Below, piece by piece: positions 1 to 43,937 of a stretch of DNA of 43,937 nt (the stretch's first letter is position 1; every line of letters starts with the position of its first letter). The stretch lies in the NCBI GenBank assembly GCA_002256005.1, contig NKIQ01000024.1:1-43937 (forward strand). Reading direction: 5' to 3'. The notes below the pieces were generated by a model. That model was given only the letters and a program-made list of their open reading frames with translations. It made no database searches and was not told the DNA's origin. The position numbers and the translations under genes were made by a program. Origin of the DNA: Alphaproteobacteria bacterium PA4. GTDB lineage: Bacteria > Pseudomonadota > Alphaproteobacteria > Sphingomonadales > Sphingomonadaceae.

Positions 1-131
1 GCGGCTGCGCGGATGGCGCCATGATCGCCGCTGCCGCGCTGTTCTGCTCGCCGGTCGGCATGCTGGTGATGACGCCGATCGTCGCCGCCGCCGGCCGCGC
101 GGCTGCGACCCTGTTCCTGGCGGGGGGGTGA
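1..131 (+). CDS. nuoN: NADH-quinone oxidoreductase subunit N, C-terminal end (partial)
   Basis: Only the last 42 codons are present, in the frame starting at base 3 and ending at TGA 129-131. The peptide is a hydrophobic, alanine-rich tail with one membrane-like segment, as expected for the last helix of the complex I antiporter-like subunit NuoN, which takes part in proton pumping. The assignment rests mainly on position: in alphaproteobacteria nuoN is commonly followed by birA, coaX and rnj, exactly the order seen here. The fragment itself carries no diagnostic motif, so another membrane protein cannot be excluded. Confidence 0.6.
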   Translation, partial: GCADGAMIAAAALFCSPVGMLVMTPIVAAAGRAAATLFLAGG

Positions 132-167
132 GCGCCTGGCTGGCGCTTGCGGCATGACAGTTGGAGA

Positions 168-296
168 TGCCTCCGGCGGCTGGGGCCATAGGCCCCAGAC
201 CCCATTTTCATTGTCGTGCCCTGAAGACCGCACGTCGCGCATCAGTCTGCCCCAACAAATGGGGTCTGGGGCCTGCGGCCCCAGCCGCCGGAGGCA
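168..296. repeat. Long inverted repeat between nuoN and birA
   Basis: Arms of 40 bp (168-207 and 257-296) are reverse complements with two mismatches, separated by a 49-bp spacer. Each arm has an inner palindrome of GGGGCC and GGCCCC around three bases. A transcript would form a long two-tiered stem-loop. There is no T-run after the right arm, so a simple intrinsic terminator is unlikely. It resembles dispersed palindromic elements of sphingomonad intergenic regions and ends about 20 bp before the birA start. Confidence 0.85.
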
Positions 297-317
297 CCCT
301 GTCTTCGGCCCCCAAGC

Positions 318-1025
318 ATGACGCCCGCCTTCACCCATCTCGCCACGGTGGGTTCGACGAATGACTGGCTGCTGACGCGCGCCGAGACGCTGCCCGATGG
401 CCATTGGGTGATCGCCGATCGCCAGACCGCCGGGCGCGGCCGCCGCGGGCGGGTGTGGAACGATGGTGCCGGCAATCTGATGGCGTCGGTGCTGGTGCGC
501 AGCGGTGGCCCGGTGCAGCAACTGTCGTTCGTCGCGGCGCTGGCGTTACACGGCGCAATCACCAATTTCCTCCCCCGTGAGGGGGAGGAGAGGTTGGTCC
601 TCAAATGGCCCAACGATGTGCTGCTGGACGGCGTGAAGGTCTCCGGCATCCTGCTGGAGCGGGCCGGTGATGCGCTGGTTATCGGCTTCGGCGTCAACAT
701 CGCCAGCCATCCCGAGGGCACCGAGCGGCCGGCGACCTCGCTCACCGCCGCCGGGCTGGATGCGCCGGAACCGCTGACCCTGCTTGCGCCGCTGATGGAC
801 TACTTCGCGCATTGGCGTGGCGTCTGGGCCGCGCGGGGCTTTGCGCGCGTCCGCACCGCCTGGCTGGCGCAGGCCAGCGGGCTGGGCGGGCGCATCCTGG
901 CGCGGCTGGGGCAGGAGGATGTGCCCGGGCTTTTTGACGGTCTGGATGATGATGGCGCGCTGCGCCTGCGGCTTGACGATGGCAGCGTGCGTGCCATCCA
1001 TGCCGGCGAAGTCTTTGCGCTGTAA
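318..1025 (+). CDS. birA: Biotin--[acetyl-CoA-carboxylase] ligase
   Basis: Activates biotin with ATP and transfers it to the lysine of biotin carboxyl carrier protein, enabling fatty-acid synthesis in the cytosol. The 235-residue product has the class II BPL catalytic core: the biotinyl-AMP loop GRGRRGRVW at residues 39-47, the KWPND motif at 96-100, and a C-terminal SH3-like part. It has no N-terminal helix-turn-helix, so it is a monofunctional ligase and not a BirA-type repressor. Start: ATG at 318; no clear Shine-Dalgarno precedes it. coaX follows after 14 bp, suggesting one transcript. Oddity: residues about 84-91, just before KWPND, are encoded by a palindrome of the same family as the intergenic repeats of this window. 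Confidence 0.93.
   Translation: MTPAFTHLATVGSTNDWLLTRAETLPDGHWVIADRQTAGRGRRGRVWNDGAGNLMASVLVRSGGPVQQLSFVAALALHGAITNFLPREGEERLVLKWPNDVLLDGVKVSGILLERAGDALVIGFGVNIASHPEGTERPATSLTAAGLDAPEPLTLLAPLMDYFAHWRGVWAARGFARVRTAWLAQASGLGGRILARLGQEDVPGLFDGLDDDGALRLRLDDGSVRAIHAGEVFAL
569..588. repeat. Palindromic repeat inside birA coding sequence
   Basis: Perfect 8-bp stem CCTCCCCC/GGGGGAGG with a GTGA loop, followed by a further GAG. It matches the core of the intergenic palindromes at 19216, 26673, 42094 and 43861. It is read through in frame and encodes a charged stretch (LPREGEE) in the linker before the KWPND motif. Confidence 0.7.
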
Positions 1026-1039
1026 CGGGGGAGGGGGCC

Positions 1040-1846
1040 ATGCTGCTCGCCATCGATGTCGGCAACACCAACATCGTCTTTGCCATCTGCGATGGTGACG
1101 ACATCAAGTGGCGCTGGCGCATCTCCACCGATGGCCAGCGCACCGCCGATGAATATGCCGTGTGGCTGCACCAGCTGATGCAGCTGGAAGGCGTGGAGCG
1201 CACGCTGATCGATGCCGCGATCATCGCCACCGTGGTGCCGCCGACGCTGTTCAACCTGCAGCGCCTGTGCCGCAAATATTTCGATGTCGAGCCGCTGGTG
1301 GTGGCGGTGGGCAACGTCAATCTGGGCCTGCGCATTGACCTGCCCAATCCGGCGGAGGTCGGCGCCGACCGGCTGGTCAACTCCATCGCCGCGCATGCGG
1401 CCCACGCGGGCAACCTCGTCATCGTCGATTTCGGCACAGCGACGACGTTCGATGTCGTGTCGGGCGATGGCGCCTATCAGGGCGGCGTCATCGCGCCCGG
1501 CATCAACCTTTCGATGGATGCGCTCTACATGGCTGCGGCCAAGCTGCCCCGCATCGCCGTCGAGCCGCCCACCGATGGTGGTGGCAATGAATTGGGCGTC
1601 ATCGGCAAGGGCACGGTGCACGCCATGCAGTCCGGCGTGTTCTGGGGTTATGTCGGCCTGATTGAAGGTTTGCTGAAACGCATTACATCAGAGATCGTTG
1701 GGCCGGTGACGGTGATCGCCACGGGCGGACTTGCCACATTGTTCAACCGCCACACATCCGCCATCGACCATGTCGATGGTGATTTGACGATTCGCGGCCT
1801 CGTCCGCATCCACGCCCTGAATTCAGGGCAAACAAGCAAGCCCTGA
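1040..1846 (+). CDS. coaX: Type III pantothenate kinase
   Basis: Phosphorylates pantothenate, the first step of coenzyme A synthesis. The 268 residues have the ASKHA-fold signatures of CoaX: the phosphate-binding DVGNTN near the N terminus (residues 6-11), GADRL at 108-112, DFGTATTFD at 130-138, and the GGVIAPG loop at 148-154. The length is normal for the family. A purine-rich Shine-Dalgarno (GGGGGAGGGGG) sits just before the ATG. It lies 14 bp after birA and 26 bp before rnj, a conserved alphaproteobacterial order. Type III kinases are not feedback-inhibited by CoA (family knowledge). Confidence 0.96.
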   Translation: MLLAIDVGNTNIVFAICDGDDIKWRWRISTDGQRTADEYAVWLHQLMQLEGVERTLIDAAIIATVVPPTLFNLQRLCRKYFDVEPLVVAVGNVNLGLRIDLPNPAEVGADRLVNSIAAHAAHAGNLVIVDFGTATTFDVVSGDGAYQGGVIAPGINLSMDALYMAAAKLPRIAVEPPTDGGGNELGVIGKGTVHAMQSGVFWGYVGLIEGLLKRITSEIVGPVTVIATGGLATLFNRHTSAIDHVDGDLTIRGLVRIHALNSGQTSKP

Positions 1847-1872
1847 GTTTGGGGCCAACAGAAAAGAATTGA

Positions 1873-3519
1873 ATGAAACCCGGTAAAGAACTGATTTTCC
1901 TGCCTTTGGGCGGGTCTGGCGAGATTGGCATGAACGTCAATCTCTATGGCTGCAACGGCAAATGGGTGATGGTCGATCTCGGCATGACCTTTGCCGACCC
2001 GTCCTACCCCGGCGTCGAACTGGTGCTGCCGGACCTGAGCTTCATCGAGGACCGCGCGAGTGACCTGCTCGGCATCGTGCTGACGCACGGCCATGAGGAT
2101 CATATCGGCGCCATTCCCTATCTCGCCAATGATCTCGGCGTGCCGCTCTATGCCACCCCCTTCACCGCCGGCCTCATTGCCAAGAAGCTGGAGGAGGAAG
2201 GCCTGACGAAGGAGGTCAAGCTCAACATCATCCCGATGGATGGCAGCCTGACGCTCGGCGATTTCCACTTCCGCTATGTGGCGCTGGCGCATTCGATTCC
2301 GGAAGGCAATGCGCTGGTCATCGACACGCCCTATGGCCGCATCTTCCACACCGGCGACTGGAAGCTGGATGACGGCCCGCTGCTCGGCACCCCGGCGTCC
2401 GCCGCCGAGCTGACCGCCATCGGCGATTCCGGCGTGCTGGCGCTGATCGGCGATTCGACCAATGTCTTCAATACCAAGGCCTCGGGCAGCGAAACCGATG
2501 TCCGCGAGGGCCTGCTGAAGGTCGTCAAGGCACGGAAGAAGGGTCGGGTGCTGGTCACTACCTTCGCGTCCAACGCCGCACGGCTGGCGACCCTGGGCTG
2601 GGTGGCCAAGGAAACCGGTCGCCATCTGGTGCTCGCCGGCCGGTCGATGGACCGCATCACCCAGGTCGCGAAGGCGACCGGCTACCTCAAGGACATGCCG
2701 CCGACGCTGTCGTGGAACGATGCCGCCAACATGGATCCGTCGAAGATCCTCATCCTCTGCACCGGCGCTCAGGGCGAGCCGATGGCCGCGCTCAGCCGCA
2801 TCGCCGATGGCTCGCACCCGGTGCTGAAGCTGGAGCCCGGCGATCTCGTCGTCTATTCGTCGAAGCAGATTCCCGGCAACGAACTCGCCATCGGCCGCGT
2901 GCAGAACGCGCTCGCCACCCGCGGGATCGAGGTGATCACCGAGAAGCAGGCGCATGTCCATGTCTCCGGCCACCCCGGCCAGCCGGAGCTGGAGGCGATG
3001 TACGAATGGATCCGCCCCGAAATCGCCATCCCCGTGCATGGCGAGCGCCGCCACATGGAGGCGCATGCCAAGCTGGCGCTGGCCAATGGCGTGCCGCGCG
3101 CCATGGTGCCGATCAACGGCAGCGCCATTCGCCTGGCCCCCAACGGCCCCAAGCTGCTCAGCCATGAAAAGGCCGGCCGGCTGGTGCTGGATGGCGATGT
3201 CATCCTGCCCGCCAATGGCGCCACCATCGTCGAGCGCCGCCGCCTGATGATGAACGGCCATATGGGGGTCACCGTCGTGCTGGGCAAGGATGGCCGCGTC
3301 GCCGCCACCCCGGCGGTGACAGCGCAGGGCGTGCCGGTGGAGGAGGACAAGGCGGATTTCATCGGCCAGTGCGCCGATGCCGCCGCCGCAGCCGCCAAGA
3401 AGGCCGATCCGAAGCAGGCGGAGAAGTTCGCCGAGGCCATCCGCGTTGCCGTCCGCAAGGTGGCGCGCGAATGGACGGGCAAGAAGCCGGTGACCGATGT
3501 GCAGGTGGTGCGGCTGTAG
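1873..3519 (+). CDS. rnj: Ribonuclease J
   Basis: Metallo-beta-lactamase/beta-CASP ribonuclease with 5'-3' exonuclease and endonuclease activity, involved in RNA maturation and decay. The 548-residue length is normal. The zinc-binding HxHxDH motif is present as THGHEDHIGA at residues 71-80. Further family blocks visible are the HTGDWK segment, the IGDSTNV segment of the beta-CASP region, the AQGEP motif and the HVSGHPGQ motif, which carries later metal or substrate ligands. The C-terminal region after about residue 450 is alanine/lysine rich. The gene follows coaX by 26 bp and is probably cotranscribed. Start: ATG at 1873 after a weak purine stretch. Confidence 0.96.
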   Translation: MKPGKELIFLPLGGSGEIGMNVNLYGCNGKWVMVDLGMTFADPSYPGVELVLPDLSFIEDRASDLLGIVLTHGHEDHIGAIPYLANDLGVPLYATPFTAGLIAKKLEEEGLTKEVKLNIIPMDGSLTLGDFHFRYVALAHSIPEGNALVIDTPYGRIFHTGDWKLDDGPLLGTPASAAELTAIGDSGVLALIGDSTNVFNTKASGSETDVREGLLKVVKARKKGRVLVTTFASNAARLATLGWVAKETGRHLVLAGRSMDRITQVAKATGYLKDMPPTLSWNDAANMDPSKILILCTGAQGEPMAALSRIADGSHPVLKLEPGDLVVYSSKQIPGNELAIGRVQNALATRGIEVITEKQAHVHVSGHPGQPELEAMYEWIRPEIAIPVHGERRHMEAHAKLALANGVPRAMVPINGSAIRLAPNGPKLLSHEKAGRLVLDGDVILPANGATIVERRRLMMNGHMGVTVVLGKDGRVAATPAVTAQGVPVEEDKADFIGQCADAAAAAAKKADPKQAEKFAEAIRVAVRKVAREWTGKKPVTDVQVVRL

Positions 3520-3528
3520 TACATTCCC

Positions 3529-3611
3529 GTCATCCCGGGCTTGACCCGGGACCCAGCTTTTTTGGCACGTTCGGAAGAAGAAGCTGGGTCCCGGGTCGAG
3601 CCCGGGATGAC
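3529..3611. repeat. Dispersed alphaproteobacterial inverted repeat (GTCATCCCGGGCTTGACCCGGGA type)
   Basis: Two 31-bp arms (3529-3559 and 3581-3611) are complementary apart from one T/C difference, with a 21-bp spacer. Sequences starting GTCATCCCGGGCTTGACC are familiar as multi-copy intergenic repeats in many alphaproteobacteria. The element lies 9 bp after the rnj stop and before the DUF1467 gene, so any readthrough transcript would carry a long hairpin. Confidence 0.85.
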
Positions 3612-3634
3612 AACATCAGGGCTGACGACCACCC

Positions 3635-3922
3635 ATGAAACCCGCCTCGATCATCGCCATCTACCTGCTGTTCTGGTCGCTGAGCCTGTTCCTGGTGCTG
3701 CCGTTCGGCGTCAAGACCACGCGCGAACTGGGCGAGGAACCGCTGCCCGGCCAGGCCGATTCCGCCCCGCACAATCCGATGCTGGCCAGGAAGATCCTCT
3801 GGACGACCATCGTCGCCACCATCCTGTTCGCGCTGTTCTACGCCAATTACCGGCAGGGCTGGGTGCATCTGGACGACATTCCCGGCTGGGAACACAGCGG
3901 ACCCTATCGCCCCGCCGCCTGA
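3635..3922 (+). CDS. DUF1467 family small membrane protein
   Basis: A 95-residue protein with two predicted membrane helices (about residues 5-24 and 53-72) joined by a charged, proline-containing loop. The segment FWSLSLFLVLPFGVKT is typical of DUF1467. The function of the family is unknown. In many alphaproteobacteria this gene lies between rnj and proS; here proS is 25 kb away. The 3' end overlaps the convergent TrpF-like gene by 19 bp. Confidence 0.88.
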   Translation: MKPASIIAIYLLFWSLSLFLVLPFGVKTTRELGEEPLPGQADSAPHNPMLARKILWTTIVATILFALFYANYRQGWVHLDDIPGWEHSGPYRPAA

Positions 3923-4581
3923 GCCGCATCGGCCGCGCGCACGGCTGCGACGAACGCCGCCAGCTTGATCGCATCGAGCGCGCCGGCAGTGCGGATGCCC
4001 GAGCAGAGATCAACGCCGAAAGGGCGCACCCGCGCGATGGCATCCCCGACATTGGCCGGGGTCAGCCCGCCGGCGAGGAACACCGGGTGCGGGCTGGCGG
4101 CGACGAAGGCGGCACTTATCGCCCAGTCATGGACATCGCCGGTGCCGCCCAGCGTCGGGATCGCGGCGCCCGGCTTGCCCGAATCGAGCAGGAAGGCGTG
4201 GACGTGCGGCGCATAGGCGGGGATCAGGTCCAGCGCGTCCGGCCCTTCGACATGGATGACCTGCACGCGGCGAACGTCCGGCAACAGCACCGCCAGCCGC
4301 GCCGATTCCACAGGGTCGATATGGCTGACGATCTGCACCACCGGCGCGCCGGTGCGCCGCACATGATCGGCGATGGCATCGGCGCGTGTCTCGCTGGTCA
4401 AGAGGAAGGCGGCGACCGGCGGCGGCACCGCCGCGGCGATGGCGGCGATCAGATCATCGGCGATTGGCCCCGGCCCCGAGGGCATGGCGCCGACCAGCCC
4501 CACCGCATCGGCACCGGCGGCCACCGCCATCTGCATTTCGGCGATGCTCGCCATGCAGCAGGTCTTGATACGCGTTCTCAC
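3904..4581 (-). CDS. Phosphoribosylanthranilate isomerase-like protein
   Basis: A 225-residue TIM-barrel protein resembling TrpF, which isomerises phosphoribosylanthranilate in tryptophan synthesis. Visible family marks: an N-terminal IKTCC, giving the general-base cysteine at residue 8 or 9; LLDSG followed by GGTGDVHDW, containing the likely general-acid Asp and phosphate loop; and AGGLTPANV and the GVDLCSGI segment near the C terminus. Deviations: the usual SPR phosphate motif reads SGPGP, and the E-x-G-x-KD end motif reads RTAGALD. It starts with GTG at 4581, overlapping the TGA of the upstream coiled-coil gene (GTGA), so translation is probably coupled. No other trp gene is nearby, so a specialised paralog is possible. 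Confidence 0.75.
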   Translation of the reverse strand: MRTRIKTCCMASIAEMQMAVAAGADAVGLVGAMPSGPGPIADDLIAAIAAAVPPPVAAFLLTSETRADAIADHVRRTGAPVVQIVSHIDPVESARLAVLLPDVRRVQVIHVEGPDALDLIPAYAPHVHAFLLDSGKPGAAIPTLGGTGDVHDWAISAAFVAASPHPVFLAGGLTPANVGDAIARVRPFGVDLCSGIRTAGALDAIKLAAFVAAVRAADAAQAAGR

Positions 4582-6710
4582 CGCAACCGTTCGGTCGCCT
4601 GCGCCAGTGCCACGTACAGCTTGCCGACATCGGAGGAGAGCAGGGTGACTGCCAGCCCCTTGCCCTCGCGATCCGGCAGCACCCGGGCGATCAGCGCCTC
4701 GAATTCGGTGATGTAGCGGCTGGCCTGTTCGGCAAAGGCCGGGTCATGCTTGAAATGCCGGGCGATGGCGCGCTCGGTATTGGCATCGATCAACCGGGCG
4801 GCGCGGCGGGCGAACAGCCCCTTGTCACCGCGCAGATAGCGCGCCCAGCCTTCGTCGCTGACATCGCTGGAGAGCAGCTTGGCGATGTCGATGGCGCCAT
4901 CCTGCAAGGATGCAAGCAGGGTCTGCGAGCGCTTGGCGATGTCGTCGCGCAGCCGCATGTCATAATGCGCGTCGGCCTCGTCGATGCGCGCCTCCACTTC
5001 GGCAATCGTGCGGGTCAGCGCCAGCAACCGGTTGGTGACCCGCTCGGTGGCGGCCTGGGCGGCGGCGGCGGCGCGGTCGTGCGCGGTTTCGATTTCGGCC
5101 AGCCGGGCGCGGATCGGGGTGGCAAAGGCTGTTTCGGCGCGGCGGCTGCCGGCGGCCTCCAGCGCGGTTTCGGCCTCGCTGACGATTCCGGCCAGCGTAT
5201 CGCGCATGGTGCCGGCGGTCTGGCCGGCGATGTCGCGCACCCGGCCGAACACGTCGATCAGCTGGCTGGATGCGGCCAGCGAGGCGGTGCCGGTCAGCGT
5301 TTCGATATCGGCAAGTGTGGCGCGGGCGGTGGCAAGCTCGCTGGCCAAGGTCACTGCCGCCGCATCGAGCGAGCGGCGGGCCAGTTCCAGCCGCTGTTCG
5401 GCCTCGGCAATGGTTTCGCCGCCTGTCGCAATCGGCGCGGCGAGCGCGGTGCTGCGCTCGTGCAGCCGGTCCAACCCCTCCGCCAGCGCCGCGACTTGCG
5501 GCAGCGCGGCGGGCAGGTCGCTGCCGATGGCGGTCAGCGCCGTCCGCGTGCTGCTGCCGACATCGGCGACGCGGCCTTCGACGGCGACCAGCGCGGCCTC
5601 CGTGGCGGCAATCGGTTCTCCCAGCCGGAAAATGGCGTCGCGGGCATCGGTCATGCGCAGCGCCACCGATTCGAGCGCCGAATTGCCGGTGGCGATGGAA
5701 TTGCCCAGCTTGGCATCGAGCACGCCGAAGCCGCGCTCCACCTGCTCGAACAGGCTGCGATAGCGCGCGGCGTGGCTGTCCAGCTGTTCGGACAATTGCG
5801 CGGCGCCTTCCAGCAGCGTTTCCAGCCGCCGGCTGATCTGCCGCGCCGATTCGGTGCCGATGTGATCGAAGGTGACGCGTGCCTGTTCGACACTGGCGAG
5901 CAGGGCGCTGGTCTGGGTGTGGACGCCGTCGCGGGTGGCATCGGCGGCGGCCGCGGTGCGGGCAAAGGCGGCATCCGCAGCGGCGGCGATATCGGCGATC
6001 GGGGCGGCCAGCGCCGTTTGCGCATTGGCGGCGGCGGCGGTGATCGCCGCCAGCCGTTCATTGGCCATGTCGGTGGCCGTGGCGGTGGCGGCAGTCAGAT
6101 CGGCGACGCGGCTCCACAGCCCGGCGAGCAGGGTTTCGGTGTCGGCGACCTGGGTCGCCAGCCGCGCTTCGGTTTCGGTGAGCAGCATCGCCAGCGCGTC
6201 GGCCTGGGCGCGGGCGGCCGGCACCGCGTCCGCCAGCCGGCTGCCGGCGCTGAGAACCTGTTGGGCGACCGCCGCCAGGCCGCTGCCGCTGGCGGCAATC
6301 GCGGTGGTCTGCGCGTCGATCGGTGCCGCCAGCGATGTGATGCGCTCGAACAGCGTGTCGAGTCGCGATTCCAGCCCGGCCAGCGCCACTGTGCCACGGT
6401 CGAGCTGTTGATCGGCCAATGCGATCTGCCGGGCCAGCAGCGCGGCCTGTGCAGCGCGGGCGCCGCTGGCATCGCGCAGCCGCTCGGCGATCAGCCACAG
6501 CGCCGCCAGCGCTGTGCTGCCGCCCAAAGCCAGCGCCAGCGCCGGCACCAGCCGCGCGGCATCGAGCCCGGCCGAGGCGAGCGTGCCCGGTTGCAGCAGT
6601 TCCAGCCCCAGCAGGATCAGCAACGCCAGCCACAGCAGCGACGCCAGCAGCGCCAGCACCAGCGGCCAGCGCCGCGGCGGCGGCACGTCAAGGTCGGCGT
6701 CGTCGCTCAT
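4578..6710 (-). CDS. Membrane-anchored long coiled-coil protein
   Basis: The 710-residue product has two N-terminal membrane helices (about residues 15-36 and 48-70). A very long Ala/Glu/Asp/Thr-rich heptad region of roughly 500 residues follows, then a distinct basic C-terminal domain (about residues 610-710) with the pieces SSDVSDEGWARYL and LSSDVGKLYVAL. The layout resembles chemoreceptor-like or RmuC-like rods, but no signalling hairpin or nuclease motif is visible. The start ATG at 6710 overlaps the stop of the upstream CDP-alcohol transferase (ATGA), and its stop overlaps the GTG of the TrpF-like gene, so all three are coupled. Function is unknown; a structural or membrane-organising role is inference. 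Confidence 0.8.
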   Translation of the reverse strand: MSDDADLDVPPPRRWPLVLALLASLLWLALLILLGLELLQPGTLASAGLDAARLVPALALALGGSTALAALWLIAERLRDASGARAAQAALLARQIALADQQLDRGTVALAGLESRLDTLFERITSLAAPIDAQTTAIAASGSGLAAVAQQVLSAGSRLADAVPAARAQADALAMLLTETEARLATQVADTETLLAGLWSRVADLTAATATATDMANERLAAITAAAANAQTALAAPIADIAAAADAAFARTAAAADATRDGVHTQTSALLASVEQARVTFDHIGTESARQISRRLETLLEGAAQLSEQLDSHAARYRSLFEQVERGFGVLDAKLGNSIATGNSALESVALRMTDARDAIFRLGEPIAATEAALVAVEGRVADVGSSTRTALTAIGSDLPAALPQVAALAEGLDRLHERSTALAAPIATGGETIAEAEQRLELARRSLDAAAVTLASELATARATLADIETLTGTASLAASSQLIDVFGRVRDIAGQTAGTMRDTLAGIVSEAETALEAAGSRRAETAFATPIRARLAEIETAHDRAAAAAQAATERVTNRLLALTRTIAEVEARIDEADAHYDMRLRDDIAKRSQTLLASLQDGAIDIAKLLSSDVSDEGWARYLRGDKGLFARRAARLIDANTERAIARHFKHDPAFAEQASRYITEFEALIARVLPDREGKGLAVTLLSSDVGKLYVALAQATERLR

Positions 6711-7507
6711 GCGAACTGCGCCTCGGCCCGGCGCAGATTGGCGGCCATCAGCAGCGCGGCGACGCTCAGCACGGCGATTTCCCAATACCAGTAATAGCGC
6801 GGGTCGCCGGCCAGGCAGGCCAGCGCGATGACGATGGTGCGGTTGTTGGCCGACAGGATCGACAGGCGGCGCACCAGCGGCGCGGTCGCCTCGAGATAGG
6901 CGGACAGCCGGTCGGGATGCGCCGCGAGCACGGCGTCGATCGGGCGGGTGGCGCTGCCGAACTTCGCTTCGAAATCATTGTAGAGTTTTTCGCCCCAGAA
7001 GCGCGCGGTGCGCGGTTCGACGCCGAAGATGCCGCGCGCCCGGCGTTTCCATGCCTCGCGCTCGCCTTCATACCAGGCCGATTGCATGGCGTGGCAGGCG
7101 CCCGAGACCAGCGCCAGCAGCAGCGTCGCCTGCCAATTCGCAAAGCTGAGTGCCAGCGGCACCAGCACCAGGATGAACACGAAATAATCGCACAGCCCGT
7201 CGATCAGCCGGCCGAGCGGGCTGGCCTTGCCGCTGGCGCGCGCCAGCTTGCCATCCAGGCCATCCATCACATGCCAGCCGATCATCAGCACGAAACCGGC
7301 CAGCACCGCCAGGGGTTGGTGCCAATGCGTGTAGCACCAGCCGGCCAACGCCCCCAGCGCCATGCCGGTGAAGGAGATGGTATTGGGATGCAGGCCCGCC
7401 TTCAACGCCGGGGCGAGCAGGCGATCGGCAAGCGGATGCACCAGCCAGAGATTGCTGGGATCCTCGATCATGGCCGGCCGGGCGGCGGTGGGGGCTGCAA
7501 TGGTCAC
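6707..7507 (-). CDS. CDP-alcohol phosphatidyltransferase family protein
   Basis: An integral membrane enzyme that displaces CMP from a CDP-activated alcohol to form a phosphodiester. The full motif D-x2-DG-x2-AR-x8-G-x3-D-x3-D is present at about residues 82-107 of the 266-residue product (D82, D85, G86, A89, R90, G99, D103, D107). The catalytic aspartates are therefore intact. Several membrane helices are visible. An N-terminal EDPSNLWLVHPL block is typical of this subgroup. GTG at 7507 was chosen because this subgroup has a short leader before EDP-N; TTG 7513 or ATG 7471 are alternatives, and none has a clear Shine-Dalgarno. It is divergent from the inositol cluster, with 45 bp between starts. 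The alcohol acceptor is unknown; inositol phosphate is an inference from context. Confidence 0.85.
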   Translation of the reverse strand: MTIAAPTAARPAMIEDPSNLWLVHPLADRLLAPALKAGLHPNTISFTGMALGALAGWCYTHWHQPLAVLAGFVLMIGWHVMDGLDGKLARASGKASPLGRLIDGLCDYFVFILVLVPLALSFANWQATLLLALVSGACHAMQSAWYEGEREAWKRRARGIFGVEPRTARFWGEKLYNDFEAKFGSATRPIDAVLAAHPDRLSAYLEATAPLVRRLSILSANNRTIVIALACLAGDPRYYWYWEIAVLSVAALLMAANLRRAEAQFA

Positions 7508-7552
7508 ACGCAAGCGCTAATGGAAAGCAGCCCCCGTGTTAAGAGTGTCCCC

Positions 7553-8977
7553 ATGATGCGCGTACCCGAAACTTCGCTGCTGTTGTCGCCCGCAGTGATG
7601 GCACCGGACGATCATCGCGGCGTCACCCCTTTGCAAGCGCCCATGCCAGACCCTATGGACAGCGCCATGCGCCGAGCTTCGTCCAGCCCCGTGATCGGCC
7701 TGTTGTTTCCGCCGCCGGAGCCGGCGGCCGATCTGATCGTCGCCGGCATCACCGTGCTGGAACGCCAGACCCGGCAGTTGCGCCACGCCGGCGTCGGCCG
7801 CATCATCATCGTCGATCCGGTGCCGTTGCAACCGTTGCCCGCCGGCACCGAAACCCGGCGCAGCGCCGAGCTGGCCGCCGCGGTGCCCGCCGATGCCCGT
7901 GTCATCATCCTGGCCCCCGGCCTTGTCATCGACGAACGCGCCATTGCCGCCATGCTGGCGAGCGAGGGTGCCGCACTGCTGGTGTCGCCCGGCAATGGCA
8001 CAGCGGCATCCGGAGTGGAGCGGCTCGATGCCAACACACTCGCCACCGGCATCATGCTGGCACCGGGCGAGATGGTGCGCGGTGTTGCGGCCAACATCGG
8101 TGACTGGGACCTGCATTCGACGCTGCTGCGCACATTGGCGCCAGAGGCCATGCGCATCGCCTTTGCCGCCCTGCCGCTCTACGCCCCGGCGCGGCGTCGC
8201 GCCGTGCCGATGCTCTGGGCACGGCCGCAGGATGCGGCTGCGGCGCACGCCGCCGGTGCCGCCATCATCGCCGCGGCGCAAAAGGGCTGCCTCGACTGGC
8301 CGGCACGCTTCCTGCACCCCTGGCCCGAGGATGCGCTGGTGCGGCTGCTGGCGCCAACGCGGGTGACGCCGAACATGGTGACGGCGGCAACCGGCGTCAT
8401 CGGCATCATCGCCGGCGTCGCCTTTGCCTTGGGCTGGCTGTGGACCGGGCTGGTGCTGGCGCTGATCACCGGGCCGCTCGACGGTGTCGATGGCAAGCTG
8501 GCGCGGACCCGGGTGGAATTCTCGCGCTGGGGCGATCTCGAACATCTGGTCGACAAGCTGCTCGAATATGGCTGGTATCTGGCCCTGGCGTGGCATTTCG
8601 CGGTCACGCGCGATTCGGCGCTGCCCTGGGCGATTGCGACGCTGATCATCGTGCCGGCTGTGGCCGAAGCGGTACAGGGTGAATTTTTCCGTCGCATGAC
8701 CGGCGCCCAGCTCGACGATGCCGGGGTTACCGAACGCCGCATCCGGCTGGTCGCCGGGCGCCGCAATACCTTTTTGTGGACCTATCTCGGCTTTGCCGCC
8801 TTTGGCCTGTGGTTTCAAGGGTTTGTCATGCTGGCTGCCTATAGTGTCGTCACCACCGCCGTGGCGCAATGGCGCTTCTACAAGCGGCTGTCGGCCTATG
8901 GCCGTGACCATGGCGCACGGATTGCCGCAAACTATGCCGCAACCGGCTACACCTTCTTGCCCCCCGGCCCGCTGTAG
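7553..8977 (+). CDS. Nucleotidyltransferase-like/CDP-alcohol phosphatidyltransferase fusion protein
   Basis: A 474-residue protein with two parts. Residues about 46-260 look like a MobA-type nucleotidyltransferase fold (VLERQTRQLRHAGV), but the catalytic GxGTRL loop is absent, so this half is probably inactive. Residues about 265-460 form a membrane CDP-alcohol transferase domain. The architecture is like the archaeal/thermophile IPCT-DIPPS enzymes that join CDP-inositol to inositol-1-phosphate. The catalytic motif is incomplete: D310, D313, A317, R318 and G327 are present, but the third and fourth Asp positions are H331 and K335, with an Asp at 334. Genes for inositol-phosphate synthase and a nucleotidyltransferase follow. 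ATG 7553 has a weak upstream AAGAG; ATG 7520 is an alternative. Confidence 0.82.
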   Translation: MMRVPETSLLLSPAVMAPDDHRGVTPLQAPMPDPMDSAMRRASSSPVIGLLFPPPEPAADLIVAGITVLERQTRQLRHAGVGRIIIVDPVPLQPLPAGTETRRSAELAAAVPADARVIILAPGLVIDERAIAAMLASEGAALLVSPGNGTAASGVERLDANTLATGIMLAPGEMVRGVAANIGDWDLHSTLLRTLAPEAMRIAFAALPLYAPARRRAVPMLWARPQDAAAAHAAGAAIIAAAQKGCLDWPARFLHPWPEDALVRLLAPTRVTPNMVTAATGVIGIIAGVAFALGWLWTGLVLALITGPLDGVDGKLARTRVEFSRWGDLEHLVDKLLEYGWYLALAWHFAVTRDSALPWAIATLIIVPAVAEAVQGEFFRRMTGAQLDDAGVTERRIRLVAGRRNTFLWTYLGFAAFGLWFQGFVMLAAYSVVTTAVAQWRFYKRLSAYGRDHGARIAANYAATGYTFLPPGPL

Positions 8978-9048
8978 TCTAACTGCAACATTTGCAACCG
9001 GGGTCAGCGGTGCGCAACCCTGCGCCGCGTGAGAAGGAACCTTACACC

Positions 9049-10149
9049 ATGTCGTCCATTCCCGTCGCCATCGTTGGCGTTGGTAACTGTGCATCTTCGC
9101 TCGTCCAGGGCCTGTCCTATTACTCCAATGGCGGCTCCAACGACGAACAGGGGCTGATGCATTGGGAACTGGCCGGCTATCGGCCCAAGGACATCCAGAT
9201 CGTCGCCGCCTGGGACGTCGACGCCCGCAAGGTGGGCAAGGATGTCGGCAAGGCGATCTTTGAAAAGCCGAACAACACTGCGATTTTTTGCGATCATGTT
9301 GGTGATACCGGCGCGCTGGTGTCGATGGGCCGCATCCTCGATGGCGTGTCCGATCACATGAACGCCTATCCGGCCGATCGCCGCTTTGTCGTCGCCGATG
9401 CGCCGCAGGCCACCAAGGCATCGGTCGTTGAGGAACTGAAGCGCTCGGGCGCCCAGGTGATGACCAACTATCTGCCGGTGGGCAGCCAGGAAGCCACCGA
9501 ATTCTACGCCGATTGCGCAATCACCGCCGGTGTCGCCTTCGTCAACAACATCCCGGTGTTCATCGCCTCCAATCCCGATTGGGCCGAACGCTTCCGCGCC
9601 GCCGGCGTGCCGATCCTGGGTGACGACATCAAGGCGCAGCTGGGCGCCACCATCGTCCACCGCACGCTGACCGACCTGTTCGCCAAGCGCGGCGTGACGC
9701 TCGATCGCACCTATCAGCTCAACACCGGTGGCAACACCGACTTCCTCAACATGACCAACAAGGATCGGCTGGCGTCGAAGAAGACGTCGAAGACCGAAGC
9801 CGTGCAGTCGGTCGCCGCCCATCGCCTCGACGACGAGAACATCCATGTCGGCCCGTCCGACTATGTGGCGTGGCAGAACGACAACAAGGTCTGCTTCCTG
9901 CGCATGGAAGGCCGCATGTTCGGCGGGGTGCCGATGAACCTCGAAATGCGCCTGTCGGTGGAAGATTCGCCGAACAGCGCCGGTGTCGCCATCGACATGA
10001 TCCGCTGCGCCAAGGTCGCGCTCGATCGCGGTCTCGGCGGCCCGATCCTCACGCCGTCGTCGTATTTCTGCAAGCATCCGCCGGTGCAGATCACCGACGA
10101 TGAAGCCTTCACCCAGCTGGAAGCCTTCATCGCCGGCACCGCCAACTAA
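9049..10149 (+). CDS. ino1: Myo-inositol-1-phosphate synthase
   Basis: An NAD-dependent enzyme converting glucose-6-phosphate to 1L-myo-inositol-1-phosphate. The 366-residue length fits the short actinobacterial/archaeal type. The N-terminal Rossmann loop reads VGVGNCASSL, and there are conserved blocks with NYLPVGS, NNIPVFIAS, NTGGNTDFLN and the lysine-rich KKTSKTEAV segment of the active site. ATG 9049 has a GAGAAGGA Shine-Dalgarno about 10 bp upstream. It lies 71 bp after the CDP-alcohol transferase fusion gene and 82 bp before the nucleotidyltransferase gene, so it supplies inositol-1-phosphate to the same pathway (inference). Substrate identity is secure at family level. Confidence 0.95.
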   Translation: MSSIPVAIVGVGNCASSLVQGLSYYSNGGSNDEQGLMHWELAGYRPKDIQIVAAWDVDARKVGKDVGKAIFEKPNNTAIFCDHVGDTGALVSMGRILDGVSDHMNAYPADRRFVVADAPQATKASVVEELKRSGAQVMTNYLPVGSQEATEFYADCAITAGVAFVNNIPVFIASNPDWAERFRAAGVPILGDDIKAQLGATIVHRTLTDLFAKRGVTLDRTYQLNTGGNTDFLNMTNKDRLASKKTSKTEAVQSVAAHRLDDENIHVGPSDYVAWQNDNKVCFLRMEGRMFGGVPMNLEMRLSVEDSPNSAGVAIDMIRCAKVALDRGLGGPILTPSSYFCKHPPVQITDDEAFTQLEAFIAGTAN

Positions 10150-10156
10150 AGACCTT

Positions 10157-10197
10157 CTTCCCTCCCGCCTGCGGGAGGGGCCGGGGGTGGGCGTCCA
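10157..10197. repeat. Palindromic GC-rich intergenic repeat
   Basis: A CCCTCCCGCCTGCGGGAGGGG hairpin followed by CCGGGGGTGGG, a member of the CTCCCTCCCC...GGGGAGGGAG family seen throughout the window. It lies between ino1 and the nucleotidyltransferase gene, with no T-run, so termination is not implied. Confidence 0.7.
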
Positions 10198-10231
10198 CAG
10201 CACCTCACCCGGCGCACGGGGACGATAGCGA

Positions 10232-10945
10232 ATGCAAGCCATCATCCTGGCCGCCGGCATGGGCACACGGCTGCGCGCCGTGTCGCCGTCAAAGCCGCTG
10301 ACCATGGTCGCCGGCCAGCCGCTGCTGCACCGCATCCTGGCCAATCTGCGCGCCGCCGGCGTCACCCGACCGCTCGTCATCACCGGCTATCGCGGTGACG
10401 AGGTGGCGGCCGTCGCCCATGCCGCCGGCGCCGAAACCCTGCACAATCCGCATTGGGACCAGCCCAATGGCGTTTCGGTGCTTGCCGCTGCACCGCGACT
10501 CGAAGCGTCGGCGCTGCTGCTGATGGCTGATCACCTTGCCAGCCCCGGCGTCTATGCCACCGTCGCCGCGTCCGGCCGGCCCGATGCCGGCCTCGTCCTC
10601 GGCATCGATCGCCGCATGGGCCATCCCTGGGCCGATGAATCCGACGTCACCCGCGTTGCCACCCGGCAGGGCCGCATCACCGCCATCGGCAAGGCGATCA
10701 ATACCTATGACGCCCATGATTGCGGCGTGTTCCTGATCACCCCGGAACTGACGGACGCGTTGGCGCCGCTGCCGGCGCCGGGCCTGTCCGACGGCGTGCG
10801 CGCCCTGGCGGCGCGCGGCCGGGCGGCGGTGGTCGATATCTCGGAGCATGACTGGATCGACATCGACGATCCCCGCGCGCTCATGCTGGCGGAAGCCTGG
10901 GTGGGGCAGGTCGCAGCGCATGACGAACGGTCGCGCTGCCAATAA
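10232..10945 (+). CDS. Sugar-phosphate nucleotidyltransferase, probable inositol-1-phosphate cytidylyltransferase
   Basis: Transfers a nucleotide from NTP to a sugar phosphate. The N-terminal signature LAAGMGTRLRAVSPSKPL (from about residue 6) is the intact nucleotide-binding loop with its catalytic Arg and Lys. MADHL near residue 96 supplies the metal-binding Asp, and HDCGVFLI matches the product-site strand. At 237 residues it is a stand-alone catalytic domain without the C-terminal left-handed helix of GlmU. Its place after inositol-phosphate synthase, and beside a CDP-alcohol transferase whose own nucleotidyltransferase half lacks this loop, suggests that it makes CDP-inositol. The substrate is inference; other sugar phosphates are possible. 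Confidence 0.82.
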   Translation: MQAIILAAGMGTRLRAVSPSKPLTMVAGQPLLHRILANLRAAGVTRPLVITGYRGDEVAAVAHAAGAETLHNPHWDQPNGVSVLAAAPRLEASALLLMADHLASPGVYATVAASGRPDAGLVLGIDRRMGHPWADESDVTRVATRQGRITAIGKAINTYDAHDCGVFLITPELTDALAPLPAPGLSDGVRALAARGRAAVVDISEHDWIDIDDPRALMLAEAWVGQVAAHDERSRCQ

Positions 10946-11045
10946 AAATTCGCTACATCGCAATTGCCCGCTGCCGATTCCGGGCTTGCGTACAACAATG
11001 ATTTGCATAAATTCGATTGCGGGGTGCAATCGGAGCCATGATGTC

Positions 11046-13013
11046 ATGAATTGGTCGCTGGCGGCGGGCTTTTTACTATCGGCAACTGTCGCAACGGCGG
11101 CGCTTGCTGCCGATGATGCCGCCACGCGGTTCGGCGCTCGGCAGCGCATCGATCAGGCCAGCCTGTCGCCGGATGGCAAGACGGTGGCCTATGTGGTGCC
11201 CAAGGGGGGCCGCGGCTCCGCCGTCTATACGCTGTCGCTGGCCGAAGGTGCCAAGCCGGTGCAGGCCATGCAGGCCTCGGGCGATCCCGACCGCATCGGG
11301 TCGTGCCGCTGGGTATCGAATGCCCGGCTGGTCTGCCAGGCCTATGGCGTGGTCGGGGATCTGGAGGTGTTGCCGTTCAGTCGCTGGATTGCCGTCGATG
11401 CCAATGGCGGCAACATGCGCTCGCTCGGCCAGAAGGCCAACGCCTATACGCGCGGGATGATGCTGAGCGATGGCGATGTCATCGATCTGCTGCCGCAGGC
11501 CAATGGCTCGGTGCTGTTCGCGCGCACCTATCTGCCCGATGATCACACCGGATCGCGGGTGGGATCGGCCAAGGAAGGGCTGGGGGTCGACAGGATCGAT
11601 ACGGCGACCCTGGTCGCTTCCGTTGTCGAGCGGCCCCGCCTCAACACCCTGTCCTATCTCTCGGATGGCATCGGTCATGTCCGCATCATGGAACAGGCCG
11701 AAAAGGTCAGCAGCACCGGCTATGACAGCGGCGTCTTCACCTATCTCTATCGCGGCCCCGACGAACAGAATTGGCACAAGCTGACCAGCTATGACAGCAA
11801 CACCGGCGCCGGCTTCATCCCGCTGGCGGTCGATCCGGGCCGCAACATTGCCTATGGCCTGAAATCCAAGGATGGCCGCCGGGCGCTTTACGAAATCACC
11901 CTCGATGGCACCGCCACCGAAACCCTGGTCTTCGAGCGGCCGGATGTCGATGTGGATGGCGTGGTGCAGGTCGGCCGTCACGCCCGGGTGATCGGCGCGC
12001 GCTTCACCACCGATGTGCACAATGTCGCCTTTTTCGATCCGGCGATGCAGAAGATGCTGAAGGCGGTGAAGGCGGCAATCCCGGACCAGCCGATCGTCAG
12101 CATCGTCGACGCCAGCGAGGATGAATCGCGGCTGCTGTTCTGGGCCGGCAGCGACACCGACCCCGGCCTTTACTATCTGTTCGACAAGACCAGTCGCAAG
12201 CTCGACACGCTGGATATCGTGCGGCCGGAACTGGAAGGCCAGACGCTGGCCAGCGTCAAGGCCATCACCTATCCCGCCGCCGATGGCACGCCGATCCCGG
12301 CCTATCTCACCCTGCCGCCGGGCAGCAGCGGCAAGGGGCTGAAGGCCATCGTGCTGCCGCATGGCGGGCCGGCGGCGCGCGACGTCTGGGGGTTCGATTG
12401 GCTGTCGCAATTCTTTGCAGCGCAAGGCTATGCCGTGCTGCGCCCGAATTTCCGCGGCTCCAGCGGCTATGGCGACGCCTGGTTCAAGGACAATGGCTTC
12501 AAATCCTGGAAGATCGCCATTGGCGACGTCATCGATGGCGGCCGCTGGCTGGAACAACAGGGCATCGCGGCGCCGGGCCGGCTCGGCATCGTCGGCTGGT
12601 CCTATGGCGGCTATGCCGCGCTGCAGGCCGCCGCCACGGCACCCGACCTGTTCAAGGCGGTGGTGGCCATCGCCCCGGTCACTGACCTCGCCAAGCTGAA
12701 GGAGGACAGCCGCAACTTCACCAATTTCATCGTGACCAGCCGCTATATCGGCAGCGGCCCGCACATCAGCGAAGGCTCGCCGGCCAACAATGCCGCGCGC
12801 ATCAAGGCGCCAGTGCTGATGTTCCACGGCACGCTCGATCGCAACGTCTCGATTGCGCAGTCACGCACCATGCTGACCCAGCTGACCGCCGCAGGCGCCA
12901 GGCCCGAACTCGTGGTGTTCGACAAGCTCGACCATTATCTCGAGGATTCGCAGGTGCGGGCCGACATGCTGCGCAAGATCGACGGCTTCCTTGCCGCCAA
13001 TGGCGTCAAGTAG
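11046..13013 (+). CDS. Secreted S9 family peptidase (prolyl oligopeptidase-like)
   Basis: A 655-residue serine peptidase with a signal peptide (cleavage likely after the ALA at about residue 21), an N-terminal beta-propeller-like region and a C-terminal alpha/beta-hydrolase domain. The nucleophile elbow GWSYGGY gives S519, with D598 in HGTLDRNV and H630 in DKLDHYLE completing the triad. Such exported enzymes cleave short, often proline-containing peptides in the periplasm. ATG 11046 is preceded at 10 bp by GGAG. Directly before it is a small hairpin (GATTGC/GCAATC, 11015-11031) and a minimal ATG-ATG-TCA-TGA frame (11039) whose stop overlaps this start. The 3' end overlaps the convergent symporter gene by 8 bp. 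Confidence 0.93.
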   Translation: MNWSLAAGFLLSATVATAALAADDAATRFGARQRIDQASLSPDGKTVAYVVPKGGRGSAVYTLSLAEGAKPVQAMQASGDPDRIGSCRWVSNARLVCQAYGVVGDLEVLPFSRWIAVDANGGNMRSLGQKANAYTRGMMLSDGDVIDLLPQANGSVLFARTYLPDDHTGSRVGSAKEGLGVDRIDTATLVASVVERPRLNTLSYLSDGIGHVRIMEQAEKVSSTGYDSGVFTYLYRGPDEQNWHKLTSYDSNTGAGFIPLAVDPGRNIAYGLKSKDGRRALYEITLDGTATETLVFERPDVDVDGVVQVGRHARVIGARFTTDVHNVAFFDPAMQKMLKAVKAAIPDQPIVSIVDASEDESRLLFWAGSDTDPGLYYLFDKTSRKLDTLDIVRPELEGQTLASVKAITYPAADGTPIPAYLTLPPGSSGKGLKAIVLPHGGPAARDVWGFDWLSQFFAAQGYAVLRPNFRGSSGYGDAWFKDNGFKSWKIAIGDVIDGGRWLEQQGIAAPGRLGIVGWSYGGYAALQAAATAPDLFKAVVAIAPVTDLAKLKEDSRNFTNFIVTSRYIGSGPHISEGSPANNAARIKAPVLMFHGTLDRNVSIAQSRTMLTQLTAAGARPELVVFDKLDHYLEDSQVRADMLRKIDGFLAANGVK

Positions 13014-14448
13014 CAGCGCGAACGAACCGCGCCTCGCCGCCCAGCATCCGGTTCACCGCCAGCGCCACCGCGATGCAGGCGAGCAGGGTCACCAGCATCA
13101 GGTGAATGTAGTGCACCGGGGTCCACACCCAGGTGAACACCGCATACAGCCCGACGCCAAAGGCGATGGCGACCATCACGGCGCGGGCCTGCACGCCGGT
13201 GAACAGCAGCCCGACGATGAAGGCCGACAGGATCGGCATCGACAAGAGCCCGTTCAGCTGCTGGACGAGGTTGATGATCGAGGCGGTGCCGGCATAGACC
13301 GGCACCAGCACGATCGAGAGTGCAACGAAACCCACTGAAATCAGCGTGTTGAGCCGCCGCACATCCGGGCTGGCGTTGACATAGCTTTCGTGCAGATCGC
13401 AGACATAGAGCGTCGTCGTCGAATTGAGGATCGAGGTATAGTGCGTCAGCACCGCCGCGGTCATGAAGGCGGCAAAGGCGCCCGAGGCCCAGGCCGGCAG
13501 CACATGCGCGACGATCCGCCCATAGGTGGCGTCGCCGGTGGCGCCGAACAGCTTGAACGCCGCCACACCGGGCAGCACGACGATGGCCGGCACGATCAGG
13601 ATGCGGATGACGCCGGCGGCGAACACGCCCTTTTGCCCCTCGCGCAGATTGGGCGCGGCCATGGCGCGCTGGGTGATGGTCTGGTTGGTCGACCAGTAGA
13701 ACATCTGGATGAAGATCATGCCGGTCAGCAGCGTCGGCCAGGGGATGGGGCTGTCCGGCCCGCCGGCCATGCTCAGCCGCTCGGCCGGAATGCCGTCGAA
13801 ACTGAAGCCGATGGCAGACATGGCCAGCAGCATGACGGCGAGCGCGCTGCCCAGCACGCCGACGCCGGCGATGGTGTCATAGACCGCAACCGCGCGCAGG
13901 CCGCCGAGGATGGCATAGAGCGAGCCGGCGATACCGAGCACGGCCGCCAGCGGCAGCAGCGGTAGATCGACCCCCGACACGGTGCGCAGGAACAGTGCGC
14001 CGGTGTAAAGCGCGATGGGCAGATAGATGAAGACATTGCCGATGAGGAACAGCCCCGACACCAGCGCGCGCAGATGCTTCGAGCCATATTTCTTCTGCAA
14101 CAGCTCGGTCGTCGTCGTGCAATTGTTGCGATAATAGATCGGCAGGAAGATCAGCGCGAGCATGGCAAGGCCGGCGACCGCCGACAATTCCCACCAGGCC
14201 AGCAGCAGCATCTGGTTGCCGTTCATGCCGACCAGCTGCTCGGTCGACAGGTTGGTGAGTGTGATGGAGCCGGCGATGAACGGCCAGGTAAGCCCGCCGC
14301 CGGCCAGGAAGAATTCGCGGTTCGAATCGCTGCTGCGCCCGGTGGTTTCGCCCGCCGCGCGCGCCATGCGCCGCACCTGCCACCAGGTGGCCAGCGCCAT
14401 CGCCACGGTCAGCACCGCGAAGACGCCAATCTGTACGCTGTTCAACAC
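13006..14448 (-). CDS. Sodium/solute symporter (SSS family)
   Basis: An inner-membrane protein of about 480 residues with 13 or so hydrophobic helices, in the LeuT-fold SSS/SLC5 family that drives solute uptake with sodium. Family marks: FFLAGGGLTWPFIAGS in helix 1-2, NLSTEQLVGMNG, and a long FYWSTNQTITQR segment typical of the sugar-transporting SGLT-like branch. The substrate cannot be told. GTG at 14448 was chosen because a GGGGG Shine-Dalgarno lies just upstream; TTG 14475 would add nine residues. The neighbour across the stop is a secreted peptidase, but no operon links them. Confidence 0.9.
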   Translation of the reverse strand: MLNSVQIGVFAVLTVAMALATWWQVRRMARAAGETTGRSSDSNREFFLAGGGLTWPFIAGSITLTNLSTEQLVGMNGNQMLLLAWWELSAVAGLAMLALIFLPIYYRNNCTTTTELLQKKYGSKHLRALVSGLFLIGNVFIYLPIALYTGALFLRTVSGVDLPLLPLAAVLGIAGSLYAILGGLRAVAVYDTIAGVGVLGSALAVMLLAMSAIGFSFDGIPAERLSMAGGPDSPIPWPTLLTGMIFIQMFYWSTNQTITQRAMAAPNLREGQKGVFAAGVIRILIVPAIVVLPGVAAFKLFGATGDATYGRIVAHVLPAWASGAFAAFMTAAVLTHYTSILNSTTTLYVCDLHESYVNASPDVRRLNTLISVGFVALSIVLVPVYAGTASIINLVQQLNGLLSMPILSAFIVGLLFTGVQARAVMVAIAFGVGLYAVFTWVWTPVHYIHLMLVTLLACIAVALAVNRMLGGEARFVRAAT

Positions 14449-14531
14449 ATCCGCCCCCGGCCTGATTTCCAGCAACGTTGCATGCCGCCGCCCGCCGCGC
14501 TAGGTGCCCGACACCAGTCGCTGCGGCGCCG

Positions 14532-14607
14532 GGGCGATTAGCTCAGTTGGTAGAGCATCTCGTTTACACCGAGAGGGTCGGCGGTTCGAGCCCGTCATCG
14601 CCCACCA
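14532..14607 (+). tRNA. tRNA-Val (anticodon TAC)
   Basis: A complete 76-nt cloverleaf with the CCA encoded (14605-14607). The acceptor GGGCGAT pairs with ATCGCCC and the discriminator is A. The D-arm is GCTC/GAGC, the anticodon stem TCTCG/CGAGA has loop TTTACAC (anticodon TAC), and the T-loop is TTCGAGC. It lies between the divergent symporter and the TonB receptor gene. Confidence 0.97.
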
Positions 14608-14712
14608 TTTCCAGCAAACCGTTGAAAACAGACGTCAACGCCACCGTCGACCGGTGTTGCTGCAATGCAACAACGGCGCGGCATCTGTGCGTGTCACAAT
14701 GTCCCCACATCG

Positions 14713-14730
14713 CTGTAAAGAAACTGTCAC
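14713..14730 (+). promoter_or_regulatory. Candidate PHO box upstream of the TonB receptor
   Basis: CTGTAAAGAAACTGTCAC matches the PhoB consensus CTGTCATAWAWCTGTCAY at 15 of 18 positions. The two CTGT half-sites are exactly 11 bp apart, as PhoB requires. It is about 110 bp before the receptor ATG on the same strand. A good -10 is not evident by eye, so this is a candidate site only. Confidence 0.5.
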
Positions 14731-14839
14731 ATTTGACGCTCAAAGGGGCAGCATCGATTCGAGCCGGTATGCCATCGGTTCCTGAATATCTGCTGAATCT
14801 CGCAATCCGCGCCCGTCATCCAAAAAGGGGTCTCCCATC

Positions 14840-17800
14840 ATGCGTCATCTTCGTCTCGGTTGTGCCATTGCTGCGCTGGTTGCGCCGGTGGCCGCCGTCC
14901 ACGCCCAGGACACCACGTCCGCCATCCGCGGTCAGGTGACCAACGATACCGGCGTCGGCATCGCCAGCGCCACGGTCGTCATCACCCATATCCCGTCGGG
15001 TACCCGCACCACCCAGACGACCGATGGCGAAGGCAATTTCAACGCCGGCGGCCTGCGCCTCGGCGGCCCCTACAGCGTCGTCGTGACGGCGCCGGGTTTC
15101 GATGCGGCCAAGGAAACGGTTGCCAACCTGCTCGCCGGCACGCCGCAGCGCCTGGAAGTGTTCATGGCGCCGGTCGGTCAGACCATCGTCGTCACTGCCG
15201 GCCGGCAGAAATCTTCCATCGCCATCGCCAGCGGCCCGGCCACCGTGCTCAGCGCTGACGACATCCGCGGCATTTCCACCGTCAACCGCGACATCCGCAA
15301 CCTCGCCGTGCGCAACCCGCTGGTCTCCCTCGATCCGACCAACGGCGGCGCCATTTCGATCGCCGGGCAGAACAACCGCTTCAACCGCATCTCGGTCGAC
15401 GGCATCCAGTTCGGCGACCCGTTCGGCCTCGAAGCCGGCGGCCTCGCTTCGGCGCGCGGCCCGGTGCCGCTCGATGCCATCGGCGAATTCTCGGTCGAAA
15501 TCGCGCCCGTCGACATCCAGCAGGGTGGTTTCCAGGGCGGCGCCATCAACACCCAGCTGAAGTCGGGCGGCAATGATTTCACCGCCCAGGGTTTCTTCAC
15601 CTATTCGTCGGACGCCCTGGCCGGTGACACCACCCGCGGTGTCCAGCGCGACCGCAATTTCGAATCGAAGATCTTCGGCGCCCAGATCACCGGCCCGATC
15701 ATCAAGGACAAGCTGTTCTTCGCCGTCACCTGGGAACGTCTGCGTGACACAACCCCGTCGGCCGTGCAGGCCGTCGACCTTGGCATCACCCAGGCGCAGA
15801 TCGACCAGGTCAACAGCATCGCCGACACGCGCTACAAGTTCGACGCCGGCGACGTTGCCACCAACGTGCCGGAAAACGACGACAAGGTCGTTGCCAAGAT
15901 CGACTGGAACATTGCTGACGGCCACCGCGCCGCCTTCACTTATATCTACAACAAGGGTGACCTGCTCGCCGGCCAGACCGGCACTGGCGAAATCAACAAC
16001 ATTGTCAACGGCAACGCCACCCTGTCGCTGTTGTCGAACAACTACACGCAGGGCTCGACCAACCATTACGGCGTGTTCCAGCTGAACGACCAGTGGAGCG
16101 ACAACTTCTCGACCCAGCTGCGCGTCAGCTACAATGACTATGTCCGTCTGCAGGTGCCGTTCGGCGATCGCAGCTTCGGTCAGTTCCAGGTCTGCCTCAA
16201 CCCGAACCCCAATGTCAGCACCGGTTCGACCAGCCCGGCCTGCCCGGTCGGCACCCGCCGCATCCAGTTCGGCCCCGATGTGTCGCGCCAGGCCAATGAA
16301 CTGTCGGCCAAGACGCTGGGCATCGAATTCCAGGCCCAGCTGAAGATGAACAATCACACGGTCAAGTTCATCGCCGAGCGCCGCGCCCAGGATTTCAACA
16401 ACCTGTTCGCGCAGAATGTGTCGGGCAACTTCCGTTTCGACTCGCTCGCCGATCTCAACGCCGGCCGCGCCAACCAGCTGATCTACGCCGCCCCGATCCG
16501 CGGCGGCATCGATACGGCGCGTGCCCTGTTCGCCAACAATGTCTACACCGTCGGTCTGCAGGACGTCTGGGATGTCACCGACACCCTGTCGCTGACCGCC
16601 GGCTTCCGCTGGGACATCTATGAAACCCCGGACGAGCCGGTCTACAACGCCGACTTCCTGGCCCGCACCGGTTTCCCGAACAATTCGACGCTGAATGGCC
16701 GCACCGCCTTCCAGCCGCGCATTGCCGCATCGTGGAACCCCAGCGACCGCCTGAAGGTCCGCGCCTCGGCCGGCCTGTTCGCCGGCGGCAACCCCAACGT
16801 CTGGATTTCGAACAATTATTCGAACCCCGGCCCGACGCTGGGTTCGGTGACCGTCGCCCGCGGCGCCACCGGTGCCTTCACCATCACCGGCGTCAACACC
16901 ACCGGTGTCGATGTCCAGGCCCTGGGTGCCGCCACGCTGAACAACGTCACCGGCGGCGCCGGTATTCCGCAGCAGCTGACCACGCTGATCCAGGCCGCCG
17001 GTTCGGCCGCGGCACCGACCAACGTGCTCGATCCGAACTTCGAGATCCCTTCGCAGTGGCGCGTTTCGGGTACCGTCGACTACAACGCCAACCTTGGCTT
17101 CCTGGGTGACAACTGGAACCTCGGCGCCGATGTCGTCTGGTCGAAGGTGAAGAGCGCACTGACCTATGTCGACCTGCGTTCGGTACCGAACACCAGCCCG
17201 GGTGGCGCCACCACGCCGGATGGCCGCCAGCGTTACCAGGCGTTCAACGCCGCTGCCGGTTCCAACACCGATCTGCTGCTGACCAACACCGATCTCGGCT
17301 ACAGCTGGAACATCGTCGCCCGCGTCGACAAGGAATGGGAAAACGGCTTCCACCTCGGTGCCGCCTACACCTTCCAGCGCGCCAAGGACGTCAATTCCGG
17401 CACCTCGTCGACCGCCGGTTCCAACTATGGCAACGCTGCGGCTGGTATCGATCCGAACAACGGCGCCTATGGCACGTCGAACTATCAGATCGACGATGCC
17501 TATCGCCTGACCATTGGCTATGAAAAGGCCTGGTTCGGTGACAACAAGACCCGGATCGAACTGTTCTTCAACAGCCGCGCCGGCCAGCGTTTCAGCTACA
17601 CGATGGCCGACACCATCAACAACTCCGCGACGGCCAATCGTTCGGCCGTGTTCGGCACCGTGCAGACCAACACCCGTTACCTGATGTACGTGCCGAATGT
17701 GGCATCGGCCACTGCCGATCCGCTGGTGCAGTACGCCACGGGCTTCGACTTCGCCGGCTTCCAGAAGCTGGTGCAGGGCGGCGTGCTGAACAAGTTCCAG

Positions 17801-18175
17801 GGCCAGATCGCCCCGAAGAACATCGGTCGCAGCCCGCGCTTCAACAAGCTCGATCTGAGCGTGAAGCAGGAACTGCCCTTCGTGTTCGGCGGCAAGATGG
17901 AAGTCTTCGCCGATCTGGAAAACGTGCTGAACCTGATCGACAGCGACTGGGGCTCGCTGCGCCAGGTGGCCTTCCCCTATTATGGCACGCTGGTGAACGT
18001 CGCTTGCGTCGCCACCGCCGGTTCGACGGGTGCGACCAACACCACGCCGGCCCAGCCCTGCGCGCAGTATCGTTACAGCAACCGTTCCGGCACGGCGGTG
18101 ACGGAGCCGGCGCAGACGCTGTTCCAGAACCAGTCGCTGTGGCAGATCCGCGTGGGTGCGCGGGTGAAGTTCTAA
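14840..18175 (+). CDS. TonB-dependent receptor with carboxypeptidase-regulatory-like N-terminal domain
   Basis: An outer-membrane active-transport receptor of 1111 residues. A signal peptide ends at about residue 22 (VHA/QD). Residues about 27-112 form a CarboxypepD_reg-like beta-sandwich (IRGQVTNDTG). The plug domain follows at about 120-235, then a long beta-barrel ending in ...VGARVKF with the C-terminal Phe needed for BAM insertion. The domain order is that of Oar-like receptors. No TonB box can be named with confidence. ATG 14840 has an AAGGGG Shine-Dalgarno. Codon choice is strongly biased to C-ending codons, suggesting high expression. A PHO box candidate lies about 110 bp upstream and a strong terminator follows, so it is probably monocistronic. 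The ligand is unknown. Confidence 0.94.
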   Translation: MRHLRLGCAIAALVAPVAAVHAQDTTSAIRGQVTNDTGVGIASATVVITHIPSGTRTTQTTDGEGNFNAGGLRLGGPYSVVVTAPGFDAAKETVANLLAGTPQRLEVFMAPVGQTIVVTAGRQKSSIAIASGPATVLSADDIRGISTVNRDIRNLAVRNPLVSLDPTNGGAISIAGQNNRFNRISVDGIQFGDPFGLEAGGLASARGPVPLDAIGEFSVEIAPVDIQQGGFQGGAINTQLKSGGNDFTAQGFFTYSSDALAGDTTRGVQRDRNFESKIFGAQITGPIIKDKLFFAVTWERLRDTTPSAVQAVDLGITQAQIDQVNSIADTRYKFDAGDVATNVPENDDKVVAKIDWNIADGHRAAFTYIYNKGDLLAGQTGTGEINNIVNGNATLSLLSNNYTQGSTNHYGVFQLNDQWSDNFSTQLRVSYNDYVRLQVPFGDRSFGQFQVCLNPNPNVSTGSTSPACPVGTRRIQFGPDVSRQANELSAKTLGIEFQAQLKMNNHTVKFIAERRAQDFNNLFAQNVSGNFRFDSLADLNAGRANQLIYAAPIRGGIDTARALFANNVYTVGLQDVWDVTDTLSLTAGFRWDIYETPDEPVYNADFLARTGFPNNSTLNGRTAFQPRIAASWNPSDRLKVRASAGLFAGGNPNVWISNNYSNPGPTLGSVTVARGATGAFTITGVNTTGVDVQALGAATLNNVTGGAGIPQQLTTLIQAAGSAAAPTNVLDPNFEIPSQWRVSGTVDYNANLGFLGDNWNLGADVVWSKVKSALTYVDLRSVPNTSPGGATTPDGRQRYQAFNAAAGSNTDLLLTNTDLGYSWNIVARVDKEWENGFHLGAAYTFQRAKDVNSGTSSTAGSNYGNAAAGIDPNNGAYGTSNYQIDDAYRLTIGYEKAWFGDNKTRIELFFNSRAGQRFSYTMADTINNSATANRSAVFGTVQTNTRYLMYVPNVASATADPLVQYATGFDFAGFQKLVQGGVLNKFQGQIAPKNIGRSPRFNKLDLSVKQELPFVFGGKMEVFADLENVLNLIDSDWGSLRQVAFPYYGTLVNVACVATAGSTGATNTTPAQPCAQYRYSNRSGTAVTEPAQTLFQNQSLWQIRVGARVKF

Positions 18176-18180
18176 GCGCA

Positions 18181-18576
18181 GCGCGGCTTGTGGCTAACGC
18201 GCAGCGTTAGCCACAGACTCGCGCCAGCGCGGACGGCGAGCGAAAAGGGGCGCCCCGCAAGGGCGCCCCTTTTTGACTCGTCCGACGGCGTGGCTCCGCC
18301 ACGCTCTTCCTTGCTTACTTTCTGTGACGAACCAGCGGACTCGGCGGCTTTGCCGCCGGCCGCAGGGCAGGGGACATCAATTCGTCACCGGTGCAGGTCC
18401 GCGCGGCCGCAGCCGGCGGCAAAGCCGCCGAGTCTGCTTCAGGCGTAAAGGCAGAAAGAAAAGTGCGCGGCATAGCCGCGCCGTCGGACGGGTTCGGCGC
18501 GCTTCGCCCGCGCCGCCCCGCCGGCCGATTTCGCGCGAGTCCGCGTCCAACGCTGCGCGTTGGCCGCTGGCCGCGC
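18181..18576. repeat. Nested inverted-repeat element filling a convergent intergenic gap
   Basis: This 396-bp stretch between the TonB receptor and the lrp gene has no gene but is organised as concentric inverted repeats. The outer imperfect arms are 18181-18226 and 18531-18576. A perfect 12-bp pair lies at 18279-18290/18479-18490 and a perfect 23-bp pair at 18338-18360/18412-18434. Small hairpins occur between them, including TGTGGCTAACGC/GCGTTAGCCACA at 18189-18215. The receptor terminator lies inside it. It looks like a composite REP/MITE-like element; no transposase is present. Confidence 0.8.
18243..18274 (+). terminator. Intrinsic terminator of the TonB receptor gene
   Basis: A perfect 13-bp stem (18243-18255 with 18261-18273), loop CGCAA, ending in five T. 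The stem begins with AAAA, so it may also work for transcripts arriving from the convergent lrp gene. Confidence 0.9.
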
Positions 18577-18577
18577 T

Positions 18578-19054
18578 TCAATCGACAGGCACCCCCGGCC
18601 GCGACAACGCCGTCCTGATCACAAACGACGTCTTCACACTCTCCACATTCGGCGCCGGCGTCAGCGCGCTCGTCAGAAAGCGTTGAAATTCCTGCAGATC
18701 ATGCGCCACCACCTTCAGGATGAAGTCGATCTCGCCGTTCAGCATATGGCATTCGCGCACCTGCGGCAGCGTCGCGACATGCTCCTCGAAGGCCTTCAGA
18801 TCGGCCTCGGCCTGGCTGCGCAGCGACACCATGGCGAACACGGTGATGCCATAGCCCAGCGCCTGGGCGTCGAGATCGGCGTGATAGCCGAGGATGGTGC
18901 CATTTTCCTCCAACGCGCGGACGCGGCGCAGGCAGGGCGGGGCGGTCAACCCGGCGCGTTCGGCCAGGTCGACGTTGGTGATGCGCCCTTCGGCCTGCAA
19001 ATGGCGAAGGATGACACGATCAATATCGTCGATCGGCAACCGGGACCGGTGCAT
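18578..19054 (-). CDS. Lrp/AsnC family transcriptional regulator
   Basis: A 158-residue DNA-binding protein. The N-terminal winged helix-turn-helix (about residues 8-60; LDxxDRxILRxLQ-like start, then NVDLAERAGLTAPPCLRRVRALEE) is followed by a RAM/AsnC ligand-binding domain with the strand VRECHMLNGEIDFILKV. Members sense amino acids and act as octamers. The gene stands alone, convergent with the TonB receptor and divergent from trxB, with about 230 bp upstream that could hold its autoregulatory sites. The effector cannot be predicted. Confidence 0.93.
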   Translation of the reverse strand: MHRSRLPIDDIDRVILRHLQAEGRITNVDLAERAGLTAPPCLRRVRALEENGTILGYHADLDAQALGYGITVFAMVSLRSQAEADLKAFEEHVATLPQVRECHMLNGEIDFILKVVAHDLQEFQRFLTSALTPAPNVESVKTSFVIRTALSRPGVPVD

Positions 19055-19215
19055 CGGCGAAACTCCATGATAGAAACTGCCCGGTCAACATAACAATATT
19101 ACCGGAACGCGCAAGCGTCAGCAGGGTTGAAACCCCGGCGGCATGGCGGCGCAGGGGGGTGCAAATTGTCGCGCCGGCGGCTAGGGTCGGTCAGTCAAGT
19201 TAAGGCTTGATCGCC

Positions 19216-19240
19216 CTCCCTCCCCGCAAGGGGGAGGGAG
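19216..19240. repeat. Palindromic GC-rich intergenic repeat
   Basis: CTCCCTCCCC-GCAAG-GGGGAGGGAG, an 11-bp stem copy of the dispersed family. It lies in the trxB leader. Reading through it in frame would give a spurious N-terminal extension of trxB. Confidence 0.8.
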
Positions 19241-19287
19241 ACGGTCTGTGCGCAAAACCATCTCCCCATCTCAGGAACCATCCCCCC

Positions 19288-20241
19288 GTGTCCGAACCCC
19301 GCCACGTCAAAGTCCTCATCATCGGCTCCGGCCCGGCCGGCTATACCGCCGCCGTCTATGCCGCCCGCGCCGCGCTCGATCCGGTGCTGATCGAAGGCCT
19401 GCAGCCCGGCGGCCAGCTGACCATCACCACCGAGGTGGAGAATTGGCCCGGTGACGTCACCGTGCAGGGCCCGAACCTGATGATCCGCATGGCCGAACAG
19501 GCCCGGCATGTCGGCGCCGAGCTGATCAGCGACATCGTCACCCGTGTCGACCTGTCGGCGCGGCCCTTTGCCGTCACCTGCGATTCCGGCGCCGCCTTCC
19601 TCGCCGACACGCTGATCATCTGCACCGGCGCCCAGGCGCGCTGGCTGGGGCTGGACAGCGAAACGCGCTACCGCGGTTTCGGCGTCTCGGCCTGCGCCAC
19701 CTGCGACGGTTTCTTCTTCCGCAACAAGGTGGTGACCGTCGTGGGCGGCGGCAACACCGCGGTGGAGGAAGCCCTGTTCCTCACCAATTTCGCGTCGAAG
19801 GTCCATCTCATCCACCGCCGTGACGAGCTGCGCGCCGACAAGACCAACCAGGCCCGGCTGTTCGCCAATGCGAAGATCGAGATGCACTGGAACAGCGAGA
19901 TCACTCATGTCGAGGGCAGCAGCGATCCGCTGGGCGTCACCGGTGTCGAGATCCGCGACACGGTCAGCGGCGCGACGCGCAGCCTCGCCTGCGATGGCCT
20001 GTTCATCGCCATCGGCCATGTGCCGGCCACATCGCTGTTCACCGGCACGCTGGCCATGGACGATGAGGGCTATCTGATCACCGCGCCGGATTCGACCGCC
20101 ACTTCGGTGCCCGGCGTGTTCGCCGCCGGCGATGTGAAGGACAAGGTCTACCGCCAGGCCGTCACCGCCGCCGGCATGGGCTGCATGGCGGCGCTGGAGG
20201 CCGCGCGCTTCCTGGCGCATGGCGGCCACCCGGCGCAATGA
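19288..20241 (+). CDS. trxB: Thioredoxin-disulfide reductase
   Basis: An FAD/NADPH enzyme that reduces thioredoxin in the cytosol. The 317 residues show the FAD loop GSGPAG at 13-18, the redox pair CATC (C136, C139), the NADPH loop GGGNTA at 153-158 and the C-terminal AAGDVKDKVYRQ FAD motif. GTG 19288 is chosen because translation from an upstream ATG at 19207 would run through a palindromic repeat and add 27 residues unlike the family, and a CAGGA Shine-Dalgarno precedes the GTG. Its TGA overlaps the ATG of the LysR gene (ATGA), so the two are translationally coupled. Confidence 0.95.
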   Translation: MSEPRHVKVLIIGSGPAGYTAAVYAARAALDPVLIEGLQPGGQLTITTEVENWPGDVTVQGPNLMIRMAEQARHVGAELISDIVTRVDLSARPFAVTCDSGAAFLADTLIICTGAQARWLGLDSETRYRGFGVSACATCDGFFFRNKVVTVVGGGNTAVEEALFLTNFASKVHLIHRRDELRADKTNQARLFANAKIEMHWNSEITHVEGSSDPLGVTGVEIRDTVSGATRSLACDGLFIAIGHVPATSLFTGTLAMDDEGYLITAPDSTATSVPGVFAAGDVKDKVYRQAVTAAGMGCMAALEAARFLAHGGHPAQ

Positions 20242-21158
20242 ACCTCGACTGGGACAAGCTGCGGCTGTTCGAGCTGGTCGCCGAATCGGGCAGCTTTACC
20301 GAGGCGGCGCGCCGCCTGCACATGAGCCAGCCGGCGCTCAGCCGCCAGATCGGCGCGCTGGAGGAGCAGGTCGGCGCCAAGCTGTTCCACCGCCACGCCC
20401 GCGGCCTCGCCATGACGCACGAAGGCGAGCAGCTGCGCGCCGCGACGCACGACATGCAGGACCGGCTGGAGCATGCCCGCCAGGCCATCGACGCCTCGCG
20501 CGATCGGCCGACCGGCGAAATCCGCCTCACCACCACGGTCAGCTTCGGCTCCACCTGGCTGGCGCGCCAGCTCGGCGATTTCCTCGATCTCTATCCCGAT
20601 ATCACCATCAGCCTGCACCTCACCGATCTCGACGTCGATCTGGCCAAGCGCGAGGCCGATGTCGCCATCCGCTTCCACCCGCCGCTGCAATCGGAACTGG
20701 TGCAGAAACCGCTGCTGCCGATCCGGCATTTCCTCTGCGCCTCGCCGGACTATCTCGCCCGCCATGGCGTGCCGCGCAGCGTGGAGGATCTGAACCGCCA
20801 CCGCCTCATCGCCTATGGCGACACCGCGCCGGATTTCCTGAAGGGCATCAACTGGGCGCTGGAACTGGGCCATGAAGGCCATCCGCGGTCGCCGGCGCTG
20901 GCCATCAACAACAGCCATGGGGTTTTGCAGGCGGTGGAGGCCGGCGCCGGCATCGCCGCGCTGCCCAGCTATCTCATCCGCTTTTCCGGCAAGGTGCGGG
21001 TGGTGTTGCCGGAAGTGGAGGGGGCGGTGTTCCGCACCTTCTTCACCTATCCCGTTGAATTGCGCCGCTCCCTGCGCGTCGCCGCGCTGCGCGACTTCCT
21101 TGTCGAACGGATGACGCCGGCGCACCTCGACATCGATCGCTATGCGCTGGGTGCATAG
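20238..21158 (+). CDS. LysR family transcriptional regulator
   Basis: 306 residues: an N-terminal winged helix-turn-helix (about 5-62; FTEAARRLHMSQPALSRQI is the recognition region) and a C-terminal periplasmic-binding-like effector domain. It starts inside the stop of trxB, so both come from one mRNA, an unusual arrangement because LysR genes usually diverge from their targets. A role in thiol/redox control is plausible from context but not shown. A perfect 7-1-7 palindrome starts 14 bp after its stop and could be an operator for it or for another regulator. Confidence 0.92.
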   Translation: MNLDWDKLRLFELVAESGSFTEAARRLHMSQPALSRQIGALEEQVGAKLFHRHARGLAMTHEGEQLRAATHDMQDRLEHARQAIDASRDRPTGEIRLTTTVSFGSTWLARQLGDFLDLYPDITISLHLTDLDVDLAKREADVAIRFHPPLQSELVQKPLLPIRHFLCASPDYLARHGVPRSVEDLNRHRLIAYGDTAPDFLKGINWALELGHEGHPRSPALAINNSHGVLQAVEAGAGIAALPSYLIRFSGKVRVVLPEVEGAVFRTFFTYPVELRRSLRVAALRDFLVERMTPAHLDIDRYALGA

Positions 21159-21171
21159 CTGGATTGCAGCA

Positions 21172-21186
21172 TTGTGCACTGCACAA
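21172..21186. promoter_or_regulatory. Perfect palindrome upstream of the candidate small RNA
   Basis: TTGTGCA-C-TGCACAA, a 7-1-7 palindrome between the LysR stop and the small RNA region. It overlaps the place where a -35 would sit for the -10-like TAAATA at 21202, so it is a plausible operator. No T-run follows, so it is not a terminator. Confidence 0.5.
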
Positions 21187-21213
21187 AAATTGCGGAACGC
21201 CTAAATAGAGGGG

Positions 21214-21388
21214 GTCGCTGTCACAGACAGCAACGGCAGCCGGTTGCCAGATCATCGGCCCTTCCCCTCCCCCTCGACGGGCCCCTGATCGATCCGCGCC
21301 CGCTGCTCCCACCCCCCCTGGAGCCAAGCCGCCGCGGATCACCATTTCGACCGGGCCCGTGCACCGCACGGGCCCGGTCTTTTTTTTT
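21214..21388 (+). ncRNA. Candidate small RNA with C-rich anti-Shine-Dalgarno loops
   Basis: This stretch has no credible ORF but folds into successive hairpins. First is GCTGTC/GACAGC at 21217-21231. Second is a stem with outer GATCA/TGATC and inner GGCCC/GGGCC pairs displaying the loop TTCCCCTCCCCCTCGAC. Third is an 8-bp stem GATCCGCG (21291-21298)/CGCGGATC (21333-21340) with an inner GCTCC/GGAGC stem displaying CACCCCCCCT. Last is a 14-bp terminator with nine T. C-rich loops before a terminator are typical of alphaproteobacterial trans-acting RNAs (suhB/alpha-r14-like) that pair with ribosome-binding sites. The 5' end is inferred from TAAATA at 21202-21207; GGAAC at 21194 could instead be an EcfG-type -35. 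Confidence 0.65.
21349..21388 (+). terminator. Strong intrinsic terminator
   Basis: A perfect 14-bp stem (21349-21362 with 21366-21379), ACC loop, followed by nine T (21380-21388). It ends the candidate small RNA and any trxB-lysR readthrough, and it marks the left edge of the AT-richer TIR gene segment. Confidence 0.95.
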
Positions 21389-21791
21389 GGGTTTGTTAGT
21401 CGTGGTCTGATGTTTTGTTTGGTGACCAAATGGCCATTCCCGATACAACTTTGTCTAGGGGCTTTGGATGAGAAAAGCAGGCCAAGCCTTGCACGAATAT
21501 CATTGCAGATTGACCGTGGACGTTCCATTTGTTGACTTATCGCCCGTCGATGGCGCTATATGGACAACCTTTCTCCGTTTATTTTCTGAACGAAGTCCGA
21601 GTTTCCGCGTTCTGTTGGCATGCTGCTTAGCGACCTGCAGCCGAAAAAGACAGGCGACCAAATGTGGTGCTGCGCTGAGGACCCCCCGGACCGAGGCGCC
21701 GATAACTACCCTAGATGCCCTCTGTAAAGAATGCGTGGCTTTCGCTAAACTTGGCACCCAACTTGATCACACTTAATAAAAATGGGGGACT
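21389..21791. other. AT-richer leader of the TIR gene, no convincing gene
   Basis: These 403 bp between the terminator and the TIR gene are poorer in GC than the surroundings. A 102-codon open frame at 21468-21776 has no clear Shine-Dalgarno, an unbiased cysteine-rich composition and no recognisable fold, so it is not called. The segment presumably contains the TIR gene promoter and the left junction of the acquired DNA. No integrase, IS end or clear direct repeat is visible. Confidence 0.55.
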
Positions 21792-24362
21792 ATGCTGCCG
21801 ACTGTGTTTCTATCGCTTTCTGGCGTCGACGTAAGTTTTGTCGGCAATGTCGAGCGCCACATACCGCCCGGCATGGCGTATTTCTATCCAAGGAGCTTTG
21901 AGAATGGCGAGAACCTCATCTCGGCGATGGAAGAGCGGGTAGCGGAAAGTCGCATATTCGTACTCTTCGCATCACGGGCGTCGGTCGACTCCGTTTGGGT
22001 CCAGTTTGAGATCGAGCGCGCGCGCCTCAACAAAATCCAGAATCCAGGGTTCAAATGCTTTGTCTTCCCGGTGGAGCCCGGTGTTGACCGTGACAAGCTC
22101 CCGGCTTGGATGCGCGAGGCGTGGATTCCTTCTGCGGGCCACACCACCAAAGATATCGCCCGTTATCTGCGGGGTGTATTAGCTAGCATGGCAGAACTTA
22201 GCGGGACGATCCTGCCGCCCTTTGGACGCGGCGGCCTCATTGATAAGGCACGCCGTGAATATCAGAATGCCACCTTCACCAACAAGGTCGCCCCAAGCTT
22301 GTTCCTGTTCGCCGGCCACGCCGGCGTTGGTCGCCGAACGGTCAAACGCCTCCTCATTCCGACGCTCTTTCCAACACGGCCTGAGATGAACTTCGGTCCG
22401 GAGTTTGAACTTCCGCCCCATGCCGGCCTCGGCGACATCTACCGCGCCGTTCGACAGGAGTTAGAAGACCATTTCTCAATCAAACAATTCGAAAGTGCCT
22501 TGGCCGCTTTCAATGATGCGTCGACTGATGAGCAAGTCAACGAAATTCTCGGATCGATGTGTCACTTCGCTGAGCTTGGTCAGACGGTGACGGTCGTCAT
22601 TGGCTTTGGCCTGTATGAGGATCGCGGTGAACTTAAGCCTTGGGCCGCTGCACTGTTGAGCGCTGCCGCGCGGTATGACCAGCTTAAGCTATGCCTGATT
22701 TCCGCGCGTAAATTGAAATTCAAGGACCTGAGACCTCTTCACAATGTCCAGCAGGTCGATGTCGAGCAGCTTGAGGCGCCCGACATTCGGAATCTGATCT
22801 TAGAGACAATTCCGATTTTTGGGGGAACACCCGCTCTGCCGAACGATACTGTGATCCAGTCAATCGGTGGGCATCCGACTGTAGCGCGTACCGTCGCCCG
22901 CCTCATTGCCCATGGTGGTCCAGTGGTCGTTGATAGCGATCCGAAGCAGCTTTATGATATTCAGGAGGAGCTTCTAGCTGAAAGCCTCAGCTTCGATCGT
23001 CTGAAACCGATCGAGCGAGACATCCTTTCAATTTTGAGCTGGGTTCCCCAGCTTAATGGACGGATGATGGCAGATATCATCCAAGGCCATCACAGTATTA
23101 AGCAAGAGGAGATGGTCGAGACGGTAGAATTTCTAATTGCTGGGTGCCTTATGCAGATCAGCGGTGCCAACTACCTTATCTCCGCGCCAATTCGCGGAAT
23201 GTTTCGTCGGAAGCATGGCTACGGTAGCACCGAACTTCGCACAATCTTCGCACGCTATCTGAAGGCAGAGTGGGAAGATGCCGTCAAGAATGACGAATTG
23301 AGATCCGAATTGTTCGATGCTTTCGTCTACATGACTGCACTTGAGGGAGGCTCGCTCCCCAAGGAATTCAAGGGCCTTCTTTTACCGTCGACCCTACAAG
23401 ACCTTGTGCGTGATGCTTACGATAGACGTCATATCGACGACCACGCTCTAGATCGCGTCGTGGCGTGGGGGATGCCTGCGATCGACATGAAAATGGATGA
23501 GAACACCCGAGAGGAGATTCTGTCGTACTTGATGCGTGCGCTGGTCCGGCAAGGCTCTCCCGAAGCCGGACGTGTGCTCGTTCTAATTAAAGATAGCGGA
23601 TTCCGATCAGCTGCGTATCTCGAGGCGTTTCTGCTTCGATTGTCGGGTGGGAATTTGAATGACGCTGTTTTGCTGCTTCGCGAAGCACGGGAAATCGGCA
23701 AATATCTAAACAGCGTGATCGCCGATCTCGCCATTTGTCTTAAACTGCTTGGAAGGTGGGCCGATTTAGACACACTTCTTCAAGAGGAGGCCCACAAAGT
23801 TGACGGTAACCCAGTCCTTCTGGACATCAAAATCGGGATACTCGTCGCCGCAGGTAAATTTCAAGAGGCAGAGCGCGAAATTGGACGGCTCCGTGCGATG
23901 CCGTTCGATGATGGGCGCGCCGACTCGCGCACGGCGACGATCCTAATGAATCGCGATCATGATTTCGAAGTTGCCTATCAATTGCTGACCGCTGTGCTGA
24001 ACCGCCAGACGCGCGGAGCGCTTGGGGTTCGCCGTCTTCGTGCTCTCGCTGCAGCCCGCGGTAAGCGCTATGAGGAAGCGCGCCGGGACGCGGCCCATTT
24101 ACGCCCTAGGCAGGGCGGCGAAGACACTTATCACCGAATCGAAGCTGAAATAAAGCTAACACAGACAGACTATGAAGGCGCAGAGGCTGCGCGGCGAAAG
24201 GTCCGTTCTGAGACGGTGCAAGATCGATTGCTCGGTGCTCGCATCCTTGAGGCGAAGGGACTCGATATCCGGACACCCCTTCACCAACGTCAATCGCTTC
24301 TCAATGCAGCAGCCGCAATTCGGCATGCAAATCGATCCGTCGACGAATACGATTTCGACTGA
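21792..24362 (+). CDS. TIR-domain STAND NTPase with TPR-like C-terminal region (putative defence protein)
   Basis: 856 residues in four parts. Residues about 1-130 form a TIR domain (VFLSLSGVDVSFV start; SVWVQFEIERAR with E73 at the position of the catalytic NADase glutamate). A STAND/NB-ARC-like domain runs from about 165 to 380, with a P-loop-like GHAGVGRRT at 175-183 (Lys and first Thr replaced by Arg) and a GGHPTVAR (GxP) motif at 359-366. A winged-helix-like part covers about 400-475. Helical TPR-like repeats run from about 500 to 856 (GKFQEAEREI and similar). This is an NLR-type layout; bacterial relatives sense infection and deplete NAD+. ATG 21792 follows GGGGGA. The gene is solitary and AT-richer than its neighbours (for example 28 of 60 G+C at 22981-23040 against 45 of 60 at 20341-20400), indicating transfer. 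Confidence 0.88.
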   Translation: MLPTVFLSLSGVDVSFVGNVERHIPPGMAYFYPRSFENGENLISAMEERVAESRIFVLFASRASVDSVWVQFEIERARLNKIQNPGFKCFVFPVEPGVDRDKLPAWMREAWIPSAGHTTKDIARYLRGVLASMAELSGTILPPFGRGGLIDKARREYQNATFTNKVAPSLFLFAGHAGVGRRTVKRLLIPTLFPTRPEMNFGPEFELPPHAGLGDIYRAVRQELEDHFSIKQFESALAAFNDASTDEQVNEILGSMCHFAELGQTVTVVIGFGLYEDRGELKPWAAALLSAAARYDQLKLCLISARKLKFKDLRPLHNVQQVDVEQLEAPDIRNLILETIPIFGGTPALPNDTVIQSIGGHPTVARTVARLIAHGGPVVVDSDPKQLYDIQEELLAESLSFDRLKPIERDILSILSWVPQLNGRMMADIIQGHHSIKQEEMVETVEFLIAGCLMQISGANYLISAPIRGMFRRKHGYGSTELRTIFARYLKAEWEDAVKNDELRSELFDAFVYMTALEGGSLPKEFKGLLLPSTLQDLVRDAYDRRHIDDHALDRVVAWGMPAIDMKMDENTREEILSYLMRALVRQGSPEAGRVLVLIKDSGFRSAAYLEAFLLRLSGGNLNDAVLLLREAREIGKYLNSVIADLAICLKLLGRWADLDTLLQEEAHKVDGNPVLLDIKIGILVAAGKFQEAEREIGRLRAMPFDDGRADSRTATILMNRDHDFEVAYQLLTAVLNRQTRGALGVRRLRALAAARGKRYEEARRDAAHLRPRQGGEDTYHRIEAEIKLTQTDYEGAEAARRKVRSETVQDRLLGARILEAKGLDIRTPLHQRQSLLNAAAAIRHANRSVDEYDFD

Positions 24363-24556
24363 CGCTCTTGGTTGTGAAGTAGCGGGTTCCGCTAATAGCA
24401 GCTTTCCTAGCGCGGGTCTTCGAACGGCGTGAGTTGGGTCGAACACGGCCACCAATTATTCGCTCGATTCCCACCCGCCCCCGCCACCTCGTCGCACCTC
24501 TCTCCCTCCTCCCTTGCCGCCGCTGCCCCCAATGCGCTACTCGGAGTCACCGGGCC

Positions 24557-24629
24557 GGGCCTGTAGCTCAGCGGTTAGAGCTGGCCGCTCATAACGGCTA
24601 GGTCGGGGGTTCGAATCCCTCCGGGCCCA
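24557..24629 (+). tRNA. tRNA with CAT anticodon, probably tRNA-Ile2
   Basis: A 73-nt cloverleaf: acceptor GGGCCTG/CGGGCCC with one G-U pair, discriminator A, anticodon stem GGCCG/CGGCT with loop CTCATAA (anticodon CAT), T-loop TTCGAAT. The CCA is not encoded (CCG follows). The anticodon arm resembles bacterial tRNA-Ile2, whose C34 is changed to lysidine by TilS, more than elongator tRNA-Met; initiator features are absent. The identity Ile2 versus Met is an inference. Confidence 0.9.
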
Positions 24630-24654
24630 CCGGTCGAGTTGAGAGGAGTGGACC

Positions 24655-25674
24655 CTGTCGGATCAGCAAGCGCCCGCGCCGCCGATGAGCGATGGCGGGG
24701 CCGAATCCGTCGCAGCACCGCGGGCCAATTGGAAACAATGGCTGGGGGCCGGGCTCGGCCTGATCGTGCTCGGCCTGGCCATCTGGGGCATCCGCATGAT
24801 CGCCGGGCAGGTGACGCTCGCCGAGATCATCGCCGATATCCGCGATACGCCGACGCATCTGTTCATCCTCGCCGGGCTGTCGGCCGCGGCGTCCTATGTC
24901 GTCCTTGTCGGCTATGACTGGCTGGCGACGCGGCACCTGGGCTATCGGCTGCCCTGGTCCACGCTGGCGGCGGCGAGCTTTGCCAGCTTCACGATGAGCC
25001 ACACGCTGGGCGTGACGGTGCTGACCGGCGGCACCGTGCGCTATCGCATCTACACCCGCGCCGGGGTGCGCGCCGCCGATATCGCCATGATCATCCTGTT
25101 GTGCGGCTGGACCTTCTGGCTCGGCATCGTCGCGGTCGCCGGGCTGGGGCTGGTGATCTCGCCCGATCTGGCGACGCCGTTCAAGGACCTGGCGCCGAGT
25201 GCCGAGCGCTGGGCCGGGGCGATATTGCTCACCGGCACGCTGTCGTACCTGCTGCTCGCCAGCCTGTGGCGGCGGGAATTCCGGCTGTGGTCGTACAAAT
25301 TCTTCATTCCCGACGGGCGGGAGACGGTGGGGCAGATCATCATCGGCGCCGTCGATCTCGCCTTTGCCGGCGGGGCGCTTTACCTGCTGCTGCCCGATGT
25401 CGGTGTGCCGGGGCTGCTCACCTTCCTCACCATCTATGCCGTCGCCATGGTATCGGGCGCGATGAGCCACTCGCCGGGCGGGCTGGGCGTGTTCGAAGGT
25501 ATCATCCTGCTGCTGATGCCGGAGGCGCCCAAGGCCGGGGTGCTGGCGGCGCTGGTGCTGTTCCGGCTGATCTATACCTATATTCCGTTCCTGCTCGGGC
25601 TTTGCGTCATCGCCTGGCTGGAATGGCGGGCGTGGCGGGCGGGCCGTGTCGCTGCCGTGTCGCGGTCAGCCTAG
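24655..25674 (+). CDS. Lysylphosphatidylglycerol synthase-like transmembrane protein (UPF0104/YbhN type)
   Basis: An integral membrane protein of about 339 residues with eight or so helices. It matches the flippase-like membrane part of MprF and the YbhN group (SFASFTMSHTLG, LTGGTVRYRIYTRAG, SHSPGGLGVFEGIILLL). It lacks the aminoacyl-transferase domain, so it probably moves or regulates lipids; the substrate is unknown. The start is notable: the first in-frame ATG (24685) has no Shine-Dalgarno, whereas a CTG at 24655 has GAGAGGAG seven bases upstream and gives the natural-looking N terminus (M)SDQQAPAPP. CTG initiation is therefore proposed. It begins 25 bp after the tRNA and ends 9 bp before the GGDEF gene. 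Confidence 0.85.
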   Translation: MSDQQAPAPPMSDGGAESVAAPRANWKQWLGAGLGLIVLGLAIWGIRMIAGQVTLAEIIADIRDTPTHLFILAGLSAAASYVVLVGYDWLATRHLGYRLPWSTLAAASFASFTMSHTLGVTVLTGGTVRYRIYTRAGVRAADIAMIILLCGWTFWLGIVAVAGLGLVISPDLATPFKDLAPSAERWAGAILLTGTLSYLLLASLWRREFRLWSYKFFIPDGRETVGQIIIGAVDLAFAGGALYLLLPDVGVPGLLTFLTIYAVAMVSGAMSHSPGGLGVFEGIILLLMPEAPKAGVLAALVLFRLIYTYIPFLLGLCVIAWLEWRAWRAGRVAAVSRSA

Positions 25675-25683
25675 GGGCCGACG

Positions 25684-26652
25684 ATGCCGTTTCGCCTGAA
25701 ACTGGATGATGAAGCCGGCCGGCAGGCGGCGCTCGACCGCTACCAGATCGTCGACACCGCGGCCGAGGAGGAATTCGAACAGATCGTGCAGCTGGTGCAG
25801 CGGGTGTTCGGCACGCCGATGGCGGCGGTGACGCTGATCGATCGCGACCGGCAATGGTTCAAGGCGCGGCGCGGGCTGGGGCCCAGCGAAACGCCGCGCA
25901 ACATCGCCTTTTGCCACCACACCATCACCGCGGCCGAAGGGCTGGCGGTGGCGGATGCGCGGCTCGATCCGCGCTTTGCCGGCACGCCGCTGGTGGCGGG
26001 GGAACCGCACATCCGCAGCTATCTGGGCGCGCCGCTGCGCACGCCCGATGGCTATCAGGTGGGGGCGCTGTGCGTGATCAGCGACGAGGTGCGGCAGTTT
26101 TCAGCGGAAGAGCGCGAGATTCTGGGGCGGTTTTCCGATGTCGTCGTCTCGCAGATGGAATTGCGCCAGCTGGCCAGCCAGGACAGTCTGACCGGCATGC
26201 TGACGCGGCGGGCCTTTGACCAGCTGCTCTACAACCGGCTGGCGGACCGCCATGGCCCGACCGGATCGGCGGAACCGGCGCTGGCGATCATCGACCTCGA
26301 CCATTTCAAGGCGATCAACGATTGCCACGGCCATGGCTGCGGCGATGCCGTGCTGGTGGCGGTGGCGCACGCCATCTGCACGGTGCTGGGCCCGCACGAC
26401 CGGCTGGGCCGGCTGGGCGGGGAAGAGTTCGGCGTGCTGCTGCACGAGAACGCCGCCGGCGTGGCAGAGGCGATCCGCGCGGCGATTGCGGCGACGATCG
26501 TGCCGGAACTGCCGGGCGTGGCGATCACGGCCAGCATCGGCGTCGCCGGGTTGCGCGCGCCGGTCGATTCGGTGGATTCCTGGGTGCATATCGCCGATGC
26601 GGCACTGTACGCGGCCAAGGCGCAGGGGCGGAACCGGGTGGTGGTGGCGTAG
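25684..26652 (+). CDS. GAF-GGDEF diguanylate cyclase
   Basis: A cytosolic 322-residue sensor that makes cyclic di-GMP from two GTP. Residues about 20-158 form a GAF domain (RNIAFCHHTI, SYLGAPLRTPDG, GALCVIS). Residues about 163-322 form the GGDEF domain, with SLTGMLTRRAF, the IDLDHFKAIND metal region and an intact GGEEF active site at 245-249. The inhibitory I-site RxxD expected five residues before it reads GPHD, so product inhibition is probably lost. No membrane helix is present. It is 9 bp after the LPG-synthase-like gene, so the two are likely cotranscribed. Confidence 0.93.
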   Translation: MPFRLKLDDEAGRQAALDRYQIVDTAAEEEFEQIVQLVQRVFGTPMAAVTLIDRDRQWFKARRGLGPSETPRNIAFCHHTITAAEGLAVADARLDPRFAGTPLVAGEPHIRSYLGAPLRTPDGYQVGALCVISDEVRQFSAEEREILGRFSDVVVSQMELRQLASQDSLTGMLTRRAFDQLLYNRLADRHGPTGSAEPALAIIDLDHFKAINDCHGHGCGDAVLVAVAHAICTVLGPHDRLGRLGGEEFGVLLHENAAGVAEAIRAAIAATIVPELPGVAITASIGVAGLRAPVDSVDSWVHIADAALYAAKAQGRNRVVVA

Positions 26653-26672
26653 GGCAGGGCTGGGTGTGGCCC

Positions 26673-26699
26673 CCTCCCTCCCCCCTGCGGGGAGGGAGG
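26673..26699. repeat. Palindromic GC-rich intergenic repeat
   Basis: A CCTCCCTCCCC/GGGGAGGGAGG stem with a short CCTGC loop, lying between the convergent GGDEF and MOSC genes. No T-run is present. Confidence 0.8.
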
Positions 26700-26702
26700 T
26701 GG

Positions 26703-27377
26703 TCAGTCCATCTGCTCGGCCAGCGCCCTGGCGGCGCGGGCCTGCCAGGCCGGAGTCAGGCCGGGCAGGGTGGTCAGCTCGGCGATGGCGTCGCGGGTGC
26801 CGGCGCGGCCTGCGGCGAAACCGGCGAAGCGGGCGATGCTCCAGCCGGGGTTGGGGCGCTCGATCACGTCATGGCTGTCACCCGCCGCGATCTGCCCCGG
26901 CTCCAATACGCGGTAATACCAGCCGCAGCGGCCGGACCGCGTCATCGCCCGCACCACCCGCGCGGTGCCGTGCACGGCGGCAAAGGTGCTGCACGGCTCG
27001 CGGATCTGGCTGATCTGAAGGAGCGCGGTGCCGCAGCGGATGATGTCGCCGATGCAGATCGAGGCTTCGTCCTGGCCGGTGACGACCAGATTCTCGCCCA
27101 TGGCGCCGGCGACGAGTTGATGGGCGAGATCGGGGAATTCCGCCTGCCAGCCGGCATAGCCCGACAGCGGATAGCCATAGATGGCCTTTTCCGGGCCACC
27201 GTGCACCCGAAGATTGCCCTGTTCGTCCCCGAAAAGCCCCGAAATCCCCGCCGCGACCGGGCCGGTGACCGGGCTTTTGCGGAACCCCGTCATGATGCCG
27301 GCGCCGCCGCGGCCGGCATTCGGCAACAGCGCGATCCGGCCGATCCGCAGTTCCGCCACCTGTCCCGACGCGATCAT
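26703..27377 (-). CDS. MOSC domain-containing protein (YiiM-like)
   Basis: 224 residues resembling the stand-alone MOSC protein YiiM, a molybdenum-cofactor-binding beta-barrel family involved in reduction of N-hydroxylated compounds. Visible marks: RVHGGPEKAIYGYP, AGAMGENLVVTG (GE/N-rich MOSC core), IGDIIRCGTALLQIS and the REPC segment, whose cysteine is the expected Mo ligand. The C-terminal three-helix part carries WYYRVLEPG. ATG 27377 is preferred over TTG 27401 because it matches the usual N terminus. It is divergent from the 21-codon ORF and has no redox partner gene beside it. Confidence 0.88.
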   Translation of the reverse strand: MIASGQVAELRIGRIALLPNAGRGGAGIMTGFRKSPVTGPVAAGISGLFGDEQGNLRVHGGPEKAIYGYPLSGYAGWQAEFPDLAHQLVAGAMGENLVVTGQDEASICIGDIIRCGTALLQISQIREPCSTFAAVHGTARVVRAMTRSGRCGWYYRVLEPGQIAAGDSHDVIERPNPGWSIARFAGFAAGRAGTRDAIAELTTLPGLTPAWQARAARALAEQMD

Positions 27378-27451
27378 TTTGCCTCTTGCGCTTGCCGGCA
27401 ATCAGTCTGACATTCGCCGTGGTGTTCAACAACACGAAAGGAGGTGGTCGG

Positions 27452-27517
27452 ATGTCTCATTGTCTCACGTTACGGTCCGGTGCGTTGGTGGTTGCGGTGG
27501 GAATCGCAACAGTCTGA
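27452..27517 (+). CDS. Small ORF of 21 codons with near-perfect Shine-Dalgarno
   Basis: AAAGGAGG ends seven bases before ATG 27452, the strongest ribosome-binding site in the window. The peptide reads MSHCLTLRSGALVVAVGIATV: a short polar start and a hydrophobic end, possibly membrane-inserting. A small hairpin (CCGGTT/AACCGG, 27533-27548) and an intrinsic terminator (27557-27591) follow, and the next gene is convergent. It would therefore be an independent short transcript, either a small protein gene or a dual-function RNA. I do not recognise it. There is no downstream gene for it to attenuate. Confidence 0.5.
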   Translation: MSHCLTLRSGALVVAVGIATV

Positions 27518-27556
27518 GGATCAGCGCCATCTCCGGTTGCGTAACCGGCAATGTCG

Positions 27557-27591
27557 AAGGGCCGTCGGGAAACCGGCGGCCCTTACCTTTT
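27557..27591 (+). terminator. Intrinsic terminator after the 21-codon ORF
   Basis: A 12-bp stem AAGGGCCGTCGG/CCGGCGGCCCTT with one G-T pair and a GAAA tetraloop, followed by ACCTTTT. Confidence 0.75.
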
Positions 27592-27593
27592 CA

Positions 27594-27662
27594 CCTCTCC
27601 CCTTGCGGGAGAGGTCGGACTCGGGGGCTTCGCCGAGCCGGGTGAGGGGTTCTCCCTCGCAG
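27594..27662. repeat. Palindromic intergenic repeat between convergent transcripts
   Basis: Two hairpins, CCTCTCCC/GGGAGAGG and a CTCGGGGGCTTCGCCGAG stem, form a variant of the dispersed element also found twice in the lolC-lolD gap. It touches the end of the enoyl-CoA hydratase gene. Confidence 0.7.
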
Positions 27663-27664
27663 GG

Positions 27665-28447
27665 CTATCGCCCCTTCCACTCCGGCTTGCGCTTCTGTGC
27701 AAACGCCAGCGGTCCTTCGCGCAAATCCTCGGATTTCCACAGCGCTGCCACCGCCGGATGCGCCATCTGCCCTTCATAGGCTTCCCGCAGCGACGCGGTA
27801 TCCAGGCTGCGGCTGACCACCTGTTTCGACGCGCGGATCGACATCGGCGACAGCGCGCAGATCTGCGCCGCCAGCGCCCGTGCCGCCGCCAGCAGTTCGC
27901 CGGCCGGCACCACATCATGGACGAAACCCAGCGCCTTGCCCTCGGCCGCCGGCACCACCCGCCCGGTCAGGATCATGCCCATGGCGCGCTTCAGCCCGAT
28001 GGCGCGGGGCAGGCGGTGCAGGCCGCCGGCCAGTGCCGCCAGCCCGACCTTGGGCTCGGGCAGGGCAAAGCTGGCGTTCTCGGAGGCGAGGATGATGTCG
28101 GCGGCGAGCGCGATTTCGAAGCCGCCGCCCATCGCCACGCCGTTGACCGCGGCGATCACCGGCTTGTCGAGATCCCAGCGCGAGGTCAGCCCGGCAAAGC
28201 CCGTCGCCGGCACCGTCACGGCATTGCCTTCGGCCTGCCAGCGCAGATCATTGCCGGCGCTGAAGGCGCGGTCGCCGGCGCCGGTGAGGATCGCCACCCA
28301 CAATTCGGGATCGGCGGCGAAATCGTTGAACACCTGTTCCAGCTCGGCATTGGCCGGCGGGTGCAGGGCGTTCATCCGGTCGGGCCGGTTGATGGTGACG
28401 ATCAGGATACGGCCGTCGCGTTCGACGCTGCAATGTTCATAGGCCAT
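27665..28447 (-). CDS. Enoyl-CoA hydratase/isomerase family protein
   Basis: A crotonase-fold enzyme of 260 residues, expected to hydrate or isomerise enoyl-CoA in fatty-acid or related acyl-CoA breakdown. The oxyanion-hole segments AFSAGNDL and NGVAMGGGFE are present. Both usual catalytic glutamates are in place (GGGFEIAL and LPEPKVGL). The ending with KRKPEWKGR is typical of the family. ATG 28447 has an AAGGGGAG Shine-Dalgarno. The upstream minus-strand DNA contains a structured RNA with a terminator 85 bp before this start, so it may be a leader controlling this gene. The exact acyl substrate is unknown. Confidence 0.9.
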   Translation of the reverse strand: MAYEHCSVERDGRILIVTINRPDRMNALHPPANAELEQVFNDFAADPELWVAILTGAGDRAFSAGNDLRWQAEGNAVTVPATGFAGLTSRWDLDKPVIAAVNGVAMGGGFEIALAADIILASENASFALPEPKVGLAALAGGLHRLPRAIGLKRAMGMILTGRVVPAAEGKALGFVHDVVPAGELLAAARALAAQICALSPMSIRASKQVVSRSLDTASLREAYEGQMAHPAVAALWKSEDLREGPLAFAQKRKPEWKGR

Positions 28448-28531
28448 GACTGGCTCCCCTTGCTGTGGACGGGGACAGCTTTGCGCGTCCGTCGCGCCGC
28501 CTGCCATTGCCGCAAGTGGGAGGGGGCAACG

Positions 28532-28562
28532 AAAAACGCCCGGGCGGTAAAGCCCGGGCGTT
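28532..28562 (-). terminator. Intrinsic terminator on the minus strand
   Basis: Stem AACGCCCGGGC (28562-28552)/GCCCGGGCGTT (28545-28535) with a six-base loop, then three more T on the minus strand. It lies 85 bp before the enoyl-CoA hydratase start and ends the structured RNA. Confidence 0.88.
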
Positions 28563-28745
28563 CCCGTGACGAGATCGAACCCTGGGGGCGGTCACAACCG
28601 GCAGGACTTAAGCCCCCGCCTGCCGGTTGCGGCGATCGCGCATCCGGCAAAGCCGGCGGCAACCTGCGTAACCCCATGGTCTTGCGACCAATCAGTCTCC
28701 CTGAACCTTCCGCCTGTGGCAAAAGCTTCGACATGGTGGTTACGC
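28532..28745 (-). ncRNA. Structured RNA with terminator, identity unknown
   Basis: Read on the minus strand this starts with a 13-bp stem having one bulge (GCGTAACC-a-CCATG, 28745-28732, with CATGG-GGTTACGC, 28678-28666) that encloses GGTTCAGGGAGACTG and a GGTC-GCAA-GACC hairpin. A second stem, GGTTGC/GCAACC, can compete with CAACCGGCAGG/CCTGCCGGTTG (11 bp). A perfect terminator closes it (28532-28562). Mutually exclusive stems before a terminator suggest a riboswitch-like leader of the enoyl-CoA hydratase gene. An independent RNA, for example 6S-like, is the alternative. I cannot match it to a known family by eye. Confidence 0.5.
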
Positions 28746-28910
28746 CTGTTGGATGGTGCTGTCATCGATTCTGAAGTGCCACCATGCAGTTGCGGCGCGA
28801 CTGTTGCGACGTTGCAACAATGTCGTCATGTCGGCCTATGACATTGCACAGGCCGGGGGGCGTGCTAAACGCGCTGCCATCACGATTTCCTGACCAAAGG
28901 TTGATGTCCC

Positions 28911-30221
28911 TTGCGCCTGTCCCGCTATTTTCTGCCCGTACTCAAGGAAACGCCCGGCGACGCCCAGGTGATCAGCCATCAGCTGATGCTGCGTGCCGGC
29001 ATGATTCGGCAGACCGCCGCCGGCATCTATGCCTGGCTGCCGCTGGGCAAGCGCGTGCTGGCCAAGATCGAGCAGATCGTCCGTGAGGAGCAGGACCGCG
29101 CCGGCGCCATCGAGGTGCTGATGCCGACCATCCAGTCGGCGGAGCTGTGGAAGCAGTCCGGCCGTTACGACGCCTATGGCCCGGAAATGCTGCGCATCAT
29201 CGATCGGCATGACCGCGAGATGCTGTTCAGCCCCACGGCGGAGGAGCTGTTCACGGCGATCTTCCAGAACGGCGCCAAATCCTATCGCGACCTGCCGCGC
29301 AACCTTTACCAGATCCAATGGAAGTTCCGTGACGAGGTGCGCCCGCGCTTCGGCGTGCTGCGCGGCCGCGAATTCCTGATGAAGGACGCCTATAGCTTCG
29401 ATGTCGATTTTGCCGGCGCCAAGCACAGCTATAATCGCATGTTCATCGCCTATATGCGCACCTTCGCTCGCATGGGCCTTGATGCGATTCCAATGCAGGC
29501 GGACACCGGACCGATCGGTGGTGACCTGAGCCATGAGTTCATCGTGCTGGCACCGACCGGCGAAAGTGACGTCTTCTATCATGAAAACTGGCTGGCAGCG
29601 CGCGACACCAGCGCCATCGATGCCGATGATGCGGCGGCGCTGGAGGGTTTCATTGCCGGCCTCAACGCCGATTACGCCGCCACCGATGAAAAGCGCGACC
29701 TGGCCGCCGAAGCCGCCGCCGGCGACAAGCTCAAGCAATCGAAGGGTATCGAGGTCGGCCAGGTGTTCTACTTCGGCGACAAATACACGAAAGCCATGGG
29801 CGTCACCGTGCAGGGGCCGGACGGCACCGCCATCACGCCGCTGATGGGCAGCTATGGCATCGGGGTGTCGCGCCTGATGGGCGCGATCATCGAGGCCTGC
29901 CATGACAAGGATGGCATCATCTGGCCGGAGGCGGTGGCGCCGTACAAGGTGGCGCTGATCAATCTGCGCGTCGATGATGCCGCCTGTGCGGCGGCGGCGG
30001 ACGATCTTTATGCGCAGCTGACCGCCGCGGGTGTCGAGGTGCTCTACGACGATCGCGACGAGCGTGGCGGTGCCAAGTTCGCCACCGCCGACCTGATCGG
30101 ACTTCCGTGGCAGCTGGTCGTCGGCCCGAAGGGAATCGCCAATGGCGTGGTCGAGTTGAAGCGCCGCGGTGGCGAGCGCGTGGAGATCGCGCTCGCCGAT
30201 GCGGTGGAGCGGTTGCGTTGA
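28911..30221 (+). CDS. proS: Prolyl-tRNA synthetase
   Basis: Charges tRNA-Pro with proline. The 436-residue product is the short alphaproteobacterial type that lacks the editing (INS) insertion between motifs 2 and 3. Class II motifs are visible: motif 1 near the N terminus, motif 2 as [17 protein letters not shown], and motif 3 as [12 protein letters not shown], followed by an anticodon-binding domain ([19 protein letters not shown]). The start is TTG at 28911, the only option giving the family N terminus [12 protein letters not shown]; an AAAGG lies 10 bp upstream. lolC and lolD follow, a conserved block. Confidence 0.95.
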
Positions 30222-30225
30222 TGTC

Positions 30226-30351
30226 CTCCCCCGCCAGGGGGGAGGCGACTCGGCGCCAGCCGAGCGGGTGGGGGATCCCCGCATCGCCACACGCGAACCC
30301 CCACCCCGCTCGCGTACCGCGAGTCGCCCTCCCCGCAAGGGGGAGGGAGTT
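30226..30351. repeat. Pair of palindromic repeats in opposite orientation
   Basis: Two copies of the GC-rich element face each other: CCTCCCCC...GGGGGGAGGCGACTCGG (about 30227-30274) and the mirror copy ending in CGCGAGTCGCCCTCCCC (about 30298-30350). This BIME-like pair fills the proS-lolC gap. Confidence 0.8.
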
Positions 30352-30354
30352 GAT

Positions 30355-31602
30355 ATGATCACCCGCTACGAACGCCTGATCGCGCGGCGCTACCTGCTGC
30401 CCGGCCGCGGCGAGGGCTTCATCTTCCTTGTCGCCAGCATCAGCCTGGTCGCCGTCGCCCTCGGCGTTGCGGCCTTGATCGCGGTGATGAGCGTGATGAA
30501 CGGCTTCCGCGCCGAACTGTTCGACCGCATCCTGGGGCTGAACGGCCATGCCGTGGTGCAGGGCTATGGCGGACGTATCGAGGCGTGGCAGCCGCTGCAG
30601 GCGAAGCTGAAGGCGCTGCCCGGCGTGGTCAGCGCGACGCCGCTGATCGAGCAGCCACTGATGGGCAGCTTCGGCGGCCGGGTCGAAGGCGTGCTAGTGC
30701 GCGGCATGACGCTGGCCGATATCAATGGCACGCCGGTGATCGCCGACAATGTCGTCGCCGGCGATCTGCGCAACCTGCAACCCGGCACCAACACCGTCGC
30801 CATCGGCGCGCGGCTGGCGGAGGCGCTGGGCGCGCGCATCGGCGACTCCATTTCGCTGATCAACCCGCAAGGGGAATCGACGCCGTTCGGCACGGTGCCG
30901 CGCATCATCGCCTATCGCATCGTCGCGGTGTTCGAGGTCGGCGTCTATGATTATGACAAGGCGTTTGTGGTGATGCCGATGAGTGATGCGCAGACGCTGC
31001 TCCGGCTCGGCGACGCGGTGGGGATGGTCGAGGTGGTGACCAGCGATCCCGACAAGGTTGGCGCCATTCTTGCCCCGATTGTCCCCCAGATCGCCGGCCA
31101 GGCCGTGGTGAATGATTGGAAATCGACCAATTCGGCCTTGTTCTCAGCCCTGGTCGTCGAGCGCACGGTGATGTTCTGGGTGCTGTCGATCATCATCCTC
31201 GTCGCCGTGTTCAACATCCTCTCCTCGCTGATCATGCTGGTCCGCGCCAAGACCCGCGACATCGCCATTTTGCGCACCATGGGCGCCAGCCGGGCCGCGT
31301 TGATGCGGGTGTTCATGACGGTCGGCACGCTGATCGGCGGGCTGGGCATCGCGCTCGGTTGCGTGCTCGGCTTCTCCCTGCTCTATTTCCGTGCCGGCAT
31401 CGTCGCCGGGGTGGGGCGGTTGACCGGCACCAATCTCTGGGATCCGTCCGTGCGCTATCTGACCGATCTGCCGTCGAAGACCGACCCGGTGGAGGTCGTC
31501 GGCATCGTGCTGCTGGCCCTGCTTTTGAGCTTTCTCGCCACACTGTATCCCGCATGGAAGGCCGCGAGTACCGATCCCGTGCAGGTGCTGCGCTATGAGT
31601 AA
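30355..31602 (+). CDS. lolC: Lipoprotein-releasing ABC transporter permease (LolC/LolE)
   Basis: An inner-membrane subunit that extracts mature lipoproteins for transfer to LolA. The 415 residues have the family layout: an N-terminal helix with the LGVAALIAVMSVMNGFR signature, a large periplasmic MacB-like domain (about 50-260), then three helices of the FtsX domain (VERTVMFWVLSIIILVAVFNI, RTMGASRAALMRVF and a C-terminal helix ending in DPVQVLRYE). ATG 30355 is the natural start; upstream codons lie in the repeat pair. A single permease suggests a homodimeric LolCD system. Confidence 0.93.
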   Translation: MITRYERLIARRYLLPGRGEGFIFLVASISLVAVALGVAALIAVMSVMNGFRAELFDRILGLNGHAVVQGYGGRIEAWQPLQAKLKALPGVVSATPLIEQPLMGSFGGRVEGVLVRGMTLADINGTPVIADNVVAGDLRNLQPGTNTVAIGARLAEALGARIGDSISLINPQGESTPFGTVPRIIAYRIVAVFEVGVYDYDKAFVVMPMSDAQTLLRLGDAVGMVEVVTSDPDKVGAILAPIVPQIAGQAVVNDWKSTNSALFSALVVERTVMFWVLSIIILVAVFNILSSLIMLVRAKTRDIAILRTMGASRAALMRVFMTVGTLIGGLGIALGCVLGFSLLYFRAGIVAGVGRLTGTNLWDPSVRYLTDLPSKTDPVEVVGIVLLALLLSFLATLYPAWKAASTDPVQVLRYE

Positions 31603-31610
31603 CTTTTACC

Positions 31611-31740
31611 TCGCCCCGCCGGGGAGAGGTCGGACTCGCGCTCGCGCGAGCCGGGAGAGGGGCGTCTCGTTCCCAGGCTTGAACCCTTCTCCCGGCGCGG
31701 CTGCGCCGAGTCCGACCTCCCCCCGGCGGGGGGAGGTAGG
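31611..31740. repeat. Second opposed pair of palindromic repeats
   Basis: A CCCCGCCGGGGAGAGGTCGGACTCGC unit (about 31613-31667) and its mirror copy ending GCCGAGTCCGACCTCCCCCC (about 31687-31739) fill the lolC-lolD gap. This is a variant of the element at 27594. Confidence 0.8.
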
Positions 31741-31743
31741 GTC

Positions 31744-32421
31744 ATGATTCCCACCCTCGACGTTCGCGACCTGCGCCGCAGCTTCACGCAAGGCTCGGTC
31801 ACCATCGATGTACTGAAGGGCGTCGACTTGGCCGTGAACCCCGGCGAGATCGTCGCGCTGCTCGGGCCAAGTGGCTCCGGCAAGTCGACGCTGCTGCAGG
31901 CGGTCGGCCTCCTCGAAGGCGGCTTCCAGGGCCGGATCAGCATCGCCGGCGAGCGCGTCGAAGCGCTCGACAATGCCGGCCGCACGCGGGTGCGGCGCGA
32001 CCGGCTCGGCTTCGTCTATCAGTTCCACCATCTGCTGCCGGATTTCAGCGCCCGCGAGAATGTGCTGCTCGCCGGCCTGGTCGCCGGCCATGCCGAAAGG
32101 GTAGCGGCGACGCGCGCCGATGAACTGCTGACGGCGCTCGGCCTCGGCAGCCGGCTCAACCATCGCCCGTCCGAACTCTCCGGCGGCGAGCAGCAGCGGG
32201 TCGCCGTGGCGCGGGCGCTGGCCAACAAGCCGGTGCTGGTCCTTGCCGATGAACCCACCGGCAATCTCGACGAAGCCACGGCGCAAAAGGTGCTGGCGGA
32301 ATTCCTGTCGCTGGTGCGCGGCCAGGGCAGCGCCGCGCTGGTCGCCACCCACAATGTCGCGCTGGCCGGCCAGATGGACCGGGTGGTGACGCTGCACGAG
32401 GGACGGCTGGCTGTCGTCTGA
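31744..32421 (+). CDS. lolD: Lipoprotein-releasing ABC transporter ATP-binding protein
   Basis: A cytosolic ATPase powering lipoprotein release with LolC. In 225 residues it has Walker [10 protein letters not shown], the Q-loop region, the signature [15 protein letters not shown], Walker [14 protein letters not shown] and the switch His in VATHNVALA. The MacB/LolD subgroup is clear from the ADEPTGNLD block. It follows lolC after the repeat-filled gap of 141 bp and precedes dnaE. Confidence 0.95.
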
Positions 32422-32515
32422 CCCGCCGGGCCCCGGGCTCGGTGCGTCGCAAAAGCTGTGCGTAACTTCATCGCGGCGCTTTTCCGAATCGCGGCGAGCG
32501 GACACTATCCCGGCC

Positions 32516-35500
32516 ATGGCTGCTGCCTCCCTCCATTCCACCTCCGCCCATGCCGGCTTCGTGCACCTGCGCCTGCAATCGGCCTATTCGATGCTGGAAG
32601 GCGCCATCCAGCCGGAGGACCTGGCCAAGGCCTGTAGGCGCGGACTGTTTCCGGCTGCGGGCCTGGCCGATCGCGGCAACATGTTTGCCGCCATGGATTT
32701 TTCGGCGGCTGCCAAGGACGCCGGTGTGCAGCCGATCATCGGCGCCATGGTCGCGGTCGAGCGGCCGGGCACGCGCAGCGCGCTGACACGGCCGGTCCAT
32801 GACTGGCTGGTGCTGTTTGCGCAAGATGCCGGCGGCTATGCCAATCTCATCGGGCTGGTCAGCCAGGCCCATCTCGGTGCCGACCCCGCCGATGATCCGC
32901 ATCTGCTGCTCGGCGATTTCGACGGGCGCACCGACGGCCTCCTCTGCCTCTCCGGCGGCGCCGATGGCGCGCTGGCGCGGCTGCTCGCCGATGGCCAGGC
33001 CGTCGACGAATATGCCGATGCGCTGGTGCGGCTGTTCCCCGGCCGGCTTTATGTCGAGATCGCCCGCGCCAACGACCCTATCGAGCAGCGCAGCGAGCCC
33101 GGCCTGTTGCGGCTGGCGCAGGCGCGGGGGCTGCCGATCGTCGCCACCAACCCGGTCAAGTTCCTCGATGAGCGTGTGCATCTGGCGCATGACGCGCTGC
33201 TCTGCATCGCCGATTCGGCCTATGTGGAGGCGGACGAGCGCCGCAAGTCCAATCCCGAGCATCGGCTGAAATCCGCCGACGAGATGCGCAAGGCCTTTGC
33301 CGATCTGCCGGAAGCCATCGCCAACACCGTCACCATCGCCCAGCGTTGCGCCATCGCCGCGCCCTATCGCAAGCCGATCCTGCCGCGGATGGCGAGCGAC
33401 GGCGCCTCGGAAGATCCGGCGCTGGTTGCCGCCGCCGAAGCGGGGCTCGACGCCCGGCTGGCGGCGCGCGGCATCAGCGGCGAGGCCGCCACGCCCTATC
33501 GCGAGCGGCTGGCGTTCGAGCTTGGCGTCATCAATTCGATGGGCTTCCCCGGTTACTTCCTGATCGTTGCCGATTTCATTGCCTGGGCGAAGCGCCAAGG
33601 CATTCCCGTAGGGCCAGGCCGCGGTTCCGGCGCCGGCTCGGTCGTCGCCTGGGCGCTGACCATCACCGATCTCGATCCGCTGGAGCATGGCCTGCTCTTC
33701 GAGCGCTTCCTGAACCCGGATCGTGTCTCGATGCCCGACTTCGACATCGATTTCTGCGAAACGCGGCGCGGCGAGGTCATCCGCTATGTCCAGCAGCGTT
33801 ATGGCAACGCCCAGGTCGCGCAGATCATCACCTTCGGGAAAATGAAGGCGCGCGCCGTGCTGAAGGACGTCGGCCGTGTGCTGCAGATGCCCTATGGCCA
33901 GACCGACCGGCTGGCCAAGCTGATCCCCAGCCACCCGACCGACCCCTGGACGCTGGCGCGCACGCTGGGGCTGGGCAAGGACAAGGACGGCAAGCGCTAC
34001 ACCGGCGTGCCCGAATTCATCGCCGAGCGGGATCGCGACCCCAAGGTCAAGCGGCTGATCGAGATCGCCCTGCAACTGGAAGGGCTGCCGCGCCACAGCT
34101 CCACCCACGCCGCCGGCGTGGTCATCGGCGACCGGCCGCTGTCGCAACTGGTGCCGCTGTATCGCGATCCGCGGTCGGACATGGCGGTCACCCAGTTCGA
34201 AATGAAGGCGGTGGAAAAGGCCGGGCTGGTCAAGTTCGACTTTCTCGGCCTCAAGACCCTGTCGGTGCTCGACCGCGCGGCGAAGCTGCTCGCCGACCGC
34301 GGTGTCAGCGTCGACTGGAACGGCCTGCCGCTCGATGACCCGGCGGTTTATGCCCTGCTGGCCCGCGCCGACACGGTCGGGGTGTTCCAGTTCGAATCGG
34401 AAGGCATGCGCCGGGCGCTGGGGCAGGTGCGGCCCGATTGCTTTGGCGACATCATCGCGCTCGGCGCGCTCTATCGCCCTGGCCCGATGGACAATATCCC
34501 GAGCTTTGCCAACAGGAAGCACAAGCGGGAAGAGGTGGTGCTGCTGCACCCGGCGATGGAGCCGATCCTGCGCGAGACCTATGGCATCATCGTCTATCAG
34601 GAACAGGTGATGCAGATCGCCCGGACGCTGGCCGGCTACAGCCTGGGCGAAGCCGATCTGCTGCGCCGCGCCATGGGCAAGAAGATCCATGCCGAGATGG
34701 TGGCGCAGAAGGAACGCTTTGCCGAAGGCGCCGCCAAGAACGACATTCCCAAGGACACCGCCTCGGCGATCTTCGACCTGGTGCTGAAATTCGCCAACTA
34801 TGGCTTCAACAAATCGCACGCCGCCGCCTATGCCCTCGTCAGCTACCAGACCGCCTGGCTGAAGGCGCATCATCCGGTGGAATTCTATGCCGCCTCGATG
34901 GCCTATGACATCGACAATACCGACCGGCTGGCGATCTTCGTCGAGGATGCGCGGCGCAGCGGCGTCACCATGTTGCCGCCGTGCATCAACGCCTCGGCGG
35001 CGGATTTCGCGGTGCAGGATGGTGCGGTACGCTATGCCCTCGCCGCGCTGAAGAATGTCGGCGAAAAGGCCATGGCCATCGTCACCGATGGTCGCGGTGG
35101 TGGTTATGCCAGCCTTGCCGAATTCGCGCGCCGGGTCGATCCGCGCCTCATCAACAAGCGCCAGCTGGAAAGCCTGATCGCCGCCGGCTGTTTCGATGGC
35201 ATCGAGGCCAACCGCGCCGGCGTCCATCTGCTCGCCGAAGCCATCCTCGGCACCGCGCAAGCCGCCGCCGAAGCGCGCGAGTCCGCACAGACCGCGCTGT
35301 TCGGTGAAGCGACCGGCTTTGTCGATGACGGCGGCCTTGCCATGCTGGTGCCATCGAGTGTCAGCTGGACGCTGGCCGAGCGCATGGCGCAGGAAAAGGA
35401 AGCCTTCGGCTTCTTCTTCTCCGGCCATCCGGTCGAGGCCTGGCGCAGCGTGCTGGAGGCCAATGGCGTCAAGAGCTTTGCCGAGGTGGCGGCGCTGCCC

Positions 35501-36043
35501 GCACCGCCGGGCGGCGGCCGCATGGGCGTCGTCATGGCCGGGTTGATCGAGGAGGCGCGCTGGCGCACCCCGCAGAACGGCAAGTCCAGCCGCTACATGT
35601 TCGTCACCCTGTCCGATCGTTCCGGCCAATATGTCGGCAGCTGTTTCGAGGAGGAAACTCAGGCGCGGATCGAAACGCTGGCCAAGGATTCGCCCGCCGT
35701 GCTGGTGCAGGCCGAACTGCAATGGCGCGAGGGCGAGGATGTGCCGCGCGTCCGCATCAACGGGGTCACCAGCCTCGCCGACATGGCGCGGCGGACGAAA
35801 AGCCGGCTGACGGTCAAGGTTTGCGACGCCATCGCGGTGCGCGCGCTGGTCGATCTGGTGACGCCGGCGCGGGGCAAGGGGCGCGGCGCGCTGATTGCCG
35901 AAGTGCCGTGCAGCAGCGGCGTCGCCCGTGTCGCGCTGGGCAGCGACTATCTGCTCGATGCCGAGCTGGAGGCGCGGGTGCAACAGCATTTCGGCGCCGC
36001 CGTCGGTGTGACAGCGGCGCCGAAACTGGCGCTGGTCGGCTAG
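32516..36043 (+). CDS. dnaE: DNA polymerase III subunit alpha
   Basis: The replicative polymerase of 1175 residues. Domains in order: a PHP domain (starts FVHLRLQSAYSMLEG; about 15-290), a C-family polymerase palm with the catalytic aspartates in PDFDIDF, fingers (LARTLGLGK...SSTHAAGVVI), a helix-hairpin-helix region near VGEKAMAIV, and an OB fold near the C terminus (ENGKS...YMFVTLSD-like, binding single-stranded DNA). Length and order are those of DnaE1, not the error-prone DnaE2. ATG 32516 follows a GGCGAGCGG stretch. It completes the proS-lolC-lolD-dnaE block. Confidence 0.96.
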   Translation: MAAASLHSTSAHAGFVHLRLQSAYSMLEGAIQPEDLAKACRRGLFPAAGLADRGNMFAAMDFSAAAKDAGVQPIIGAMVAVERPGTRSALTRPVHDWLVLFAQDAGGYANLIGLVSQAHLGADPADDPHLLLGDFDGRTDGLLCLSGGADGALARLLADGQAVDEYADALVRLFPGRLYVEIARANDPIEQRSEPGLLRLAQARGLPIVATNPVKFLDERVHLAHDALLCIADSAYVEADERRKSNPEHRLKSADEMRKAFADLPEAIANTVTIAQRCAIAAPYRKPILPRMASDGASEDPALVAAAEAGLDARLAARGISGEAATPYRERLAFELGVINSMGFPGYFLIVADFIAWAKRQGIPVGPGRGSGAGSVVAWALTITDLDPLEHGLLFERFLNPDRVSMPDFDIDFCETRRGEVIRYVQQRYGNAQVAQIITFGKMKARAVLKDVGRVLQMPYGQTDRLAKLIPSHPTDPWTLARTLGLGKDKDGKRYTGVPEFIAERDRDPKVKRLIEIALQLEGLPRHSSTHAAGVVIGDRPLSQLVPLYRDPRSDMAVTQFEMKAVEKAGLVKFDFLGLKTLSVLDRAAKLLADRGVSVDWNGLPLDDPAVYALLARADTVGVFQFESEGMRRALGQVRPDCFGDIIALGALYRPGPMDNIPSFANRKHKREEVVLLHPAMEPILRETYGIIVYQEQVMQIARTLAGYSLGEADLLRRAMGKKIHAEMVAQKERFAEGAAKNDIPKDTASAIFDLVLKFANYGFNKSHAAAYALVSYQTAWLKAHHPVEFYAASMAYDIDNTDRLAIFVEDARRSGVTMLPPCINASAADFAVQDGAVRYALAALKNVGEKAMAIVTDGRGGGYASLAEFARRVDPRLINKRQLESLIAAGCFDGIEANRAGVHLLAEAILGTAQAAAEARESAQTALFGEATGFVDDGGLAMLVPSSVSWTLAERMAQEKEAFGFFFSGHPVEAWRSVLEANGVKSFAEVAALPAPPGGGRMGVVMAGLIEEARWRTPQNGKSSRYMFVTLSDRSGQYVGSCFEEETQARIETLAKDSPAVLVQAELQWREGEDVPRVRINGVTSLADMARRTKSRLTVKVCDAIAVRALVDLVTPARGKGRGALIAEVPCSSGVARVALGSDYLLDAELEARVQQHFGAAVGVTAAPKLALVG

Positions 36044-36078
36044 GGGGGCTGCGCCCCACCGGGGCGCGTTGCCGTCCG

Positions 36079-36681
36079 TCAGTTCGGCTTGCTGGTCACC
36101 GTCGTGGTGGTGGTGCTGGCCGTGGTCACCGGGGCCTTGTGATGGACGACCGTGCGCTTGTGCGTGGTGGTGCGCTTGACCGGGGCTGGCGTCACGGTCT
36201 TTTCGACGATCTGCACGGTGGTGGCGACGGGCGCTGGCCGCGCCAGCGCATCGGCGCGGGCGTTGGCCGTATCGGCGGCGCGTTCGGCGGCATTGGCGCG
36301 CGCCGTTTCGGCGGCTGCGCCGGCCTGGGCGTTGGCAGCGGTCGCTTCCGCGTCCATGCGGCGTTCGCGCGCTGCCGTCATCTTCAGCTGGTCGGCGTTG
36401 ACGATGGCCTGGTCGGCGAGCTGGCCGGCGCGGTGCGCGGCGACGATCGCTTCGCTCTTCTTGCCATGGGACAGCAGCGTTTCGGCATCGGTCAGCGCGG
36501 CGCGCGCTTCGGTCTGCAGCAGTGGTGCGCCATTGCTGGTGCCGACCTTGTCGCCGGCGGTGATCTTGCCGCGCGCTTCGGCAATGGCGGTGCGGGCGCG
36601 ATCGGCTTCGCCGGCCTGGGCCGGCATGGCGGCGATGGACAGCAGAATGGCAGTCGTCGTGAACGGGATGTGGCGTTGCAT
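36079..36681 (-). CDS. Secreted alanine-rich protein of unknown function
   Basis: A 200-residue protein with a signal peptide (MQRHIPFTTTAILLSIAAMPAQA, cleavage near residue 23). A helical Ala/Arg/Glu-rich region follows (about 25-150), made of repeated AxxARxxA-type turns that resembles the periplasmic helical DUF4398-like proteins. A basic, threonine-rich low-complexity tail follows (TTTHKRTVVHHK..., TTTTTVTS). ATG 36681 has a GGAGCGATC purine stretch upstream. Convergent with dnaE, 35 bp apart. A cell-envelope structural role is a guess. Confidence 0.75.
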   Translation of the reverse strand: MQRHIPFTTTAILLSIAAMPAQAGEADRARTAIAEARGKITAGDKVGTSNGAPLLQTEARAALTDAETLLSHGKKSEAIVAAHRAGQLADQAIVNADQLKMTAARERRMDAEATAANAQAGAAAETARANAAERAADTANARADALARPAPVATTVQIVEKTVTPAPVKRTTTHKRTVVHHKAPVTTASTTTTTVTSKPN

Positions 36682-36903
36682 GATGATCGCTCCTTGAGGG
36701 CTAGCGATGTCATGAACGAGGCCCTGCGGCGTTCGTTCCGCCGCGACCAAACCGCGCCAAACCGGCGCAACCGCCAATCACGGCTGGATTTTTCGGCAAA
36801 CGCCGCTAGGGACAGGGCGTTCCATCCCGATGCGAGATGATCGCATCGGCCTTGTGCTGTTCTGCAGCGCCGCGCGTCTGGTTGAAAAGCACTAACACTT
36901 CAC

Positions 36904-37869
36904 ATGCTCCAAAATGCCCTGCCGGTCGGTGACCGGATCGACGCCGTCATCACCTGGGTGGATGGCGCGGACCCGGCGCATCGCGCCAAGCGCCATCGCC
37001 ACATGCTCGCCGCCCCGGCCAATGAAAACGGCACCAATCCGCACCGCTGGGCGTGCAGCGACGAGCTGGGCTTCTGTCTGCGCTCCATCGCCAATCATGC
37101 GCCCTGGATCGGCCGGGTGTGGATCGTCACCGATGCCCAGACGCCGCGGCCGCAGTCGATCCCGCCGGCGCTGGCCGACCGCATCACCATCATCGATCAT
37201 CGCGTGCTGTTCGCCGGGCATGAGGCGGCGCTGCCGACCTTCAATTCCATGGCCATCGAAAGCCTGATCTGGCGCATTCCCGGGCTGGCGGAACGCTTCG
37301 TCTATTTCAACGATGACGTGTTCCTGACCGCGCCGATCCGGCCGGGCGATGTCTTTGCCGGCATGAAGCCCGTGCTGCGCGGCAAATGGGTGGATCGCAG
37401 CGCGCTGGCTGCCGATGCGGCGGCGCGGCACGATCCGGCGCGGCTCAACGAACTCGCCCAGAGCAATGCGGCCGCCATGCTGGGCTTTGCACCGGCGCGG
37501 CAGTTCGCCGGCGCCCATGTCGTGCACCCGATGCGCCGGTCGGTGTTGGCAGCGCTGTTCGACGATCACCATGCCGCCTTCATCGCCAATATCGGGCATC
37601 GTTTCCGCGACACCGGCCAGTTCCTGCCGCAGACGCTGCACAATCATGCCTGCATCAGGGCCGGCGACTGCGTGCTGCGCGACGCGGCCGACCATCTCCA
37701 CCTGCGCTCCGGCGCCATTGCCGAGCTGCCGCTGGCCGATGTCCGCCGCTATCTGCGCCGCGCCCTGCAGCCGGAGGTGAAGTTCCTTTGCGTCAATGAT
37801 CTGCCCCAGGTCGAGGCGGCGATTCCCCAGGCCCGCGCCTGGATCGAGCAGGCCATTCAGGCCGCCTGA
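36904..37869 (+). CDS. Stealth family sugar-phosphotransferase
   Basis: 321 residues with the conserved Stealth regions: IDAVITWVDGADP (region 1, residues about 12-24), ELGFCLRSIANHAPWIGRVWIVTDAQ and LPTFNSMAIE...FVYFNDDVFL (region 2), and a later HVVHPMRR-type region 3. The family transfers hexose-1-phosphate to build phosphodiester-linked capsule or exopolysaccharide, and includes the eukaryotic GlcNAc-1-phosphotransferase. No capsule genes are nearby, so the acceptor is unknown. The 3' end overlaps the convergent AarF gene by 13 bp. Confidence 0.87.
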   Translation: MLQNALPVGDRIDAVITWVDGADPAHRAKRHRHMLAAPANENGTNPHRWACSDELGFCLRSIANHAPWIGRVWIVTDAQTPRPQSIPPALADRITIIDHRVLFAGHEAALPTFNSMAIESLIWRIPGLAERFVYFNDDVFLTAPIRPGDVFAGMKPVLRGKWVDRSALAADAAARHDPARLNELAQSNAAAMLGFAPARQFAGAHVVHPMRRSVLAALFDDHHAAFIANIGHRFRDTGQFLPQTLHNHACIRAGDCVLRDAADHLHLRSGAIAELPLADVRRYLRRALQPEVKFLCVNDLPQVEAAIPQARAWIEQAIQAA

Positions 37870-39179
37870 TACGGTTCTAGCAACGCCGCCATGTCGACGC
37901 GGGCGCGCAGCCGGCTGCCAAGCAGGTAGAGGCCTGCGAACTTTCTTTGCAGGAACAGCGTGTCGATGGGCGGGATGTGCCAGAAGTCCCGGTCCTTCGC
38001 CATGGCGAGGCCATCGTCGCGGATCTGCGCCACCATGGCATTGTCGGCGAAATCGAAGGTGCCGCTGGTGCGCAGCGGCGCCATCGCCGTGGTGAACATG
38101 GTGGTGATGCGGGTCCGGTGGCGGTCCGGCGTGTCGGCGCCGAAAAAGCCGATGGCCTGCATGGCGGACGCGGCGGCGGCATCGTCACCGGACAGGCCGG
38201 CGGCGAGCAGGTGGCGATAGCGGTCCGTGACCTCTGGCGCGAACGCCCGTGTCGCGCCGAAATCGAGCAGCACCAGCCGGGCGTTCTCCCGGTCATAGCG
38301 GTAGTTGGCGAAATTCGGGTCGGTCTGCATCAGCCGGAAATCGAACAGCTCGGCCAGCACCAGCGCCAGCGCCAGCGTCATCGCCCGGTCGCGCTCGGTC
38401 TGCGGTGCATCGGCGAGCGTTTCGATGGCGCTGCCCTTCACATAATCCATCGCCAGCACATTGGCGGTGGTCAGGTCGGCGTGCAGGCCCGGCACGCGAT
38501 AGTCCGGCCGGTCGGCGAGCAGCGCGCCGAACTGCGCAAGACACGCCCCCTCACGGGCATAATCCGCTTCCTCGTGCAGCTGGCGCTTCGCCTCGGCCAG
38601 CATCGGGGCGATGTCGAGGCTGGCGGGCAGCTGGCCCGACAGGCGGATCAGCGTCGCGACATTGTCGACATCGGAATCGATGCTGGCGCGCACGCCGGGG
38701 TACTGGATCTTGATGGCGAGGTCGCGGCCATCGCGCGTCTGGGCGCGATGCACCTGGCCGATGGAGGCCGCCGCGATCGGCCGCACGTCGAAGCGCAGAA
38801 AACGCCCGCGCCAGTCCCGCCCCCATTCGCGCGCCAGCACGGCATCGAGCTGTTTCGCCGGCATGTGCTGGGCATCGGCGCGCAGCCGGGCCAGCACATC
38901 GGTCAATTCGCGGGGCAGGATCTCGCCGCTGTCCATCGACAGCAATTGCCCCAGCTTCATCGCGGCGCCGCGCAGCTGGCTCAGCTGCTCGGTCACCCGC
39001 CGCGCATTGGCCGGCGTCATCAGCAGGTCGGCGACGCTCGGCCGCTTGCCCGTCGCCAATTGCCGGGCGCCATCGGCCAGCATGCTGCCGGCGACGCCGC
39101 CGGCCAGGCTGCCGAAGCGCGCCAGCCGCGCCAGCCGGCCAGTGGGGACGGCACGGCCGCCGGGAACGTTGCTGGACAT
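37857..39179 (-). CDS. AarF/UbiB (ABC1/ADCK) family atypical kinase
   Basis: A 440-residue member of the protein-kinase-like ABC1 family that supports ubiquinone or lipid metabolism. The diagnostic KxGQ region reads AAMKLGQLLSMD (about residues 72-83). An AAASIGQVHRA segment replaces the glycine-rich loop, the ATP-binding Lys is in LAIKIQYPG, the catalytic region has MQTDPNFANYRY, and the metal-binding DFG is VLLDFGATRAF. No membrane tail is obvious. A 6-bp hairpin (CCGGGC/GCCCGG, 39182-39198) lies three bases before the ATG and might limit initiation. Confidence 0.92.
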   Translation of the reverse strand: MSSNVPGGRAVPTGRLARLARFGSLAGGVAGSMLADGARQLATGKRPSVADLLMTPANARRVTEQLSQLRGAAMKLGQLLSMDSGEILPRELTDVLARLRADAQHMPAKQLDAVLAREWGRDWRGRFLRFDVRPIAAASIGQVHRAQTRDGRDLAIKIQYPGVRASIDSDVDNVATLIRLSGQLPASLDIAPMLAEAKRQLHEEADYAREGACLAQFGALLADRPDYRVPGLHADLTTANVLAMDYVKGSAIETLADAPQTERDRAMTLALALVLAELFDFRLMQTDPNFANYRYDRENARLVLLDFGATRAFAPEVTDRYRHLLAAGLSGDDAAAASAMQAIGFFGADTPDRHRTRITTMFTTAMAPLRTSGTFDFADNAMVAQIRDDGLAMAKDRDFWHIPPIDTLFLQRKFAGLYLLGSRLRARVDMAALLEPYQAA

Positions 39180-39245
39180 GGCCGGGCTTTAGGCCCGGTG
39201 GCGCCGCGCGCAATGCGGCATGATGGCGAGGGCGGCGTGCCGGCG

Positions 39246-40184
39246 TCAGTCGACGTCCGGGTTGAACACGCTCCAGCCCATGCCCTGCGAGAGTTCCTCC
39301 AGCGCCAGCGTGCCGAGCAGCGAATTGCCCTGCGCCGACAGGCCGGGCGACCAGACTGCGATGCTGGCGCGGCCGGGGGCGATGGCGAGGATGCCGCCGC
39401 CGACGCCCGACTTTGCCGGCAGCCCGACCCGAAAGGCGAAATCGCCGGAGGCATCATAATGGCCGCAGGTCAGCATCAGCGCGTTGATGCGGCGGGTGCG
39501 CTCCGCACTGATGATCGGCAGCCCGGTGCCGGGGTCGACGCCGCCCAGGCTGAGAAAACGCCCGGCGCGCGCCAGCTGGCGGCACGACATGGCGATGGCG
39601 CACTGCTGGAAATAGACCGACAGCGTGGCATCGACCGGCCCGGCGATGACGCCGAACGAGCGCATGTAATTGGCCAGCGCCGCGTTGCGAAAGCCGGTGA
39701 CGGCTTCCGACCAGGCCACCGATGTGTCGATATCGATGCTGTCGTCATCGGCGAGGGCGCGGACGCGCGCCAGGATGGCGGCGATGGCATCGGCCGAGTC
39801 CTGGCCTTGCGCGATCAGGTCGCAGACGGCGATGGCGCCGGCGTTGATGAACGGGTTGCGCGGCCGCCCGGCCTCCAGCTCCAGCTGGATGATCGAATTG
39901 AAGGCGCTGCCCGAAGGTTCGCGGCCGACCATCGACCAGACGGCGTCGCCGTGGCGGCACGAGGCTTCAACCAGGGCAAAGACCTTGCTGATCGACTGGA
40001 TGGAAAAGCCGGTGTCGGCGTCGCCCGCGGCGAATTCGCGGCCGTCCGCCGTCACCACCGCCATGCCGAAATGGCCGGGCGAGACCTTGGCCAGTTCGGG
40101 AATGTAATCGGCAACGCGGCCGCGTTCGGCCCGGGTCATCAGCCGGTCGGCAATGTCGGTGACCAAAGTCGCCAGATCGGCCAT
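39246..40184 (-). CDS. glsA: Glutaminase
   Basis: Hydrolyses glutamine to glutamate and ammonia in the cytosol. A 312-residue member of the serine-dependent beta-lactamase-like glutaminase family. The SxxK nucleophile motif is SISK (in [12 protein letters not shown], near residue 64). Other family blocks are [21 protein letters not shown], the tyrosine-containing YMRSFG, and GGVGGG-type loops near the C terminus (SGVGGGILA). Length is normal. It stands 66 bp before the AarF gene on the same strand, so cotranscription is possible. Divergent from the P450 gene. Confidence 0.95.
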
Positions 40185-40354
40185 GGCGCGCCCTTTCCGT
40201 TGCGATGTTCGCGGTCGTTACCCTTCCAGAAACGCCCGGCCCGCGCCAGAGCGGGGCAAAAATATGAGTGGCACTTGAATTTCGCGTAGTGTAGGAACGC
40301 AGTCGTGGGGATGGAGTCGAGTCGTACATGTTGCGGCTCGGGTATGGGAGAAGA

Positions 40355-41719
40355 ATGATGGCCACGCAGCCGAACCTTGCCGCCGCAGCACCGATCAAGC
40401 ACACCGTGCCGCGGGAACAGTTCGAATATACCTGGCCATTGCCGCCGCGCCATCGTCCCGACCTGCCGGAATATACCGCCGGCTCGCTGAGCGCCTATCT
40501 GGCGACGGCGCCGCTCGACGAAGTCGACATTGCCGATCCCATCTATTGGGAAAATGACTGCCACTGGACCTATTTCAAGCGGCTGCGCGACGAAGCGCCG
40601 ATCCATTTCACCCATCACAACAGCAATCGCCACCGCGGCTATTGGTCGGTCACCCGCTGGGCCGACATCATGGCGGTCGATACCAATCACCAGGTCTTCT
40701 CGTCGGACGCCCATCTCGGCGGCATCACGCTGTTCGACATGGACCAGGACTTCATCATGCCGATGTTCATCGCCATGGACCAGCCCAAGCATGATGTGCA
40801 GCGGAAAGCCGTCAACCCGATCGTGTCGGGCAGCAACCTTGCCGCCTTCGAGGAACTGATCCGCAGCCGCACCCAGGAAGTGCTCGATGGTCTGCCGCGC
40901 GGCGAAGTGTTCGACTGGGTCGACCGCGTCTCGATCGAGCTGACCAGCCGCATGCTGGCGACGCTGTTCGATTTCCCGCAGGAACATCGCCGTAAGCTAA
41001 CCTATTGGTCGGACATCGCGACGGCCGATCCGGAAGTGCCGGGCAATCTGCAGAAGGAAGAGCGGCAGGCCGTGCTGATGGGCATGCTGCAAGAATTCAT
41101 GGGCCTGTGGAACGCCCGGGTGAACGACCCCGAACCCAAGGGCGACCTCATCTCCATGCTCGCCCACAATCCCGCCACGCGCGACATGCCGCCGATGGAA
41201 TTCATGGGCAATCTGGTGCTGCTGATCGTCGGCGGCAACGACACCACCCGCAATTCGATCAGCGGCGGGCTGAAGTTCCTCAACGACAACCCGGCCGAAT
41301 ACGCCAAGCTGCGCGCCAACCCCGAACTGATCGAGTCGATGGTATCGGAAATCATCCGCTACCAGACGCCGCTGGCGCATATGCGCCGCACCGCGCTGGA
41401 AGATACCATCCTCGGCGGCCAGCATATCGCCAAGGGTGACAAGATCATCATGTGGTATGTGTCGGGCAACCGCGACGAGCGGGCCATCGAAAACCCCGAT
41501 GCCTTCATCATCGATCGCCCGCGCGCCCGCCAGCACATGTCGTTCGGCTTCGGCATCCACCGCTGCGTTGGCAATCGCCTCGCCGAGCTGCAGCTGAAGA
41601 TCCTTTGGGAAGAGATCATGAAGCGCTTCGACAACATCGAAGTGGTGGAAGCGCCGGAGCGCGTGCCCTCCGCCTTCGTCAAGGGCTACAAGTCGCTGAT
41701 GGTCCGCATCCCGGCCTGA
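40355..41719 (+). CDS. Cytochrome P450, CYP153-like alkane/fatty-acid terminal hydroxylase
   Basis: A soluble bacterial P450 of 454 residues. The heme-binding loop [15 protein letters not shown] places the Cys ligand at residue 404. The I-helix oxygen-activation motif is GGNDTTRNS (293-301), and the K-helix ExxR lies in [29 protein letters not shown] and the long N-terminal region point to CYP153, which omega-hydroxylates medium-chain alkanes and fatty acids. ATG 40355 (or 40358) follows GGGAGAAG. The partner ferredoxin follows 31 bp downstream; no ferredoxin reductase or AraC regulator, common in CYP153 operons, is adjacent. Confidence 0.93.
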
Positions 41720-41750
41720 CCTTCCCCGCATTCGAGCTACAGGACCAGCA

Positions 41751-42071
41751 ATGGCAAAGATCACCTATGTCGCCCATGACGGCGCCAGCACCACCGTCGA
41801 TGTCGCCGATGGCGTCTCTCTGATGGAAGGCGCGCTGCAGAACGGCATCAGCGGCATCGATGGCGATTGCGGCGGCAACGCCGCCTGCGCCACCTGCCAT
41901 GTCTATGTCGCCGAGGGCTGGGGCGACCGCACCGGCAGCATCAGCGAGCTGGAAGAGGCGATGCTCGACCTTGCCGATGGCCGCCAGGCCAACAGCCGGC
42001 TGGCGTGCCAGATCAAGGCCAGTGCCGATCTGGACGGGCTGGTGCTGAACATGCCGGAAACCCAGCACTAA
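41751..42071 (+). CDS. 2Fe-2S ferredoxin (adrenodoxin/putidaredoxin type)
   Basis: A 106-residue electron carrier. Four cysteines bind the cluster in the CGGNAACATC pattern (C40, C46, C49) plus C86 in SRLACQIK. It starts 31 bp after the P450, with AGGA ahead of the ATG, so it is cotranscribed and is the expected electron donor to it. The reductase must be encoded elsewhere. The length is normal for vertebrate-type ferredoxins of P450 systems. Confidence 0.96.
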
Positions 42072-42093
42072 GCGCGGGTTTGCTGCACTTCTA

Positions 42094-42118
42094 CTCCCTC
42101 CCCCTTGCGGGGAGGGAG
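42094..42118. repeat. Palindromic GC-rich intergenic repeat
   Basis: CTCCCTCCCC-CTTGC-GGGGAGGGAG, an intact copy of the dispersed family between the convergent ferredoxin and ThDP-enzyme genes. Confidence 0.8.
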
Positions 42119-42125
42119 GTGGTCC

Positions 42126-43775
42126 TCACACTTCCCGCGCCACCACCACCTCGATCAGCGTGGGCGCATCGCTCGCCAGCGCCGCCGTCACCGCGTCGCG
42201 GACCGCGTCCAGCGTTTCCACCCGCACCGTCGCGACGCCATGCGCCTGGGCCAGGGCCTGGAAATCGATGGCCGGATTCTGGATGTCCATTTCGACATAG
42301 GTGTCGGTGCGTGCGCTGTGATCGCCGATGGCACGCGTGCGCTGCTTCAGGATCCGATAGCCCTGGTTGTTGAAGATGATGGTGACGACCGGCAGCCGAT
42401 AGTGCGCCAGCGTCCACAGCGCCGCCGCCGCATACATGGCGCTGCCGTCGCCGGACAGCGCCACCACCGGCCGGCCGGGGTTGGCGAGCTGCATGCCGAC
42501 CGCCTGCGGGATGGCGACGCCGATGCCGCCGCCGCGCATGCCGTACCAGCTGTCGGGCCGCGTGGCGGGGATTAGCTGGCGCACGGTGTTCATGCCGGAT
42601 GACAGCAACTCCTCGATGACGATGGCATTATCGGGCAGCAGTTCGCCGATCAGCTTCAGCACCGGCAGCGGCTGCAAGGGCATGTCCCCGGCCAGCGCAT
42701 CGGCGCGGGCGAGCAGCGCCGCCTGTTTCGCGGCCAGATCCGCGACGATGCCCGGCACGCGGTGCGCGCCGCAGCCGTTCACCAGCGCCGTCAGTTCCGG
42801 CAGCGTCGCCTTGGGGTCGCCCTGGATGGCGGCGGTGGCGGCGAAATTCTTGCCGATCTGCCAGGGTTCGTCGTCGAGATGGACGACGCGCGTCCCCGGC
42901 GCCAGCGCCTCCACGCCGGTCGCCTGGCTCTGCGTCATCAGATCGGCGCCGATGGAAATCAGCAGATCGTGGTTCGCCATCACGCTGCGCAGCGCCGGCG
43001 TCATCCGCGGCACCGTGCCGGCGTAGAGCGGATGGTCGGTCGGGAAGGCGGCGGTGTTGGCCATGGCCTCCAGATAGACCGGCGCGCCGACCGCTTCGGC
43101 CAGCGCCGCCAGTTCGGCATGGGCGTCGGACTTGGCCACCGCATCGCCGGCAAAGAGGATCGGGTTTTGCGCGTCGCGGATCAGCGCGGCAGCGGCGGCG
43201 ATGGCGTCGGCATCACCACGCAGCCGCGACCCGATGCGGGTGGGCGCGCCCATATCCAGATCGTCGGGCGCCAGCGCCGTCAGCACATCGCCCGGAATCG
43301 ACAGGAACACCGGCCCGGTCGGCGCGGTCAGCGCCACCTTTGCGGCGCGGCGGATGGCACGCGGCAGTTCCGCCAGCGACGCCACCTCGAACGACCATTT
43401 CACCAGCGGCCGCGCCATCGTCGCCAGATCGTCCCACAGCAAGGGCTCGGTCAGGCGGATGCTCATGTCCTGCTGCCCGGCCGTGACCAGGATCGGCGCC
43501 CCCGCCTTCGCCGCATTGTAGAGCATGCCCATCGCATTGCCGAGGCCGGGCGCCGCGTGCAGGTTGCACACCGCAAGGCGTCCCGTCGCTTGCGCATAGC
43601 CATCGGCCATGCCCATCACCACCACCTCGTTGAGCCCGAGGATGTAGCGGAGCCGGTCCTCCACCACCATCGCGTCCATCAACGGCAGCTCCGTGGTGCC
43701 GGGATTGCCGAAGATGAACTCCACGCCCTCCGAATGGAGCAGGTCGAGAAGGATATGCTTGCCGGGACGCGTCAT
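42126..43775 (-). CDS. Thiamine-diphosphate-dependent enzyme (benzoylformate decarboxylase/acetolactate synthase-like)
   Basis: 549 residues with the three ThDP-family domains: an N-terminal pyrimidine-binding domain, a central domain and a C-terminal PP-binding domain. E50 in GLNEVVVMGMADGY is the cofactor-activating glutamate. H73 in NLHAAPGLGNAMG matches the benzoylformate decarboxylase His70. The metal motif GDGSAM...FNNQGY lies near residue 440. Against that enzyme, the Ser26 position is Thr (GNPGTTELP) and no His281 equivalent is evident, so the substrate may be another 2-oxo acid. The FAD-binding style insert of acetolactate synthase is not obvious. Monocistronic; convergent with ferredoxin. 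Confidence 0.85.
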   Translation of the reverse strand: MTRPGKHILLDLLHSEGVEFIFGNPGTTELPLMDAMVVEDRLRYILGLNEVVVMGMADGYAQATGRLAVCNLHAAPGLGNAMGMLYNAAKAGAPILVTAGQQDMSIRLTEPLLWDDLATMARPLVKWSFEVASLAELPRAIRRAAKVALTAPTGPVFLSIPGDVLTALAPDDLDMGAPTRIGSRLRGDADAIAAAAALIRDAQNPILFAGDAVAKSDAHAELAALAEAVGAPVYLEAMANTAAFPTDHPLYAGTVPRMTPALRSVMANHDLLISIGADLMTQSQATGVEALAPGTRVVHLDDEPWQIGKNFAATAAIQGDPKATLPELTALVNGCGAHRVPGIVADLAAKQAALLARADALAGDMPLQPLPVLKLIGELLPDNAIVIEELLSSGMNTVRQLIPATRPDSWYGMRGGGIGVAIPQAVGMQLANPGRPVVALSGDGSAMYAAAALWTLAHYRLPVVTIIFNNQGYRILKQRTRAIGDHSARTDTYVEMDIQNPAIDFQALAQAHGVATVRVETLDAVRDAVTAALASDAPTLIEVVVAREV

Positions 43776-43860
43776 GGGCCGCGTCTTATAGCAATTTCAG
43801 AAGAATTGAACTGAAAGGAAGGGGACACGGGCTGGATCGTGCCGCGCTTGCAGCGTCCCC

Positions 43861-43913
43861 CTCCCTCCCCCTTGCGGGGAGGGCGACTCGCGCTTGCGCG
43901 AGCGGGGTGGGGG
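43861..43913. repeat. Palindromic GC-rich intergenic repeat (long form)
   Basis: CTCCCTCCCC/GGGGAGGG hairpin followed by GCGACTCGCGCTTGCGCGAGCGGGGTGGGGG, the full-length form that also occurs (paired) at 30226. It lies upstream of the ThDP enzyme gene near the window edge. Confidence 0.75.
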
Positions 43914-43937
43914 TTGCGCCATTGGTGACACCAGCCG

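Follow-up and report, generated by a model that had tools for sequence, protein, structure and literature searches.

What does a solitary, comparatively AT-rich gene encode in a sphingomonad-order chromosome, how did it get there, and does it protect its host against phages? These questions are raised by a 43,937-nucleotide stretch of contig NKIQ01000024.1 from Alphaproteobacteria bacterium PA4, referred to here as the window, in which a frame is open from its ATG across 856 amino acids (Table 1). An earlier note, made from the sequence alone, had proposed that the product is a TIR-STAND-TPR protein and that the gene is an acquired, NLR-like antiphage candidate. Our analysis goes beyond that note in two respects: a named and tested relative, TIR-NLR, exists, and the NTPase motifs are non-canonical. 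The window protein is a divergent relative of the tested TIR-NLR kind and no new kind of system; antiphage defence by the window protein itself is what we infer.

Table 1. Coordinates of the features discussed, numbered from the first nucleotide of the window.
Feature	Position	Strand	Basis or remark
TIR-STAND-TPR ORF	21792..24362	+	divergent relative of TIR-NLR antiphage protein; 856 aa plus stop
TIR domain, about residues 5-135	21804..22196	+	PF13676 and TIR-only profile
E73 codon, putative NADase glutamate	22008..22010	+	Glu in 18/18 aligned homologues
STAND-like nucleotide-binding region, about residues 144-400	22221..22991	+	motifs over 18 rows; colinearity with 9m0n
Non-canonical P-loop GHAGVGRRT, Arg181 at Walker A lysine position	22314..22340	+	18-row alignment
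TPR-like helical repeats, about residues 551-840	23442..24311	+	model, TPR matches, family members
Upstream stretch common to copies L003 and L004	21684..21791	+	blastn; about 108-110 bp
Inserted foreign DNA (approximate)	21385..24500		54.3% GC; right edge uncertain, about 24437-24550
Intrinsic-terminator-like hairpin	21349..21379	+	14-bp stem, nine T; immediately left of insert
tRNA, CAT anticodon	24557..24631	+	ARAGORN; right edge of insert, native to locus

Domain layout of the window protein

Comparison of the ORF with Pfam returned five matches; TIR_2 was above its cut-off and the remaining four were under theirs. TIR_2 (PF13676) covers residues 5-95 (E 3.6e-8; 34.4 bits, the cut-off being 28), which bears out the N-terminal TIR domain of the earlier note. 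The numbering that it gave for the putative NADase glutamate, E73, was also correct, and the residue lies within SVWVQFE. A profile of the TIR domain only, built without the structure 9m0n, matched 9m0n (9.8e-26), Cat1 (3.4e-10) and AbTIR (2.1e-5) as well as TLR2 (3.8e-6) and Roq1 (0.0049). The NAD+-cleaving Cat1 has a glutamate aligned with E73, and TLR2 does likewise. Since TLR2 is not known to be an NADase, E73 alone is no proof of catalysis. The Cat1 residue in question is not named in the available portion of the Cat1 paper (PMC12162218). The window's genome holds four more TIR_2 matches (contigs C7, C24, C11 and C18; L060, L061, L062 and L064), of which three exceed the Pfam cut-off.

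For the STAND-like region that had been proposed to follow the TIR domain, the motifs and colinear homology to 9m0n stand, but neither a STAND nor a winged-helix Pfam match was found in the window protein at E <= 10. The motifs comprise hhGR (residues 145-146), GHAGVGRRT (175-183), a sensor-like SxR (304-306) and GxP (360-362). The Walker A P-loop usually carries a lysine and Walker B an aspartate. Across 18 aligned homologues, the P-loop fits GxxxxGR[RKGT][TS], and every row, that of 9m0n among them, has arginine where a lysine is usual; the hhGR arginine and the GxP proline are each present in 18/18. Asp occupies the Walker B aspartate column in 9 of the 18 rows and is absent from the window protein, its near relatives, L043 and L071. 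At 18-25% identity the middle region cannot be aligned with certainty, and we therefore trust this column less than the P-loop. The 18-row count omits L053 and L055 (TPR only), L040 (the same protein as L044), the partial matches L052, L054, L056 and L074, and L038, L041, L047 and L057, which repeat loci already counted; among its rows, the window protein (P0001), L003, L004 and L005 are mutually close. AAA matches at E <= 0.05 were found in a few family members (AAA_16 in 1/9 and AAA_22 in 2/9). Read from sequence, the putative STAND-like assignment is based on the motifs, the homology and these AAA matches in a few relatives. A winged helix is plausible as a predicted element of the window protein, whose model has block pLDDT values of 27-70 over residues 131-530. 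A narrow literature search found no paper describing STAND proteins with an arginine P-loop, which is weak evidence of absence.

The TPR-like repeats described for the C-terminal part hold up, with a weak TPR model match, modelled helical repeats and Pfam TPR matches in relatives. An NCBIfam TPR model matched residues 659-767 (3.4e-4), far below the model's cut-off, and TPR_19 was recognised in four of the nine family members aligned (E <= 0.05). Residues 551-840 were modelled as helical repeats with block pLDDT values of 70-91, in a fold predicted with seven aligned rows that has a mean pLDDT of 63 and a pTM of 0.39, the TIR domain being fair and the middle poor. An earlier fold from five close sequences (pLDDT 50) was set aside. 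When this low-confidence model was compared with the PDB using Foldseek, nine matches were obtained at E <= 0.001, those listed being mainly TPR-type proteins; the plant RPP1 tetramer ranked 14 (E 3.1e-3; TM 0.13 by query), and 9m0n was not among the best 50 matches. A SUKH-4 match to residues 577-670 (0.015, below cut-off) was dropped because these residues model as helical repeats.

Relationship to TIR-NLR and other known systems

The sole phmmer match below 0.001 in the PDB was chain A of 9m0n (E 2.2e-8), which has 824 aa and the entry name tetratricopeptide repeat protein. The alignment is colinear, pairing residues 6-587 of 856 in the window protein with 5-578 of 9m0n; the last 269 residues of the window protein fall outside it, and identity in a multiple alignment is about 18%. 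We take 9m0n to be a TIR-NLR because PADLOC's model of that family, 824 positions long, gives the 9m0n segment a score of 1312 bits. The best PADLOC family for the window protein was also TIR-NLR (9.3e-6), over residues 6-111 only. A full-length match to this model (PDLC03015) was not obtained, only profile positions 5-113 of 824 being covered, and the window protein is thus filed as a divergent relative, not as a PADLOC TIR-NLR proper. The profile of alignment A2 includes 9m0n, which makes its match to 9m0n circular, and it was not used here; the independent evidence for this relationship consists of the phmmer match and the TIR-only profile. No paper on PDB entry 9m0n was found, and PDB 9umd was not mentioned in the literature among the matches listed.

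According to the portion of Rousset et al. (2022, PMC9122126) available to us, TIR-NLR is a single gene with TIR, STAND and TPR parts that protects E. coli against phages, and it was described in E. coli P4-like satellites between psu and int. On the viral contig L059, a Psu-like gene and an integrase enclose a copy that shares 99% identity with the 9m0n segment; this copy of the published gene (L059:3989-6459, P4-like satellite) is split into two open pieces. Similar to TIR-NLR (PDLC03015; 9m0n and 9umd by model match), the window system consists of one gene whose TIR, STAND-like and TPR parts are arranged alike, and it has the conserved glutamate and the arginine P-loop. It differs from TIR-NLR in its low identity, its length (856 aa vs 824 aa) and the loss of the Walker B Asp column in the window's clade. 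Further, the window gene lies in a sphingomonad-order chromosome, within an insert without satellite genes.

Other NLR-like proteins are more loosely comparable. The order TIR, nucleotide-binding region, repeats is shared with the plant TIR-NB-LRR proteins RPP1 and Roq1; however, the repeats of the window protein are TPR-like rather than leucine-rich, and no LRR family was found in it at E <= 10. This is a likeness of layout, not membership. Avs/AVAST systems also combine a STAND receptor with an N-terminal effector and C-terminal repeats. In contrast, the effector here is a TIR domain, and Avs/AVAST is not among the three PADLOC families listed for the window protein.

Insertion locus and spread of the gene

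The gene is AT-richer than its neighbours, as had been noted. The ORF has 54.8% GC compared with 66.6% (sd 2.0%) in intervals of the same length elsewhere that do not overlap it, and none of 36,234 offsets outside the ORF, which overlap one another, is as low; its third-position GC is 0.58. It is also solitary, since no other ORF wholly within the insert exceeds 114 aa and the copies in other genomes have no common partner. The terminator and tRNA gene that the earlier note placed at its flanks, and counted as signs of acquisition, are both present, but both are native to the recipient locus. This is indicated by nine relatives' loci, in which a similar hairpin and T run were seen by eye and a tRNA was found by ARAGORN. 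Among ten fetched loci of relatives, these nine have the same neighbours, separated by a gap of 254-455 bp vs 3.3-3.4 kb in the window. They carry the tRNA and both upstream genes (presumably thioredoxin-reductase-like and LysR-like), while the tenth, L030, is without the left-hand part and the tRNA. The flanking protein at 24685, around which these ten loci were fetched, was recovered from 21 of the 22 genus members searched, the window's own genome being one of them. ARAGORN assigns the tRNA to Met; we take its sequence to resemble tRNA-Ile2 of the lysidine type. Integration at the tRNA by a site-specific route was considered and rejected, since no tRNA end is duplicated except as words of chance length and the insert has no flanking repeats.

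The window gene was found in none of 23 other genomes of the same genus and none of 12 others of the same family; in that set of 60 genomes there were two matches, one being the window's own. A sample of the order gave matches in 5 of 396 genomes, own included. With the family profile, 9 of 385 genomes sampled from the class matched at E <= 1e-10 (four, own included, over most of the length), as did 7 of 398 from the phylum at E <= 1e-15 (six, own included, over 730 positions or more).

Proteins 87-92% identical to the window protein are encoded in Sphingobium sp. SYK-6, Sphingomonas sp. IC081 and Novosphingobium organovorum, in unrelated surroundings. What the SYK-6 and IC081 copies have in common with the window is the gene and about 110 bp upstream, a stretch that may hold the promoter and leader, and for the N. 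organovorum copy (L005) it is the gene alone. The left part of the insert (21385-21683) is AT-rich (49% GC) and has no blastn match in the other copies. As a yardstick, we used the core protein at 19288-20235; another protein encoded in the window, at 14840-18172, had no match in two genomes. The best match to this core protein has 56-62% identity in the three genomes with 87-92% copies and 85% in one genome of the same genus that lacks the window gene. High gene identity, low core identity and unrelated loci together show that the gene travelled between genera. The dN/dS values of 0.04-0.08 (6 pairs of 4 copies) indicate purifying selection, with the gene kept functional. We also asked whether the gene is an old resident of this locus, inherited vertically, and the genomes gave a different picture: the gene is missing from all 23 other genomes of the genus, and nine of ten relatives' loci have a short gap in its place. 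Acquisition, as the earlier note had suggested, and specifically horizontal acquisition, is well supported.

Several relatives lie in phage or mobile DNA or adjoin known defence genes. The IC081 copy (L004:6942-10568; L041) adjoins a portal gene and a DNA methyltransferase in a prophage that further holds capsid, scaffold and terminase genes and an integrase; from this gene set, we take the prophage to be P2-like. Its arrangement, known here by the portal side only, appears to resemble the E. coli P2 defence hotspot, located between gpA and portal gpQ according to the part of PMC9122126 cited above. The Novosphingobium copy is near an integrase adjoining tRNA-Cys. A 35% homologue lies amid a C5 methylase, a NaeI-type enzyme, Vsr, an HNH protein and an integrase, and a 46% homologue on a viral contig is found between tail genes and a transposase. 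Four homologues are plasmid-borne, one near a UvrD helicase with a PD-(D/E)XK nuclease and MazF, another near a type I restriction enzyme. The Zymomonas and Enterococcus plasmid copies have no obvious defence gene among their annotated neighbours beyond a RelE/ParE toxin, and one scanned neighbour had no PADLOC match. A search of 50,697 phage records with the window protein came up empty at E <= 1e-5, and viral scans with distant relatives or the 46% homologue found no further relative. Similarity to plasmid DNA was set aside: 97 records matched, and the 10 listed all hit the tRNA stretch only.

The presence of relatives on plasmids and integrated elements would also suit a gene that serves mobile elements by addiction or stabilisation rather than acting against phages. 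However, the copies share no partner and the characterised relative is antiphage, as far as the available part of PMC9122126 describes it, and we regard this explanation as very unlikely.

Proposed function

Based upon these observations, we consider it quite probable, on sequence grounds, that the window gene encodes a horizontally acquired, single-gene TIR-STAND-TPR antiphage receptor, a divergent relative of TIR-NLR with a proposed NAD+ mechanism. The C-terminal TPR array would bind a phage-made molecule, and ligand binding would release the STAND module, followed by oligomerisation. Judging from the family and from TIR enzymology, the TIR domains would then assemble NADase sites using E73, and NAD+ would be destroyed, so that infection aborts and phage growth stops. 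In the part of their paper available to us, Rousset et al. suggest the same route of sensing, oligomerisation and NAD+ cleavage for TIR-NLR (PMC9122126). Several observations weigh against our reading: the low identity to 9m0n, whose alignment stops short of the C-terminal 269 residues; the PADLOC match confined to the N terminus; the Foldseek results, dominated by TPR proteins; the degenerate NTPase motifs; the glutamate being shared with TLR2; and an insert in which no further defence gene accompanies the window copy.

Alternatively, the product of the TIR domain could be a cADPR isomer that signals to a separate effector, in place of NAD+ depletion by the TIR domain. Signalling products of TIR enzymes exist in Thoeris, according to the portions of two papers available to us (PMC10022894, PMC11204291), and the window protein, similar to ThsB, has a TIR domain, with weak matches to ThsB_TIR in Pfam (0.047, below cut-off) and to ThsB in PADLOC (0.0017-0.0019). 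In contrast to Thoeris (ThsA/ThsB), this TIR domain is fused to STAND-like and TPR parts. Moreover, no ThsA was found within the insert, which has no ORF of ThsA size, none wholly inside it but the main ORF exceeding 114 aa, and the copies share only the gene with about 110 bp, or the gene alone. Judged by the insert and these copies, a separate effector seems improbable, and we favour NAD+ depletion by the receptor itself.

Many bacterial STAND proteins are regulators, and with its non-canonical Walker motifs the window protein might be a signalling or regulatory STAND protein outside defence, with an inactive TIR domain. Against this are the glutamate kept in 18/18 homologues, the patchy distribution, and the phage and defence neighbours of several relatives; we think such a role highly doubtful. 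For an antiphage receptor, the same motifs suggest another way of working. With an arginine where the P-loop lysine would be and the Walker B aspartate missing from its clade, the STAND module may, speculatively, switch through nucleotide binding and release instead of ordinary hydrolysis. We offer as a tentative, rather unlikely extension that these are hydrolysis-free bacterial NLRs, with an arginine Walker A family-wide and, in the window clade, no Walker B Asp either, which would switch by nucleotide binding and release or by ligand alone and move as a single gene between genera.

In conclusion, a tested NLR-like family is extended by a divergent branch whose members come from sphingomonads and other alphaproteobacteria. 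Its gene is seen moving alone between genera, and one relative adjoins the portal gene of a prophage that is presumably P2-like. The arginine P-loop, which is also present in 9m0n, raises the question of whether these NLRs hydrolyse nucleotide at all.
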